From Candidatus Hikarchaeia archaeon HikBin5 (GTDB lineage: Archaea > Halobacteriota > Halobacteria > Halobacteriales > Hikarchaeaceae): DNA of 55,489 bases. Location: NCBI GenBank assembly GCA_009889625.1, contig WTZU01000006.1, positions 1 to 55,489 on the forward strand. Reading direction: 5' to 3'. The notes under the pieces were generated by a model. The model saw only the letters and a list, made by a program, of their open reading frames with translations, did no database searches and was not told the DNA's origin. The position numbers and the translations under genes were made by a program. Below, in pieces: positions 1-55,489 of the stretch (position 1 is the stretch's first letter; every line of letters starts with the position of its first letter).

Positions 1-140
1 AATTCTTCTATATCATATTTCACGCCTAGCCCTTCTTCTATTGGAATCAATACTTCTGCATTTGCCCCAACTCCCAACAGTGCCGCAATTATCATGTCGC
101 CACTAGCGCCCATCTTCCCATCGAACACAAGTGTAGTCAT
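1..140 (-). CDS. larC: LarC-like nickel-pincer cofactor protein (DUF111), N-terminal fragment cut by window edge
   Basis: Reverse-strand reading from ATG at 140: MTTLVFDGKMGASGDMIIAALLGVGANAEVLIPIEEGLGVKYDIEE; matches the LarC/TIGR00299 N-terminal motif (FD.x.GASGDMxxAALLxxG). Not in supplied ORF track because it is truncated. Confidence 0.7.
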   Translation of the reverse strand, partial: MTTLVFDGKMGASGDMIIAALLGVGANAEVLIPIEEGLGVKYDIEE

Positions 141-220
141 ATTCGTTTCTATGAGTCTACCAGGCGAAAAATACCTCGATAGAAATTAAGAAGATCCCAC
201 CGCAACCATGATTTTTCAAT

Positions 221-418
221 CTATTTTCGCCACCATAACCAAATCGTAATAATTCCTGCTATAATTGGAGCAAAAATAATCTGAAATCCATTAAAAGAAG
301 TAAGGGGGATCTGAAATAACATGGATATAAAACTAAGCAGAATCCCAATAAAAATGTACAAAATAACAAACAATAAAATATAGCCTAGAAAATTTTTAAG
401 CTCTCTTAATATATCCAT
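221..418 (-). CDS. small two-TM hydrophobic protein, unknown
   Basis: 65-aa ORF with two hydrophobic stretches; fills the gap between larC and the tRNA. Confidence 0.4.
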   Translation of the reverse strand: MDILRELKNFLGYILLFVILYIFIGILLSFISMLFQIPLTSFNGFQIIFAPIIAGIITIWLWWRK

Positions 419-440
419 AACTTTAGCACGATAACTTCTA

Positions 441-525
441 TGCGTAGGACAGGATTCGAACCTGCGGACCCCTACGGGACAGAGCCCTCAACCCTGCGCT
501 GTTGGCCTGGCTTAGCTACCTACGC
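441..525 (-). tRNA. tRNA-Leu (anticodon GAG), type II with long variable arm
   Basis: Reverse strand GCGTAGG...CAGGG-TTGAGGG-CTCTG...GCAGGTTCGAATCCTGTCCTACGCA: acceptor GCGTAGG/CCTACGC, anticodon loop TT-GAG-GG, T-loop TTCGAAT, long variable arm. Confidence 0.9.
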
Positions 526-605
526 GCGCAAGGAGATAGCTCTCCCCTCGTTAAAAGTGCTTTCGTTTGATCTCACTATGAACCTATTTCGGATATTCAC
601 TATAC

Positions 606-1232
606 TTAGCCTAATAGGGCATATTCTGTCAATTTAGAAACAATTTTGTCAATAGCCTCTTCTGCATTTTCTGGCTTTTTGCCCCCTGTTATTACAACTT
701 TACCAGACCCAAAAAGCAAAACAACAACTTTCGGGTCTTGTAAACGATATACTAAACCTGGAAATTGTTCAGGCTCATATTCAATATTTTCCAATCCAAA
801 ACTAATTGCAATGGCATTTAAATTCAAAGGATGGCCCAAATCACCACTCGTCACGATATTTTGAACTTTTATTTCTGGAGACCCTGGAACTTCTATCCCC
901 AGGTCTCTTAATGTATCAAAAGTCAGTTCCACTGCCGCATGAACATCATCAATACTCTGTGCCCCTGTCGACACAATCTTCCCCGATCTGAAGATTAGAC
1001 AAGCAGCCTTTGGCTCTTGTAAACGATATACTAAACCTGGAAATCTATCTGGATCATATTCCGTTCCTGGAAGATCCGCAGCAAGTGCTTCCAAATTTAA
1101 TTCTTGGTCAATACCAGTCGAAGCAACCACATTTTCAATTTTCAGAGTGCCCTTTGGGTCTCCTTTTGGAAATCTTTCGTTCCAATATGGTGGTTTTTCA
1201 TCTTTTTTCACCATTATACGGCTATATTTCAC
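606..1232 (-). CDS. tbp: TATA-box binding protein (TBP)
   Basis: Two imperfect direct repeats (IENVVAS...FPGLVYRLQEPKAACLIFRSGKIVSTGA / VQNIVTS...FPGLVYRLQDPKVVVLLFGSGKVVITGG); start may be an internal ATG. Confidence 0.95.
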   Translation of the reverse strand: MKYSRIMVKKDEKPPYWNERFPKGDPKGTLKIENVVASTGIDQELNLEALAADLPGTEYDPDRFPGLVYRLQEPKAACLIFRSGKIVSTGAQSIDDVHAAVELTFDTLRDLGIEVPGSPEIKVQNIVTSGDLGHPLNLNAIAISFGLENIEYEPEQFPGLVYRLQDPKVVVLLFGSGKVVITGGKKPENAEEAIDKIVSKLTEYALLG

Positions 1233-1367
1233 CTGTCCCTTTATAAACTGTACATAACTAATTTCCAGCTAATTTTAGAATTTTTGCACAGAAAACAGAC
1301 ACAACCTAAGAATTTCCCCTCACCGATAGAATAAACCACATTCAAGCCTTAGATCGATGCATATCTT

Positions 1368-1757
1368 ATGTCTGGTCAACACCATCCTCTGTTTTTCAGC
1401 ACTGTGGAATCCAACGAAGAATTCCATTTTATAAAAATCCCTCTACAAGAATTTATAAATTCAAATCTTAATGAAGATGAGCTATATCGGGTTTTATTTT
1501 TACAAAAATCACCTATTACAAATAGTTCCATTTCTTCCTCTTTATCTCCCCATTCTGCCAAAGCCCCTGTCAACCCGGGAGACGTTTGCGAAGTAACCAT
1601 CGAGGATATTGGGAGCGAAGGAGATGGAATCGCAAAAGTTGGACTTGGGTATATTATATTTGTACCAAAAACTGATATAGGGCATAAAGTCAAAATAAAA
1701 ATAAACACAGTTGCAAAAAAATATGCTTTTGCCGAAGTAGTCGAGCATCTGCACTAA
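1368..1757 (+). CDS. TRAM domain protein
   Basis: C-terminal PVNPGDVCEVTIEDIGSEGDGIAKVGLGYIIFVPKTDIGHKVKIKINTVAKKYAFAEVV is a TRAM domain. Confidence 0.85.
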   Translation: MSGQHHPLFFSTVESNEEFHFIKIPLQEFINSNLNEDELYRVLFLQKSPITNSSISSSLSPHSAKAPVNPGDVCEVTIEDIGSEGDGIAKVGLGYIIFVPKTDIGHKVKIKINTVAKKYAFAEVVEHLH

Positions 1758-1775
1758 CAAATCAACACATTTCAA

Positions 1776-2372
1776 TTGATTTATGTCCTCTGTAACCAAC
1801 TCATTTTTGTGAAACAATTCATTCATGATCATGTGGTTCTAGTATCTGCAATATTGAGTATAGTCTCTCTCTCACTCGTATTCGGCGCTGCGGGGGGTTA
1901 TATCCCTGCAGAATATCTTCCCCGATCTGATCCCCTCCTCCGGGTGATCCCTCATTTTAATGCCGTTCTCAGCATTTTGGCTATTTTCACGATATTAAAA
2001 GGAGTCTCTCACATTCGGAATAAAGATATAGATCGTCATAACAAAACCATGCTACTTGCTTTTATCATCTTTGCTACATTTTTGGTTTTATATCTCTATA
2101 GAGTAGCCATCCTCGGACCTGCAGACTTTGGCGGTCCAGAAAATATTTATTTATTTATCTATCTACCCTTCTTGGCAATACATATATTCTTAGCTGTAAT
2201 CTGTGTGCCCTTGCTATTTTATGTTCTGACAATAGGATTGACATATGAACCTACAGATATTCCAAATACTCTTCATAGAAAAATTGGAAAAATTGCATAT
2301 AAATTGTGGCTCATAGCATTTATTATGGGGTCTATGGTTTATTTGATGGCCTATCACATCTTTCCCGCATAG
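1776..2372 (+). CDS. DUF420 family membrane protein
   Basis: Several TM helices with the DUF420-like H-rich pattern (PHFNAVLSILAIFTI, HIRNKDIDRHNKTML, AIHIFLAV). Confidence 0.75.
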   Translation: MIYVLCNQLIFVKQFIHDHVVLVSAILSIVSLSLVFGAAGGYIPAEYLPRSDPLLRVIPHFNAVLSILAIFTILKGVSHIRNKDIDRHNKTMLLAFIIFATFLVLYLYRVAILGPADFGGPENIYLFIYLPFLAIHIFLAVICVPLLFYVLTIGLTYEPTDIPNTLHRKIGKIAYKLWLIAFIMGSMVYLMAYHIFPA

Positions 2373-2405
2373 ATCTCTCCTATTATCACAAACCAATCTT
2401 TCAGT

Positions 2406-2579
2406 TTATTTATCCCCGGTCATGGATTGCCAGGCATATGATCTCATCTTTGCCGACTTACCAAATCCACAGCTAGAACAAACGCCTTTCTTAATGTGAT
2501 ATGCAGCCACGCCACATCTTCTACATTTTACATGAATAGTCTTGTTCTTTTTTCCTTTACTACTTGTACCATCTGGCAT
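2406..2579 (-). CDS. rpl37e: 50S ribosomal protein L37e
   Basis: Found by eye: [57 protein letters not shown]; two CxxC zinc-ribbon pairs; absent from supplied ORF track. Confidence 0.93.
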
Positions 2580-2664
2580 GATATAACCAAGACGATGCCT
2601 CCCTCACTTATAAGAGTTTTTTCTCCAACTTTTACCTAATGCTTAATCCTAATTTTTATACAAT

Positions 2665-3216
2665 CTATCCAAAACCCCTTTCGATTTCATCATCTTTGAG
2701 CATCGCATCCAGTTTCTTTTCTAGACTTTTATTAACATCATGAAATTCTTTCGCCAATATGTCTAATGATTCAGGACGCTTGCCCATCCCTCTATAATCT
2801 AGAGGGCCATACGCGGGAGATCCTATTGCCCCCATCATATCTTCAAATAAATCTAATGAATTTGTAGGTGCATCTACGTGCGCTTTCAATGTTTCTTCCA
2901 CACGCTGAGTGACTCTTTTCACTTCCATTTCTTCTACAACCGGCCTGTGTATTGCAAATCTTCCATCTACCCCTCTTGGAAATTGATCGCCAATTCCATC
3001 ATCAATTTTATGTGCCAACTGAGCACCAACCCCTTGCACTTCAAACGGATTTTTGGCATATGTTTTGAGATGATAAAGTCCCGCACCAGGATGGCACAAG
3101 TATAAATCCTCCCCAATTCCCCCCGAGCGAATGCCAGAAATAGCACGCCATTCTTTGGGATCTGAATCTTTGGAAATGAGATCTTGCAACACGTCTTGCC
3201 AATTCCGAATACGCAT
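2665..3216 (-). CDS. conserved hypothetical protein
   Basis: 183-aa ORF, good coding character, upstream of rpl37e on same strand; no family recognised. Confidence 0.65.
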   Translation of the reverse strand: MRIRNWQDVLQDLISKDSDPKEWRAISGIRSGGIGEDLYLCHPGAGLYHLKTYAKNPFEVQGVGAQLAHKIDDGIGDQFPRGVDGRFAIHRPVVEEMEVKRVTQRVEETLKAHVDAPTNSLDLFEDMMGAIGSPAYGPLDYRGMGKRPESLDILAKEFHDVNKSLEKKLDAMLKDDEIERGFG

Positions 3217-3286
3217 ACAAAACCATCATAGAATCCCCCGTGTATCAAAGTATCGTTTATACTCTTATTAATGATAATATTTCATC

Positions 3287-4351
3287 TCAATTAACACGAA
3301 ACCTCAGAAGGGCTGCAATCCCTCCTAAACCTTTTAATTCTATCCCGGGCCCATATTCTTTTGATAATATGGTAATTTCTCCTCCTTTGTTCTTAACCTC
3401 CTCTATCATTTCGTCTATGTCTCCTTCCCACAAACCCCTCCCCTCTCGTTCTTCCTGCAATTCACCATCAACAATTACTAGATTTTTAATGGCACCATAT
3501 CCTGAAGCTACACGGACTTCTTTCGAACCATAAGCAACCAAACCTGAAATTTTTATTTGTGTTTTTATTTCCTCCATTACCTGGGTTTCTCTCCCTATCC
3601 GCGTCTTAACAATGATCTCTTTTGCAGTTCCACCTGACAAAACTTCTTGCACGCCACTCTCGCCAACTGAACGCGTTTCAGCCAGTGTAATTTTTTGAGA
3701 TAAAATTTTATCTCTAGATTTAATGTAATCTAAAGCGTCCTCTTTAGTAAACCCTGGTCCGGCAAACACTATGACATCAACTTCTATATGCGATAGTACT
3801 TCTAGTAATTCTTCAAATATGTCTGTTCTCTCTGATCCTTCTCCCTTTCCTGTTGATCCTGTTAAATTTGCCCGGTCGCTAATTCCATATTGATTTATTG
3901 TTTGTACAAAAACAGCACCCTCTTCAATCGTAGCAATTAAAATGTCAGGCGAATCCCGTGCCGCAACCGCTTCTTCAATTCTTTGGATTTGATCTGGTTT
4001 CCATTTCTTTTGAATAGATACTGTATCAAATATTTCGACGTTCAACGTATGGTGTGTCTCAATCTGTTCTTCATAAGGACACTCCTTAATGACCCCTGAC
4101 ACCCGCAAACGATTAGAAAATTTATGAAACTCCGACGTTTCATTTTCAATAACCACTCGCATATATTCTCTCTGACCACTTGTTTCCCTCGAAATTTCCT
4201 CATTCCTCCTAATCCTCCGCGTCGTCTCCCCTCTCACAATATCTCCTGGTTCTAACACAAACTGTAGGTGCCAAAGATCATCTAGACTCTCCGGAACGAC
4301 CACAAACCTCTCCAAATCTCCTCCTATTGTTTCTCGAGTCTGGATCCTCAT
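3287..4351 (-). CDS. pelA: mRNA surveillance / ribosome rescue protein Pelota
   Basis: Full-length Pelota (LEPGDIVRGETTRRIRR, VFAGPGFTKEDALDYIKS, YGxxEV, C-terminal SxEYxPGxELxGLGGIAALLRF). Confidence 0.93.
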   Translation of the reverse strand: MRIQTRETIGGDLERFVVVPESLDDLWHLQFVLEPGDIVRGETTRRIRRNEEISRETSGQREYMRVVIENETSEFHKFSNRLRVSGVIKECPYEEQIETHHTLNVEIFDTVSIQKKWKPDQIQRIEEAVAARDSPDILIATIEEGAVFVQTINQYGISDRANLTGSTGKGEGSERTDIFEELLEVLSHIEVDVIVFAGPGFTKEDALDYIKSRDKILSQKITLAETRSVGESGVQEVLSGGTAKEIIVKTRIGRETQVMEEIKTQIKISGLVAYGSKEVRVASGYGAIKNLVIVDGELQEEREGRGLWEGDIDEMIEEVKNKGGEITILSKEYGPGIELKGLGGIAALLRFRVN

Positions 4352-4394
4352 ACACAGACTATGATGGCCAGCTGCATAAGCTCCTCACTCGACT

Positions 4395-5516
4395 TCATGG
4401 GATTATCACTTGTCTTATCTCAGACCCATGTTCCAACTGGTGCATCGCCTCATTTAGTTCATCTAATGGAAGGGAACTAGTAATTAATTCTTCGAGTGAT
4501 AATTTCCCCTCGACAACCAAATCCGCTAACATTGGAATTGCAATTGGTAAGTTATACGACCCATTAAATGCGCCTATGATTCTTTTCTCATTTTTCACCA
4601 TTTCTCTAAGATTTATCGAGACTTCATTCACCGGCGTAGGTGGGGTGCCAACTAACACTGCTGTCCCGGACACCGCCAATGATTCGACCGCCTGTTCGAA
4701 AACTTTGGGGTGTCCAACCATATCAAATGTATAATCTGCTCCTCCTCCTGTTATTTCTTTTATTCGTTCCACTGGATTCTCTTCCATGGAATTAATGGTG
4801 TTAGTAGCACCCATCTTCAATGCTATATCGAATTTACTAGGTACTACATCCACCACAATTATTTCTGTTGCCCCTCTCAAAACTGCTCCCTGAACTCCAC
4901 TAAGACCTACTCCGCCCGCCCCAAATATGACTACAGACGATCCTGGTTCTATATCTGCTGCATTTGCTACGGCTCCTACCCCTGTGAAAATACCACAACC
5001 TAGCAACGTTGCTTGTTCAAGTGGAATCTCTTTATTCACTTTTATCGCAACCTCTTGCGTAACATTAGTATATTCTGTAAAAGATGAAACTCCATGATAG
5101 TGGTAATACGAATCTCCTCCTCTCCCTGTAAAACTAGTCCTCCCTGTTCTTAGTGTCCCCTTCGATTTCCTTCTACTCAAGCATAAATTAGATTTCCCCA
5201 CTCTACACCGTATACACTTACCACATGCTATTCTTCCGAGAACTACGTGGTCTCCTACTTTTAATCCTGTCACCCCATCACCAATTGCAGCAACAACTCC
5301 TGCACCTTCGTGACCTAATACCACCGGTTTTGGTTCACCCGTTTCACCCACTACACAAGATACATCGGTATGACACAAACTCGCAGCCTCAATTTTAACG
5401 AGAACCTCTTCTCCTATTGGTTCTGAAACTTCAATCATCTCTATCTTTGCAGGCAAATCTCCCAAGAAATCATGATTTTCAGTAGGTTCATGCAATACTG
5501 CAGCTTTTGACTCCAT
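4395..5516 (-). CDS. Zn-dependent alcohol dehydrogenase (class III/NDMA-type-like)
   Basis: GHEGAGVVAAIGDGV, Cys-rich structural Zn site CGKCIRCRVGKSNLC, Rossmann GAGGVGLSGVQGA; probable start MESKAAVLHEP. Confidence 0.88.
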   Translation of the reverse strand: MESKAAVLHEPTENHDFLGDLPAKIEMIEVSEPIGEEVLVKIEAASLCHTDVSCVVGETGEPKPVVLGHEGAGVVAAIGDGVTGLKVGDHVVLGRIACGKCIRCRVGKSNLCLSRRKSKGTLRTGRTSFTGRGGDSYYHYHGVSSFTEYTNVTQEVAIKVNKEIPLEQATLLGCGIFTGVGAVANAADIEPGSSVVIFGAGGVGLSGVQGAVLRGATEIIVVDVVPSKFDIALKMGATNTINSMEENPVERIKEITGGGADYTFDMVGHPKVFEQAVESLAVSGTAVLVGTPPTPVNEVSINLREMVKNEKRIIGAFNGSYNLPIAIPMLADLVVEGKLSLEELITSSLPLDELNEAMHQLEHGSEIRQVIIP

Positions 5517-5651
5517 GAAATATTGAACGTTTACTAAACAATATATCTTTTGAGATTCCATCTGTCACTTGCTCACTCGAAAATATTTTTGCCACCCGTT
5601 GTCAGACACAATTATAGAATGAAAAAAGACAGGAAAAAAAAGGATCTTTTC

Positions 5652-6542
5652 ATGTATTTCAATGGAGATTATATCCCCGAATCCAAACCCATTTTTGGTA
5701 CCTACGATACTGCACAAATGTGGGGCTATAGCGTCAGCGACACTCTCCGAACTTTTAATAAAAAATTACATGGTGCATCTGATCATCTTTCACGTCTTTC
5801 AGACTCTTGCTCTGCGGCAAACATAGACTTTGATATCTCTTCTTCTGCCCTACGTGACATTTTATTGCATGTAATCGAAAAAAACACACCTCTTGTCGAC
5901 CCCAAAGATGAGTTTTTAATTATTACTTATATTATCGGAAATTGGGATTTCGGTAAATCTACAGCTTCCGATTATTCTCCCTCCCGTCTACTCATACATT
6001 GTTCCACAATCGACTTTGAGAAACATGCAAAATTCTTCATCGAAGGTCAAAAAGTAAGAACTTCTTCCATCAAACAAATCCCTTGTGAATCTATCCCTTC
6101 CATGATCAAACACAGATCTAGAATGCATTTTGTTCTGGCAGATAAAGAAGTAAAAACCATTGAACCGGATTCATCACCTTTGCTTTTGGATTATGATAAA
6201 AATATTTCGGAAAGCATATATGCAAATTTTTTCATAGTCAATGGAAATACCATTCAAACACCGCCAACAAAAAATATTTTGCCTGGTATCACTAGAAAAA
6301 AAATCATAAACATAGCTCAACAAATGGGATTCGACGTGGAGGAAAAGAATTTAACTCTGGATGATGCTCACTCCGCGGAAGAAGCATTCTTCACTTCCAC
6401 ATCTAGGATAATCACTCCTATTTCTTCAATCGATGGAATTCCTATAGGGAAAACCATCCCTGGTGAATCAACTCAAAAATTACTCACAGAATACAGTAAA
6501 AATGTTGGTGTGGACATAATGGCCCAATTTCTACAATCTTGA
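5652..6542 (+). CDS. class IV PLP aminotransferase (branched-chain / D-amino-acid aminotransferase or ADC lyase-like)
   Basis: ORF 5550..6542; probable start MYFNGDYIPES; C-terminal NILPGITRKKIINIAQQMGFDVEEKNLTLDDAHSAEEAFFTSTSRIITPISSIDG is typical of fold-IV enzymes. Confidence 0.85.
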   Translation: MYFNGDYIPESKPIFGTYDTAQMWGYSVSDTLRTFNKKLHGASDHLSRLSDSCSAANIDFDISSSALRDILLHVIEKNTPLVDPKDEFLIITYIIGNWDFGKSTASDYSPSRLLIHCSTIDFEKHAKFFIEGQKVRTSSIKQIPCESIPSMIKHRSRMHFVLADKEVKTIEPDSSPLLLDYDKNISESIYANFFIVNGNTIQTPPTKNILPGITRKKIINIAQQMGFDVEEKNLTLDDAHSAEEAFFTSTSRIITPISSIDGIPIGKTIPGESTQKLLTEYSKNVGVDIMAQFLQS

Positions 6543-6556
6543 ATTCAAACTTGCGG

Positions 6557-7462
6557 TTAAGACATCGATGAAAGAAGGACTACTCCCCCGATTATCATTA
6601 ATGTTCCTGCGATAAATCCTATTGTTATTCTTTCAATTTTTTTCAACATACTTGCCGCAACTATTGCTGTAAATAAGGGACCTGTCCCTAGTATTGGATC
6701 TGCAACAGAAACTGGCCCCCTGAATAGCGCCTCGTAAAGGGTTAACATCGCCAGGAATACACATACTCCACTTAATCCAAAATTCCAATAACTTTCTCTA
6801 TTCCCTGAAGCTAGTTCTTTGCCTTTCCCTATTATTATCCCAAACATACCCACCGCAACCAATGCTGCCAGATCATTAATGGCAAGGGCCTGAATAGCAG
6901 TAATCGCAGTGTCCTCCATAAATCCAAATTTTCTTATTACATTTCCTGCAGCAAAAGCTACCGCGGCAAAAAGAGGATATATTATGTCACTTCTTTTCCA
7001 ACCAGTGATATTTCCGCCCTTAGATCTTGTTATAAATATGACTCCTATCACTATTGAGATCACCCCAAACATCCCCGATATTGTCATATTTTCACCAAGC
7101 CACACAACGGCCAAAAAAACGGCAAAAAGAGGACGGGAATTAGTAACAGTTGCACAAACACTCGCCCCCATTTTGTCTATTCCTTTATAATAGCTGAGCT
7201 GCCCCATTGCCGCTGCAATCACTCCTGCAAAAATAAAAATCAATATAGTGGGAATGGAAATGCCTTCAAGAAGATTTCCCCCGCCCGAAATAATTACTAG
7301 TACTCCCCATGCCAAACATGTCCGAACCACAAGAGTTTGGAATGTACTTTGCATAGAGTCTCCTCCACTTTCTAGTCCGCGCTTTGCAAATATTGGATCG
7401 ATACCTCTAAAAAAAGCACATAGAATCGCAAGAATATAAAATTCAGTAGAAAGAACCACCAT
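6557..7462 (-). CDS. EamA/DMT family transporter
   Basis: Ten hydrophobic segments with duplicated EamA pattern (RPLFAVFLAVVWLGENMTISGMFGVISIVIGVIFI). Confidence 0.85.
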   Translation of the reverse strand: MVVLSTEFYILAILCAFFRGIDPIFAKRGLESGGDSMQSTFQTLVVRTCLAWGVLVIISGGGNLLEGISIPTILIFIFAGVIAAAMGQLSYYKGIDKMGASVCATVTNSRPLFAVFLAVVWLGENMTISGMFGVISIVIGVIFITRSKGGNITGWKRSDIIYPLFAAVAFAAGNVIRKFGFMEDTAITAIQALAINDLAALVAVGMFGIIIGKGKELASGNRESYWNFGLSGVCVFLAMLTLYEALFRGPVSVADPILGTGPLFTAIVAASMLKKIERITIGFIAGTLMIIGGVVLLSSMS

Positions 7463-7516
7463 TGGATGCTATATAAAAATGGTCTTTCGGGATAGAAGTA
7501 CCGATATAATGATTTT

Positions 7517-9646
7517 TCACTCTACCATTGTACTATTTCCTGCTGGTATCATCTGTGAAATCTCATCCGATGTTGTTATCTTCCTCACAAAAGCACCATC
7601 ACGGAATTCCTCACAGAAACAACGGTATATTTTCTTAGCAATATCCTCTCGTGAATATTGGCCTGGTTCTATCTCTATTGATACAACAGATTTGGGAACT
7701 ATGGCCGAAGGTGGGCCTCCTATAATTCTTGTTTCTGGATTGCAAGTGATTCCTATTGCATACCCAATTTCAATATTCTTAAAATAAGTTCTCTTTCCTC
7801 TAACAACAAAAGACCCTTTTTGCACATATTCCCCACTTTCTGGGGTTTTACTAATTTGATCTTTAGTAATCATATACACATCATCCGTGAGGCCACCTCT
7901 CTTCCAAACGGAAGAACATGATAATGCAAATCTTGCAGCCTCGGTTAGATCTATCTCTGGTATCTCTATCTCTCTGGGAGATTCTCCTGGTTCAAATGCT
8001 TTCAAAATCGTAATTGGTGCACCCGGACTCTGAGTGTGAAATATTCTGTCTCCTTTGGACATGTATTTCTTTACCAGTTCTTCATTCTGTTCTGCATTTT
8101 TGCCCCCTATGACTAAAAAATTATTTGAACTTCTAAACCAACGAAAACGATCAAACCAATATTTAGATTTTTTTATTGGTATTGACTTTTTCACCAACCA
8201 ATTTTCCTTCAGTCCTGTCGATGCTTCTTTATTTTCTTCAGTACTCCCTTCATTTCCCTTCTCTTTCACTTTGTTAAATTCTTCATTTACAGATGAAATG
8301 GCATTTCTTGCCCGCTTATATTTTGCCTCAATCTTCTTCGCTTGATCGTAATTTAGACTAGCATTTTGTTCAATACTTTTCCATGGATCAATTACAATTA
8401 TGGCTTCGTCTATCTGGACTTTGGCTATTTTTTCTATCTGATTAACACTGATTAATTTTATATTTTTAGGTGGTATGTCTAATAAATTTATTTTTTCTCT
8501 AATTTGTTCGAATTGATATCCATTTTCTAAACCAATACGAATTTCTCCTCCAATTTCCTCCATAATTTCATAATTCGAATACAGTAATTCCACACCCGAT
8601 CTAATCAAACGGGCCTCTTCTGAAAATTCCTTTAGGGCTTTTTTCTGAGATATTAGAATACGTTCGTATTTTCCCAGCCTCTCTTCTTCAAACTCGTCGG
8701 TTACATCCAAACCACTGACCTTCCTATCGGACAAGTAATCGTCCATCGCAGCGTTAAATGTATCAAAAGATTTCCATTCTAAATCTTCATATAGAATGAG
8801 TGGTAAAGGTGAAACATCCACTTTTTCCCCGTCCTTATAATATATTCTTGGCAGAATATCTCCACTCTTTATTTTCCCTCCCAATTTTATTATCTCTTCA
8901 TAGATTCTTTCGTAATCTGATTGAACAGCATTTGAAATCAAACATTCTTTATCCACAGAACTCCGTAAACAAATCTCCTCCGCGTATCTGCCCCCAAAAT
9001 TTATTTGCGTGGCAAGACTCCGAACCAAATCTGATTCGGATGCATTCATCAATTCCACAAATAAGTTATAATCTAGTGCAAATGGATCAATTCTAGATGG
9101 GGGGAATTCAAATTCTCTCCCCGACGCCACGGTCCGTGAATGGAGCCTAACAGTCCTCATGCAAGTGTGAACCTTCCCATCCCCTCTAACAATAGATAAG
9201 TTTCCATCTCCAAAGAGTTCTGCAACAATAACTATCTCTTCACCTCCTCCTTCGAAAATGATTTTTAAAACCCTGTCAAATCCATATTGATCAATCGATT
9301 TCAAACGCTTACCTCTCAATTTCCCTCTCAATTTCATGGAAAAATCATCAGCCTTATTGGGGGCACCAGGAACATTTTCTATTGTAGCAAAATGGATGCT
9401 TTTTATATTTCCTATTCCCACCAAAAGTTCGTTTCTACCAACTCCTGGTTTTCGCATTCTAAACCGTACTAGTTCTTTCCCGTAACAATATGACTTATCA
9501 AAAATAGAACCTTTGTATATTTCAAATTCCTGTACAAGAGATCTAATATCGATGCCAGATATCTCTTGTTTTGGACTCATAGCTCCTTTTCGGAGGCTAG
9601 TAAAGAAATCCCTATCGTTGTATCTAAAATCCTCTCTAATTTCCAA
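7517..9646 (-). CDS. rqcH: Rqc2/RqcH-type NFACT ribosome quality control protein
   Basis: NFACT-N (DDFSMKLRGKLRGKRLKSIDQYGFDRVLKI), coiled-coil middle, NFACT-R (WFDRFRWFRSSNNFLVIGGKNAEQNEELVKKYM). Confidence 0.92.
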   Translation of the reverse strand: MEIREDFRYNDRDFFTSLRKGAMSPKQEISGIDIRSLVQEFEIYKGSIFDKSYCYGKELVRFRMRKPGVGRNELLVGIGNIKSIHFATIENVPGAPNKADDFSMKLRGKLRGKRLKSIDQYGFDRVLKIIFEGGGEEIVIVAELFGDGNLSIVRGDGKVHTCMRTVRLHSRTVASGREFEFPPSRIDPFALDYNLFVELMNASESDLVRSLATQINFGGRYAEEICLRSSVDKECLISNAVQSDYERIYEEIIKLGGKIKSGDILPRIYYKDGEKVDVSPLPLILYEDLEWKSFDTFNAAMDDYLSDRKVSGLDVTDEFEEERLGKYERILISQKKALKEFSEEARLIRSGVELLYSNYEIMEEIGGEIRIGLENGYQFEQIREKINLLDIPPKNIKLISVNQIEKIAKVQIDEAIIVIDPWKSIEQNASLNYDQAKKIEAKYKRARNAISSVNEEFNKVKEKGNEGSTEENKEASTGLKENWLVKKSIPIKKSKYWFDRFRWFRSSNNFLVIGGKNAEQNEELVKKYMSKGDRIFHTQSPGAPITILKAFEPGESPREIEIPEIDLTEAARFALSCSSVWKRGGLTDDVYMITKDQISKTPESGEYVQKGSFVVRGKRTYFKNIEIGYAIGITCNPETRIIGGPPSAIVPKSVVSIEIEPGQYSREDIAKKIYRCFCEEFRDGAFVRKITTSDEISQMIPAGNSTMVE

Positions 9647-9652
9647 TAACTT

Positions 9653-11323
9653 TCAACATAACCATTTGGAGACATATGGGCCATCTTGGTAATATCCCAA
9701 CTTTTCTTTGTAGTATTCCCTCACACCAACTCCTGCAAGAACTGCAATTTTCTTATAACCCGCATCCGCGGTCATTTGCTCTGCCTTTTCCATCAATGCC
9801 CTACCATACCCCTTGTGCTGGAACCCATCTTTCCATTCACCCGGCCCTATTGTATCCCCTCTAGCTGTGAGGCCTATCTCATTTCCATATACTTTTAATT
9901 CTCGTAAAATACCTGCATCTCTTAATTCCACACGAGCTGGTGTATCCGAGAATCTCAGACGGCAAAAACCAATTAGAATATCTTGCTTAAAATCTTCTAT
10001 ACTAATAAAATTCTCAATCCCTCCTGCTGCTTCATATTCTATTATATCCATTTCAATATCTCGAGGCACCTTTGAATTTAATCCCGCTTCTCTACATCTA
10101 ATACATTTACACGATCTCCCTGTTGATTCTAAATGCTCCAAAGCCAATTGACGAAGATTGGATTTCCACACCCCTGCTTCTATAAAATTAGCTGGAATGT
10201 CTCTCTGAACTCTCTGCAATCTCACGTACCTAGGAATGATGGCTTTAACTTCTGCAACTAGTTTTGCAGCATCTTCATTATCCAATGGTTCGTATTCTTT
10301 CCTTCTCCACATATCATAGGTTCGTGTCCCTTTAACCACTAATGTTGGATATATTTTCAAATAATCTGGCTTCCAAATGGGATCTTCAAACAATCGATGG
10401 AAATCTTCTATCCCCATATCATATGACATTCCAGGTTGCCCCGGCATCATGTGAAATCCCACTTTAAAACCGGAATCTCTTAATCTTTGGTTTGATTCTA
10501 CACTTTCCTTTGTCCCATGACCTCTATGCATTGCATGATTTATATGTTCAAAAGTCGTCTGAACTCCCAATTCAACTTTGGTTCCTCCTAGGGTGAGCAT
10601 ACGATCTATCTGTTCATGATTGCACCAATCCGGTTTAGTTTCAAACGTCATGGCTATGCATCTGATATCCGCAATTTCATTCGTTGAGATCACATCTTCA
10701 AGATACTTAAATTCGGGATTTTCTTGAACAAATTTTCTTCCATTCCCTAGTTCTGGAGCTATCGATAAGTCATAATCATTCATCGCTTCAAGGGCCCGAC
10801 GAACAAACCACTCTTGATAATCTGCAGATCTAGCTGTCATAGTTCCTCCCATAAGGATCAATTCAACTTTATCGACTGGGTGACCAATCTCTCTAAATTG
10901 TTCTAGTCGAAGAGTCACTTGACCATATGGGTCATAGTCATTTTGCTTCCCTCGTGCTGCAGCAGGCTCATGCCCTGTGTAACTCTGAGGAGAAGAAAAT
11001 TCAGAAGCCGGGCCCCCGGGACAAAACAAACATTTCCCATGGGGGCACATGTGTGGAGATGTCATGATAGCAACCGGAGTCACTCCGGATGCAGTTCTAA
11101 TTGGTTTTCGCCGCAGAACTTGCTCCAATTCCCCTCGTACTTCTGGGGGGGCATGATCCAAAATCTCGGTATTCTTTGGAATTTTTGGAGATGAATACTT
11201 AGCACAAATCTTCAATTTCGCCCCCTCGACTTCATTTATTCTCAGACGACCATCTAAAATGAGCTCTATTATCTCATCACAAGTTTTAGAAAAAGCCTCA
11301 ATTTCAGTCGCCTGCGTACTCAT
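9653..11323 (-). CDS. elp3: Elp3-type tRNA uridine(34) 5-carboxymethyl synthase / radical SAM acetyltransferase
   Basis: CPHGKCLFCPGG radical SAM cluster motif plus C-terminal GNAT domain (GYGRALMEKAEQMTADAGYKKIAVLAGVGVREYYKEKLGY). Confidence 0.95.
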   Translation of the reverse strand: MSTQATEIEAFSKTCDEIIELILDGRLRINEVEGAKLKICAKYSSPKIPKNTEILDHAPPEVRGELEQVLRRKPIRTASGVTPVAIMTSPHMCPHGKCLFCPGGPASEFSSPQSYTGHEPAAARGKQNDYDPYGQVTLRLEQFREIGHPVDKVELILMGGTMTARSADYQEWFVRRALEAMNDYDLSIAPELGNGRKFVQENPEFKYLEDVISTNEIADIRCIAMTFETKPDWCNHEQIDRMLTLGGTKVELGVQTTFEHINHAMHRGHGTKESVESNQRLRDSGFKVGFHMMPGQPGMSYDMGIEDFHRLFEDPIWKPDYLKIYPTLVVKGTRTYDMWRRKEYEPLDNEDAAKLVAEVKAIIPRYVRLQRVQRDIPANFIEAGVWKSNLRQLALEHLESTGRSCKCIRCREAGLNSKVPRDIEMDIIEYEAAGGIENFISIEDFKQDILIGFCRLRFSDTPARVELRDAGILRELKVYGNEIGLTARGDTIGPGEWKDGFQHKGYGRALMEKAEQMTADAGYKKIAVLAGVGVREYYKEKLGYYQDGPYVSKWLC

Positions 11324-11363
11324 ATACTATCTGTGTGGTATTGAAACAATTTAGTCTTCACTA

Positions 11364-13277
11364 CTATAATTGCTCCGAGATTGCCCCTATTATTTCATCT
11401 CTAATTATCTGGCGATCGCCCTGGACAAATGAAATTCTCCCATTCAAAATGTTACTCAAATCTATACTATTCTCTTTTCCAACCTTTCTTTTGATATCTT
11501 CACATAGTCTTTTTAAATCAATCATTCCCTTCGATTCTATAAGTAGTTCTGTGTCTCTATTTCCTATTATTATATCTATTGATTCTTCCTCAATTAATCC
11601 CAATAAAAGCAATTCTTCAGGGGGAAATTGATACCTATTTGTAAACTTATCCAAATCAATAGTCGCAATTTTATTTTCTCCAATTACCAAGCGATCTAGG
11701 TGCAGTGAAGCAGTCAAAATTCCCTTTTCCATATTCTCAACAAAATATGCGTTACACCGATTTATTAACTCTAAATTTTCTCCAAAGAGTATGTCCGAAA
11801 TCATCTCTCTCTTGCTACTATTCCTCTGGTAAAACGCCTCAACTGCAATCGATCTATGAATTTTCTTAAGTAACCCTAGTTCATAACCCAAACCATCGGC
11901 CAATTCCGCATATCTCTCCGGAACATCTTCCCAATAACTTATTGCTGGAGTATGTAGGACTTCTTCTCTTTTCTCTGGATCAATTGCCACGGCAATTTCT
12001 ACACCCAAAGACGTCAAATTGATGGATTCTTCCCCTTTTGCAGATTTGACCAATACTTCTGCATATTCTTTTTCATGTTCTGTTTCTATTCCTTTTCCTC
12101 CTACCACAATCCTCTTTCCCCCATATATCTCTATTAATCTCAATCCTTCATACTCTTCGATATTTCCACTCCCTGACACAAATATATACAATGGAATTGG
12201 GTCGTTGTAACGCAACTGGGACTCTAACATTCTAGACGTATCCAAAATAGCAGCACCAATCTCATTTCTATTCGGCTGATATGGGCGCCTTTCAACATAT
12301 CGATGTATTGATTGAATGTGGCCATATTCTTGTTCCACTAGTCGTATAATGGCATGTTCTATCGTCGCACCAGCTATGTACCCATCCACCGTCGTCGGAT
12401 GTCTAATAATAATAGGAGTTGATTCAAAAATGGCCATTCTAATTTCAGTAGCTGCACTCTCTACAATTGAGTAATCTACTAAATTATCTACCACTGGTTC
12501 AAACTGGCCAGGGTGGGATTTTTTATACATGACCTCTGATATTTTTCCTACAACCCTTTCTGCATCATCTCCACCAAGGGCTACAATAGAATCAGATTCT
12601 ACTTGGATATTCCCTCTTCTTAGTTCAACTTTACCCTCTATTCTGACAATATCCCCTACCTTTAATTCCGGATAAACCCTTTTCCCGGCAGATTCAAAAG
12701 CCGAACAAATAATTTTCCCCGATTCATCTTGCATTTCAAAAAGTGTTGGCCCTGTCGTTTGACGAATATCTAAGATTCTTGCATCTATCCTGATATTTTT
12801 ACCTAGTTCCTTTTCTAGCATCTCAATTGGTGTTCCTTGGAACCCCACTCTGTCATCTTTACTTTCCCATTCACTATCTTCTAAAACTTCCCCTATCCGA
12901 TCCCCTGATTCCCCCTTCCTTTCGCCATCCGACAGGCATCCTCTAAATTCATTTTCATTTTGGCGAATTGACCAACCTAGATCAATTTTTCCCACTTCTC
13001 GAATTGATTTCACTTTGACATAAACAATATCTCCCTTTTCCCAACCTAAACTTTCCAATCTTTGTTTTAATTCATTTCTATGCAAGAGTCCTGTAACTTT
13101 ATCATTCAGCTTGACAAATACACCAAAATCTGCTATTCCATCAACTTCTCCTTGGTAATATCGTCCCAGAACCAACTGCTCCGAACTATCTCCTTCAAAT
13201 TCAAAAAACACATCTTCAGCGTGACTTGGGCATATATTCCCCTCTGCAGGAATGCCACAAATAATACAAGTATCCAT
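11364..13277 (-). CDS. DHH-family RecJ-like protein with N-terminal zinc finger, S1 and OB domains
   Basis: CIICGIPAEGNICPSH, S1-like LVLGRYYQGEVDGIADFGVFVKLNDKVTGLLHRNEL, OB-like MQDESGKIICSAF, DHH-like C-terminal half. Confidence 0.75.
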   Translation of the reverse strand: MDTCIICGIPAEGNICPSHAEDVFFEFEGDSSEQLVLGRYYQGEVDGIADFGVFVKLNDKVTGLLHRNELKQRLESLGWEKGDIVYVKVKSIREVGKIDLGWSIRQNENEFRGCLSDGERKGESGDRIGEVLEDSEWESKDDRVGFQGTPIEMLEKELGKNIRIDARILDIRQTTGPTLFEMQDESGKIICSAFESAGKRVYPELKVGDIVRIEGKVELRRGNIQVESDSIVALGGDDAERVVGKISEVMYKKSHPGQFEPVVDNLVDYSIVESAATEIRMAIFESTPIIIRHPTTVDGYIAGATIEHAIIRLVEQEYGHIQSIHRYVERRPYQPNRNEIGAAILDTSRMLESQLRYNDPIPLYIFVSGSGNIEEYEGLRLIEIYGGKRIVVGGKGIETEHEKEYAEVLVKSAKGEESINLTSLGVEIAVAIDPEKREEVLHTPAISYWEDVPERYAELADGLGYELGLLKKIHRSIAVEAFYQRNSSKREMISDILFGENLELINRCNAYFVENMEKGILTASLHLDRLVIGENKIATIDLDKFTNRYQFPPEELLLLGLIEEESIDIIIGNRDTELLIESKGMIDLKRLCEDIKRKVGKENSIDLSNILNGRISFVQGDRQIIRDEIIGAISEQL

Positions 13278-13349
13278 TTTATGTCTTCATATATGCGTAT
13301 TGGGAATAAAACGGTTCTTAGACTCACACCAGTCATTTCTATATCTGTC

Positions 13350-13592
13350 TTATGTTAGCAATTTTATTTTTTGTTCTATCTCTTCACCTCCTCCTTCGGA
13401 CACAGCAATCTCGATCTTATTACCTTCCCCATCTTCAAAACACAATTTAATTCTATCTTTTCCAAATCTCCTCACTTCCGTTCTAGTCACATCAAAAACT
13501 TTCACAGTAGTTGATTTATCTGGTGCCCCTACATTTCTAATCGCCCCATTTTTAATTTCCACCGAGAAATTTTCTATATCTATCACTATCAT
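13350..13592 (-). CDS. hypothetical 80-aa beta-rich protein
   Basis: Small ORF in same-strand series between recJ-like and YIP1 genes. Confidence 0.55.
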   Translation of the reverse strand: MIVIDIENFSVEIKNGAIRNVGAPDKSTTVKVFDVTRTEVRRFGKDRIKLCFEDGEGNKIEIAVSEGGGEEIEQKIKLLT

Positions 13593-13638
13593 ATACTAAA
13601 CTGACCTTTGATGGTCATTACTAATTAACCTATCTGGG

Positions 13639-14169
13639 TTATGACAGCAAATGCCCCATTGATGACACACCTCTGAATACATACCCAAAAATAATTATTG
13701 CTGGTACTGAGGCAACCAATATCGCCCTCACCAAAGAAATATTGTGCACTTCTCTCAATCCAATTACTAATAATAATGAACCATATGCTGCACACACAAT
13801 TCGTAAGGCAGGGATTGTGAACCCTGCAAAAACACAAGGTGCAATTGAATATCCTATAACTTGGACAGTGGCTCCTATACCTCTCCTATTTTCAACAAAA
13901 AGACGTAACAATAAAGTTTGAATTGCAGCAACGATGTGGAGTAGGATGGGTGTAATTATCAGCACAGCAATCCCTAAGGAAATAAAATAATACCTGGTAT
14001 CAATTAACATAAGTCTAGATCCTTCTTCCAATGCTATTACTCCCATCGCAAATATCAGACCATTAGATTGCCTTCCACTCTCAACACGCTCATTAAAAAA
14101 TATACCCGGATGGGCCATCACTGCAGTCCAATCCGCAACCCATTTCTGTGATAATTTCAATAAATTCAA
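13639..14169 (-). CDS. YIP1-family membrane protein
   Basis: WTAVMAHPGIFFNE start and multiple TM helices with YIP1-like GYSIAPCVFAGF. Confidence 0.7.
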   Translation of the reverse strand: MNLLKLSQKWVADWTAVMAHPGIFFNERVESGRQSNGLIFAMGVIALEEGSRLMLIDTRYYFISLGIAVLIITPILLHIVAAIQTLLLRLFVENRRGIGATVQVIGYSIAPCVFAGFTIPALRIVCAAYGSLLLVIGLREVHNISLVRAILVASVPAIIIFGYVFRGVSSMGHLLS

Positions 14170-14212
14170 TTTCTATCGTATAGCATTCTCCCAACTTAGT
14201 TTAAAAAAATTT

Positions 14213-16474
14213 CTATTGGAATGCCATCTCTGCTTCCTGATCTTCTTCTTTAACAACATCCAAGCGTTTTCCCAATTTTGTCTCTATCTCTTGATAGTAT
14301 TCTATTACTTCCTCATCTACACTAGGAGTAATTTTTTCTAGTGCTTTATCGAAATATTCCTGCGTAATTCTAATATTTCCAACCGATTCTGGAATGTCTT
14401 CTATATTTACAGAGTTTATGTATTCTCTACCTGCCTCTGAAGCTGCTTCTCGGCATATTGCCGCAATATCTGCCCCATTATATCCTTCCGTTTTTGATGC
14501 CAATTGGCCCAAATCAATATCATCTGCCATTGGTTTCTCCGCAGTATGGATTTCAAAAATCGTTCTCCGGGCCGATTCATCTGGCATTGGAATGTGTACT
14601 TGGAAATCAAATCTACCTGGTCTTAACAATGCAGAATCAATTAAATCTGGTCGATTAGTTGTTGCTATCACCACTACATTTTCTAACTCTTCCAACCCAT
14701 TCATTTCTGTCAACAGCTGACTTACTACTCTCTCTGAAACTCCAGAATCTCCTGTATTTTTGCCCCTCTGTGTCGCAATAGAATCAATCTCATCAAAGAA
14801 AATAACCACTGGGGCATTTTGACGAGCCTTGGCAAAAATTTCTCTAACTCCTTTTTCAGACTCTCCTACATATTTGTTGAGCAGCTCTGGACCTTTTATA
14901 GAAATAAAATTCGCTTCTGATTCATTAGCAACAGCCTTTGCCAATAATGTCTTTCCAGTCCCAGGTGGTCCATATAGTAAAATTCCAGATGCCGAATCTA
15001 ATCCTAATGTGTCAAACACTTCTGGATATTTTAGTGGCCATTGAACTGCCTCTCTCAATCTTTGTTTGGTCGAATCTAGTCCTCCTATGTCCTCCCATAG
15101 GATGTCTGGCACCTCCACGAATACCTCTCTCAGTGCTGATGGTTCAATCCCAACCAATGCATTTCTTAGATCTTCATTTTTTATTTGGAGATTTTCTAAA
15201 ACTTCAGCAGGTATTTCTTCAGCCTCCAAATCTAGTTCAGGACGTACACGCCTTAGTGCATTCATAGCTGCCTCTCTAGCAAGAGATTCTAAATCTGATC
15301 CAACAAATCCGTGTGTTTTATCTGCATATTGATCTAGTTCAATATCTTCTTCCAATGGCATTCCTCTAGTATGGACTTGTAATATTTCCAATCTCCCTTC
15401 TCTACTAGGGACTCCAATTTCAATTTCCCGATCAAATCTCCCCCCTCGACGCAATGCCGGATCAATCGCATTCACACGATTGGTCGCGGCTATGACTACA
15501 ACCTGCCCTCTCTCTTCCAATCCATCCATCAGAGTAAGTAACTGGGCAACAACACGCCGTTCTACATCCCCACTAGCTTCTGCCCTTCGAGGTGCAATTG
15601 AATCTATTTCATCTAAAAAAACTATAGATGGCCCCTGCTCCTCTGCTTCTTCGAAGACTTGCCTTAATTGCTCTTCACTCTCTCCATAGTATTTGGACAT
15701 AATCTCTGGCCCTGAAATGGAGATAAAGTGAGCATCAATCTCATTAGCAACAGCCTGAGCGATCAATGTTTTCCCCGTCCCGGGAGGGCCATGTAACAAT
15801 ACACCTTTGGGCGGTTCGATTCCCAGGCGTTGGAATAGTTCCGGATGTCTCATTGGGAGCTCTATCATTTCCCTAATCTGATCTAGTTCATCAGATAATC
15901 CTCCTATATCTTCATATGTTATGTCTGGAACCTCCTGCAATTTTGATTTAATCTCTTTGTCTATTGAAAATTTTATTTTTGTTTTATCCGTGATTTGAAC
16001 TGGTCCCTTTGGCTTCGCCGAAGCAATAACTACTGGTATTCTCATCCCCGTTTGGAAAATACTGAAATTGATGGGTACTGTTTGACCCACACTAACTGCT
16101 CTCCCCCGTAAGCGTGCCCCTATCATTTGCTCAATTTGTGTAAAATCCCCTCCAATTATTCTAACATGCTTTGGAATAGTTGTATCTACACTTTCCGCTT
16201 CTTTAACTTCTATTTTTTCAACCTTTACTTTTTCATCAATCCCCACGTTAGCCGCGTGTCTCAATCCCCCGTCCATTCGAATAATTTTTAGACCTATGTC
16301 ATTCGAATACCCTGGAAATACCTTTCCCACCACTGGGTTTTTTGAAGTTTCCGAACCTTCTATGGAGACATAATCTCCTTCTTGTATTCCTAAGTCTGAG
16401 AAATTTTCTCGGCCAATAAATACTAGGCCTTTACCTGCATCTTTCTGGGGCACTTGTTTTACAGTAAACTCCAT
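14213..16474 (-). CDS. cdc48: Cdc48/VCP-type AAA+ ATPase
   Basis: N-domain plus two AAA modules ([34 protein letters not shown]; both with [18 protein letters not shown] Walker B). Confidence 0.97.
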
Positions 16475-16617
16475 TTTTATCCTTCATGTTATGATCCATT
16501 TATCTAATATATAAATATTACGATTAAAAAACGTGCCACTGCGTATAGTTAATAAATTAAAGCTTGTTTTGCGGTCCCACCCCTTGCCCATCTCCCCTCT
16601 CGTTTTAAATCTAATAT

Positions 16618-17412
16618 TTATTGGGGAAATCCTCCCGAAACAACTTCGTCCCTGTATTTTTTAATCGCATTTGATATTTCCATCTTTGCGTTGCCAAATT
16701 TCTTAGCAAATGGGGGCGCAGAATCTGAGAGTCCAATAACGTCATCTACTACTAAAACTTGTCCACATGTATGTGGGCCTGCTCCTATCCCTATTGTGGG
16801 TATTTCTAATTCATTTGTAATTTCTTCAGCAACGTCCGAAGGAATATGTTCTAATACTATTGAAAAGGCTCCTGCATCCTGGTGTTTCAGAGCAATTTCC
16901 TTTATATCTTGTGCACTTTCGGCATCGGTACCTTGCTGATGATATCCCCCCATCTGCCGAATTCTCTGAGGTACTAATCCCACATGAGCCATGACTGGTA
17001 TTCCTAGATCAACTAGTCTTTTTGTAATAGAAATTGTATGCATTCCACTCTCTATTTTCACCGCATCGGCACCTCCAAATTTCAACATTTTTCCCGCATT
17101 CATAATATCCGCCGAATCATCTACCCCTACTGACAGAAACGGAAGATCAGTTACAACTAGGGCGCTTTTGACTCCCCGAACCACAGCAGCTGTATGACTA
17201 ATCATTTCTTCTACTGTCACCGGGAGGGTTGTTTCATACCCTAGTGCTGTATTTCCTACACTATCTCCCACGAGAATGATGTCTATTCCTACTTCTTCTG
17301 CTATCCTGGCTATTGACTTATTATACGCAGTTAACATAGTAATCGGGGGTCCGTTTTTCCCCCACTCCCTGATTTCCGGAACTGTCGGCATATTTTGAAT
17401 TGGGGTAGCCAC
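16618..17412 (-). CDS. panB: 3-methyl-2-oxobutanoate hydroxymethyltransferase
   Basis: ITMLTAYNKSIARIAEEVGIDIILVGDSVGNTALGYETTLPVTVEEMISHTAAV...GIGAGPHTCGQVLVVDD. Confidence 0.95.
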   Translation of the reverse strand: MATPIQNMPTVPEIREWGKNGPPITMLTAYNKSIARIAEEVGIDIILVGDSVGNTALGYETTLPVTVEEMISHTAAVVRGVKSALVVTDLPFLSVGVDDSADIMNAGKMLKFGGADAVKIESGMHTISITKRLVDLGIPVMAHVGLVPQRIRQMGGYHQQGTDAESAQDIKEIALKHQDAGAFSIVLEHIPSDVAEEITNELEIPTIGIGAGPHTCGQVLVVDDVIGLSDSAPPFAKKFGNAKMEISNAIKKYRDEVVSGGFPQ

Positions 17413-17495
17413 AGGTTAAACATGTTCATATTTTAAAATAGATTTCTTTTTCCAACTCCTTTTGTTTAAATCATATAGAGATACATTATTAATAT

Positions 17496-18425
17496 ATGCA
17501 TGGAAATTTGGAATCTGGCAAGGGAGTTGCCAACACTTTAATCTCTGATCTTGATGACCTATTATTTTCCACCGTCTCATTTCTCCCCTTTCCAGGAACC
17601 TTGAATCTCAATCAAATTCGACCTATTCCTTCTCTAACTTCTACTGTGGTATATGATGTAAAAAATACTTTGGATAATTGTGAAGGAATTGAACTGACTC
17701 CTTGCTCTATCAGTGGAATCAAATCTGCCCTAATCCGCCCATTGGCAGATAACTATCCAAAATCTAAATTTGAATTCGTCGCACCAATCTCTCTGAGAAA
17801 ACTATTCTCTCTCCACGATGGGGATGTGGTTTCCATTTCCCCCCCGGATGATCTCTGGCATTATGATTTAAGAGCTGATTTGGATTATATAGATAATTTC
17901 GATGGCGTGATCTTTGATTTAGATGGAACTCTCACAGATCTCGATGTGAATTGGAACTCAGTCAGAACTGAAATAAGCGGCCTTTTTCCACCTTCAATTG
18001 ATCCTTTCTCCCGAAGGCCAAATAAGAATGACCACACTCCCATTTATGAACTCGCCCAGAAACATGGTCTCTACGAAGATCTACTTGATCTGCTAGCTTC
18101 GCATGAATTTGACGGCACAAAAAATGCAGAACCCTTGCCCTTGGTAAATGCCCTTGGAAATCTAGATTGTCCCATTGGCCTGTGCACCAAAAATTCACAC
18201 CTCGCTTCTCAGGAAATAGCTGAAAAATTCAATATACATTTCGATTCTCTCATTACTAGAGAATCCACATTCGAGGACAAACCAAATCCTTTCCCATTAC
18301 AAAAATGTATTGAAGAATTGGGATTATCTCCTGGAAATACATTATTTATAGGAAATGAAAAAACAGATGCAGAAACTGCATATAGAGCAGGGACAAGTTT
18401 CTTGCAAGTCAGTCAATTCTATTAA
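17496..18425 (+). CDS. Fusion: CTP-dependent riboflavin kinase-like (DUF120) domain + HAD phosphatase
   Basis: N-half: FPGTLNLNQI...FEFVAPISLRKLFSLHDGDVVSI (archaeal riboflavin kinase pattern). C-half: DGVIFDLDGTLTDLDVNW (HAD motif I), GLCTKNS (II), TLFIGNEKTDAETAYRAG (IV). Confidence 0.82.
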   Translation: MHGNLESGKGVANTLISDLDDLLFSTVSFLPFPGTLNLNQIRPIPSLTSTVVYDVKNTLDNCEGIELTPCSISGIKSALIRPLADNYPKSKFEFVAPISLRKLFSLHDGDVVSISPPDDLWHYDLRADLDYIDNFDGVIFDLDGTLTDLDVNWNSVRTEISGLFPPSIDPFSRRPNKNDHTPIYELAQKHGLYEDLLDLLASHEFDGTKNAEPLPLVNALGNLDCPIGLCTKNSHLASQEIAEKFNIHFDSLITRESTFEDKPNPFPLQKCIEELGLSPGNTLFIGNEKTDAETAYRAGTSFLQVSQFY

Positions 18426-19696
18426 TCAAATCTATGGTCTATACTTTTAGCATGTCCGTCCAATCCTTCAGACATAGCAATCGTGGTCACAACGTTTCTA
18501 ATTTTTTCCAGCGCCTCTTTATCCAATCTTTGGATCGTTGAAATTTTAATAAACGTATCTATTGATACTCCTCCTGTAATTCGGGCACCTTGATTGGTAG
18601 GTAAAATGTGATTAGTACCTGATGCATAATCTCCAGCTGCAACCGGGGCATAAGTCCCTAAAAAGATACTTCCTGCACTGCCAATTTTTTCCAATACTAA
18701 TTTCTCATTCTTTTCCGATGTTTGGATAGAAAGATGTTCTGGAGCATACTCTTCTGCAAATTCGGCCGCATCTTCTATACTATTGGCTACAAAAATCCCA
18801 CTGTATGGCTTACTTAAACTTTGATCTATTATTTCTTTCCTACATAGTAATTCAGTTTGAATTTCTATCTCCTCTGCAACCTTCTTTGATAATTCCATAC
18901 TATTTGTTACCAATAATGCAGCCACATTCACATCATGTTCAGCTTGTGCAACCAAATCCGAAGCAACAATCTCTGGCTTAGCAGTCGAATCTGCAATAAT
19001 CAAGATTTCACTTGTGCCTGCAATAAATTCTATATCTACGTCATCTCTAACTTCTTTCTTAGCCGTGGCGACCCAATGATTACCTGGGCCTATAATTTTA
19101 TCAACTGGCTCAATCGTTTTCGTACCGTATGCAAGTGCCGCAATACCCTGCGCCCCGCCAGCTGCATATATCTTGTCCACGCCTGCAATATATGCAGCAG
19201 CTAGCGTCACTTGGTTCAATGACTTTGCAGCCGGGGTAACCATAGAAATATGCCCGACACCTGCAACTTTCGCTGGGATCACTGCCATTAATACACTAGA
19301 TGGGTATGATGCAGTTCCACCTGGCACGTATACACCAATTTTATTTATCGCTCGGAACCTTTGTCCCATCTCCCTCCCATCGAAATTTTCGATCCAATCT
19401 TCTCTCAATTGTCTCACGTGAAACGCCTCAATATTTTCTGCAGCTGATTTTATCGATAGTTTTATTTCTTCATCAATATCCTCATATGCCAATCTGGCCT
19501 TCTCTGTAATGTCTATATCTTCCAATTCTACATTATCAAATTCTAAAGCATATCTCCTTAGCGCCACGTCCCCCTCTTCTCTCACATTATTAATTATATT
19601 TCTAACTGATTCTCGTATTTCCTGATTTACTTGATACCGTTTGAGTATAACTTCGCGTTGATCCTCTTCCATCTCGTCTAGGTATCTTATCTGCAT
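18422..19696 (-). CDS. hisD: histidinol dehydrogenase
   Basis: VYVPGGTASYPSSVLMAVIPAKVAGV, AGGAQGIAALAYGT, GPGNHWVATAKKEV, EFIAGTSEILIIAD; probable start MQIRYLDEMEE. Confidence 0.95.
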   Translation of the reverse strand: MQIRYLDEMEEDQREVILKRYQVNQEIRESVRNIINNVREEGDVALRRYALEFDNVELEDIDITEKARLAYEDIDEEIKLSIKSAAENIEAFHVRQLREDWIENFDGREMGQRFRAINKIGVYVPGGTASYPSSVLMAVIPAKVAGVGHISMVTPAAKSLNQVTLAAAYIAGVDKIYAAGGAQGIAALAYGTKTIEPVDKIIGPGNHWVATAKKEVRDDVDIEFIAGTSEILIIADSTAKPEIVASDLVAQAEHDVNVAALLVTNSMELSKKVAEEIEIQTELLCRKEIIDQSLSKPYSGIFVANSIEDAAEFAEEYAPEHLSIQTSEKNEKLVLEKIGSAGSIFLGTYAPVAAGDYASGTNHILPTNQGARITGGVSIDTFIKISTIQRLDKEALEKIRNVVTTIAMSEGLDGHAKSIDHRFD

Positions 19697-19809
19697 ATGC
19701 CTTATTGGATCTCTATGTGAAAAACCATTTCTACCTTTTCCTTCGCACACGCGCTTCTGTATTCCAACATAGTTATTTTCTATTTAAAATATCTCCCAGA
19801 AACTAACCT

Positions 19810-19950
19810 CCAACATCATAGCTTGGCATCACGCCGCCTCAGCTGGAAGACCCTGTTCCGGGATCTGTAGCGTACCGGGGTTCTCCGTATTTTCATCGTG
19901 TCCATTTTAGACAAACTCCAATGGGGACTTCGGAACGCATTCTAACCGTG
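19810..19950. ncRNA. candidate structured non-coding RNA or structured leader, unassigned
   Basis: GC-rich block in an otherwise AT-rich hisD/OCD intergenic region without an ORF; hairpin GCT-GGA-AGACCC-TGTTCC-GGG(A)TCT-GT-AGC and GGCATCACGCC; TATA-like TATTTAAAATAT about 20-30 nt before its left edge. Strand uncertain. Confidence 0.4.
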
Positions 19951-20032
19951 GCACTTTCTCAAGTTAAATCCTTCCTTTCCATGAATCTCTCTCACCCCTT
20001 ACTTTTTACTCTATTAACGACAATCTTCGCAT

Positions 20033-21085
20033 ATGGTAATATTTCTCTCAGAATCTGAGGTCGAACAATGCTTAGATATGCAAGCTTCCATTGAAGCACT
20101 AGAATTGGCGTATAATGCAGATGCTGCTGGAAGGGTTGTTAGCATTCCTCGATCAGATATGATACTTCCACTTGGCCAAAATGATGCGTATGTCTACAAA
20201 ATTATGTCTGGCATCATACAGGACTTCGGCGTATCTGCCCTCCGTATCCAATCAGATAGAATTAGATGGGAAGGAGGCAGAAAATATAAATTGGGCATGG
20301 CACGAAACGAGAAATATGTCGAATATGTTCAAATTTATGACATCGAGACAAATGAACCCTTGTTGATCATGCCTGATGGTTATGCTAGTAAAATGCGTGT
20401 TGGGGCAACAAATGCCCTCGGGGCCAAATATATGGCACCATCGTCCGATATCCATACTATGAGTTTACTTGGTGCTGGAAGGCATGCAGGTGGCCAAATA
20501 GAAGCATTCGCTGAAATATTTGATCTCGATCAAGTAAATGTATACAGTCCAACTCCACAAAACCGCGAAGCATTTGCCAATGAATGGGACGACAAATTAG
20601 ATCCCCTTGTTGTCCCCTTTGATACTCCTTCTCAAGCTATATCTGGAACCAATATTCTCGCCTGCGCATCAAATGCAATGCATCCTATTTTCGATGCAGA
20701 TATGATCGAACCTAAAATGCACGTAAGTGCAATCAAAAACCCTGAAATTCCTGGTGAGGCATTCTCTAAAGTAGACCGAGTAGCAGTAGCAACAACACAA
20801 CTTCCCTCTGGTCCTCACAACTATGCACCTAGATTTTCAGATTTTGCTCAAAACCTCACCGAAAAGTGGTCAATTCCCGAATTTGACATAGCTTCTGCTC
20901 AAGACATTTCTTCTCTTATCTCTGAAAACAAACCCCCTCTATCTGATGAAACAACTCTATTTCTTAATAACATTGGAATCGGAATGCAATTCGCAGCCGT
21001 TGGAAAAATTGTCTATGACCGTGCTATAGAAGGGGGATTTGGAAAAGATGTCGACACCGATCTATTTTTACAGTCTGTATGGTGA
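20033..21085 (+). CDS. ornithine cyclodeaminase / mu-crystallin family oxidoreductase
   Basis: YASKMRVGATNALGAKYMAP, SLLGAGRHAGGQIEAF Rossmann, NILACASNAMHPIFDADMI. Confidence 0.88.
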   Translation: MVIFLSESEVEQCLDMQASIEALELAYNADAAGRVVSIPRSDMILPLGQNDAYVYKIMSGIIQDFGVSALRIQSDRIRWEGGRKYKLGMARNEKYVEYVQIYDIETNEPLLIMPDGYASKMRVGATNALGAKYMAPSSDIHTMSLLGAGRHAGGQIEAFAEIFDLDQVNVYSPTPQNREAFANEWDDKLDPLVVPFDTPSQAISGTNILACASNAMHPIFDADMIEPKMHVSAIKNPEIPGEAFSKVDRVAVATTQLPSGPHNYAPRFSDFAQNLTEKWSIPEFDIASAQDISSLISENKPPLSDETTLFLNNIGIGMQFAAVGKIVYDRAIEGGFGKDVDTDLFLQSVW

Positions 21086-21139
21086 TCCCATTTAATAAAA
21101 CCATTTGATTTAATGCCATTGAAGACGTAGAAAAATCCT

Positions 21140-21817
21140 ATGTCATCAGATTTACCAACTCTCGCTTCATTTGTAAACGATTTCACCGAAGAATATCGTA
21201 TCAAAATGGAAAATGCCGTTGAAAAATATTTCACAGATGAATATTTTGATTCCTTAGGTGGGCCACTTGAAATGATGAAAAAACAATTCGCATCTCAAGC
21301 ATGGAGGGAATTCTATATAGGCTGCTTACCGCCTGCAAGGCAAATGACGCAAATATATGAATTAGGAGATCCATATGATCGCGACCGAGATCTTATAGTT
21401 GGTTTAGGTGAACAAATTCGAGATGAAGTCAAACATGCAAAAATATATGCAAACCTATCTGAACAAGTGGGGGTACCATGCGATCTAGCAACTTGGACCG
21501 CTGATAATTATGATAGATTAGTTGCAAAATGCCGTCTAGCGACAGAGTGGGAAAAACCACAATACATAGCAGCAGGATTCCAAGTTTCCACCGAAATAGT
21601 GGCGGCAGAAACCTCTCGTAGAATGGGTGAGTATGTCCAAGATGACTATCCTGAAATAGCAAAAACACTTTTTGATATAACCTCCGATGAAGGAGACCAC
21701 ATCCATTGTGGCCGATTAATCGTAAAACGATTCGCGACAGAGGATGATTTTGATTTTATGCATGAAATTGCAGAGAAAAAGTATAATGCTGCCTTACGAA
21801 TCCTTGAATCTCTCTAA
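21140..21817 (+). CDS. ferritin-like putative di-iron protein
   Basis: Helical protein with paired E..DEVKH and EIVAAE...DEGDH motifs typical of ferritin-like metal sites. Confidence 0.6.
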   Translation: MSSDLPTLASFVNDFTEEYRIKMENAVEKYFTDEYFDSLGGPLEMMKKQFASQAWREFYIGCLPPARQMTQIYELGDPYDRDRDLIVGLGEQIRDEVKHAKIYANLSEQVGVPCDLATWTADNYDRLVAKCRLATEWEKPQYIAAGFQVSTEIVAAETSRRMGEYVQDDYPEIAKTLFDITSDEGDHIHCGRLIVKRFATEDDFDFMHEIAEKKYNAALRILESL

Positions 21818-21820
21818 TCT

Positions 21821-22048
21821 ATGACACAACAAATTTTAAAAATAACCTCTGAAACCAAAGTCCAGTTCTCAGAATCTGCAGAACTACAGAATATCCATCT
21901 CCATGATTTATCTTTTGTGGCAGGAGTTGAAACTGATGGCGACCTCATAACTTCTTGTACAATTGACCTATCCAAATTAATACAATCAATGACTCTCTAC
22001 TCCGCAATGGAAAAAAAGAGAGAAAGTTGGCGTCGCGTACGTAGGTAA
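21821..22048 (+). CDS. hypothetical 75-aa protein
   Basis: Starts 4 nt after the ferritin-like ORF stop, same strand. Confidence 0.5.
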   Translation: MTQQILKITSETKVQFSESAELQNIHLHDLSFVAGVETDGDLITSCTIDLSKLIQSMTLYSAMEKKRESWRRVRR

Positions 22049-22105
22049 ATTTCCACTCAAAAAGCCCAATATTTCTTTAAATCTTATATAATTTCAATCG
22101 AATGA

Positions 22106-22843
22106 TCAGTAAAGTATGTTCCCACCATCTACATTTACTACTTGTCCTGTTATCATCCCACTTTCATGCCCTAATAGGAACCCAATAACATCTGCAATAT
22201 CTTCTGGCTGTATTGCTCGCTTGAGCAGCTGACTAGCTTCTGCACGTTCTTGAATTCTATCTTCTCCTCCTTGTAATGAAGCTGGGGAGGCAGTCAAACC
22301 TGGCATCATTGTATTCACTCGAATATTTCTATCTGCCAATTCTCTCGCCATAGTTCTCGTCATCCCTACTACTGCAGCTTTGGAAGCAATGTAGTGTATA
22401 AGTCCTGCAGTACCTTTTAAAATAGTCCCTGATGATATATTTACAATTCGGGCACCATCATTTAGAGAAGGTACTGCTTCTTTTGTAACAATAAAAACAC
22501 CAGTAGTATTAACTGACATTACTTTCTCAAATTCTTCCACTGTGATGTCTGTAAATGGTTTAAAATTCCCAATCAAAGGTGCATAATAAGCAGCATTATT
22601 AACCAAACCATCTATTTTCGTATCTTTGAACACAGCTCTCATTGATTCCTCATTCGTCACATCTCCTTTACGAAATTCTGCACTACATCCTGCACTTTCT
22701 ATTTCTTTAACGGCATCTGATCCATCTTGTATATCTGTTATTATTACGTGAGCTCCTTTTGCAGCTACTTTTTTTGCAATTGCCAATCCAATCCCTTGTG
22801 AACCACCTGTTACTACTATTGTTTCTCCAGTTAGATCTTGCAT
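22106..22843 (-). CDS. short-chain dehydrogenase/reductase (SDR)
   Basis: TGGSQGIG, NNAAYYAP (NNAA), YIASKAAVVGMTR (YxxxK), GQVVNVDGG. Confidence 0.93.
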   Translation of the reverse strand: MQDLTGETIVVTGGSQGIGLAIAKKVAAKGAHVIITDIQDGSDAVKEIESAGCSAEFRKGDVTNEESMRAVFKDTKIDGLVNNAAYYAPLIGNFKPFTDITVEEFEKVMSVNTTGVFIVTKEAVPSLNDGARIVNISSGTILKGTAGLIHYIASKAAVVGMTRTMARELADRNIRVNTMMPGLTASPASLQGGEDRIQERAEASQLLKRAIQPEDIADVIGFLLGHESGMITGQVVNVDGGNILY

Positions 22844-22894
22844 ATTCGTCCCCTTATCTATACTAAGTGATAAACTGTTTGATCGTTAGATCCA

Positions 22895-23917
22895 TCATCC
22901 CACTATTTTAATATCTATGACAAAATGAGATGTACCTGGACTATACCCTTTGATTCTTCTACTCTCTTCAATGTCAACAACCTTCCCCATCTCTCTTGCC
23001 ACTATTTCAATTTCATCATATGATTGGAATGGATTTGAATCTGCTCTTACCTCATGCAAATGGATCACGCTCCCCTTCCTCGCCACCGAATACGCACCAC
23101 GCAAGAAATCCTTCGAATCATAATGTCCCATTACAATTCTATCGAACATTTCCCCGTTTGTATCTGTCCATGATTTGATGAATTTCCTACAATCATTCTC
23201 TACCGGATATAAATTTTTATCAACACGATTTAGATGGGCATTCTCTTTTAGATATGTTACAGCAGCAGCATTTTTCTCTACTGCTATTACCTCTGCTCCT
23301 GCCATGGCCATGGGAATTGAGAAATATCCTATCCCTGCAAACATATCCAATACTAATTCTTCTTTATTTACCATATCTCCCATATTTTTTCTTTCTCCCC
23401 TGTTCCCTGGAGAAAACATCACTTCTGCTAGATCTACCCTGTATTTTATACCCCATTCTTTATGCACCGTTTTTGTATTTCTAATACCTGCAATAAATTC
23501 TATATCTGGCTTTCTTTGAACTCCTGAAATCCCCCGTCTTGCAAATACAGTTTCTATACCCTGAAATTCTATTAAACATTCTCCCACATCTTCCCTAATA
23601 GTGCATTCTTCAGAAAATTGAACCAAGGCGATCCCCCCAATTATGTCCCATGACATGGGTATGTTTTTTATTTCTTTTTCAGAAAACCCCCTCTCCAAAA
23701 GTAAATCTCTTATGCCCCCTCCCCGTTTTAGAGGGGCATTTTGGGCTATTATTGTTTTATTTTCCATTTCTCGCCCTTCCCCTTTAATCGGAAGTTCTAC
23801 TGATATAGAATCGTGAGATACGATCTTTCTAGATGTATCATATATTTGTTTTCTTTTTAAGAATTCAAGTTCTCTTTTTGCTTCCACCTTTCGAACAATA
23901 ATGGCATTATTCATCAT
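22895..23917 (-). CDS. Trm5/Taw2-family tRNA (wyosine pathway) SAM enzyme
   Basis: AEVMFSPGNRGERKNMGDMVNKEELVLDMFAGIGYFSIPMAMAGAEVIAVEKNAAAVTYLKENAHLNRV; SPGN plus SAM-binding motif. Confidence 0.88.
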   Translation of the reverse strand: MMNNAIIVRKVEAKRELEFLKRKQIYDTSRKIVSHDSISVELPIKGEGREMENKTIIAQNAPLKRGGGIRDLLLERGFSEKEIKNIPMSWDIIGGIALVQFSEECTIREDVGECLIEFQGIETVFARRGISGVQRKPDIEFIAGIRNTKTVHKEWGIKYRVDLAEVMFSPGNRGERKNMGDMVNKEELVLDMFAGIGYFSIPMAMAGAEVIAVEKNAAAVTYLKENAHLNRVDKNLYPVENDCRKFIKSWTDTNGEMFDRIVMGHYDSKDFLRGAYSVARKGSVIHLHEVRADSNPFQSYDEIEIVAREMGKVVDIEESRRIKGYSPGTSHFVIDIKIVG

Positions 23918-25088
23918 TTGGCAATACGTAAACCCCATCTCTCGTTTTTATCACTTTTGTTTCTTTTAACCCCAATTCAATAAACGTTGGCCTAGTTATT
24001 GTAATCGGGTGGTATGTTTCCGGATCCAATATTTGCATCGAATATTCATCATCCATTGACACAATAGACGTTCTATTTGCACTAGAAATATGCTGTATTA
24101 TGTTCAATCTTTTATCATTTATTTTTCCTTTATACGATTCTCCCGTTGAGATGCAAATTCCCTTTAACACCTCTCCTACACTATTGACTAAAATAGGGCC
24201 TCTCTCATCCCCGATGTCTATTATGTCTCCAATAATTACTGCAGGAAGACGAATTAAATAAGCAATTCTATATATTCTATTCCCATCTCTATCTTCTGTC
24301 ACTAGTGTTTCGGAAGTGGATAATGAACCACCCAACTCTTCGGCAATAGATCTAGATATCTTCTGCCCCAACTTACTAGTTGATATTCGTATATCTATTC
24401 CCTCCTTTTTTTCTATTATCTTGGAAATGAAATCATTCCTATCTCCCATCTCCTTTCTCTTCGCTACAATACTATTTGCAATTTCCACTGCACGATTTTT
24501 TTCTTTTTCTGTAGGTACCCTGGCCGCCGATCTAATTTGTATTTCCCCCGCATAATAACCCCCTGATTTTTTTCGACATATTTCACATATTTCCCGTATT
24601 ATTTCAATTTCAATTTTTTTCGTTTCTACTATTTCGCGCCCCCTGACCTCTCCTTCGAATTTACAATCTATTTGTTTAGTTTTTTTATCTATCTCTTTCA
24701 GACTAAATCCCCATTTTATCTCCCCAGCATCTACATGAACCTCTAGTTTTCTTTCTATCATTCCAACTATTACTTCTTCTTCTAATCCTTCTCTTATGTC
24801 ATTCCATCTATTCTTTATATGGATGGCATTACAAACAGAACAAATTTGCATGAGAAATTTATCAGGTATCTTTACTAGTTCGAATTGATCAAAATAACAC
24901 TCAGAACATAACACATTTTGCCTACTACTTTCCCACTCTACTATTTCTCTCCCCGCTGCCCTTTGCCTCTCCCGATCGATAGTCCCTCCGCAACTTGGAC
25001 AAAATAAACCCAATTCACTCATCATTTGTATATGATAACTGGGACAAGTTAATCTTGTACCTCCGTTCTCCAATATATATTCGTTCAA
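23907..25088 (-). CDS. NMD3-family ribosome export/assembly protein
   Basis: N-terminal CPSCGG, CSECYFDQF, CSVC, CEICRKKSGGYYAGEIQIR pattern of NMD3. Confidence 0.9.
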   Translation of the reverse strand: MNEYILENGGTRLTCPSYHIQMMSELGLFCPSCGGTIDRERQRAAGREIVEWESSRQNVLCSECYFDQFELVKIPDKFLMQICSVCNAIHIKNRWNDIREGLEEEVIVGMIERKLEVHVDAGEIKWGFSLKEIDKKTKQIDCKFEGEVRGREIVETKKIEIEIIREICEICRKKSGGYYAGEIQIRSAARVPTEKEKNRAVEIANSIVAKRKEMGDRNDFISKIIEKKEGIDIRISTSKLGQKISRSIAEELGGSLSTSETLVTEDRDGNRIYRIAYLIRLPAVIIGDIIDIGDERGPILVNSVGEVLKGICISTGESYKGKINDKRLNIIQHISSANRTSIVSMDDEYSMQILDPETYHPITITRPTFIELGLKETKVIKTRDGVYVLPNDE

Positions 25089-25128
25089 TTCGGCACATTT
25101 TTAATTATCCCTCTACGTATCGAACCAC

Positions 25129-26037
25129 ATGGTAAGTTCAACAACATATTCTTCCACACCTGCTACTTGGAAAAAAGACCGAGGTTTGCAATTACGCATG
25201 ATTTTAACTACCTTCTCTTTATTTGCCATCTACATCTTTTTCCTCGTATCAATTACCACATATTTTGACGTGGGCCTAGTAGGAATGGCAGGGCTATTCG
25301 GAATATTTTCACTAGTCCAATGGTACTTCTCCGACACATTGGCTTTGCGTTCTATGCGCGCACGAGTAGTCGATCAAACCGAATACCCTGACCTCCACGC
25401 TTCTGTAACACGCCTCGCCTGGCAAGCCAATATTCCTGTGCCCAAAATAGCAGTTGCACCCACTAAATTACCAAATGCCTTCGCAACTGGAAGGTCTAAG
25501 AACCACGCTGCAGTTTGCGTCACTGAAGGCCTTTTGAGACTCCTAGATGAAGACGAATTAGAAGGTGTAATCGCACACGAATTAGCACATATTCGAAACC
25601 AAGACGTTACTACTATGACCATTGCATCTTTCCTATCTACCATCGCATTTATCATTGTTAGATGGGGCTTCTTTTTCGGAGGTATGTCGAGGAATAATAG
25701 GGGGTCAGCACCCATCTATGCAGCAATAGCCATTTCTTTCGCCGTTTGGATAATTTCCTTCTTACTGATAAAAGCACTCTCCCGATACAGAGAATTCGCT
25801 GCCGATCGAGGCGCCGCAGAGATAACTCAAAATCCTGCTGCACTATCCTCTGCACTCCGGAAAATTTCTACTGGAATTTCGATGCTACCTCCTGAAGAGG
25901 AATTCAAATCACAATCAGAAATGAATGCATTTTTTATAATTCCCATTAGACTAGGGTTCATTGGAAAACTTTTCTCAACACACCCTCCTATGGAAGAGCG
26001 AATAGAACGCCTCAACGAACTCCAATATAATTTCTAA
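25129..26037 (+). CDS. htpX: HtpX-like M48 metalloprotease
   Basis: ELEGVIAHELAHIRNQDV (HExxH), REFAADRGAAEIT, THPPMEERIERL. Confidence 0.95.
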   Translation: MVSSTTYSSTPATWKKDRGLQLRMILTTFSLFAIYIFFLVSITTYFDVGLVGMAGLFGIFSLVQWYFSDTLALRSMRARVVDQTEYPDLHASVTRLAWQANIPVPKIAVAPTKLPNAFATGRSKNHAAVCVTEGLLRLLDEDELEGVIAHELAHIRNQDVTTMTIASFLSTIAFIIVRWGFFFGGMSRNNRGSAPIYAAIAISFAVWIISFLLIKALSRYREFAADRGAAEITQNPAALSSALRKISTGISMLPPEEEFKSQSEMNAFFIIPIRLGFIGKLFSTHPPMEERIERLNELQYNF

Positions 26038-26047
26038 ATCGCAAAAA

Positions 26048-26233
26048 TTAATTTTTTTCCTTCGCGATCTGATATGTTTGAATTGCAACTCCTATCAGTG
26101 CTAGTATTCCTCCTCCCCAAATTAGTTCTCTTTGATGAATATATTCTCCATATAATAATAATACTAGTCCCACAACCATGATTCCCAACGCAATCCCTAA
26201 TACATTTAGATTTTTGTCCATATTCAAGGTCAC
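26048..26233 (-). CDS. small two-TM membrane protein
   Basis: 61-aa ORF with two hydrophobic helices. Confidence 0.5.
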   Translation of the reverse strand: MTLNMDKNLNVLGIALGIMVVGLVLLLYGEYIHQRELIWGGGILALIGVAIQTYQIAKEKN

Positions 26234-26422
26234 ACTGCCAGAGATATAAAATTCATTATATTTTATTCGATTTAGAAACTATGCATTTATTGTATTTTTT
26301 TTAGAAAAGATATATAAAATGGATTGCATGCTACCATTTTCCATCTTCCTTAATTTATATTTTCACTTTCGCTCTACTGTATACGGAAGTTTATATCCTC
26401 TCTCTCCTAATCTCAATCTGTT

Positions 26423-27493
26423 ATGGAACCAACTACCTCCGAACAACAAGAAACTCCGCAAAAAATTGAGTCTTCACTAGAAGATTTACCCGGAGTTGGG
26501 CCTGCCACAGCAGAGAAACTACGCGACAGTGGATTTGATTCATATCAAGCCATAGCAGTAGCAAGTCCTATGGAATTATCTAGTACCGCAGACATAGGAG
26601 AAAGCACTGCAGCAGATATTATACAAGCAGCTAGACAAAGTTCTGACATAGGCGGATTCGAAACTGCCACTGAAGTCAAGAAAAGAAGAGATTTAATTGG
26701 AAAACTAACTTGGGGCGTAACTGCAATAGATGATTTACTAGGTGGGGGTGTAGAAACCCAATCTATAACTGAAGTATATGGTCAATTTGGTTCAGGCAAG
26801 TCTCAAGTCACTCACCAACTCTCCGTGAACGTCCAACTCCCTCGGGAATTAGGTGGACTTGAAGGATCTGCTATCTTCATAGACACAGAAGATACTTTCC
26901 GACCCGAGAGGATCGATGATATGGTTCGTGGGCTTGATAGTGATATACAAGCAGCAACCATGCGTTTGCACGATATCGAAGGTTCTCCAGAAGACGAATT
27001 AGCAATCGAAGCCTTAGTTGAATCCATTCTCGAGAATATTCACGTTGCAAAGGCCTTCAACTCCAATCATCAAATGTTACTTGCACAAAAGGCAAAAGAA
27101 CTAGTTGGGAAATCAATGGATTCTAAATTTCCTATCAAACTTGTTTGCGTCGACTCACTCACCGCACATTTCCGTGCTGAGTATGTTGGTAGGGGCACCC
27201 TGGCATCTCGCCAACAGAAGCTCAACAAACACCTCCATGATTTAATGCGAATAAATGATTTATACAATGTCGCAACTCTTGTAACAAATCAAGTATCTTC
27301 CAATCCCGATGCTTTCTTTGGCGACCCCACTCGTCCAATAGGAGGAAACATACTTGGACATACTTCCACTTTCCGTCTATATCTCCGAAAATCAAAAGGG
27401 ACTAAACGTGTAGTCCGTCTGGTAGATGCTCCCAATCTAGCAGATGGGGAGGCTATTATGCTAGTTGAAGGTGGGGGCTTAAAACCAGAATAG
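26423..27493 (+). CDS. radA: DNA repair and recombination protein RadA
   Basis: Hh[18 protein letters not shown]; Walker [36 protein letters not shown]-terminal [21 protein letters not shown]. Confidence 0.97.
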
Positions 27494-27535
27494 AATTGCA
27501 CCAAGTTTAAGAAATATTTTGATTTATTTTCATCT

Positions 27536-27946
27536 TTATTGCAATTTTGATAATTGTTCTTGGGCCTGTTGACTCAACTTTTCACCTTGTGTCTTTAACC
27601 CATCTATCGCTTCTGAAATTTTTTCCATTCTATCTACTAATGTTTCTATTCTTTCTTCTAGAAGGCTTCTTACTTTCTCTTTATTGCTAACTTTAGAATA
27701 CCCCCCTCCGATCCCAATAATAAAATCATCTTCACTTGCAACTGACGCACGGATGTAGGTTTCACTACCAAGTGGTACTTGGATAGTAGCTCCAGTTGAG
27801 ATAGATTCTATTGTTGAAATTGCCATTTCAACGTCTTCTTTCAATATTTGTAAATTCTGTAGCTCACCATGGAGTGCTTCTAACCTACCCTCTATCTCCA
27901 TCATCGTCTGCGATAGTGCTTGAAGTTCTGGGTTAGCTTGACTCAT
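27536..27946 (-). CDS. pfdA: prefoldin subunit alpha
   Basis: Coiled-coil ends with central IQVPLGSETYIRASVASEDDFIIGIGGGYSKVS. Confidence 0.92.
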   Translation of the reverse strand: MSQANPELQALSQTMMEIEGRLEALHGELQNLQILKEDVEMAISTIESISTGATIQVPLGSETYIRASVASEDDFIIGIGGGYSKVSNKEKVRSLLEERIETLVDRMEKISEAIDGLKTQGEKLSQQAQEQLSKLQ

Positions 27947-28118
27947 TGGACAAGACCTCTTCGATTATAACCTGATTCCGTTTTAAACGATGTTGGCTAC
28001 CAAAATTCGCATAACAATGTTCCATAGCTAAATCCGAATTTTGGGCATCTACGTCCACTTTGAAAGGGGCCCATTGCGCACCCGACCGAAAACGACCTTG
28101 AATTGAGAATATAGGCAT
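27933..28118 (-). CDS. rpl18a: 50S ribosomal protein L18Ae (LX)
   Basis: MPIFSIQGRFRSGAQWAPFKVDVDAQNSDLAMEHCYANFGSQHRLKRNQVIIEEV; overlaps pfdA start. Confidence 0.9.
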   Translation of the reverse strand: MPIFSIQGRFRSGAQWAPFKVDVDAQNSDLAMEHCYANFGSQHRLKRNQVIIEEVLSNESS

Positions 28119-28157
28119 ACAGTCTCATGAGATACCGCGTGGCAAGAATCTTACTAA

Positions 28158-29195
28158 TCAATTATCTAAAACTATCTGCATGGATTTTTTTGGGAAATGC
28201 ACCCATATCTCCCTTCCCTTTTTTAAATTTTTAATTTCATTGTGATCCAAAGGTACATTCACTCTAATGTTTTCTTCCACCCCTTCGATATTCAATTCGA
28301 CGGCATATCTGTGGCCCTTAAATATTTTTTCAATAATCTCCCCCTCCATCCAATTTATTCCTCCCCCTTGCGTACCTAGAATGATGTCATCCGGACGAAT
28401 GGACACATGTATTGTTTCCTCATTTCCATTTTGTTCAGCCACTATTTCCAAGTTATAAGGTCCCCATCCAACCACCCTTTCATTTCCACTCTTCTCTTTC
28501 ATTTCCATCCTCAAAATATTCGATTCCCCTGTTATTTCTGCAGCTATTATTGTAGTAGGCTTTTTAAACACATCTTCTGGAGTTCCAATCTGGCAAATTC
28601 CCCCTTTCGACATAATTGCAATTCTATCTCCAATTTCCCATGCAATTTCCCTATCATGGGTCACATATACCACTGGTATCTTAACCCGCTTCAATATTTT
28701 TCTAAGGTCTGGGGCCAATTTCTTTCTAACTGGGTAGTCTAGGCTACTTAGGGGTTCGTCCAATAATAATATTTTTGGCATAGAAATTATGGCACGTGCC
28801 AATTCCACGCGATTTTTTTCTCCACCTGACAATGCCCCGACCGAACGATCTAGTATATGTTCAATTCCAAAAATATCAACAATTTTATTTATATCTTCCT
28901 CAGTTGAATTTGCATACTTGATATTTTCCAACACCGTCATGTGTGGAAACAGTGCATCCTCTTGAAACACGATAGAAACACCTCTATTTTCTATTGATTC
29001 TTCTGACACTCTTTCATTTCCAATTATTATCTCTCCACTATCTAGTTGTGATATCCCCGAAATTACATTTATCAGTGTTGTTTTTCCAGAACCAGATGGC
29101 CCTAATATGACAAGAATTTCATTTTCAACAATCAAATCTAGTGGGCCTAACAAAAAATTCCCCAATGATTTGACCACTGATTTAATATGAAGCAT
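28158..29195 (-). CDS. molybdate/tungstate-type ABC transporter ATP-binding protein
   Basis: LGPSGSGKTTLINVI, LSGGEKNRVELARAI, LLDEPLSSLD, C-terminal TOBE-like region; probable start MLHIKSVVKS. Confidence 0.88.
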   Translation of the reverse strand: MLHIKSVVKSLGNFLLGPLDLIVENEILVILGPSGSGKTTLINVISGISQLDSGEIIIGNERVSEESIENRGVSIVFQEDALFPHMTVLENIKYANSTEEDINKIVDIFGIEHILDRSVGALSGGEKNRVELARAIISMPKILLLDEPLSSLDYPVRKKLAPDLRKILKRVKIPVVYVTHDREIAWEIGDRIAIMSKGGICQIGTPEDVFKKPTTIIAAEITGESNILRMEMKEKSGNERVVGWGPYNLEIVAEQNGNEETIHVSIRPDDIILGTQGGGINWMEGEIIEKIFKGHRYAVELNIEGVEENIRVNVPLDHNEIKNLKKGREIWVHFPKKSMQIVLDN

Positions 29196-29967
29196 AATCT
29201 CCTCCAATTTCTTTCCCCATTCTGCCAATTAAAACAATCACAATCATTGAACTTACTAGTAATATCATTGTCATTTGGAATGCATTTCCAATCCCTCCTG
29301 TTATGAATGAAACCCATATTTGAGTTGGCATGGTCCTTGGGTAGTATGCCATCATTACAGTTGCACCAAATTCCCCCATGGCTCTGGCAAATGCGAGCAT
29401 TGCCCCTGCAATTATTCCTTTCATTGATAAAGGCAATGTAATTTTCCAAAAAGTTTGAATTTTGGTTTTCCCTAGGGATCTCGATGCATATTCTAGTTTC
29501 TCATCCACTGAATCAAACCCCACCTTTGCTGAGATCACAATGAATGGAGATATGACAAATACTTGTGCAAGTATTATTCCTATCATCGATTGAGTCAATT
29601 CAATCCCTGATGAAGCTGCTAGTGATCCTATTATTGAACCTGGTCCCAACAATGTAAGTAGTACCATTCCACTGACTATTGGAGGGAGCAACAGTGGTAA
29701 AAATACTATAAATAAAACGAAATCTTTCAAACTAGATCTATCCCGGGATAGGAAGTATGCTAACGGAATTCCTAACATGCATGAAATCACCACGCTCATG
29801 GCAGAGGTGCTCATCGACGTAATTATTGCAGATGAAATTCCCCCTCCCATGCTACTTATTCTTCCGTATTCATTTCCGCCCCAAAATACTAATGAAAAAA
29901 TAGGAGCAATGTAGTATATTACAAGAATTCCCCCCAATAACTGTAAGATTGATATTTTATTCTTCAC
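29182..29967 (-). CDS. molybdate/tungstate-type ABC transporter permease
   Basis: EAA-like loop FARAMGEFGATVMMAYYPRTMPTQIW, typical ModB/WtpB. Confidence 0.9.
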   Translation of the reverse strand: MKNKISILQLLGGILVIYYIAPIFSLVFWGGNEYGRISSMGGGISSAIITSMSTSAMSVVISCMLGIPLAYFLSRDRSSLKDFVLFIVFLPLLLPPIVSGMVLLTLLGPGSIIGSLAASSGIELTQSMIGIILAQVFVISPFIVISAKVGFDSVDEKLEYASRSLGKTKIQTFWKITLPLSMKGIIAGAMLAFARAMGEFGATVMMAYYPRTMPTQIWVSFITGGIGNAFQMTMILLVSSMIVIVLIGRMGKEIGGDYASY

Positions 29968-30920
29968 GACGTTATGGCCCTTTCAATTTTTTTTGGAATG
30001 TCTCCCAAAATTCTTGGATATCTCTCTGGAAGCACGAAACCCGATTCTAGTAGATATCCTCCACTAATGTGATTTTGGAAAACATCTATTACCTCCGAGT
30101 CCGTTTTTTCCGTCCAGATGGTAGAAGCATATTTTATTACATCCCCGGTGATTTTTTCCCCAGTTTGCAATTTATATTCTGTCTTGGAATACCATTCATC
30201 TACTTTTTCTGGAGAACCTAGATTGATTTCGGAAGGTAACTCCACATAATCATATCCTCTCTCAACAGCCATGTTCTTGTATACTATTGCCACATCAACT
30301 CCTCCTATTTCGAAATAACTCATCAACTCGATCTCTGGGAGTACTAGACTTTTAGACAGAATCTTTTCTTTGAGATTTGCCTCTTCATAATACTGTTCTG
30401 ATAAATCTAATAAAAATAATGTCCGGTACCCTAATGGATCTAAATCAGGGTCGGTTCTCCCTATTTTCATGTCATATTCTAATATCGGTTCATACCATTT
30501 TTTTAGACCACTATCTGCAATTAATTTTCCAGCATCTGTATCTTTATTATAGGCAATCACCATTTGATTCGTGGCAAATTCGACGTGCCATTTTGGCTTT
30601 ATCACTCCTTCAAATAGTATGGGATCTGACACTGAAATTATATCTGGATTTTTCAATCCCGCTTTAACCATTTGTGCAATGGAAACTGACCCATGTGCTT
30701 CAATCCTTAATGGAATTTGAACTTCATTTTTCAATCCCCTCTCCATTGATGTAAGGAGACTACCTGCTACCAAAAAATAAATAGATTCGCGATCAAATGA
30801 TTTCCCACCTTGCAGGCGTTTCTCGCTTTGATCTATACATCCAGCTAGGCCTCCTATGGAAGAAATTAAAATCAATTCTCTCCGTGTTATCTGCATTTCC
30901 CTCCCTCTTTTCGTATCCAC
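29964..30920 (-). CDS. molybdate/tungstate-type ABC substrate-binding lipoprotein
   Basis: Twin-arginine plus lipobox start MQITRRELILISSIGGLAGC; substrate-binding body (VAGSLLTSMERGLKNE) as in WtpA. Confidence 0.85.
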   Translation of the reverse strand: MDTKRGREMQITRRELILISSIGGLAGCIDQSEKRLQGGKSFDRESIYFLVAGSLLTSMERGLKNEVQIPLRIEAHGSVSIAQMVKAGLKNPDIISVSDPILFEGVIKPKWHVEFATNQMVIAYNKDTDAGKLIADSGLKKWYEPILEYDMKIGRTDPDLDPLGYRTLFLLDLSEQYYEEANLKEKILSKSLVLPEIELMSYFEIGGVDVAIVYKNMAVERGYDYVELPSEINLGSPEKVDEWYSKTEYKLQTGEKITGDVIKYASTIWTEKTDSEVIDVFQNHISGGYLLESGFVLPERYPRILGDIPKKIERAITS

Positions 30921-30949
30921 TTACTTTTCCTCTGTTATAATACTTTTCA

Positions 30950-30983
30950 TTATGTCCTATCAGACATAACCCCTTTATATGTC
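30950..30983. promoter_or_regulatory. candidate ModE-type operator: perfect inverted repeat plus third half-site
   Basis: TTATGTC (30950-30956)-CTATCA-GACATAA (30963-30969); extra ATATGTC at 30977-30983; lies between divergent ABC operon and modE-like gene. Confidence 0.55.
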
Positions 30984-31000
30984 AGTATTCTATACCATCT

Positions 31001-31687
31001 ATGGAAAATGAATTCGATCTCCATTTCCGAATTGGTCCTATTACCTTTACTTCCAAAGATGCCATTCTCTTACAATCTGTGGAAAAACATGGATCTCTTA
31101 ATTCTGCGGCTTCTTCTCTCGGACGATCTTATTCAAGAGCCCACAAACGTATCCGACAACTAGAAAATTATTCTGGACCTCTGTTATCCCGGACACGCGG
31201 TGGTAAGGGCGGCGGCGGGAGTTCTCTTACAAAAAATGCATATGATTTGTTGGATCGCTTCTCGCGATTAGAAATCACTTTTGCCGACATTCTTGGAACC
31301 GAAGAAATAGTCCTAGAAGGAAACGTATTATCTCGAGACGGCGAACTAGCTACAATACTCACCTCTGCAGGGCCTATTTGCGCTCTTCTTTTTACAGACG
31401 CGGAACATGTACAAATATCTTTAAGATCCGATTCAATCACTCTTCATTCTCCCCCTTTTACTTCTTCTTCTATAGTAACAAGTGCACTAAATAGGTTCCT
31501 TGGAGTTATCCTTGCAATCAATACTCACCAGGCCATCGCAGAAGTCACCTTTGACATAGGATCAAACATAACAATGACTGCTCTCGTTTCCATGGAAAGC
31601 CTCTATCAATTAGATTTCCAAATTGGATCTCCTGTAGTGGCTACATTCAAAGCAACATCTACCCGGGCAGTTCCCTTTCATTCTTGA
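31001..31687 (+). CDS. ModE-family HTH + TOBE-like regulator
   Basis: LLQSVEKHGSLNSAASSLGRSYSRAHKRIRQLENYSG...LSRTRGGKGGGGSSLT matches ModE HTH; C-terminal TOBE-like region. Confidence 0.85.
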   Translation: MENEFDLHFRIGPITFTSKDAILLQSVEKHGSLNSAASSLGRSYSRAHKRIRQLENYSGPLLSRTRGGKGGGGSSLTKNAYDLLDRFSRLEITFADILGTEEIVLEGNVLSRDGELATILTSAGPICALLFTDAEHVQISLRSDSITLHSPPFTSSSIVTSALNRFLGVILAINTHQAIAEVTFDIGSNITMTALVSMESLYQLDFQIGSPVVATFKATSTRAVPFHS

Positions 31688-31692
31688 TGTAG

Positions 31693-32934
31693 CTATTCAA
31701 ATATTCTCTTTATTTCTTCAATCCCAGCAATCAATTTGTCAACTTCTTCTATTGTGTTGTATAAATAATAAGAGGCTCTAACTGTCCCTGAAACGCCCAA
31801 CACTCGGTGCAATGGATGTGTACAATGTTCTCCCGCACGAATTGCAATACCATGATCATCAAGAATAGATGCGATGTCGTGTGCGTGAGAAGATCCTAAA
31901 TTAAATGATACCAATCCGCCCCTTTCTTCTCCTACAGGGGGGCCATATATATCTACACCTCCCATTTCCGAAAGAGACACCATTGTGTACTCTGCTAGTT
32001 CATTATCGTGGCGCCAAATGTTATCAAGGCCAATTCCTTCAAGATATTCTGCAGCTTTGGAAAGTGCAATTCCTTGACAAATTGGAGGGGTACCTGCTTC
32101 AAATTTCCATGGAAGATCATTCCATGAAGATGAATCAAATGTAACCTTTCTAATCATCTCTCCACCATACATAAATGGTTCCATTTTTTCTAGTATCTCT
32201 TCCCTCCCATAAAGGCAACCAATCCCGGTTGGACCTGCCATTTTGTGTCCAGAAAAAGCATAAAAATCAACATCCAATTCTTTAACATCAATCGGCATAC
32301 TAGGTGCCGCCTGTGCCCCATCCGCCAATACTAAACTCTCATTTTCATGTGCCATTTCTGATAGTTCTTTCACCGGATTCACTGTCCCAAGAACATTAGA
32401 TACATGCACTAAGGACATCATCTTGACATGTCTATCGATTATCTCATTTGCATGTTCCATATCTAGTTTCCCAGAATCATCAACTCTAATGTATTTCACA
32501 GTGGCACCCGTTCGCTTTCCAATCTGTTGCCACGTTACTAACGATGCATGATGCTCCATTTCTGTAAGTACTATCACATCACCCTCTCCTAGTTCTTTTA
32601 ACCCCCAAGCTTGCGCTACTAGATTAATAGATTCAGTAGTATTTTTCGTGAAAATCATTTCTTCACGATCCGATCCTCCCACGAATTCGATCATCTTATC
32701 ATGTGCTTCTTCATATGCATTGGTCGCATCCACGCTCAATTTATGCGTACCTCTGTGTATGTTAGAATTGATTTTTTTATAGTAATTTTCTATACATTCA
32801 CATACCACATTCGGTGTGTGAGAAGTCGCAGCACTATCTAGATATACCAATGGGATTCCTTCTCTGACTTCTATATCTAATATTGGGAATTCCTTCCTTA
32901 TTTTTTCCGTGTCGAGTATATCTGATCCTGCCAT
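31693..32934 (-). CDS. sufS: SufS-type cysteine desulfurase
   Basis: LVYLDSAATSHTP, RGTHKLSVDAT, FSGHKMAGPTGIGCLYG, IRAGEHCTHPLHRVLGVSGTVRASYYLYNT. Confidence 0.95.
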   Translation of the reverse strand: MAGSDILDTEKIRKEFPILDIEVREGIPLVYLDSAATSHTPNVVCECIENYYKKINSNIHRGTHKLSVDATNAYEEAHDKMIEFVGGSDREEMIFTKNTTESINLVAQAWGLKELGEGDVIVLTEMEHHASLVTWQQIGKRTGATVKYIRVDDSGKLDMEHANEIIDRHVKMMSLVHVSNVLGTVNPVKELSEMAHENESLVLADGAQAAPSMPIDVKELDVDFYAFSGHKMAGPTGIGCLYGREEILEKMEPFMYGGEMIRKVTFDSSSWNDLPWKFEAGTPPICQGIALSKAAEYLEGIGLDNIWRHDNELAEYTMVSLSEMGGVDIYGPPVGEERGGLVSFNLGSSHAHDIASILDDHGIAIRAGEHCTHPLHRVLGVSGTVRASYYLYNTIEEVDKLIAGIEEIKRIFE

Positions 32935-33068
32935 TCTTTCTATTTGTTATTTCTGCTCGAAACATAACACTCTTTCCAAATCTCTTACTAAAAAATTAGG
33001 TTTTATTTAATAAATCTATAATGAATTTTAGACCTTACGACCTTACTATGGTCTCTATTCTTCCACCT

Positions 33069-33374
33069 TCATAAACGCACAAATTGAGCATGAAGAACCT
33101 CTCCTATCTCTAGAACATTCTCTTCACTGATCATTCCCATTTCTATTGCCAATCGAATTGATTTATCCCCTGTTATATTTGCTATATTGGCATTTCTTAA
33201 ACTCTCTTTAATAGTTTCTTCATCTGCTTCTTCTCCTAAATAAAAAGATTCTGTAACCGTCAATGAAACATCCCCCTTTTTGAACGTCATTCCCATTATT
33301 TCCACATCACATAAAGAGACGAATAAACCTTGCTCAGTCACCCGTTCCTTCAAAATCATCTTTTTATCTTTCAT
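33069..33374 (-). CDS. DUF424 family protein
   Basis: SLCDVEIMGMTFKKGDVSLTVTESFYLGEEADEETIKESLRNANIANITGDKSIRLAIEMGMI. Confidence 0.85.
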   Translation of the reverse strand: MKDKKMILKERVTEQGLFVSLCDVEIMGMTFKKGDVSLTVTESFYLGEEADEETIKESLRNANIANITGDKSIRLAIEMGMISEENVLEIGEVLHAQFVRL

Positions 33375-33384
33375 GTTTTCAATT

Positions 33385-34149
33385 TTATTTTTCTCTCATT
33401 GACTCAATAGCTTCACTAATTCTGCCCCCCTCTTCGTAATCTCCCACGCCATCACAAGATCTCAGTTTTTCTTCAAGCACGTTTATACTTCGATATCCCA
33501 ATCCTATTGCATTATCCAAACAAGGCAAAGCCTGATCAAACAACCCTCTCTCGTTAAGGAAGAATCCTCTGTTATACCACGCCTCAGCAAATCTTTCATC
33601 AACCTCGATGGCTTTTTCAACATGTTCTAGTGCCTCCTCATCTTTCCCAAATTCCCACAGTGCAAATGCTAGATTATTTTCTGCAGTCGCTCTGTGTTTC
33701 CCCTTCTCATCACTTACTATAGCTTCTCTAAACGATCCTATGGCCTCATCCCACTCTTCTAACTCCGAATGTGATACTCCTTTGTTCACCCATGCTTCTT
33801 GAATCACTTCTTTGTCATCTGAAAACCAAATAATGCGCGAAAATGAATCAATAGCCTGTTCGAACATATCTATCATCATATATGATATTCCAATTTCCAT
33901 CAAATCATCTACTTCCACCAAATCCTTGGGTATGGTGGATTCATCTAATAAATCTGGCAAGACATGGGAATCAACCGGATCTATGTATCTAGGATCTATA
34001 TCCACCGTCAATACTCTAGGATCTATATCAAATCCCTCATATGGATTCTCATTCCCCCGCCGTTCATTCCTACTATCTCTTCCTTCTTGTCCGACCATGC
34101 TTTTATTACATGCTCGACGAAAGTTAAGCCCTGCGACCTCCATTTTCAT
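33385..34149 (-). CDS. TPR repeat protein
   Basis: Tandem TPR units (EEWDEAIGSFREAIV, GKDEEALEHVEKAIEVDERFAEAWYNRGFFLNERGLFDQALPCLDNAI). Confidence 0.85.
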   Translation of the reverse strand: MKMEVAGLNFRRACNKSMVGQEGRDSRNERRGNENPYEGFDIDPRVLTVDIDPRYIDPVDSHVLPDLLDESTIPKDLVEVDDLMEIGISYMMIDMFEQAIDSFSRIIWFSDDKEVIQEAWVNKGVSHSELEEWDEAIGSFREAIVSDEKGKHRATAENNLAFALWEFGKDEEALEHVEKAIEVDERFAEAWYNRGFFLNERGLFDQALPCLDNAIGLGYRSINVLEEKLRSCDGVGDYEEGGRISEAIESMREK

Positions 34150-34257
34150 TATACATCTCCTCTATATCCCTTCCCCATTTACAACCACTCGTATTAATTT
34201 GAGATAAAACAGAAAGGATAGCGTTTTAATATACTAAGGAATAAGTACACCCCATCC

Positions 34258-34410
34258 ATGGTCAAGAAATCTAAAGCTAAGAAAAAAAGATTAGCCAAGC
34301 TTGATCGTCAGAATAGTCGAGTCCCTGTTTGGGTTATATTAAAAACCAACCGAGGGACTCTCCAAAATCCAAAACGACGTCATTGGCGCCGGAGTAATAC
34401 AGACGAATGA
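34258..34410 (+). CDS. rpl39e: 50S ribosomal protein L39e
   Basis: Found by eye: [50 protein letters not shown]; absent from supplied ORF track. Confidence 0.95.
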
Positions 34411-34685
34411 GTTCAAGTAATTTCGATGAAAGGGTAGTTACAATCCCCCTACGCGACGTAAATGCGGTTCCTTCTTACAAACGTGCAGACAAAGCAATGT
34501 CTCTTATCCGGCAATATCTAGCAAAGCATTTTAAAGTTTCACTCGAAGAAATCCGGATTGATCCTTCCATCAACAAAATAGTTTGGGCACGTGGACAATC
34601 TCACCCGCCCTCAAAAATCCGTATCCGTGCAGCATTATTTGAAGAAGATGGTCTCAACGTAGTAGAGGCGGAGCATGCAGCTTAG
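34407..34685 (+). CDS. rpl31e: 50S ribosomal protein L31e
   Basis: [35 protein letters not shown]...[17 protein letters not shown]. Confidence 0.95.
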
Positions 34686-34687
34686 CC

Positions 34688-35356
34688 GTGTTTAGGACTA
34701 ATATCTCTGGTGTTTCTTGTATTGGTGTATTTCTCACAGCCACTGATGACTATCTATTCACTAGACCTAATTTAGACCCGGCCTTATTGGATAGTTTGTG
34801 TTCTGAATTAAAAGTAGATCCTATAGAAACAACAATAGGGGGGTCTATTACAACAGGTTCACTTCTGTGCGGAAATAACAGCGGCCTCCTTGCAAGTTCT
34901 CAACTAACCGAATCTGAGAGAAAAACGATCATTTCTGAAGTTGATTTGCCTCTTGAAACAATACCAGGAAATATCAATGCTGTTGGCAATATATTATTAG
35001 CAAATGATCACGGAGCTTTTGTTCACGGACGTCTACATGAAAAAGCAATATTTGCCATCGAACAGATCCTCGATGTGCCTGTGATCTGTTCTACTATCGC
35101 AGGAATACCAACCGTAGGAACTGCAGCTGTAGCCACTAATAATGGGGTTCTATGTCCCCCTTTGACTTCTGATATAGAACTCAGTCAATTACAAGACCAC
35201 TTTGAAGCTCCGGTAGATGTCGGATCTATCAATTTCGGGAGCTCTCTTATTGGGTCGGGCCTAGTTGCAAATGTCCATGGGTACGTATCTGGAGGAAATA
35301 CTACCGGGCCCGAACTAGGTAGAATTGAAGAAACACTTGGCTTTCTACCCGAATAA
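34688..35356 (+). CDS. eif6: translation initiation factor 6 (aIF6), GTG start
   Basis: IGVFLTATDDYLF, TIGGSITTGSLLCGNNSGLL, PGNINAVGNILLANDHGAFVHG repeats. Confidence 0.95.
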   Translation: MFRTNISGVSCIGVFLTATDDYLFTRPNLDPALLDSLCSELKVDPIETTIGGSITTGSLLCGNNSGLLASSQLTESERKTIISEVDLPLETIPGNINAVGNILLANDHGAFVHGRLHEKAIFAIEQILDVPVICSTIAGIPTVGTAAVATNNGVLCPPLTSDIELSQLQDHFEAPVDVGSINFGSSLIGSGLVANVHGYVSGGNTTGPELGRIEETLGFLPE

Positions 35357-35415
35357 TTCTTCCTCACGCAACAATCATAAATATTTTAATACTCAACGCC
35401 ATACCCAACACAAAT

Positions 35416-35805
35416 ATGTCTTTGGGTGCTGATATGTATCGCCAGCAAATTTTGGACCATTATAAACATCCACGTAATTATGGTGCATTAAACGATCCGA
35501 CATTCACTCACACTGGTGAAAACACATCTTGTGGAGATGAATATACCTTTGATATAAAATTAGACGACCAGGAAACCACAATTATCGCTATAGCATTCAG
35601 AGGTGAAGGATGTGCAATAAGCAAAGCAGCTGCTAGTATGCTCTCCGAAGTCGTCATAGGGAAAACAATTGATCAAATTCATGATATGGACCGGGATGAT
35701 ATCTTAGAATTACTAGGAGTCGAAGTAACTCCAATGCGGATTAAATGCGCCGTATTGGCTGAGAAAATAATCCAAGATGGCATCCGATTGTATAAGGCGG
35801 CATAG
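35416..35805 (+). CDS. sufU: SufU/IscU-like Fe-S scaffold
   Basis: YRQQILDHYKHPRNYGAL...NTSCGDEYTFDIKL...FRGEGCAISKAAASMLSE...RIKCAVLAEKII; three conserved Cys. Confidence 0.95.
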   Translation: MSLGADMYRQQILDHYKHPRNYGALNDPTFTHTGENTSCGDEYTFDIKLDDQETTIIAIAFRGEGCAISKAAASMLSEVVIGKTIDQIHDMDRDDILELLGVEVTPMRIKCAVLAEKIIQDGIRLYKAA

Positions 35806-35808
35806 AAA

Positions 35809-36819
35809 ATGTTCGAAAGTCTAAAATCTTCTTTCACACGTTTCAAAAAAGATCTTAAATCCAATTTCACCGAGGTTCCACTTGACTCAAACATCCCGCC
35901 CCAACCCACTCCCATGGAAGAACCACTCGTGGAAAACATTAGCCTCACAAAAAAAGCTTCTTCCCTTGCACAAGGCAAGGTGATTTTCGAAAGCAAGACC
36001 CTCTCTGGCCCCCTCCACGATTTGGAATTGGCACTTTTATCTTCAGACGTGGAATTAAGTGTTGCAGAAACTATCATCGATTCTGTCCAACAGGATCTTG
36101 TTGGAACTCAAAGAAAAATAACGAAAGGAATAGATGTAGTCGTAGAAGATACTTTGAAAAAAGCATTATTGTCTGTCCTGGATGAGAGCACATTTAATTT
36201 CGAATCATTCTTATCTGATCATTCCTCACCACTTGTAATAATTTTTGTCGGTGTAAATGGAGTGGGCAAAACAACAACTCTAGCTAAACTTTCCCACACC
36301 CTTGATTCAATGGGACATTCCACCGTACTAGCGAATGGAGATACATACCGGGCTGGTGCAAATGAACAACTTCATGTCCACTCCGAAGCCCTAGGAAAAA
36401 AACTCATTACCCATCAGCAAGGAGGAGACCCAACGGCGGTTCTTTACGATGCTGTAGAATATGCAAAAGCACATAATATAGATGTAGTCCTATGTGATAC
36501 TGCAGGTCGACTCCACACAAATAAGGATCTCATGTCTCAGCTAGAAAAAATCAATCGTGTGGTTTCTCCCGATCTAACAATTTTCGTCGACGAAGCGATA
36601 GCAGGTCAAGATGCTGTCAACCGTGCACGCGATTTTAATGAAATGGCACCCATCGACGGAATCATTTTAACAAAGGTTGACGCAGATACTTCTGGGGGGG
36701 CAGCCATATCTATTGCACATGCTCTAAAAAAACCAATACTTTTTTTAGGATCTGGCCAAGACTACTCCGATTTAGAACCTTTCAATTCAGTTTCCTTTGT
36801 TGATAATTTGTTAAATTAA
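35809..36819 (+). CDS. ftsY: signal recognition particle receptor FtsY
   Basis: VGVNGVGKTTTLAKL, DTYRAGANEQL, DTAGRLHTNKDLM, TKVDADTSGGAAISI. Confidence 0.97.
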   Translation: MFESLKSSFTRFKKDLKSNFTEVPLDSNIPPQPTPMEEPLVENISLTKKASSLAQGKVIFESKTLSGPLHDLELALLSSDVELSVAETIIDSVQQDLVGTQRKITKGIDVVVEDTLKKALLSVLDESTFNFESFLSDHSSPLVIIFVGVNGVGKTTTLAKLSHTLDSMGHSTVLANGDTYRAGANEQLHVHSEALGKKLITHQQGGDPTAVLYDAVEYAKAHNIDVVLCDTAGRLHTNKDLMSQLEKINRVVSPDLTIFVDEAIAGQDAVNRARDFNEMAPIDGIILTKVDADTSGGAAISIAHALKKPILFLGSGQDYSDLEPFNSVSFVDNLLN

Positions 36820-36893
36820 CCATTTTTCTATCAATTTACGGGCGAATGGGATCTAGAGTAACTGATTTATTTTTCCCAACCCATCTAGCTATT

Positions 36894-37124
36894 ATGACCG
36901 AATTCGAGGAGTTATTGTCATTTTTGACACCTCGGCATGAAAATGCTGCTCTAAAATCATATCAAAATACCACCGCAATAGCTTGTCCTGCATGTGACAA
37001 ACCTTTCCACAACCTTATAATCTGTAAAAAAGATTTGACTAGTTTAAATTTAGACGAACCAATGAATCTCTGCATCACAACAACTCCCAACGGATCTCCT
37101 ATGATTTTCTCACATAAACAATAG
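36894..37124 (+). CDS. small CPAC zinc-ribbon-like protein (resembles haloarchaeal DUF7385/'flagella cluster' small proteins)
   Basis: MTEFEELLSFLTPRHENAALKSYQNTTAIACPACDKPFHNLIICKKD...LCITTTPNGSPMIFSH; between ftsY and srp54. Confidence 0.55.
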   Translation: MTEFEELLSFLTPRHENAALKSYQNTTAIACPACDKPFHNLIICKKDLTSLNLDEPMNLCITTTPNGSPMIFSHKQ

Positions 37125-37186
37125 TCATTTAATTTCTCTTTTTCTACACTGATAACGATTTAAAGCCCTGACATCTAACATTATCG

Positions 37187-38563
37187 ATGGTATTGGGTGA
37201 TCTAGGAACTTCATTGCGGACTTCTCTGGACAAACTTCGAGGAAAATCTCGTATCTCCGAAGAGGAATTAAGTGAAGTTATTAAAGACATTCAAAGGGCA
37301 CTTTTGGGTGCAGATGTTGAGGTCGAACTAGTTATGTCCCTCTCCGATTCAATCCGAAAACGAGCTAGTAACCAAGAACCTCCTCCTGGGGCATCTGCAA
37401 GTGACCATGTTCTCAAAATAGTCTACGAAGAGCTTGTCAATTTAATTGGAGGTAGTTCTAATATTCCTCTCCACCCTCAAAAAATCCTTTTGGTAGGATT
37501 GCAAGGATCTGGGAAAACAACAACAGCAGCAAAACTCTCTAGATGGTTCTCCACAAAAGGACTTTCTTCTTCCATAATTCAAACAGATACCTTCCGACCT
37601 GGGGCATATGATCAAACAAAACAAATGGCAGAAAAAGCGGAAGTAACTTTCTATGGGGACTCTAGCTCTAACGACCCCCTGGAAATACTGCAATCTGGAA
37701 TGAAATCGGTTCAAAACACAGATGTATGTATTATTGACACCGCAGGAAGACACGCACTTGAGGATGATCTCATCTTGGAGCTTAAAAAGATAGATAACAT
37801 CGCAAAACCAGACCTATCTTTCCTGATAATTGATGCCGCCCTCGGGCAAGGTGCAAAAGATCAAGCTAAGTTATTCCATGAAGCTATAGGCATAGATGGA
37901 GTCATTATAACTAAATTCGATGGCACCGCCAAAGGAGGTGGGGCACTCACGGCGGTGAATGAAACAAACACCTCTATAGCTTTTATCGGCTCTGGAGAGA
38001 CCATCCATGATTTTGAGAGATTCGAACCAAATGGTTTTATTTCTCGCTTACTCGGAATGGGGGATCTTAAACAATTAACAGAAAGACTCGAACGGGCCAT
38101 GCAAGAATTTGCAGACGAAGAAGAAGATTGGGACCCCATGTCTCTACTAAAAGGGCCCTTTACTCTTCTTGACATGCGCCGGCAAATGCGTGCTATGAAT
38201 AAAATGGGGCCTTTAGATCAAATCATAGACTTAATGCCAAGCTTTGGTAAAGGCCCCTTGAATAATTTGCCAAATGATGCAATCGACCTGACAAAAGATC
38301 GACTAGTGATATATGAGATAATCATGGATTCTATGACTTCTTCCGAATTAAAGAATCCTCGGACCATTGGTGCCAGTAGAATCGAGAGAATCGCTAGAGG
38401 TTCTGGCGTAGGTGAAGACGAAGTCCGAGAGTTACTTTCACAACATCGTAATATGGAAAAAGGAATCAAACAAATGCAAGGACTCGGGCAAGGTGATATA
38501 AAACGAGCAATGAAAAGGATGCAAAAAGGAGGTGGGATGGGAAATATAGATTTATTTAAATAA
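37187..38563 (+). CDS. srp54: signal recognition particle protein Srp54
   Basis: [49 protein letters not shown]-domain [16 protein letters not shown]. Confidence 0.97.
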
Positions 38564-38640
38564 TCTATCTTTTTATTCAAATCGAAATACGGTGATGTTT
38601 TAACAATTCCAATTCTCTCTGACTAACATGTCAGAAGGAG

Positions 38641-39222
38641 ATGATCAACATGAACCTCCGGAAACTTACTCTCCAAGCCTATCTTGAAGCACTTCCAGCT
38701 CTTGTTCTTAGCAGCCTTGGTGGGATCATCGCAGGCTTAATTCTTGGAAGCATGACAAACGAATTACAGTCCATTCCTGGATTGTTAGTACTCATCCCTG
38801 CTCTCCTCGCCATACGAGGTAATGTTTATGGTTCTCTCGGAGCTCGAATTTCAACAGGGCTTCATCAGGGTTTCATAGAGCCCAGAATCTCCTTTTCTGA
38901 CCAAAGAGTAAACGCAGCTGTTATTGCATCATTTCTTAATGCATTATTTGCAGCAGCAATAGGGGCCACATTTGCCTATTTTTTACTCACACTCTCAGCT
39001 GAACCAGTTGTGCCATTGCAGATCTTATTATCTATTGCCCTAATAGCGGGAATACTTTCTGGAACTGTACTCATAACGGCAGTTATTTCTGTAATTTTCA
39101 CCGCTTACAGAAATGGACTGAATCCTGATACTATCGTAGGACCTCTAGTTGCAACCATAGGAGATATTTTTGGTCTCTCCTTTCTACTTATCGCAGTCCG
39201 AATAATCATGGGTGGTGGCTAA
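38641..39222 (+). CDS. MgtE-like divalent cation transporter half (subunit 1)
   Basis: GLLVLIPALLAIRGNVYGSLGARISTGLHQG. Confidence 0.82.
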   Translation: MINMNLRKLTLQAYLEALPALVLSSLGGIIAGLILGSMTNELQSIPGLLVLIPALLAIRGNVYGSLGARISTGLHQGFIEPRISFSDQRVNAAVIASFLNALFAAAIGATFAYFLLTLSAEPVVPLQILLSIALIAGILSGTVLITAVISVIFTAYRNGLNPDTIVGPLVATIGDIFGLSFLLIAVRIIMGGG

Positions 39223-39774
39223 ATGACTTGGTCCATTCGCTCCATTGTTAAAACAATGCTACCTATCTTGGCGGCTCTCACTTCTCTTGAAATAGCCATG
39301 GGATTAGTTTTGTCTTCGTTTCAATCCACTCTCTTCTATTATCCTTCTTTATTGATTCTAGTCCCTGTTATCATTGGAACTGCCGGTAGTCTTGGCAGTA
39401 CACTTTCAGCTAGACTCTCCACTGCATTTCATCTAGGCCTTCTGGAATTCAGATATGATAATCACCACTTAATTGGAAATATACTCTCAACAATTGCACT
39501 TTCTATTACTATCTTTCCTCTTATTGGAATCGCAACATGGGCAATCGCAACATGGGCTTTCGAACCCATTCTGAGCCCATTCCAAATACTTTCAATAACT
39601 ACTCTCAGTGGCCTACTTATTTCTATCTTCACAGTGATAGTTGCCTTAGTTACTACCTATGGGTCCTATCGACTCAAACTCGATCCAGACGATGTAGTTA
39701 TCCCTATTGTGACTAATTTATCCGACGTTTTTGGCATATTCGTATTTTTGGCCATTGTTCTCTTACTACTATAA
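39223..39774 (+). CDS. MgtE-like divalent cation transporter half (subunit 2)
   Basis: PSLLILVPVIIGTAGSLGSTLSARLSTAFHLG, DPDDVVIPIVTNLSDVFGIFVFL. Confidence 0.85.
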   Translation: MTWSIRSIVKTMLPILAALTSLEIAMGLVLSSFQSTLFYYPSLLILVPVIIGTAGSLGSTLSARLSTAFHLGLLEFRYDNHHLIGNILSTIALSITIFPLIGIATWAIATWAFEPILSPFQILSITTLSGLLISIFTVIVALVTTYGSYRLKLDPDDVVIPIVTNLSDVFGIFVFLAIVLLLL

Positions 39775-39779
39775 TTTCC

Positions 39780-40307
39780 TTAGATGATTTTTGAGATCTG
39801 CAAATGGAGCTCTTCAATTGTCCCTGAATTTTCTATCCCAATTTCTGCATCTCCCATCGCATTTTTCAAACCAAATCCCAATTCCCTCTCATCTCTTTGT
39901 TTCAAAGTTTCTATTTCTGGATTGTCCCTCCCTCTGCTATTGATCCTCTCTAAACGCAATTTGAAAGAAGATTCGACTCTTACCAATTTGAACTCCTCTC
40001 CAAATTCTCTTCTAAATACTTTCACTTCATCCCCCGAACGTATGCCGTCAACTACCATTCTATTTTTAGTTTTTCGCATTTTTTGTATTAGAGGAACCGT
40101 TAATGTTGCTATGGCATCATTTCCCAATTCATCTCTAATCTTCTTTGCAACTTCTCCGTGATGATCTGCTGGTTCTAGCCCCCGTTTTAAACATTCTTCC
40201 CTAATAACATCCCCCATCGATATGACTGGTATTCCTCTCTCTCTGGCATAATTAGATATCTCTGTTTTTCCACTTCCTGGAAGTCCAACGATTCCAATTA
40301 TGTCCAT
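39780..40307 (-). CDS. UPF0200 / dephospho-CoA-kinase-like P-loop kinase
   Basis: IIGIVGLPGSGKTEISNYARERGIPVISMGDVIREE...MVVDGIRSGDEVKVFRREF. Confidence 0.88.
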   Translation of the reverse strand: MDIIGIVGLPGSGKTEISNYARERGIPVISMGDVIREECLKRGLEPADHHGEVAKKIRDELGNDAIATLTVPLIQKMRKTKNRMVVDGIRSGDEVKVFRREFGEEFKLVRVESSFKLRLERINSRGRDNPEIETLKQRDERELGFGLKNAMGDAEIGIENSGTIEELHLQISKII

Positions 40308-40398
40308 AAATCTCCTTTATTTTGTACGAGCTTAATCTCTCTTACTCACCAACGTTGAACCCTGCTATTTTTGTCCCCTGAAAACACTAGTAAATATA

Positions 40399-40503
40399 GG
40401 ACACGTAGCTCAGCCTGGACAGAGCGTCGGACTTCTATCCTCTTCACGTATCGTGTCGGGGGGAGTCATCCGATGGTCGCGCGTTCAAATCGCGTCGTGT
40501 TCG
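40399..40503 (+). tRNA. tRNA-Arg (anticodon TCT) with intron at 40438..40467
   Basis: Acceptor GGACACG/CGTGTTC, D-arm GCTC...GAGC, anticodon stem TCGGA/TCCGA with CT-TCT-A then 30-nt insert after position 37, T-arm GCGCG-TTCAAAT-CGCGT. Confidence 0.9.
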
Positions 40504-40580
40504 TGTTAACATTGTGATGGGGTCGAGTTATGGGGATGTGTAACATTAAGTAAAGTTAAACCATCCATTTTCCTTCTCAA

Positions 40581-43349
40581 CTATTCAATTGAAACTATTA
40601 TATTCTCCACCGATTCTAATGCCAAATCCAAATTATTAACATCCGGACCTCCTCCTTGTGCAAACTCAGCCGATCCTCCGCCACTCCCTCCTATTATTTT
40701 CGCTAGTTCCTTCATCACTACATCTGCACGTATGTTCTTTCCTTCTGGAATTGCCACAACTATCTTGCACCCTTGTTCTCCACTACCTAGAATTGCAATT
40801 TTCCCCTTTTCGACTATGGCATTTGCAATTTCTCTAAGTTGTTCCATACTTGTGTCAATTCTCTGAACAACTATTGTCAAACCATTTATTTCAATCCCTT
40901 CCATCTCTCCCTCTCCACGATTTTTCGCAATTTCTCGTCTTAAACTTTCTATATGTTTTCCCCTTTCTTTCCATTCTTCAAAAAATCTTTGTGTAGTTTT
41001 GGGGACTTCTCCTGGAGAAATATTCAGCATATTCGCACTTTCTACTAGTATATCTTCTGTTTTCTGTATCTCTAGCAAAGCTGCATCACCTGCAGCAAAA
41101 ATTATTCTCTCCACTCCATCTTGAATCCTTTCTGTATTTATGATCTTGACAAACCCAATATCTCCGGTTCTTTCTACATGCGTACCTGCGCAAGCTTGTA
41201 TGTCTTCTGCAACATGAATCAGTCTGATATCTACTCCCTTTGGTATTCCCCCTTGATACAAATCAAATCCATATTTCTTCTCTGCTTCGTGTCTGTCGAG
41301 CCATTCTTGTTTTACCCCTGTATTCTCTACAATAATGTCGTTAGCTATTGATTCAATATCTCTTATATTTTGTCTACTTAATTTTCTATAGTGTTGGATG
41401 TCCACCCTCGAGTTATCTATTCCTTTCTGGGCTCCTGCCTGTCGTATGTGGTCTCCTAGCAATTGCCTAGCAGAGTGCACTAAAATGTGAGTTGCTGTGT
41501 GGTGCCTCATCAATCGAGTTCTTCTTTTACCATCCACTTCTCCCTCTATGCTACTCCCCACTGCAATATCTCCATCAACACTGTGGAAAATAATCCCATT
41601 TTCTATCTGAACGTCTACTACATTCACACACGCACCATCCTTCGATATAATCCCAATATCTGACGGTTGACCACCTCCTTCTGGATAAAACAAAGTACGA
41701 TCTAAAATCACTTCAAAAGATCCATTTTTATTGTCTATTACGTCCACCACTTTTGCATCAAATCTCATCTCAATTGGATTTTCATAATACAATCTTTTAG
41801 TTTTATGAACTCCCGTTTTCACCTCTTTGAATTTTTCTACCTTTGTTTGTTTTTTATTTTGCCTTTTCTCATGACGTGAAGCAACAAGAGAATAAAAATC
41901 ATTGGGGATGTCTACCGTTGCTCCTGCCCCTTCTGCTATCTCTCTCACCATTGAAGGCTGAATTCCTTGTGAATCATACAACTCAATCAATTTTTCAGTT
42001 GGTATTGGTTTATTCAATTTAGAATGATCTTTAGCTATCTGGTCCACTTTCCTAGATCCTCTCTCTAATGTCTCTGCATATCTCTCAATTTCTGCACAAA
42101 CTATATCTCTAATTACACCACGATTTTTATATCCAATTTTCTCTGCCTGTATGTCTATTAATTCTTCCAATCGAATCTTCACACCCGTAGAATTGCATAA
42201 TCTATCTGCTCTCCTAATAACCATTCTTGCAAGGTAACCTGTCCCTACATTGGATGGGACTATGCCATCTCCTAACATAAATGCCAAAGCTCTACAGTGA
42301 TCTGAAATGGCATATATCGATTCCATGGGGGTCATCAGCCGTTCTAGTTCTTTTTTATCAACTCCCAACTCTCCTGCAATCTTTTCTCTAGCAACATCAA
42401 ATGTTTCCGATGCATCTACATCTAGCTCTCCCGCCAATCTAGATGCTTTGTACAACAATTTCTTCTCATCTTCTGTATGTTGTATTCCAATATCTTCTAT
42501 TAGTAGTTCTATCATTTCAGGATAGATGGCCTCATAAACCGTAGCTGTCCCCTGCGATACCCACGTCCATCTTTCCAGGCCGTAACCAGTGTCCACTATA
42601 TATGTTTGCATGGGCGAGTATGATTGTCCATCTTTTAACTGATACTCTCCTTTCGGATCTAGCTTAAGAGACATAAATACCAATGTTGCCAATTCTAGAC
42701 CTCTGTATATGACTTCAAATGCAGGTCCTGCATTTCCACCACCTACCCATGGGTCCTCTATATATACCACTTCCTCCAAATTGGCCCCCATTTCTCTGAG
42801 GAACTCATCACAGTATCTCACCGTTTCATCCTTCCAATAAATTTTCCCACTATATGCTAACTCACTCTCACCGTTTTCACGCACATTAAAAGCATGATGT
42901 GCCAACATCTCAAATGCTATTGTATGGCGGCCGGTTTTGCCAACATTATCTATATCTTGCATTCTTATGCATGGTTGACTTATTGTCAATGGATTCGCGG
43001 GAGGTGGGACTTCCCCTGAAGTTACCAATGGCTGAAAATCATATATCGAAGCCTGGGTTAATAATACGTCATCTCTCCATCTATTCGCCGCAACAGGATA
43101 TGGATCAATCCTCTCATGATTTTTTCCTTCAAAAAATGAGAGGAACTTTTCCCTCATTTCATCAATTGTATATTTCTTATTAAATCCTGGCTCTCCTATA
43201 AATTCATATTCTTCACATGGGGCTTCCCCACATTTTTGCCTAGAATCATCCCTCGTCCAAAAAAATACCCCGCAACTATCGCATGCTCTCCTAGAAAAAC
43301 CCTCTTTTTCGAAATAATCAAGGAAGTATTCTTCCTTCAAATCAGTCAT
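40581..43349 (-). CDS. alaS: alanyl-tRNA synthetase
   Basis: Archaeal-type N-terminus RRACDSCGVFFWTRDD; HHTATHILVHSARQLLG; CAGTHVERTGDIG; C-terminal GGSGGGSAEFAQGGG. Confidence 0.97.
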   Translation of the reverse strand: MTDLKEEYFLDYFEKEGFSRRACDSCGVFFWTRDDSRQKCGEAPCEEYEFIGEPGFNKKYTIDEMREKFLSFFEGKNHERIDPYPVAANRWRDDVLLTQASIYDFQPLVTSGEVPPPANPLTISQPCIRMQDIDNVGKTGRHTIAFEMLAHHAFNVRENGESELAYSGKIYWKDETVRYCDEFLREMGANLEEVVYIEDPWVGGGNAGPAFEVIYRGLELATLVFMSLKLDPKGEYQLKDGQSYSPMQTYIVDTGYGLERWTWVSQGTATVYEAIYPEMIELLIEDIGIQHTEDEKKLLYKASRLAGELDVDASETFDVAREKIAGELGVDKKELERLMTPMESIYAISDHCRALAFMLGDGIVPSNVGTGYLARMVIRRADRLCNSTGVKIRLEELIDIQAEKIGYKNRGVIRDIVCAEIERYAETLERGSRKVDQIAKDHSKLNKPIPTEKLIELYDSQGIQPSMVREIAEGAGATVDIPNDFYSLVASRHEKRQNKKQTKVEKFKEVKTGVHKTKRLYYENPIEMRFDAKVVDVIDNKNGSFEVILDRTLFYPEGGGQPSDIGIISKDGACVNVVDVQIENGIIFHSVDGDIAVGSSIEGEVDGKRRTRLMRHHTATHILVHSARQLLGDHIRQAGAQKGIDNSRVDIQHYRKLSRQNIRDIESIANDIIVENTGVKQEWLDRHEAEKKYGFDLYQGGIPKGVDIRLIHVAEDIQACAGTHVERTGDIGFVKIINTERIQDGVERIIFAAGDAALLEIQKTEDILVESANMLNISPGEVPKTTQRFFEEWKERGKHIESLRREIAKNRGEGEMEGIEINGLTIVVQRIDTSMEQLREIANAIVEKGKIAILGSGEQGCKIVVAIPEGKNIRADVVMKELAKIIGGSGGGSAEFAQGGGPDVNNLDLALESVENIIVSIE

Positions 43350-43409
43350 TGTGGCCGTATCGAGCCTATCTGGACAAAAGGATTTCGGGCCTGAGTGTCT
43401 TTCTTCAAA

Positions 43410-44378
43410 TCACTTTTTCATTGATATTGCAGCAAGGAGTGCTTCCAATTGTATCCTCTCATTTGCCCCCTCCGAAATTCTATAATCCGCTTCTCCAATC
43501 CTATCGATCATTACCACTGCATTCTCATTATCTATTTGGAATTCCCACACCGATCGGTATAATTGGTCTATTATGTCTCCACCCGATATTCCTCCCTCTG
43601 TTAGCATAATGTTCAACATCCCCCTTGCTTCTATGAAATCGCCATCAAGTGCCCTTTCTACCATATTTTTTATGTCCTCTGGCTTTGCAGAAGCTGCTGT
43701 TTTGTACACATTATCTTCTTCCACTTCTTCGTCCATTATAGAAGCAGCTTGAAGTGAGTTTATCGCCTTTCTCATATCCCCTTGGGATACGTATATAATG
43801 GCGTTTAATCCTCCATCTGTGATCTTTATATTTTCTTCTTCTGCAATTTCTCTCACTTTCTTTGATATAGCTTCATCTGACAAAGGTGGAAATCTAAACA
43901 CCGCACACCTAGATTGGATGGGATCGATGATTCTATTGGAGTAGTTGCATGACAATATGAATCTCGTATTGTGAGAAAATTGTTCCATTGTCCTTCTCAG
44001 GGCACTTTGAGCATCTTTTGTTAGTGAATCCGCTTCATCAAGAAATATGATCTTATACTCATAGTTTCCAAAAGCAGACCGAGCAAAATTCTTTATTCTA
44101 TTCCTGACAACATCAATTCCTCTCTCATCAGATGCATTAAGTTCGAGGAAATTTTCTCTCCAATCTCCTCCATATATTTCTTGAGCTATTGCAACAGAGC
44201 TAGTTGTTTTCCCCACTCCTGCAGGACCTGAAAAGAGCAAATGAGGCAGATCTTTTTTTTCAACATAGCCTTCTAATCTCGACGTTATTGCCCTTTGACC
44301 AACAATTTCTGATAGTGATTTGGGCCTATATTTCTCAATCCATATGCCTCTTTTTTTAGAAGAGGTAGCATCATCCAT
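43410..44378 (-). CDS. rfcS: replication factor C small subunit
   Basis: [68 protein letters not shown]. Confidence 0.96.
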
Positions 44379-44456
44379 GTTTATTCGACGCCCTTCCCAA
44401 TCTTAAACCCCGTGGAAAGTCGACACCGTAAAATCACTTGAAATTGTAAAAACTAT

Positions 44457-44654
44457 GTGAAAGCAACTATTTCGATTATCGGCGGCGATTCTCATGAATT
44501 TGATATATCTACTGAAACCTATGCTGATTTATTAAAAATCATGGGCATTTCTCCAAACGAAGTTGTAATTATAGTGGATGACGTTCCTGTACCTCATGAT
44601 TCTCCTGTCACTTCGGCCCATTCCAAATTATTAACAGTTCTTAGCGGCGGATGA
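44457..44654 (+). CDS. ubiquitin-like small archaeal modifier protein (SAMP2-like) with C-terminal GG
   Basis: 65-aa beta-grasp-like ORF ending LTVLSGG, adjacent to rfcS. Confidence 0.75.
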   Translation: MKATISIIGGDSHEFDISTETYADLLKIMGISPNEVVIIVDDVPVPHDSPVTSAHSKLLTVLSGG

Positions 44655-44693
44655 TTCAATAAACCTTTCATCTATGCTCTACCTATTCCCTTC

Positions 44694-45083
44694 GTGAAAA
44701 TTCCCGACATCACAATCCGTGAAGCTACCATTTCTGATCTCCCCTCTCTTATGAATGTCATCGACGCATCATTGCTTTACGTAGACATAGAGTCTGTCAA
44801 GAGTAGTATCTCCTCCAACGATGTCTTAGTAGCCACCTCTCCCACAACAATCCTTGGTGTCCTTATTTCCAAACAAAATAATATTGAAGCTATAGCTGTT
44901 CGGTCCCGAAGACGTCATCAAGGAATAGGGTCTGCCCTCGTTAGATCTCTGGCAAAAAAATTAGATGGACCTCTTATAGCCGAATTCGATGGACCTTCTT
45001 TGCAATTCTACCAAAAACTAGGGTTTTCTCTTCTATCTGAACATCAAGGACGCTTTACAGCATCATATCAAATTATTGATTAA
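44694..45083 (+). CDS. GNAT family N-acetyltransferase
   Basis: IAVRSRRRHQGIGSALVRSLAKKL acetyl-CoA motif; FYQKLGFSLL. Confidence 0.88.
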   Translation: MKIPDITIREATISDLPSLMNVIDASLLYVDIESVKSSISSNDVLVATSPTTILGVLISKQNNIEAIAVRSRRRHQGIGSALVRSLAKKLDGPLIAEFDGPSLQFYQKLGFSLLSEHQGRFTASYQIID

Positions 45084-46436
45084 TTCCTCTCCACTTCTCA
45101 CTAGTCGCTCAACCTTATTTTTACTATTCCCCTCTGTGTATATGCGCATTTTTGGCTCTGTACCACTAGGGCGAAGTAAAATCCAAGATCCATCTGTCAA
45201 CAAAATTTTCACCCCATCGATGGAATTCACTTGTTTTACTCCTAACTCTGCAAATTCTCCCTTTGCACTCTCATGAACCTTGTTTAATATTTCTGTTTTC
45301 TTTGATTCTTCACAATCAACATTCCGAGTCACATGGTGAAACTCTCCGTATTTTTTCAACATTAAATCAATCCTTTCATCTAATGATTTTTCCATTTCCG
45401 CCGCCGCCGCTAGTTGAGAAATTAAAATACCATCTTTTTCTCTCACATGCCCTCTCATGGAAAAACCACCTGAATCTTCTCCTCCAAATAAGGCCGAATG
45501 AACCTTCATGGCTTGTGCAACCCATTTAAACCCAACTGGAACTTCTACCACCAATTCCCCATGCATTTCTGCTATCCTATCAATAAGATATGTTGTTGAA
45601 ACTGTTCTCACCGCTGGACCTGTATTTTGTTCAAGTAGGTATTCATATAGCACTGCAAACAGTAGATTTCCATCGAGACATCCTCTTTTTGGAGTCACAA
45701 TCGCAACTCTATCTGCATCACCATCATTTGCAATACCAATATCTTCCCCACCTTCTTGGACTAGTTGAATTAATAATTCTAAATTTTCCGCTTTCGGTTC
45801 TGGGGGATTTCCTCCAAATGTAGGATCTATACAATTCCTTATTGATCTGACATTCGCCCCCGATTCAGCAAGAAGTTTATCAGTTACTCCTCTCCCACTC
45901 CCATGCATAGCATCGTATACTATATTCAGGCCATTCAAATCTTTACTAATCAATCTCTTCACATGTTCTGAATATGGACCAAACAGATCTACTATTTCCA
46001 CTTCTCCTTCTCCTTCGAATTTGCTATCTGGAACTTCTAAATATTTCTCCAATTGATTAGTAACTTCAGGCAGTGCGGGAGCCCCATCAAATGGTATGAA
46101 TTTGATCCCATTATATTCTGGTGGGTTGTGAGACGCGGTGATTACTATTGCACCAGCAAGATCTCTATTCACAACTGACCACGCAGCTACCGGGGTTGGG
46201 CAGTCTCTACTCTCGCATATGACATCTTGTCCCAAATGAATCATTTTTTCACATAAACTCTTGACAAAGTCAGGAGACGATTCTCTAGCGTCATGGGCAA
46301 TTATTATTGACTTCTCTCCCAAACCCGAAGACCTAACATAAGAAACGATTGCCTCTCCCACTCGATCTACTTTATCTGCTGTAAAAACATCAAGAGTAGC
46401 TCTCCATCCATCAGTCCCAAATTTAATTTGATACAT
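45063..46436 (-). CDS. phosphoglucomutase/phosphomannomutase family (GlmM-like)
   Basis: TASHNPPEYNGIKF active-site serine loop, NDGDADRVA, GEDSGG, RPSGTEPKMRIY. Confidence 0.95.
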   Translation of the reverse strand: MYQIKFGTDGWRATLDVFTADKVDRVGEAIVSYVRSSGLGEKSIIIAHDARESSPDFVKSLCEKMIHLGQDVICESRDCPTPVAAWSVVNRDLAGAIVITASHNPPEYNGIKFIPFDGAPALPEVTNQLEKYLEVPDSKFEGEGEVEIVDLFGPYSEHVKRLISKDLNGLNIVYDAMHGSGRGVTDKLLAESGANVRSIRNCIDPTFGGNPPEPKAENLELLIQLVQEGGEDIGIANDGDADRVAIVTPKRGCLDGNLLFAVLYEYLLEQNTGPAVRTVSTTYLIDRIAEMHGELVVEVPVGFKWVAQAMKVHSALFGGEDSGGFSMRGHVREKDGILISQLAAAAEMEKSLDERIDLMLKKYGEFHHVTRNVDCEESKKTEILNKVHESAKGEFAELGVKQVNSIDGVKILLTDGSWILLRPSGTEPKMRIYTEGNSKNKVERLVRSGEELINNLI

Positions 46437-47163
46437 TTTGTTTCACCTCTTCTACAACTCCAATAAAATTATCAAATAATTGCTTGGTTTTGCTTATATC
46501 ATAATAGGTACTCTTCGTTGATTCTTGTAATATCGATTCAATTTTTCGTCGAGGAATGAGCGGGCCTTCTTTTTTTGGTGTCGTATCTATGATAGTTTCC
46601 AAATCATATTCTGGATGAAATTGAACCGTCCAAATATTTTCTTTATTCCACCCTTGAATTCCATATTCATTTTCTGCAATAAGAATTGCATCAGGCGGAA
46701 TTTCTGTAACAGAATCTCCATGTGTCGAAAACGATTTGAATGTTTCTGGAACTCCTTCCAAAAGCTTATTTTTGTCTATTTTTTGAATTTCGTTGTACCC
46801 AATTTCAAAATTTCCCATAGAACTAACTTTCCCTCCTAACACTACCGATAGAATCTGGTGGCCAAAACAAACACCAAGATGTGGGATTCCAGTCACAATT
46901 GATTTTTCAAGCCATTTCATTAACTCATCAATCCATCCTTCTTCCCAATACACCGACGCACGAGAACCTGTGATAACGACCGCATCAAATTCAAAATTAT
47001 GTGGCAATTCACCTCTTGTAACATCAAATTCGATGGTTTCTGCCCCTATCTCTCTCCTGAAATTCCTGCGGGCATGGCCGTCATTATAACTCGCATCTAA
47101 AACAGCTATTTTCAATCTTTCCATCAGCCTATCTGACCAATTAATCTCAGTAAATTTATCCAT
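46423..47163 (-). CDS. class I glutamine amidotransferase (GMP synthase GATase-like)
   Basis: GVCFGHQILSVVLGG nucleophile elbow, VQFHPEYD. Confidence 0.9.
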   Translation of the reverse strand: MDKFTEINWSDRLMERLKIAVLDASYNDGHARRNFRREIGAETIEFDVTRGELPHNFEFDAVVITGSRASVYWEEGWIDELMKWLEKSIVTGIPHLGVCFGHQILSVVLGGKVSSMGNFEIGYNEIQKIDKNKLLEGVPETFKSFSTHGDSVTEIPPDAILIAENEYGIQGWNKENIWTVQFHPEYDLETIIDTTPKKEGPLIPRRKIESILQESTKSTYYDISKTKQLFDNFIGVVEEVKQNVSN

Positions 47164-47252
47164 TCCCCTTGCATAATCTCTCCAAAATTTAAATATGACT
47201 ACCCTAATCCGGGATCAAAACCGCCTTAAACTAGCCATCCATAACCCGAAAT

Positions 47253-47831
47253 ATGGTTGATTTAATGGGCATTACCATCGGAGTTTTCTTAACCGTAGCA
47301 TTCGTTGGTATCCATCTTTCTAGAGGCCAACATTGGCAACCCACAGAAGATATAACCCAATCAATCCTAGCACAACGATCTATAACTCTCTCTGATACTT
47401 CTTTTCCCGAACCAATGAGTAGGGCAGCTGGCGCCGTGGTAATGGGCGCATCCGTTTCCCTAGACTCATCTACTGAGGCTGTAGATTCTACCCTGGAGGA
47501 ATCTTCAAAACACCGACCTCAGGATATTCCTGACACCGACGCTAGGGTGTTTAAAATCGAATATGTAAAAGAAGGTGTGACTTTGGAAGTTAAAGAAAAT
47601 CAAACTTTACTCGAAGCTGGGGAAGAACAGGGTTGGGATATGCCCTACGCTTGCAAGGAAGGCAGCTGCCTTTCCTGCGCAGGTAAAATCACAAATGGCT
47701 CTGCAGCAGAGTTGGTCTTCCACGATGACCAAGAAATGATATCTTCCGACGAACTCAATTCTGGATATTGCCTCACTTGTGTTGCATATCCTGTATCTGA
47801 TCTGCGTCTTGAAACTGGGGAATCTCCATAG
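47253..47831 (+). CDS. 2Fe-2S plant-type ferredoxin with N-terminal TM segment
   Basis: CKEGSCLSCAGKI...YCLTC; N-terminal hydrophobic MVDLMGITIGVFLTVAFVGIHL. Confidence 0.9.
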   Translation: MVDLMGITIGVFLTVAFVGIHLSRGQHWQPTEDITQSILAQRSITLSDTSFPEPMSRAAGAVVMGASVSLDSSTEAVDSTLEESSKHRPQDIPDTDARVFKIEYVKEGVTLEVKENQTLLEAGEEQGWDMPYACKEGSCLSCAGKITNGSAAELVFHDDQEMISSDELNSGYCLTCVAYPVSDLRLETGESP

Positions 47832-47888
47832 ATCTACTCATAGAACCGAGTAATTATCCTTAAGTCCACTTATCCACAAAGACCACAC

Positions 47889-48914
47889 ATGAAAATTGGA
47901 GTCATAGGACTCGGTAGAATGGGTGAGTACATGTCTCGCCGTTTGAGAAATAATGATCATGAAGTTTGGGGCTACAGACGGAATGTCGAAGCGGCCAAGG
48001 AACTATTTGAAGATGGGGCCTTAGATGGTTACGCAAATGATATCAAAACTTTGGTGGAATCTGTCCACGAAACCTCTGATTCAAAAAGTGTGTTCCTCAT
48101 GGTTATCCCGGCAGGTTCCGTCGATGAAACTCTCAACGAATTATTGCTTTATGTAAATCCTGGGGATATCATAATTGATCATGGAAATAGTAACTTCAAA
48201 CACACCCGTGAAAGGGCCATTCGTCTATCTGAGCAGAATATTGGATATATGGATTGCGGAACTTCTGGGGGTGTTTGGGGGTTAAATAGGGGATATTGCC
48301 TCATGGTCGGAGGTACCAATGAAGACGTAGATTATTGTAAGCCCATTTTTGACGCATTATCTCCTTCTATAGATTCAGTCGAAAGAACTCAACCCGATTC
48401 TGATGTAACTCCTGCAGAAAACGGATGGCTCCATTGTGGTCCTTGGGGCGCTGGACATTTTGTCAAAATGGTTCATAATGGAGTTGAATATGGGATTATG
48501 CAGTCATATGCCGAGGGATTCAATATTCTCAACTCCGCTAATAAAGGCAAAGAATATGTTGGCATCGACGCCGAAACAGCACCCATGGACGACCCTCAAA
48601 ATTATCAGTATGATATAGACATAGCAGAAGTCGCCGAACTGTGGCGGCGTGGAAGTGTAATTGGATCTTGGCTTCTAGATTTAACGGCATCAGCATTAAG
48701 AGAATCTCCAAATCTAGATGATTATTCAGGAAGGGTATCCGATAGTGGTGAAGGACGTTGGACTATCAATACATCTGTCGATTTAGGTGTCCCCGCTCCT
48801 GCTCTCTCTGCTGCCTTATTTGCTAGGTTTAATTCCCAGGGATCAAGCCCGTTCGCAGATAAAATCCTTTCTGCAATGAGGTTTATGTTCGGGGGACACC
48901 ATGAAAAAAAATAG
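47889..48914 (+). CDS. gndA: 6-phosphogluconate dehydrogenase (NAD-type, decarboxylating)
   Basis: IGVIGLGRMGEYMSRRL, DCGTSGGVWGLNRGYCLMVGG, HCGPWGAGHFVKMVHNGVEYG. Confidence 0.95.
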   Translation: MKIGVIGLGRMGEYMSRRLRNNDHEVWGYRRNVEAAKELFEDGALDGYANDIKTLVESVHETSDSKSVFLMVIPAGSVDETLNELLLYVNPGDIIIDHGNSNFKHTRERAIRLSEQNIGYMDCGTSGGVWGLNRGYCLMVGGTNEDVDYCKPIFDALSPSIDSVERTQPDSDVTPAENGWLHCGPWGAGHFVKMVHNGVEYGIMQSYAEGFNILNSANKGKEYVGIDAETAPMDDPQNYQYDIDIAEVAELWRRGSVIGSWLLDLTASALRESPNLDDYSGRVSDSGEGRWTINTSVDLGVPAPALSAALFARFNSQGSSPFADKILSAMRFMFGGHHEKK

Positions 48915-48963
48915 AACCATCTGCTCGCCAAACCGCTCAGAACATCCTTAACGGGGGTTAAAC

Positions 48964-51582
48964 ATGATTGATTTTCCAGAAACTTATAACCCAAAAGAAA
49001 TTGAGCCAAAATGGCGAGATAGTTGGCTTCACTCTGGTATCTATAATTATACGGACACTGGGGCAGATGATTATGTAATTGACACTCCTCCTCCTTACCC
49101 CACAGGAAATTTCCATATTGGAAATTCACTAGGTTGGTGCTATATGGATTTTGCCGCACGGTATCATCGACTCCAAGGTTATGATGTTCTGTTTCCTCAA
49201 GGTTGGGATTGCCATGGCTTGCCCACTGAAGTCAAAGTAGAAGAGAATAATAACGTCCACCGAACTGAAATGCCCCGGGATGTCTTCCGTAAAATGTGCG
49301 CTGAATATACAGAAAAACAAATAGAATCTATGAAACAAGTTATGTTGGACCTAGGATTTTCTCAAGATTGGAATCACGAGTTCAGAACCATGGATCCTCA
49401 TTTCTGGGGAACGACACAACTTTCCTTCGTAAAAATGCATTCTAAAGGGCATATCTACCGAAGTGAACATCCTGTAAATTGGTGCCCTAGATGTGAAACA
49501 GCAATCGCAGATGCCGAAGTGGAAGCCCTCGATCGAGAAGCAACTCTTCATTATTTGATTTTTCATGGAACCAAAGACAAAAATATTCAAATCGCAACCA
49601 CGAGGCCAGAATTGTTAGCTGCTTGTGTGGCCATTGTTGTTAATCCAAATGATTCAAGGTATGCATGGGCCCTCGATGAAATGTTTACAGTTCCCTTATT
49701 CAAACATGAAGTTCCAATATTTTCAGACGATTCTGTAGATCCAGAGTTTGGTACTGGAGCTGTGATGATCTGCACATTTGGGGATAAACAAGATGTTTCA
49801 TGGTGGGCCGAATACGACCTACCTCTTCGAGATATATTCACAGAAAACGGCCGTCTAGGAGAGCTCGCTGGGAGCTATGCAGGATTAACAATCAACGAAG
49901 CTAAAAATAAAATTGTGACTTCCCTAATTAAGGAAAATCATCTAACCAAAACCGAAAAAACAGATCAGTCTGTTGGCGTCTGTTGGAGGTGTGATACTCC
50001 CATTGAAATTTTAAGCCGTGAACAATGGTTTGTCAAAGTGGATTCCAAAGATATACTTGAAAAGGCAAAATCTATAGACTGGGTTCCTTCTCACATGTTC
50101 CTACGATTAAAGGAATGGGCCGAAAGCATGGATTGGGATTGGGTTATCAGCCGGCAGCGCGTATTTGCAACTCCCATCCCTGCCTGGTTTTGTTCGTCTT
50201 GTGATTACATCGCCATCGCAAAAGAGAATGAGCTTCCTGTAGACCCAACTGAAACCATCCCCTCTATCGAGACGTGTCCAAAATGCGGATCCTCAACTTG
50301 GACCCCTGAAGAAGATGTGATGGACACTTGGATGGATTCTTCAATAACTCCTCTATATGTTCGTGGATGGCCAGAAAAAAGTTTTACCCCCACTTCTCTC
50401 CGTGAACAAGGACATGATATTATTAGAACATGGGCGTTCTATACTATTTTGAGAACTGCAGCACTAGTTCAACAAGAACCATGGAAAGAAGCTCTTATCA
50501 ATGGAATGGTTTTCGGCGACGATGGGTATAAGATGTCAAAATCCAGAAATAATTTCGTTCAACCCACTGAAGTCATTCAAGAGTATTCTGCCGATGCATT
50601 CAGACAAGCGATAGCCTTGGGCGGTCACCCTGGAAGCGATATTCAATTTCAATGGAAAGAAGTCATCAGTGCTTCTAGATTTTTAACAAAATTGTGGAAC
50701 ATAGTCCGATTCTCATCTTCTCATTTTGATTCCGACCTCCCTTCTTTGGAAAATCCAGCATATCGAGACGCAGATTGGTGGTTATTCAATAGATTAAATT
50801 CTCTTATAATTGAAATTTCAAAAGATATGGAAAATTATCGATTTGATTCCTCCCTACGAAAATTAAGAGATTTCATTTGGCACGATCTAGCTGATAATTA
50901 TATAGAACTCGTCAAAGGTCGTATTTATGGGGAACAAAGTCCCGAGAAATCAGCAGCACTGCACACTCTGTATGTCACATTACATGCACTTACTATAATG
51001 CTATCTCCTTTTGTTCCTTTTATTTCTGAAGAATTGCATTCTAGACTACCTCAAACAAAAAATAGTGTTCATGTTTCTTCTTGGCCAACTACTATTTCTA
51101 ATATACCCGATGTTGGTGTTTCTGGAGATCTAATAATAGATGTGGCCCAGCGAGTCCGTTCTTGGAAAGCAAATACGGGAATGGCACTCAATGAACAGAT
51201 AACCAATGTAGATATATATGTCTCTGGAGACCTCTCTTTCGACACTTCAGATTTATCCGCAGCTATCAATGCACCTATCTCTTTAAAATCAGGAAAACCA
51301 GATTTGAACCTAGTCCCTTCTGGGATAGAAATCGACTATAGTTTAATCGGTCCTCTCTTCCGTGAAAAGGCAAATTCCGTTGTTTCCGCGATAAAAGAAT
51401 TGCCTTTAGACGAAATAAAATCCCAACTTGACAAAAATGGAACTCTCTCTCTTTTGATAGACAATTCTGAAATTTTAATAGATCAAAACGCCATTACAAT
51501 AGAGGAAGAATATCAAACAGATGAAGGAAAAGAAATCAATGTTATTGCAGCTGAACATGCTACAATTCTAATCTCCATTTGA
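48964..51582 (+). CDS. valS: valyl-tRNA synthetase
   Basis: PPPYPTGNFHIGNSLGWCYMDFAARYHRLQGYDVLFPQGWDCHGLPTEVKVE; DGYKMSKSRNN; anticodon-binding domain. Confidence 0.97.
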   Translation: MIDFPETYNPKEIEPKWRDSWLHSGIYNYTDTGADDYVIDTPPPYPTGNFHIGNSLGWCYMDFAARYHRLQGYDVLFPQGWDCHGLPTEVKVEENNNVHRTEMPRDVFRKMCAEYTEKQIESMKQVMLDLGFSQDWNHEFRTMDPHFWGTTQLSFVKMHSKGHIYRSEHPVNWCPRCETAIADAEVEALDREATLHYLIFHGTKDKNIQIATTRPELLAACVAIVVNPNDSRYAWALDEMFTVPLFKHEVPIFSDDSVDPEFGTGAVMICTFGDKQDVSWWAEYDLPLRDIFTENGRLGELAGSYAGLTINEAKNKIVTSLIKENHLTKTEKTDQSVGVCWRCDTPIEILSREQWFVKVDSKDILEKAKSIDWVPSHMFLRLKEWAESMDWDWVISRQRVFATPIPAWFCSSCDYIAIAKENELPVDPTETIPSIETCPKCGSSTWTPEEDVMDTWMDSSITPLYVRGWPEKSFTPTSLREQGHDIIRTWAFYTILRTAALVQQEPWKEALINGMVFGDDGYKMSKSRNNFVQPTEVIQEYSADAFRQAIALGGHPGSDIQFQWKEVISASRFLTKLWNIVRFSSSHFDSDLPSLENPAYRDADWWLFNRLNSLIIEISKDMENYRFDSSLRKLRDFIWHDLADNYIELVKGRIYGEQSPEKSAALHTLYVTLHALTIMLSPFVPFISEELHSRLPQTKNSVHVSSWPTTISNIPDVGVSGDLIIDVAQRVRSWKANTGMALNEQITNVDIYVSGDLSFDTSDLSAAINAPISLKSGKPDLNLVPSGIEIDYSLIGPLFREKANSVVSAIKELPLDEIKSQLDKNGTLSLLIDNSEILIDQNAITIEEEYQTDEGKEINVIAAEHATILISI

Positions 51583-51649
51583 CCATCACAATAGACCTTT
51601 GTAACACACAACAAGTAAATATCTGAAAACCAATAGTCCTTTACGAAAA

Positions 51650-52471
51650 ATGGATTCTATTTTTAATCAAGATCTGGATTCCACACTCCAAACAATTTTT
51701 TTGGAAAATAAAGGGCAAATTTTCGTAGTTGGTCCCTCACAAAGATTAATTGCATCTCTGGCCAGTTTATTATTCTCCATTGCTACTCCCCCTTCTGTTA
51801 GGATATTATCTGATTTTTCTGCCATTAAACAAGCCACGAGCGATTTTATTACGGCCGCTTATCTATCGGATCTATCTGCTGTTGGGACCTTGGAACTCAG
51901 AACTGTAGAGATCTTGCCAACAAGTGATCTACTGTTGACTAGCAAATCTCTGATCACTGTGATACCTGCTGGAAATTCGACACTAACACTCACCACCCCT
52001 GCTCAACCGATCACAGAAGATGTATACACTTTCTATGATAATTTATGGTCTCAATCCATACCTTTTCATGTTACTACTCCTCCATTGTCAGTTGTTCTCG
52101 ATTCCCTTCAATCCCGCTTTGGAAACAATATCGAATCCGATTTCTCTGCTGCCCTCCCTTCTCTTCGAAAACTCCCTTCGATTTATGATTTCATAGATGA
52201 AGTAGCGTTAAGCTTATTGGTCGGTGCTAGGAACCAACTACTCTTATACGACCTTTCACGTTGGGGAGAAGATATAGGTCTGGCAAGTAGGGCTACCTTT
52301 TCAAGAACTAAACAACTATTAGAACAAATAGATCTAATCACCACCGAAACTGTCCCAGTAAGTGTAGGCCGTCCACGCCTCCGTCTCCAATTAAACCACC
52401 CAAATTTCCAAACTTGCCCGCCTGAAAAATTATTAACCGAAATACTAGAATTGCACCCTCGCAATGAATAA
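51650..52471 (+). CDS. TbsP/DUF5821-like putative regulator
   Basis: 273-aa ORF between valS and YcaO; C-terminal WGEDIGLASRATFSRTKQLLEQIDLITTETVPVSVGRPRLRLQLNH looks like a winged-helix region; placement as in haloarchaeal DUF5821 genes (from memory). Confidence 0.6.
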   Translation: MDSIFNQDLDSTLQTIFLENKGQIFVVGPSQRLIASLASLLFSIATPPSVRILSDFSAIKQATSDFITAAYLSDLSAVGTLELRTVEILPTSDLLLTSKSLITVIPAGNSTLTLTTPAQPITEDVYTFYDNLWSQSIPFHVTTPPLSVVLDSLQSRFGNNIESDFSAALPSLRKLPSIYDFIDEVALSLLVGARNQLLLYDLSRWGEDIGLASRATFSRTKQLLEQIDLITTETVPVSVGRPRLRLQLNHPNFQTCPPEKLLTEILELHPRNE

Positions 52472-52496
52472 ACATCTGTAACGCACATGTTCTAAC

Positions 52497-54248
52497 GTGC
52501 AAATAGGTATCGTTGGGAATGAAAATGGTGCGATTTCCCTCCAATCTACAATCCAACAATTGGGATTTTCCACTACAATTCTTTCTCAAAATTCCATTTC
52601 CTCCTCTGGTTTAAACGAATTTTCCACTATCCTAGCAATTGATCATACTGGGTCCTCTTTATTTGATCAAATAAACAAGAATATAAATTCAATTTGGATA
52701 GCAATAGAACTCGGTGGTGTCGGTGGTTATTCTTTTCCAAAAATAGCTGGTTCCATTTCTATATTTACTCCCAATACGGCATGCTATACGTGCCTCCAAC
52801 GTAGAGTCAAATCCAACCTATCTTCTCTGACCAATTCACCTTCTCAATCACAGAATTCCATTTCTCCAGATTTTGAACCTATAGTTGGATTTATTTCTGC
52901 ATATCTGACAATTCTCATCTCCAACTCTAATATTACACATAGTCATGTTTTTGAAGTTTCAAATTTCTCTGTAGAACAAATTAGAGATAAAAACACCGCC
53001 ACTGTTACACAGAGATTTTTACTTCCCCTCCCTCATTGCCCATCAAATGATCATTGTTTACATTCGCCCGCTTCTGGTACTCCCTCAGAACGAGCAGAAT
53101 ACGCAATCGATGAACGTATTGGGATTATTAATACAATTTCTGAAGCAGAGTCATTTCCAGCGCCATATTATCTATCGAATCTCTGCGAAACAAATTCTTT
53201 CTCTTCTCAATCTGTGAAAAAACAAGCAGCAGGAGTGGCTATCAATTGGGATGATGCCTTTATGAAAACAGCAGGAGAATCTCTGGAGCGATATAGCTCT
53301 GGAGTTTATAATTCCAATTCGTTTATATCTAGTTCTGCCTCCCACCTCGAAAATTCAATTTCTCCTAATTCTTTTGTACAGCCCACCCCCGATCTTTACC
53401 AAGACGAATTAATAGATTGGATCTCTGGAGTTGACCTCTGCTCTAATAAAACTGTTTACTTACCTGCTGAGTTTTCCATATTTCCTCCGCCTTCTGAATA
53501 TTATAAACCGGCAATAACCACTGGCCTTGCAATAGGAAATACACTCATAGAAGCTCAACTTTCAGGCCTCTATGAAGTCATTGAGAGAGATGCAACTATG
53601 CTCTCTTGGTATTCTACAAATCCGCCCCCTGAATTCCTCCCCGATTCTCCCGATTTTGATCTCTTATCTCGAATGGCTAGTTCCCAAGGGCTTGCAACTA
53701 CTGCACTGCTGGTGACTCAGGATATAGATATACCTATAGTCACTGTCGCTGTCCATCGATCTTCTGAATGGCCAAACTTCGCTGTTGGTTCTTGTTCAAA
53801 TATAGACCCAAATAAAGCCGCGATTGGTGCTCTTTGCGAAGCGTTACAAAATTGGATGGAATTACGTTCTATGGGCCTTGACATCGCAAATAATCAACCA
53901 TCCTCTATAGGCTATTATTCTAGCTTTCCCAAAGATGCCAAATCTTTTCTAAATGCTAGTAATTCCCTTCTACCCACTGACATTGATACTCCCCTCTTTT
54001 CAGACTCATCTGAAGAATTATCTTTTATCATAAATCATCTAAATTCATCAAACTTGTCGGCATATTCGATTAGACTTACTCCTCTTGACATAGCTACTAT
54101 CGGATTTGAATCCGTTCGCATAGTTATCCCTGAAGCACAGCCTCTTTTCTTTGGGAAGCCCTTCTTTGGAACTCGAGCGAGAAATGTTCCCCCTTCTCTC
54201 GGCAATTTTAGATCTAGACTAGACCGATCTCCGCATCCCTATCCTTAG
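52497..54248 (+). CDS. YcaO-domain cyclodehydratase with N-terminal ocin_ThiF-like partner region
   Basis: AGESLERYSSG, GLAIGNTLIEAQLSGLYEVIERDATMLSWY, AAIGALCEALQNWMELRS; Cys pairs CYTC and CPSNDHC in N-terminal half; C-terminus ...RLDRSPHPYP. Confidence 0.9.
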   Translation: MQIGIVGNENGAISLQSTIQQLGFSTTILSQNSISSSGLNEFSTILAIDHTGSSLFDQINKNINSIWIAIELGGVGGYSFPKIAGSISIFTPNTACYTCLQRRVKSNLSSLTNSPSQSQNSISPDFEPIVGFISAYLTILISNSNITHSHVFEVSNFSVEQIRDKNTATVTQRFLLPLPHCPSNDHCLHSPASGTPSERAEYAIDERIGIINTISEAESFPAPYYLSNLCETNSFSSQSVKKQAAGVAINWDDAFMKTAGESLERYSSGVYNSNSFISSSASHLENSISPNSFVQPTPDLYQDELIDWISGVDLCSNKTVYLPAEFSIFPPPSEYYKPAITTGLAIGNTLIEAQLSGLYEVIERDATMLSWYSTNPPPEFLPDSPDFDLLSRMASSQGLATTALLVTQDIDIPIVTVAVHRSSEWPNFAVGSCSNIDPNKAAIGALCEALQNWMELRSMGLDIANNQPSSIGYYSSFPKDAKSFLNASNSLLPTDIDTPLFSDSSEELSFIINHLNSSNLSAYSIRLTPLDIATIGFESVRIVIPEAQPLFFGKPFFGTRARNVPPSLGNFRSRLDRSPHPYP

Positions 54249-55477
54249 ATCCCAAGAACTGCCCTCAAAAGATCTCGTATACCCGGACCTAGTCCTACTG
54301 CAATTATCACAATTACAAGTAACATAGTCCAACTAGGATTGGCGTCCATTGATTCTTTATCGAAGATATAAATCACTAATGTTGCAGCTACTATTTTAAC
54401 CACTAAAAACAACCAAGCAGTGCCAATCAAACTTGTTATCCAATCGGGAAATTGAGATCCTATTTCTACTAATCCTTTATTAACAGGGTGTTTTGGTACT
54501 AGGTTTCGTTGCATACCTCCTGTCAGTCTATATACCCAATCTATGCCAACCACATTTGCCACTCCATCTAAAATTTGAGACCACAAAATAACCAATCCAA
54601 TTTCCCCAACCCCACTCGTAATTTCCCACCCTTTTTGATTTATAAACCACCACATCCCACCCGTAATGATGGTAGTACTAACTAGTACGACAACTGCTAT
54701 TTCCCAATACACTTGGATGTAATCTCGTGAGATAACAAGCCAACCCAGATACCCCAATATAGAACCGAGGAGTATTACTCCAATTCCCACTAGACTTTGA
54801 TCATATCTCTTAACAAGTCCCATCTCTTCTAATTTTACAGAACATAGTATTGCCATCAGCGTGATCACGAACATCGTCCCATATATTACTGGACTTATTA
54901 ACAATATATTAAGTGGATAACTAACAGTAGCTTCTATACCTATTGGGACAATGTCATTTGCATCTTCAACCACTCTGAGCGCCCCTCCAAATAACATATA
55001 AGGAATCAATGAAAAAACTAGTTGTTTATCTAGGGTGATTCCTATCTTTAAGAATATTTTTGCCACTACAAAAAGCAACAATATCAGTGCAATCGCATAC
55101 CCAACTTCAGATACATAAGTATACCCTGGATATGCTATTATATCTTCTACCCCTGGGCACATGTTTGTGTATGGTAAAACTTCAAAATCCCGGACGATTC
55201 CCATCCCCAATCCCGGAGGGGGAGAAACCCCCTTTACAGCACAAGCCGATCCAGTTGCATCTGCAAGTATTGGGCCCCAAAAGTAACGCCAAAAGATGTC
55301 ATATATGGTTCCTCTAAATATTATACATGGCATTAATACAATGGAAATTAAAGCAATTTTGAACCTCATCGACCACGATCCTATATCCCCCCATCTATCC
55401 ACAAGAAATTTTAATTTCCCATCTTCTGTAGGTTTCATAATAGTTCTACTTAGATACTTTTTATTTGATTTCAGCAA
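54245..55477 (-). CDS. DUF63 family integral membrane protein
   Basis: 410 aa, multiple TM helices, RVVEDANDIVP and DPSW/QILDGVANVVGID patterns typical of DUF63. Confidence 0.85.
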   Translation of the reverse strand: MLKSNKKYLSRTIMKPTEDGKLKFLVDRWGDIGSWSMRFKIALISIVLMPCIIFRGTIYDIFWRYFWGPILADATGSACAVKGVSPPPGLGMGIVRDFEVLPYTNMCPGVEDIIAYPGYTYVSEVGYAIALILLLFVVAKIFLKIGITLDKQLVFSLIPYMLFGGALRVVEDANDIVPIGIEATVSYPLNILLISPVIYGTMFVITLMAILCSVKLEEMGLVKRYDQSLVGIGVILLGSILGYLGWLVISRDYIQVYWEIAVVVLVSTTIITGGMWWFINQKGWEITSGVGEIGLVILWSQILDGVANVVGIDWVYRLTGGMQRNLVPKHPVNKGLVEIGSQFPDWITSLIGTAWLFLVVKIVAATLVIYIFDKESMDANPSWTMLLVIVIIAVGLGPGIRDLLRAVLGI

Positions 55478-55489
55478 ATATAAACCCGA

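Follow-up and report, generated by a model that had tools for sequence, protein, structure and literature searches.

The window, a stretch of 55,489 nt, encodes an intact YcaO protein, and the locus raises the question of what such a protein modifies and by which chemistry. The original prediction described a self-contained cyclodehydratase whose substrate would be either a distant precursor peptide or a housekeeping protein. The evidence assembled here indicates that the core YcaO of haloarchaea probably has an ordinary cell protein, not an antibiotic peptide, as its target, and gives roughly even chances that it works as an ATP-dependent backbone cyclodehydratase with a housekeeping protein as substrate. 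The family occurs in nearly every haloarchaeal genome examined and is filed as an antibiotic-peptide enzyme, a label against which this evidence argues; if the proposed activity is correct, archaea would possess a novel type of protein modification in the form of an azoline on a cellular protein.

Domain architecture and family membership

The YcaO domain was confirmed by a PF02624 match over residues 247-547 (E 5e-45; 154.6 bits against a cut-off of 25.7), and the ATP/Mg residues typical of the superfamily are present. The TOMM SagD model TIGR03604, named earlier as a check, matches residues 246-583 over its full length to the last model position, scoring 217.4 bits, 1.9 bits under the curated cut-off of 219.25. 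The model for the McrA thioamidation protein (TIGR03266) reaches 86.7 bits against a cut-off of 365. Conservation was scored over 46-48 orthologues, in which the key residues of the three ATP/Mg blocks (Table 1), correctly recognized at the outset, are invariant or nearly so. The HPYP terminus likewise stands as first read: the family tail is HP[YF]P, and the PHPYP of the window protein amounts to a C-terminal PxPxP-type motif, although the full PxPxP is absent in some orthologues and only HPxP is common to all. A proposed tetrad of N-terminal cysteines holds for three of its members, since C181, like the first pair, is found in 48/48 orthologues, but the fourth shifts: position 183 is Cys in 41/48 orthologues and Ser in the window protein, and no other sequence has Cys at the column of the window's C187.

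Table 1. Features of the YcaO locus, in window coordinates (the coding region of the fused protein includes its stop codon)
Feature	Coordinates	Strand	Remarks
Fused E1-like/YcaO protein	52497..54248	+	583 aa, GTG start; orthologues in 54/59 relatives
N-domain, residues 1-225, truncated E1/McbB-like fold without RRE	52497..53171	+	Foldseek and profile matches
CYTC (C96, C99), invariant Cys pair, putative Zn site	52782..52793	+	48/48 orthologues; falls on the Cys-x-x-Cys region of MoeB and TruD in alignment
CPSNDHC, with invariant C181 and a fourth Cys whose position is not conserved	53037..53057	+	Orthologue alignment
YcaO/SagD catalytic domain, residues 246-583	53232..54245	+	Profile matches, whole-chain model
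ATP/Mg block 1, ESLERYSSG (E264, R265)	53277..53303	+	Invariant
ATP/Mg block 2, GLYEVIERDA (E360, E363, D365)	53565..53594	+	Invariant
ATP/Mg block 3, GALCEALQNWME (E448, Q451, E455)	53826..53861	+	Invariant
C-terminal HPYP, exact protein end	54234..54245	+	H580, P581, P583 in 48/48; HPxP end in 0/11 bare-type YcaOs sampled
TbsP-family regulator, 25 nt upstream of YcaO	51650..52471	+	PF23336/PF19138; conserved gene pair
DUF63 membrane protein, convergent, 4-nt overlap with YcaO stop	54245..55477	-	PF01889

That the N-domain is partner-like is borne out by structure. An AlphaFold model built from 44 sequences (pLDDT 82, pTM 0.82) finds its best solved matches in MusD (7u58; Foldseek E 8e-7) and in McbB, the E1-like chain of the microcin B17 synthetase McbBCD (6grg; E 5e-4). 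Profile searches recover MoeB (E 1.8e-4) and LynD (E 1.4e-4), and place the first Cys pair on the Cys-x-x-Cys of MoeB. The whole-chain model (pLDDT 91, pTM 0.92) matches LynD, MusD and TruD. Neither the profile alignment nor the N-domain structure matches revealed a leader-binding RRE; position 11 of the N-domain profile aligns with TruD residue 126, and hence the RRE is missing from the chain. 'Self-contained' is therefore only partly apt: the E1-like and YcaO domains are fused in one chain, but that chain lacks the RRE found in TOMM partners. Cyanobactin heterocyclases (LynD/TruD) and MusD share the one-chain architecture and the ATP/Mg residues, but they start with an RRE and their substrates are leader peptides from RiPP clusters, neither of which applies to the window protein.

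A short E1-like domain N-terminal to a SagD-like YcaO, with no RRE, is the architecture of the haloazolisin-type fusion found across haloarchaea, and the window protein forms one clade with the haloarchaeal copies (support 94/91; grouped in 96% of bootstrap trees). It is thus a member of this published family and not a new type of enzyme (PMC4603692, PMC9953058). The haloarchaeal fusions were named haloazolisin enzymes in 2015, when the absence of the RRE was already noted (PMC4603692). A 2023 study reported ycaO in all haloarchaeal genomes, with a gene context that gave no convincing cluster, and obtained a viable Haloferax mediterranei deletion with normal viable counts and an FTIR profile altered in lipid-related bands (PMC9953058). 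Literature searches on SagD in Haloferax and on DUF63 in archaea returned nothing on the haloarchaeal core YcaO. The enzyme itself is essentially the same in the window; this copy differs in its displaced fourth N-domain Cys, in adjoining ValS where the haloazolisin-type comparison locus has SHMT/folD, and in coming from a small-genome, low-GC lineage. The source genome (70.5% complete, 1.07 Mb) has a single YcaO and the window a GC content of 39.6%. Small size and low GC are in keeping with Hikarchaeia, whose genomes are about 1.2 Mb with 40-42% GC (PMC7599335); since family f1 is nested inside the other families on a long branch of the aEF-2 tree, this assignment is tentative. Added here are the 54/59 distribution, the split from accessory YcaOs, the TbsP-YcaO/DUF63 gene order, the absence of TfuA from 59 genomes and of SagB from the window's genus, the missing RRE, the grouping with azoline-forming YcaOs by HPxP end and tree, and the likely null clade f9.

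Distribution, descent and gene neighbourhood

The five relatives without the full-length fusion comprise all four genomes of family f9 and one genome that is 78% complete. A repeat search with a profile again found no YcaO in the f9 genomes (G011, G026, G037, G047), which likely represent a natural null clade for the enzyme. TbsP occurs in three of these four genomes, with no YcaO or linked DUF63 nearby. In a phylum-wide sample, all 43 same-order genomes among the matches listed carry the fused form, a few of them split into two matches; outside the order, the matches listed contain only YcaO domains without an E1-like domain.

On the YcaO tree, family labels need 19 changes, against a minimum of 16 and a shuffled mean of 31.9. 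Sequences thus group by genome family far above chance, which fits mainly vertical descent. YcaO is under purifying selection (pairwise dN/dS 0.11-0.34), yet its rate of change exceeds that of ValS and, for most of the compared pairs, that of TbsP, with the N-domain changing fastest. In the aEF-2 tree, the earliest split within the order sets off a group made up of f9 and f11. The YcaO of f11 is the most divergent one and also sits at the base of the YcaO tree, and loss in f9 is consequently the simplest reading. A clade of all YcaO carriers on aEF-2 is not rejected (AU p 0.109). Two aEF-2 frames are unusually long, at 1288 aa (L147, G011) and 1161 aa (L140, G010) against the usual length of about 730, and the G011 match falls into separate parts, a pattern that an intein would give.

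Gene order in the window is Gnd-ValS-TbsP-YcaO-DUF63, with gaps of 49, 67, 25 and -4 nt, so that a precursor gene does not fit between these genes; the earlier observation that precursor, dehydrogenase and exporter are all missing nearby was right. The TbsP-like regulator and DUF63 are nevertheless informative, both being conserved gene-order partners. In 28/41 loci (12/16 families), TbsP is found immediately ahead of YcaO in the same orientation, its frame often overlapping or almost touching that of YcaO in the loci compared, and in 24/41 loci (13/16 families) DUF63 is the convergent gene downstream. The TbsP-YcaO pair facing DUF63 is an old gene arrangement. For f15, weak paralogues of TbsP take the upstream place. 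According to work cited in PMC13286277, TbsP regulates transcription and acts on gapII in Haloferax volcanii. At locus L047, the order is folD, SHMT, a 686-aa protein, TbsP and YcaO; judged by this order, TbsP may be what PMC9953058 lists as a 'protein of unknown function' immediately preceding ycaO. The 686-aa protein itself (L047:11730-13787), which adjoins TbsP, has no Pfam match, and nine families have a homologue of it some 3 kb ahead of YcaO; its C-terminal part looks like a candidate CHAT-protease-like domain.

Both neighbours were considered as partners of the enzyme. Genomes G014 and G039 (99% complete) have YcaO without TbsP, which therefore cannot be its obligatory substrate or partner, and f9 has TbsP without YcaO; given that each occurs without the other, neither depends on the other. 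A dedicated role for DUF63 is not supported, as it is present in 59/59 relatives, f9 included, and also in methanogens. Usually two DUF63 paralogues are present, and the best f9 and f11 copies have clearly higher Pfam-model scores than the YcaO-linked copies. A search of TbsP and DUF63 for an invariant Cys as candidate target found none, and a few invariant Ser/Thr only.

Chemistry and substrate

The chemistry is best approached through the C-terminus and the YcaO tree, which took in ten bare-type YcaOs from other families of the phylum. These ten form one clade (100/100), with the universal form, SagB-linked accessory forms and the TOMM-like YcaO of G073 on the other side of the tree. An HPxP end is found in 48/48 universal and 3/3 accessory proteins, and in none of 11 bare-type proteins; the G073 protein ends PHPFL. 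PxPxP is a motif of azoline-forming YcaOs (PMC12338566). Judged from sequence, tails and tree favour placing the core YcaO with azoline-forming enzymes rather than the methanogen thioamide type, and azoline as its product.

In the proposed mechanism, the YcaO domain would bind ATP and Mg2+ and phosphorylate a backbone amide oxygen of the target protein; the side chain of an adjacent Cys, Ser or Thr may then attack the activated amide to give an azoline. By analogy with TOMM cyclodehydratases, the C-terminal HPYP would reach into the active site. The N-domain would be a remnant of an E1-like partner without a leader-binding RRE, so that what is recognized is probably a folded housekeeping protein; E. 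coli YcaO, which recognizes folded uL16 (PMC13063428), could serve as a model for such RRE-less recognition. Of the two substrates first proposed, it is the housekeeping protein for which retention, near-universal and mostly vertical, speaks, as does the Haloferax mediterranei deletion, which keeps its antihaloarchaeal activity (PMC9953058). Counting against a cyclodehydratase acting on a housekeeping protein are the fast evolution of YcaO and its N-domain, unlike that of an enzyme with a frozen substrate, and the viability of the deletion. A vertically inherited backbone azoline that this enzyme installs on a housekeeping protein throughout a whole archaeal class, a modification distinct from both thioamides and RiPPs, is put forward only tentatively.

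The original haloazolisin idea, in which the enzyme installs azolines on a precursor peptide encoded elsewhere, is unlikely. It draws on the HPxP end, the clade shared with SagB-linked accessory YcaOs and the precursors proposed for 31 haloarchaeal clusters (PMC4603692), and an unlinked precursor is conceivable given that the genome is incomplete. Set against this are the missing RRE and the lack of a precursor gene in the gaps beside the enzyme, as well as Haloferax precursor candidates that are dissimilar or stop-interrupted, with antihaloarchaeal activity not lost on deletion (PMC9953058). SagB dehydrogenase was detected in 16/59 genomes and an RRE, searched as the PqqD type, in 12/59; SagB, TfuA and PqqD-type RRE are all absent from the four genomes of the window's genus. 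As these are 58-78% complete, simple arithmetic puts the chance of missing a universal gene in all four at about 1%.

A TfuA-independent thioamidating enzyme, with the backbone of a housekeeping protein as the site of sulfur insertion, is distinctly improbable. The known protein targets of YcaOs are indeed thioamides (McrA, PMC5589413; uL16, PMC13063428), and the methanogen and E. coli enzymes, which share the YcaO kinase fold, act on proteins rather than peptides. TfuA is absent from 59/59 genomes in a search whose control was positive in Methanosarcina acetivorans, but thioamidation need not depend on it, because E. coli YcaO modifies uL16 without TfuA (PMC13063428). Weighing further against thioamidation are the HPxP end, the split from the bare clade and the fused E1-like partner domain, which the methanogen YcaO lacks and in place of which E. 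coli YcaO has a TPR domain. Some other activity, whether ATP-dependent amide cleavage, macroamidine formation or a scaffold role, is very unlikely: MusD 7u58, among the best structural matches, was deposited as 'YcaO-mediated ATP-dependent peptidase activity', but the data examined hold no sign of cleavage, and invariant catalytic residues and HPxP oppose a pure scaffold.

The preferred reading, a cyclodehydratase acting on a housekeeping protein, is testable, with f9 as a natural control and the viable Haloferax deletion available. If the source belongs to Hikarchaeia, the small proteome (genomes of about 1.2 Mb) narrows the candidate targets.

Accessory YcaOs and a compact TOMM cluster

SagB was also considered as the missing dehydrogenase of the core YcaO, and is rejected on account of its patchy distribution and its position beside a second YcaO where loci were checked. 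In the three loci examined (L093-L095, in G010 and G032), this second YcaO is 23-24% identical to the universal form and ends PHPYP or PHPIP. Such accessory TOMM YcaOs share the SagD-type domain and the PHPxP end with the core enzyme; they differ in their SagB neighbour, rarer and patchy occurrence, plasmid-borne similar proteins and separate clade. A search of the plasmid collection gave one record with query coverage of 80% or more, and the other best matches are partial (23-29% identical). YcaO-like proteins of comparably low identity occur on haloarchaeal plasmids (Haloplanus, Halorubrum). A compact TOMM cluster was also found in the same phylum, in G073 of family f28 (L169:8889-11736). 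It combines a SagB dehydrogenase (TIGR03605, 142 bits), a discrete SagD-type YcaO above the TIGR03604 cut-off and two short ORFs whose starts resemble leaders and whose ends are rich in Cys and Gly (MNNKSNIELEDVNLEDVKEQT..., MKNVNIEDLKEQILE...).
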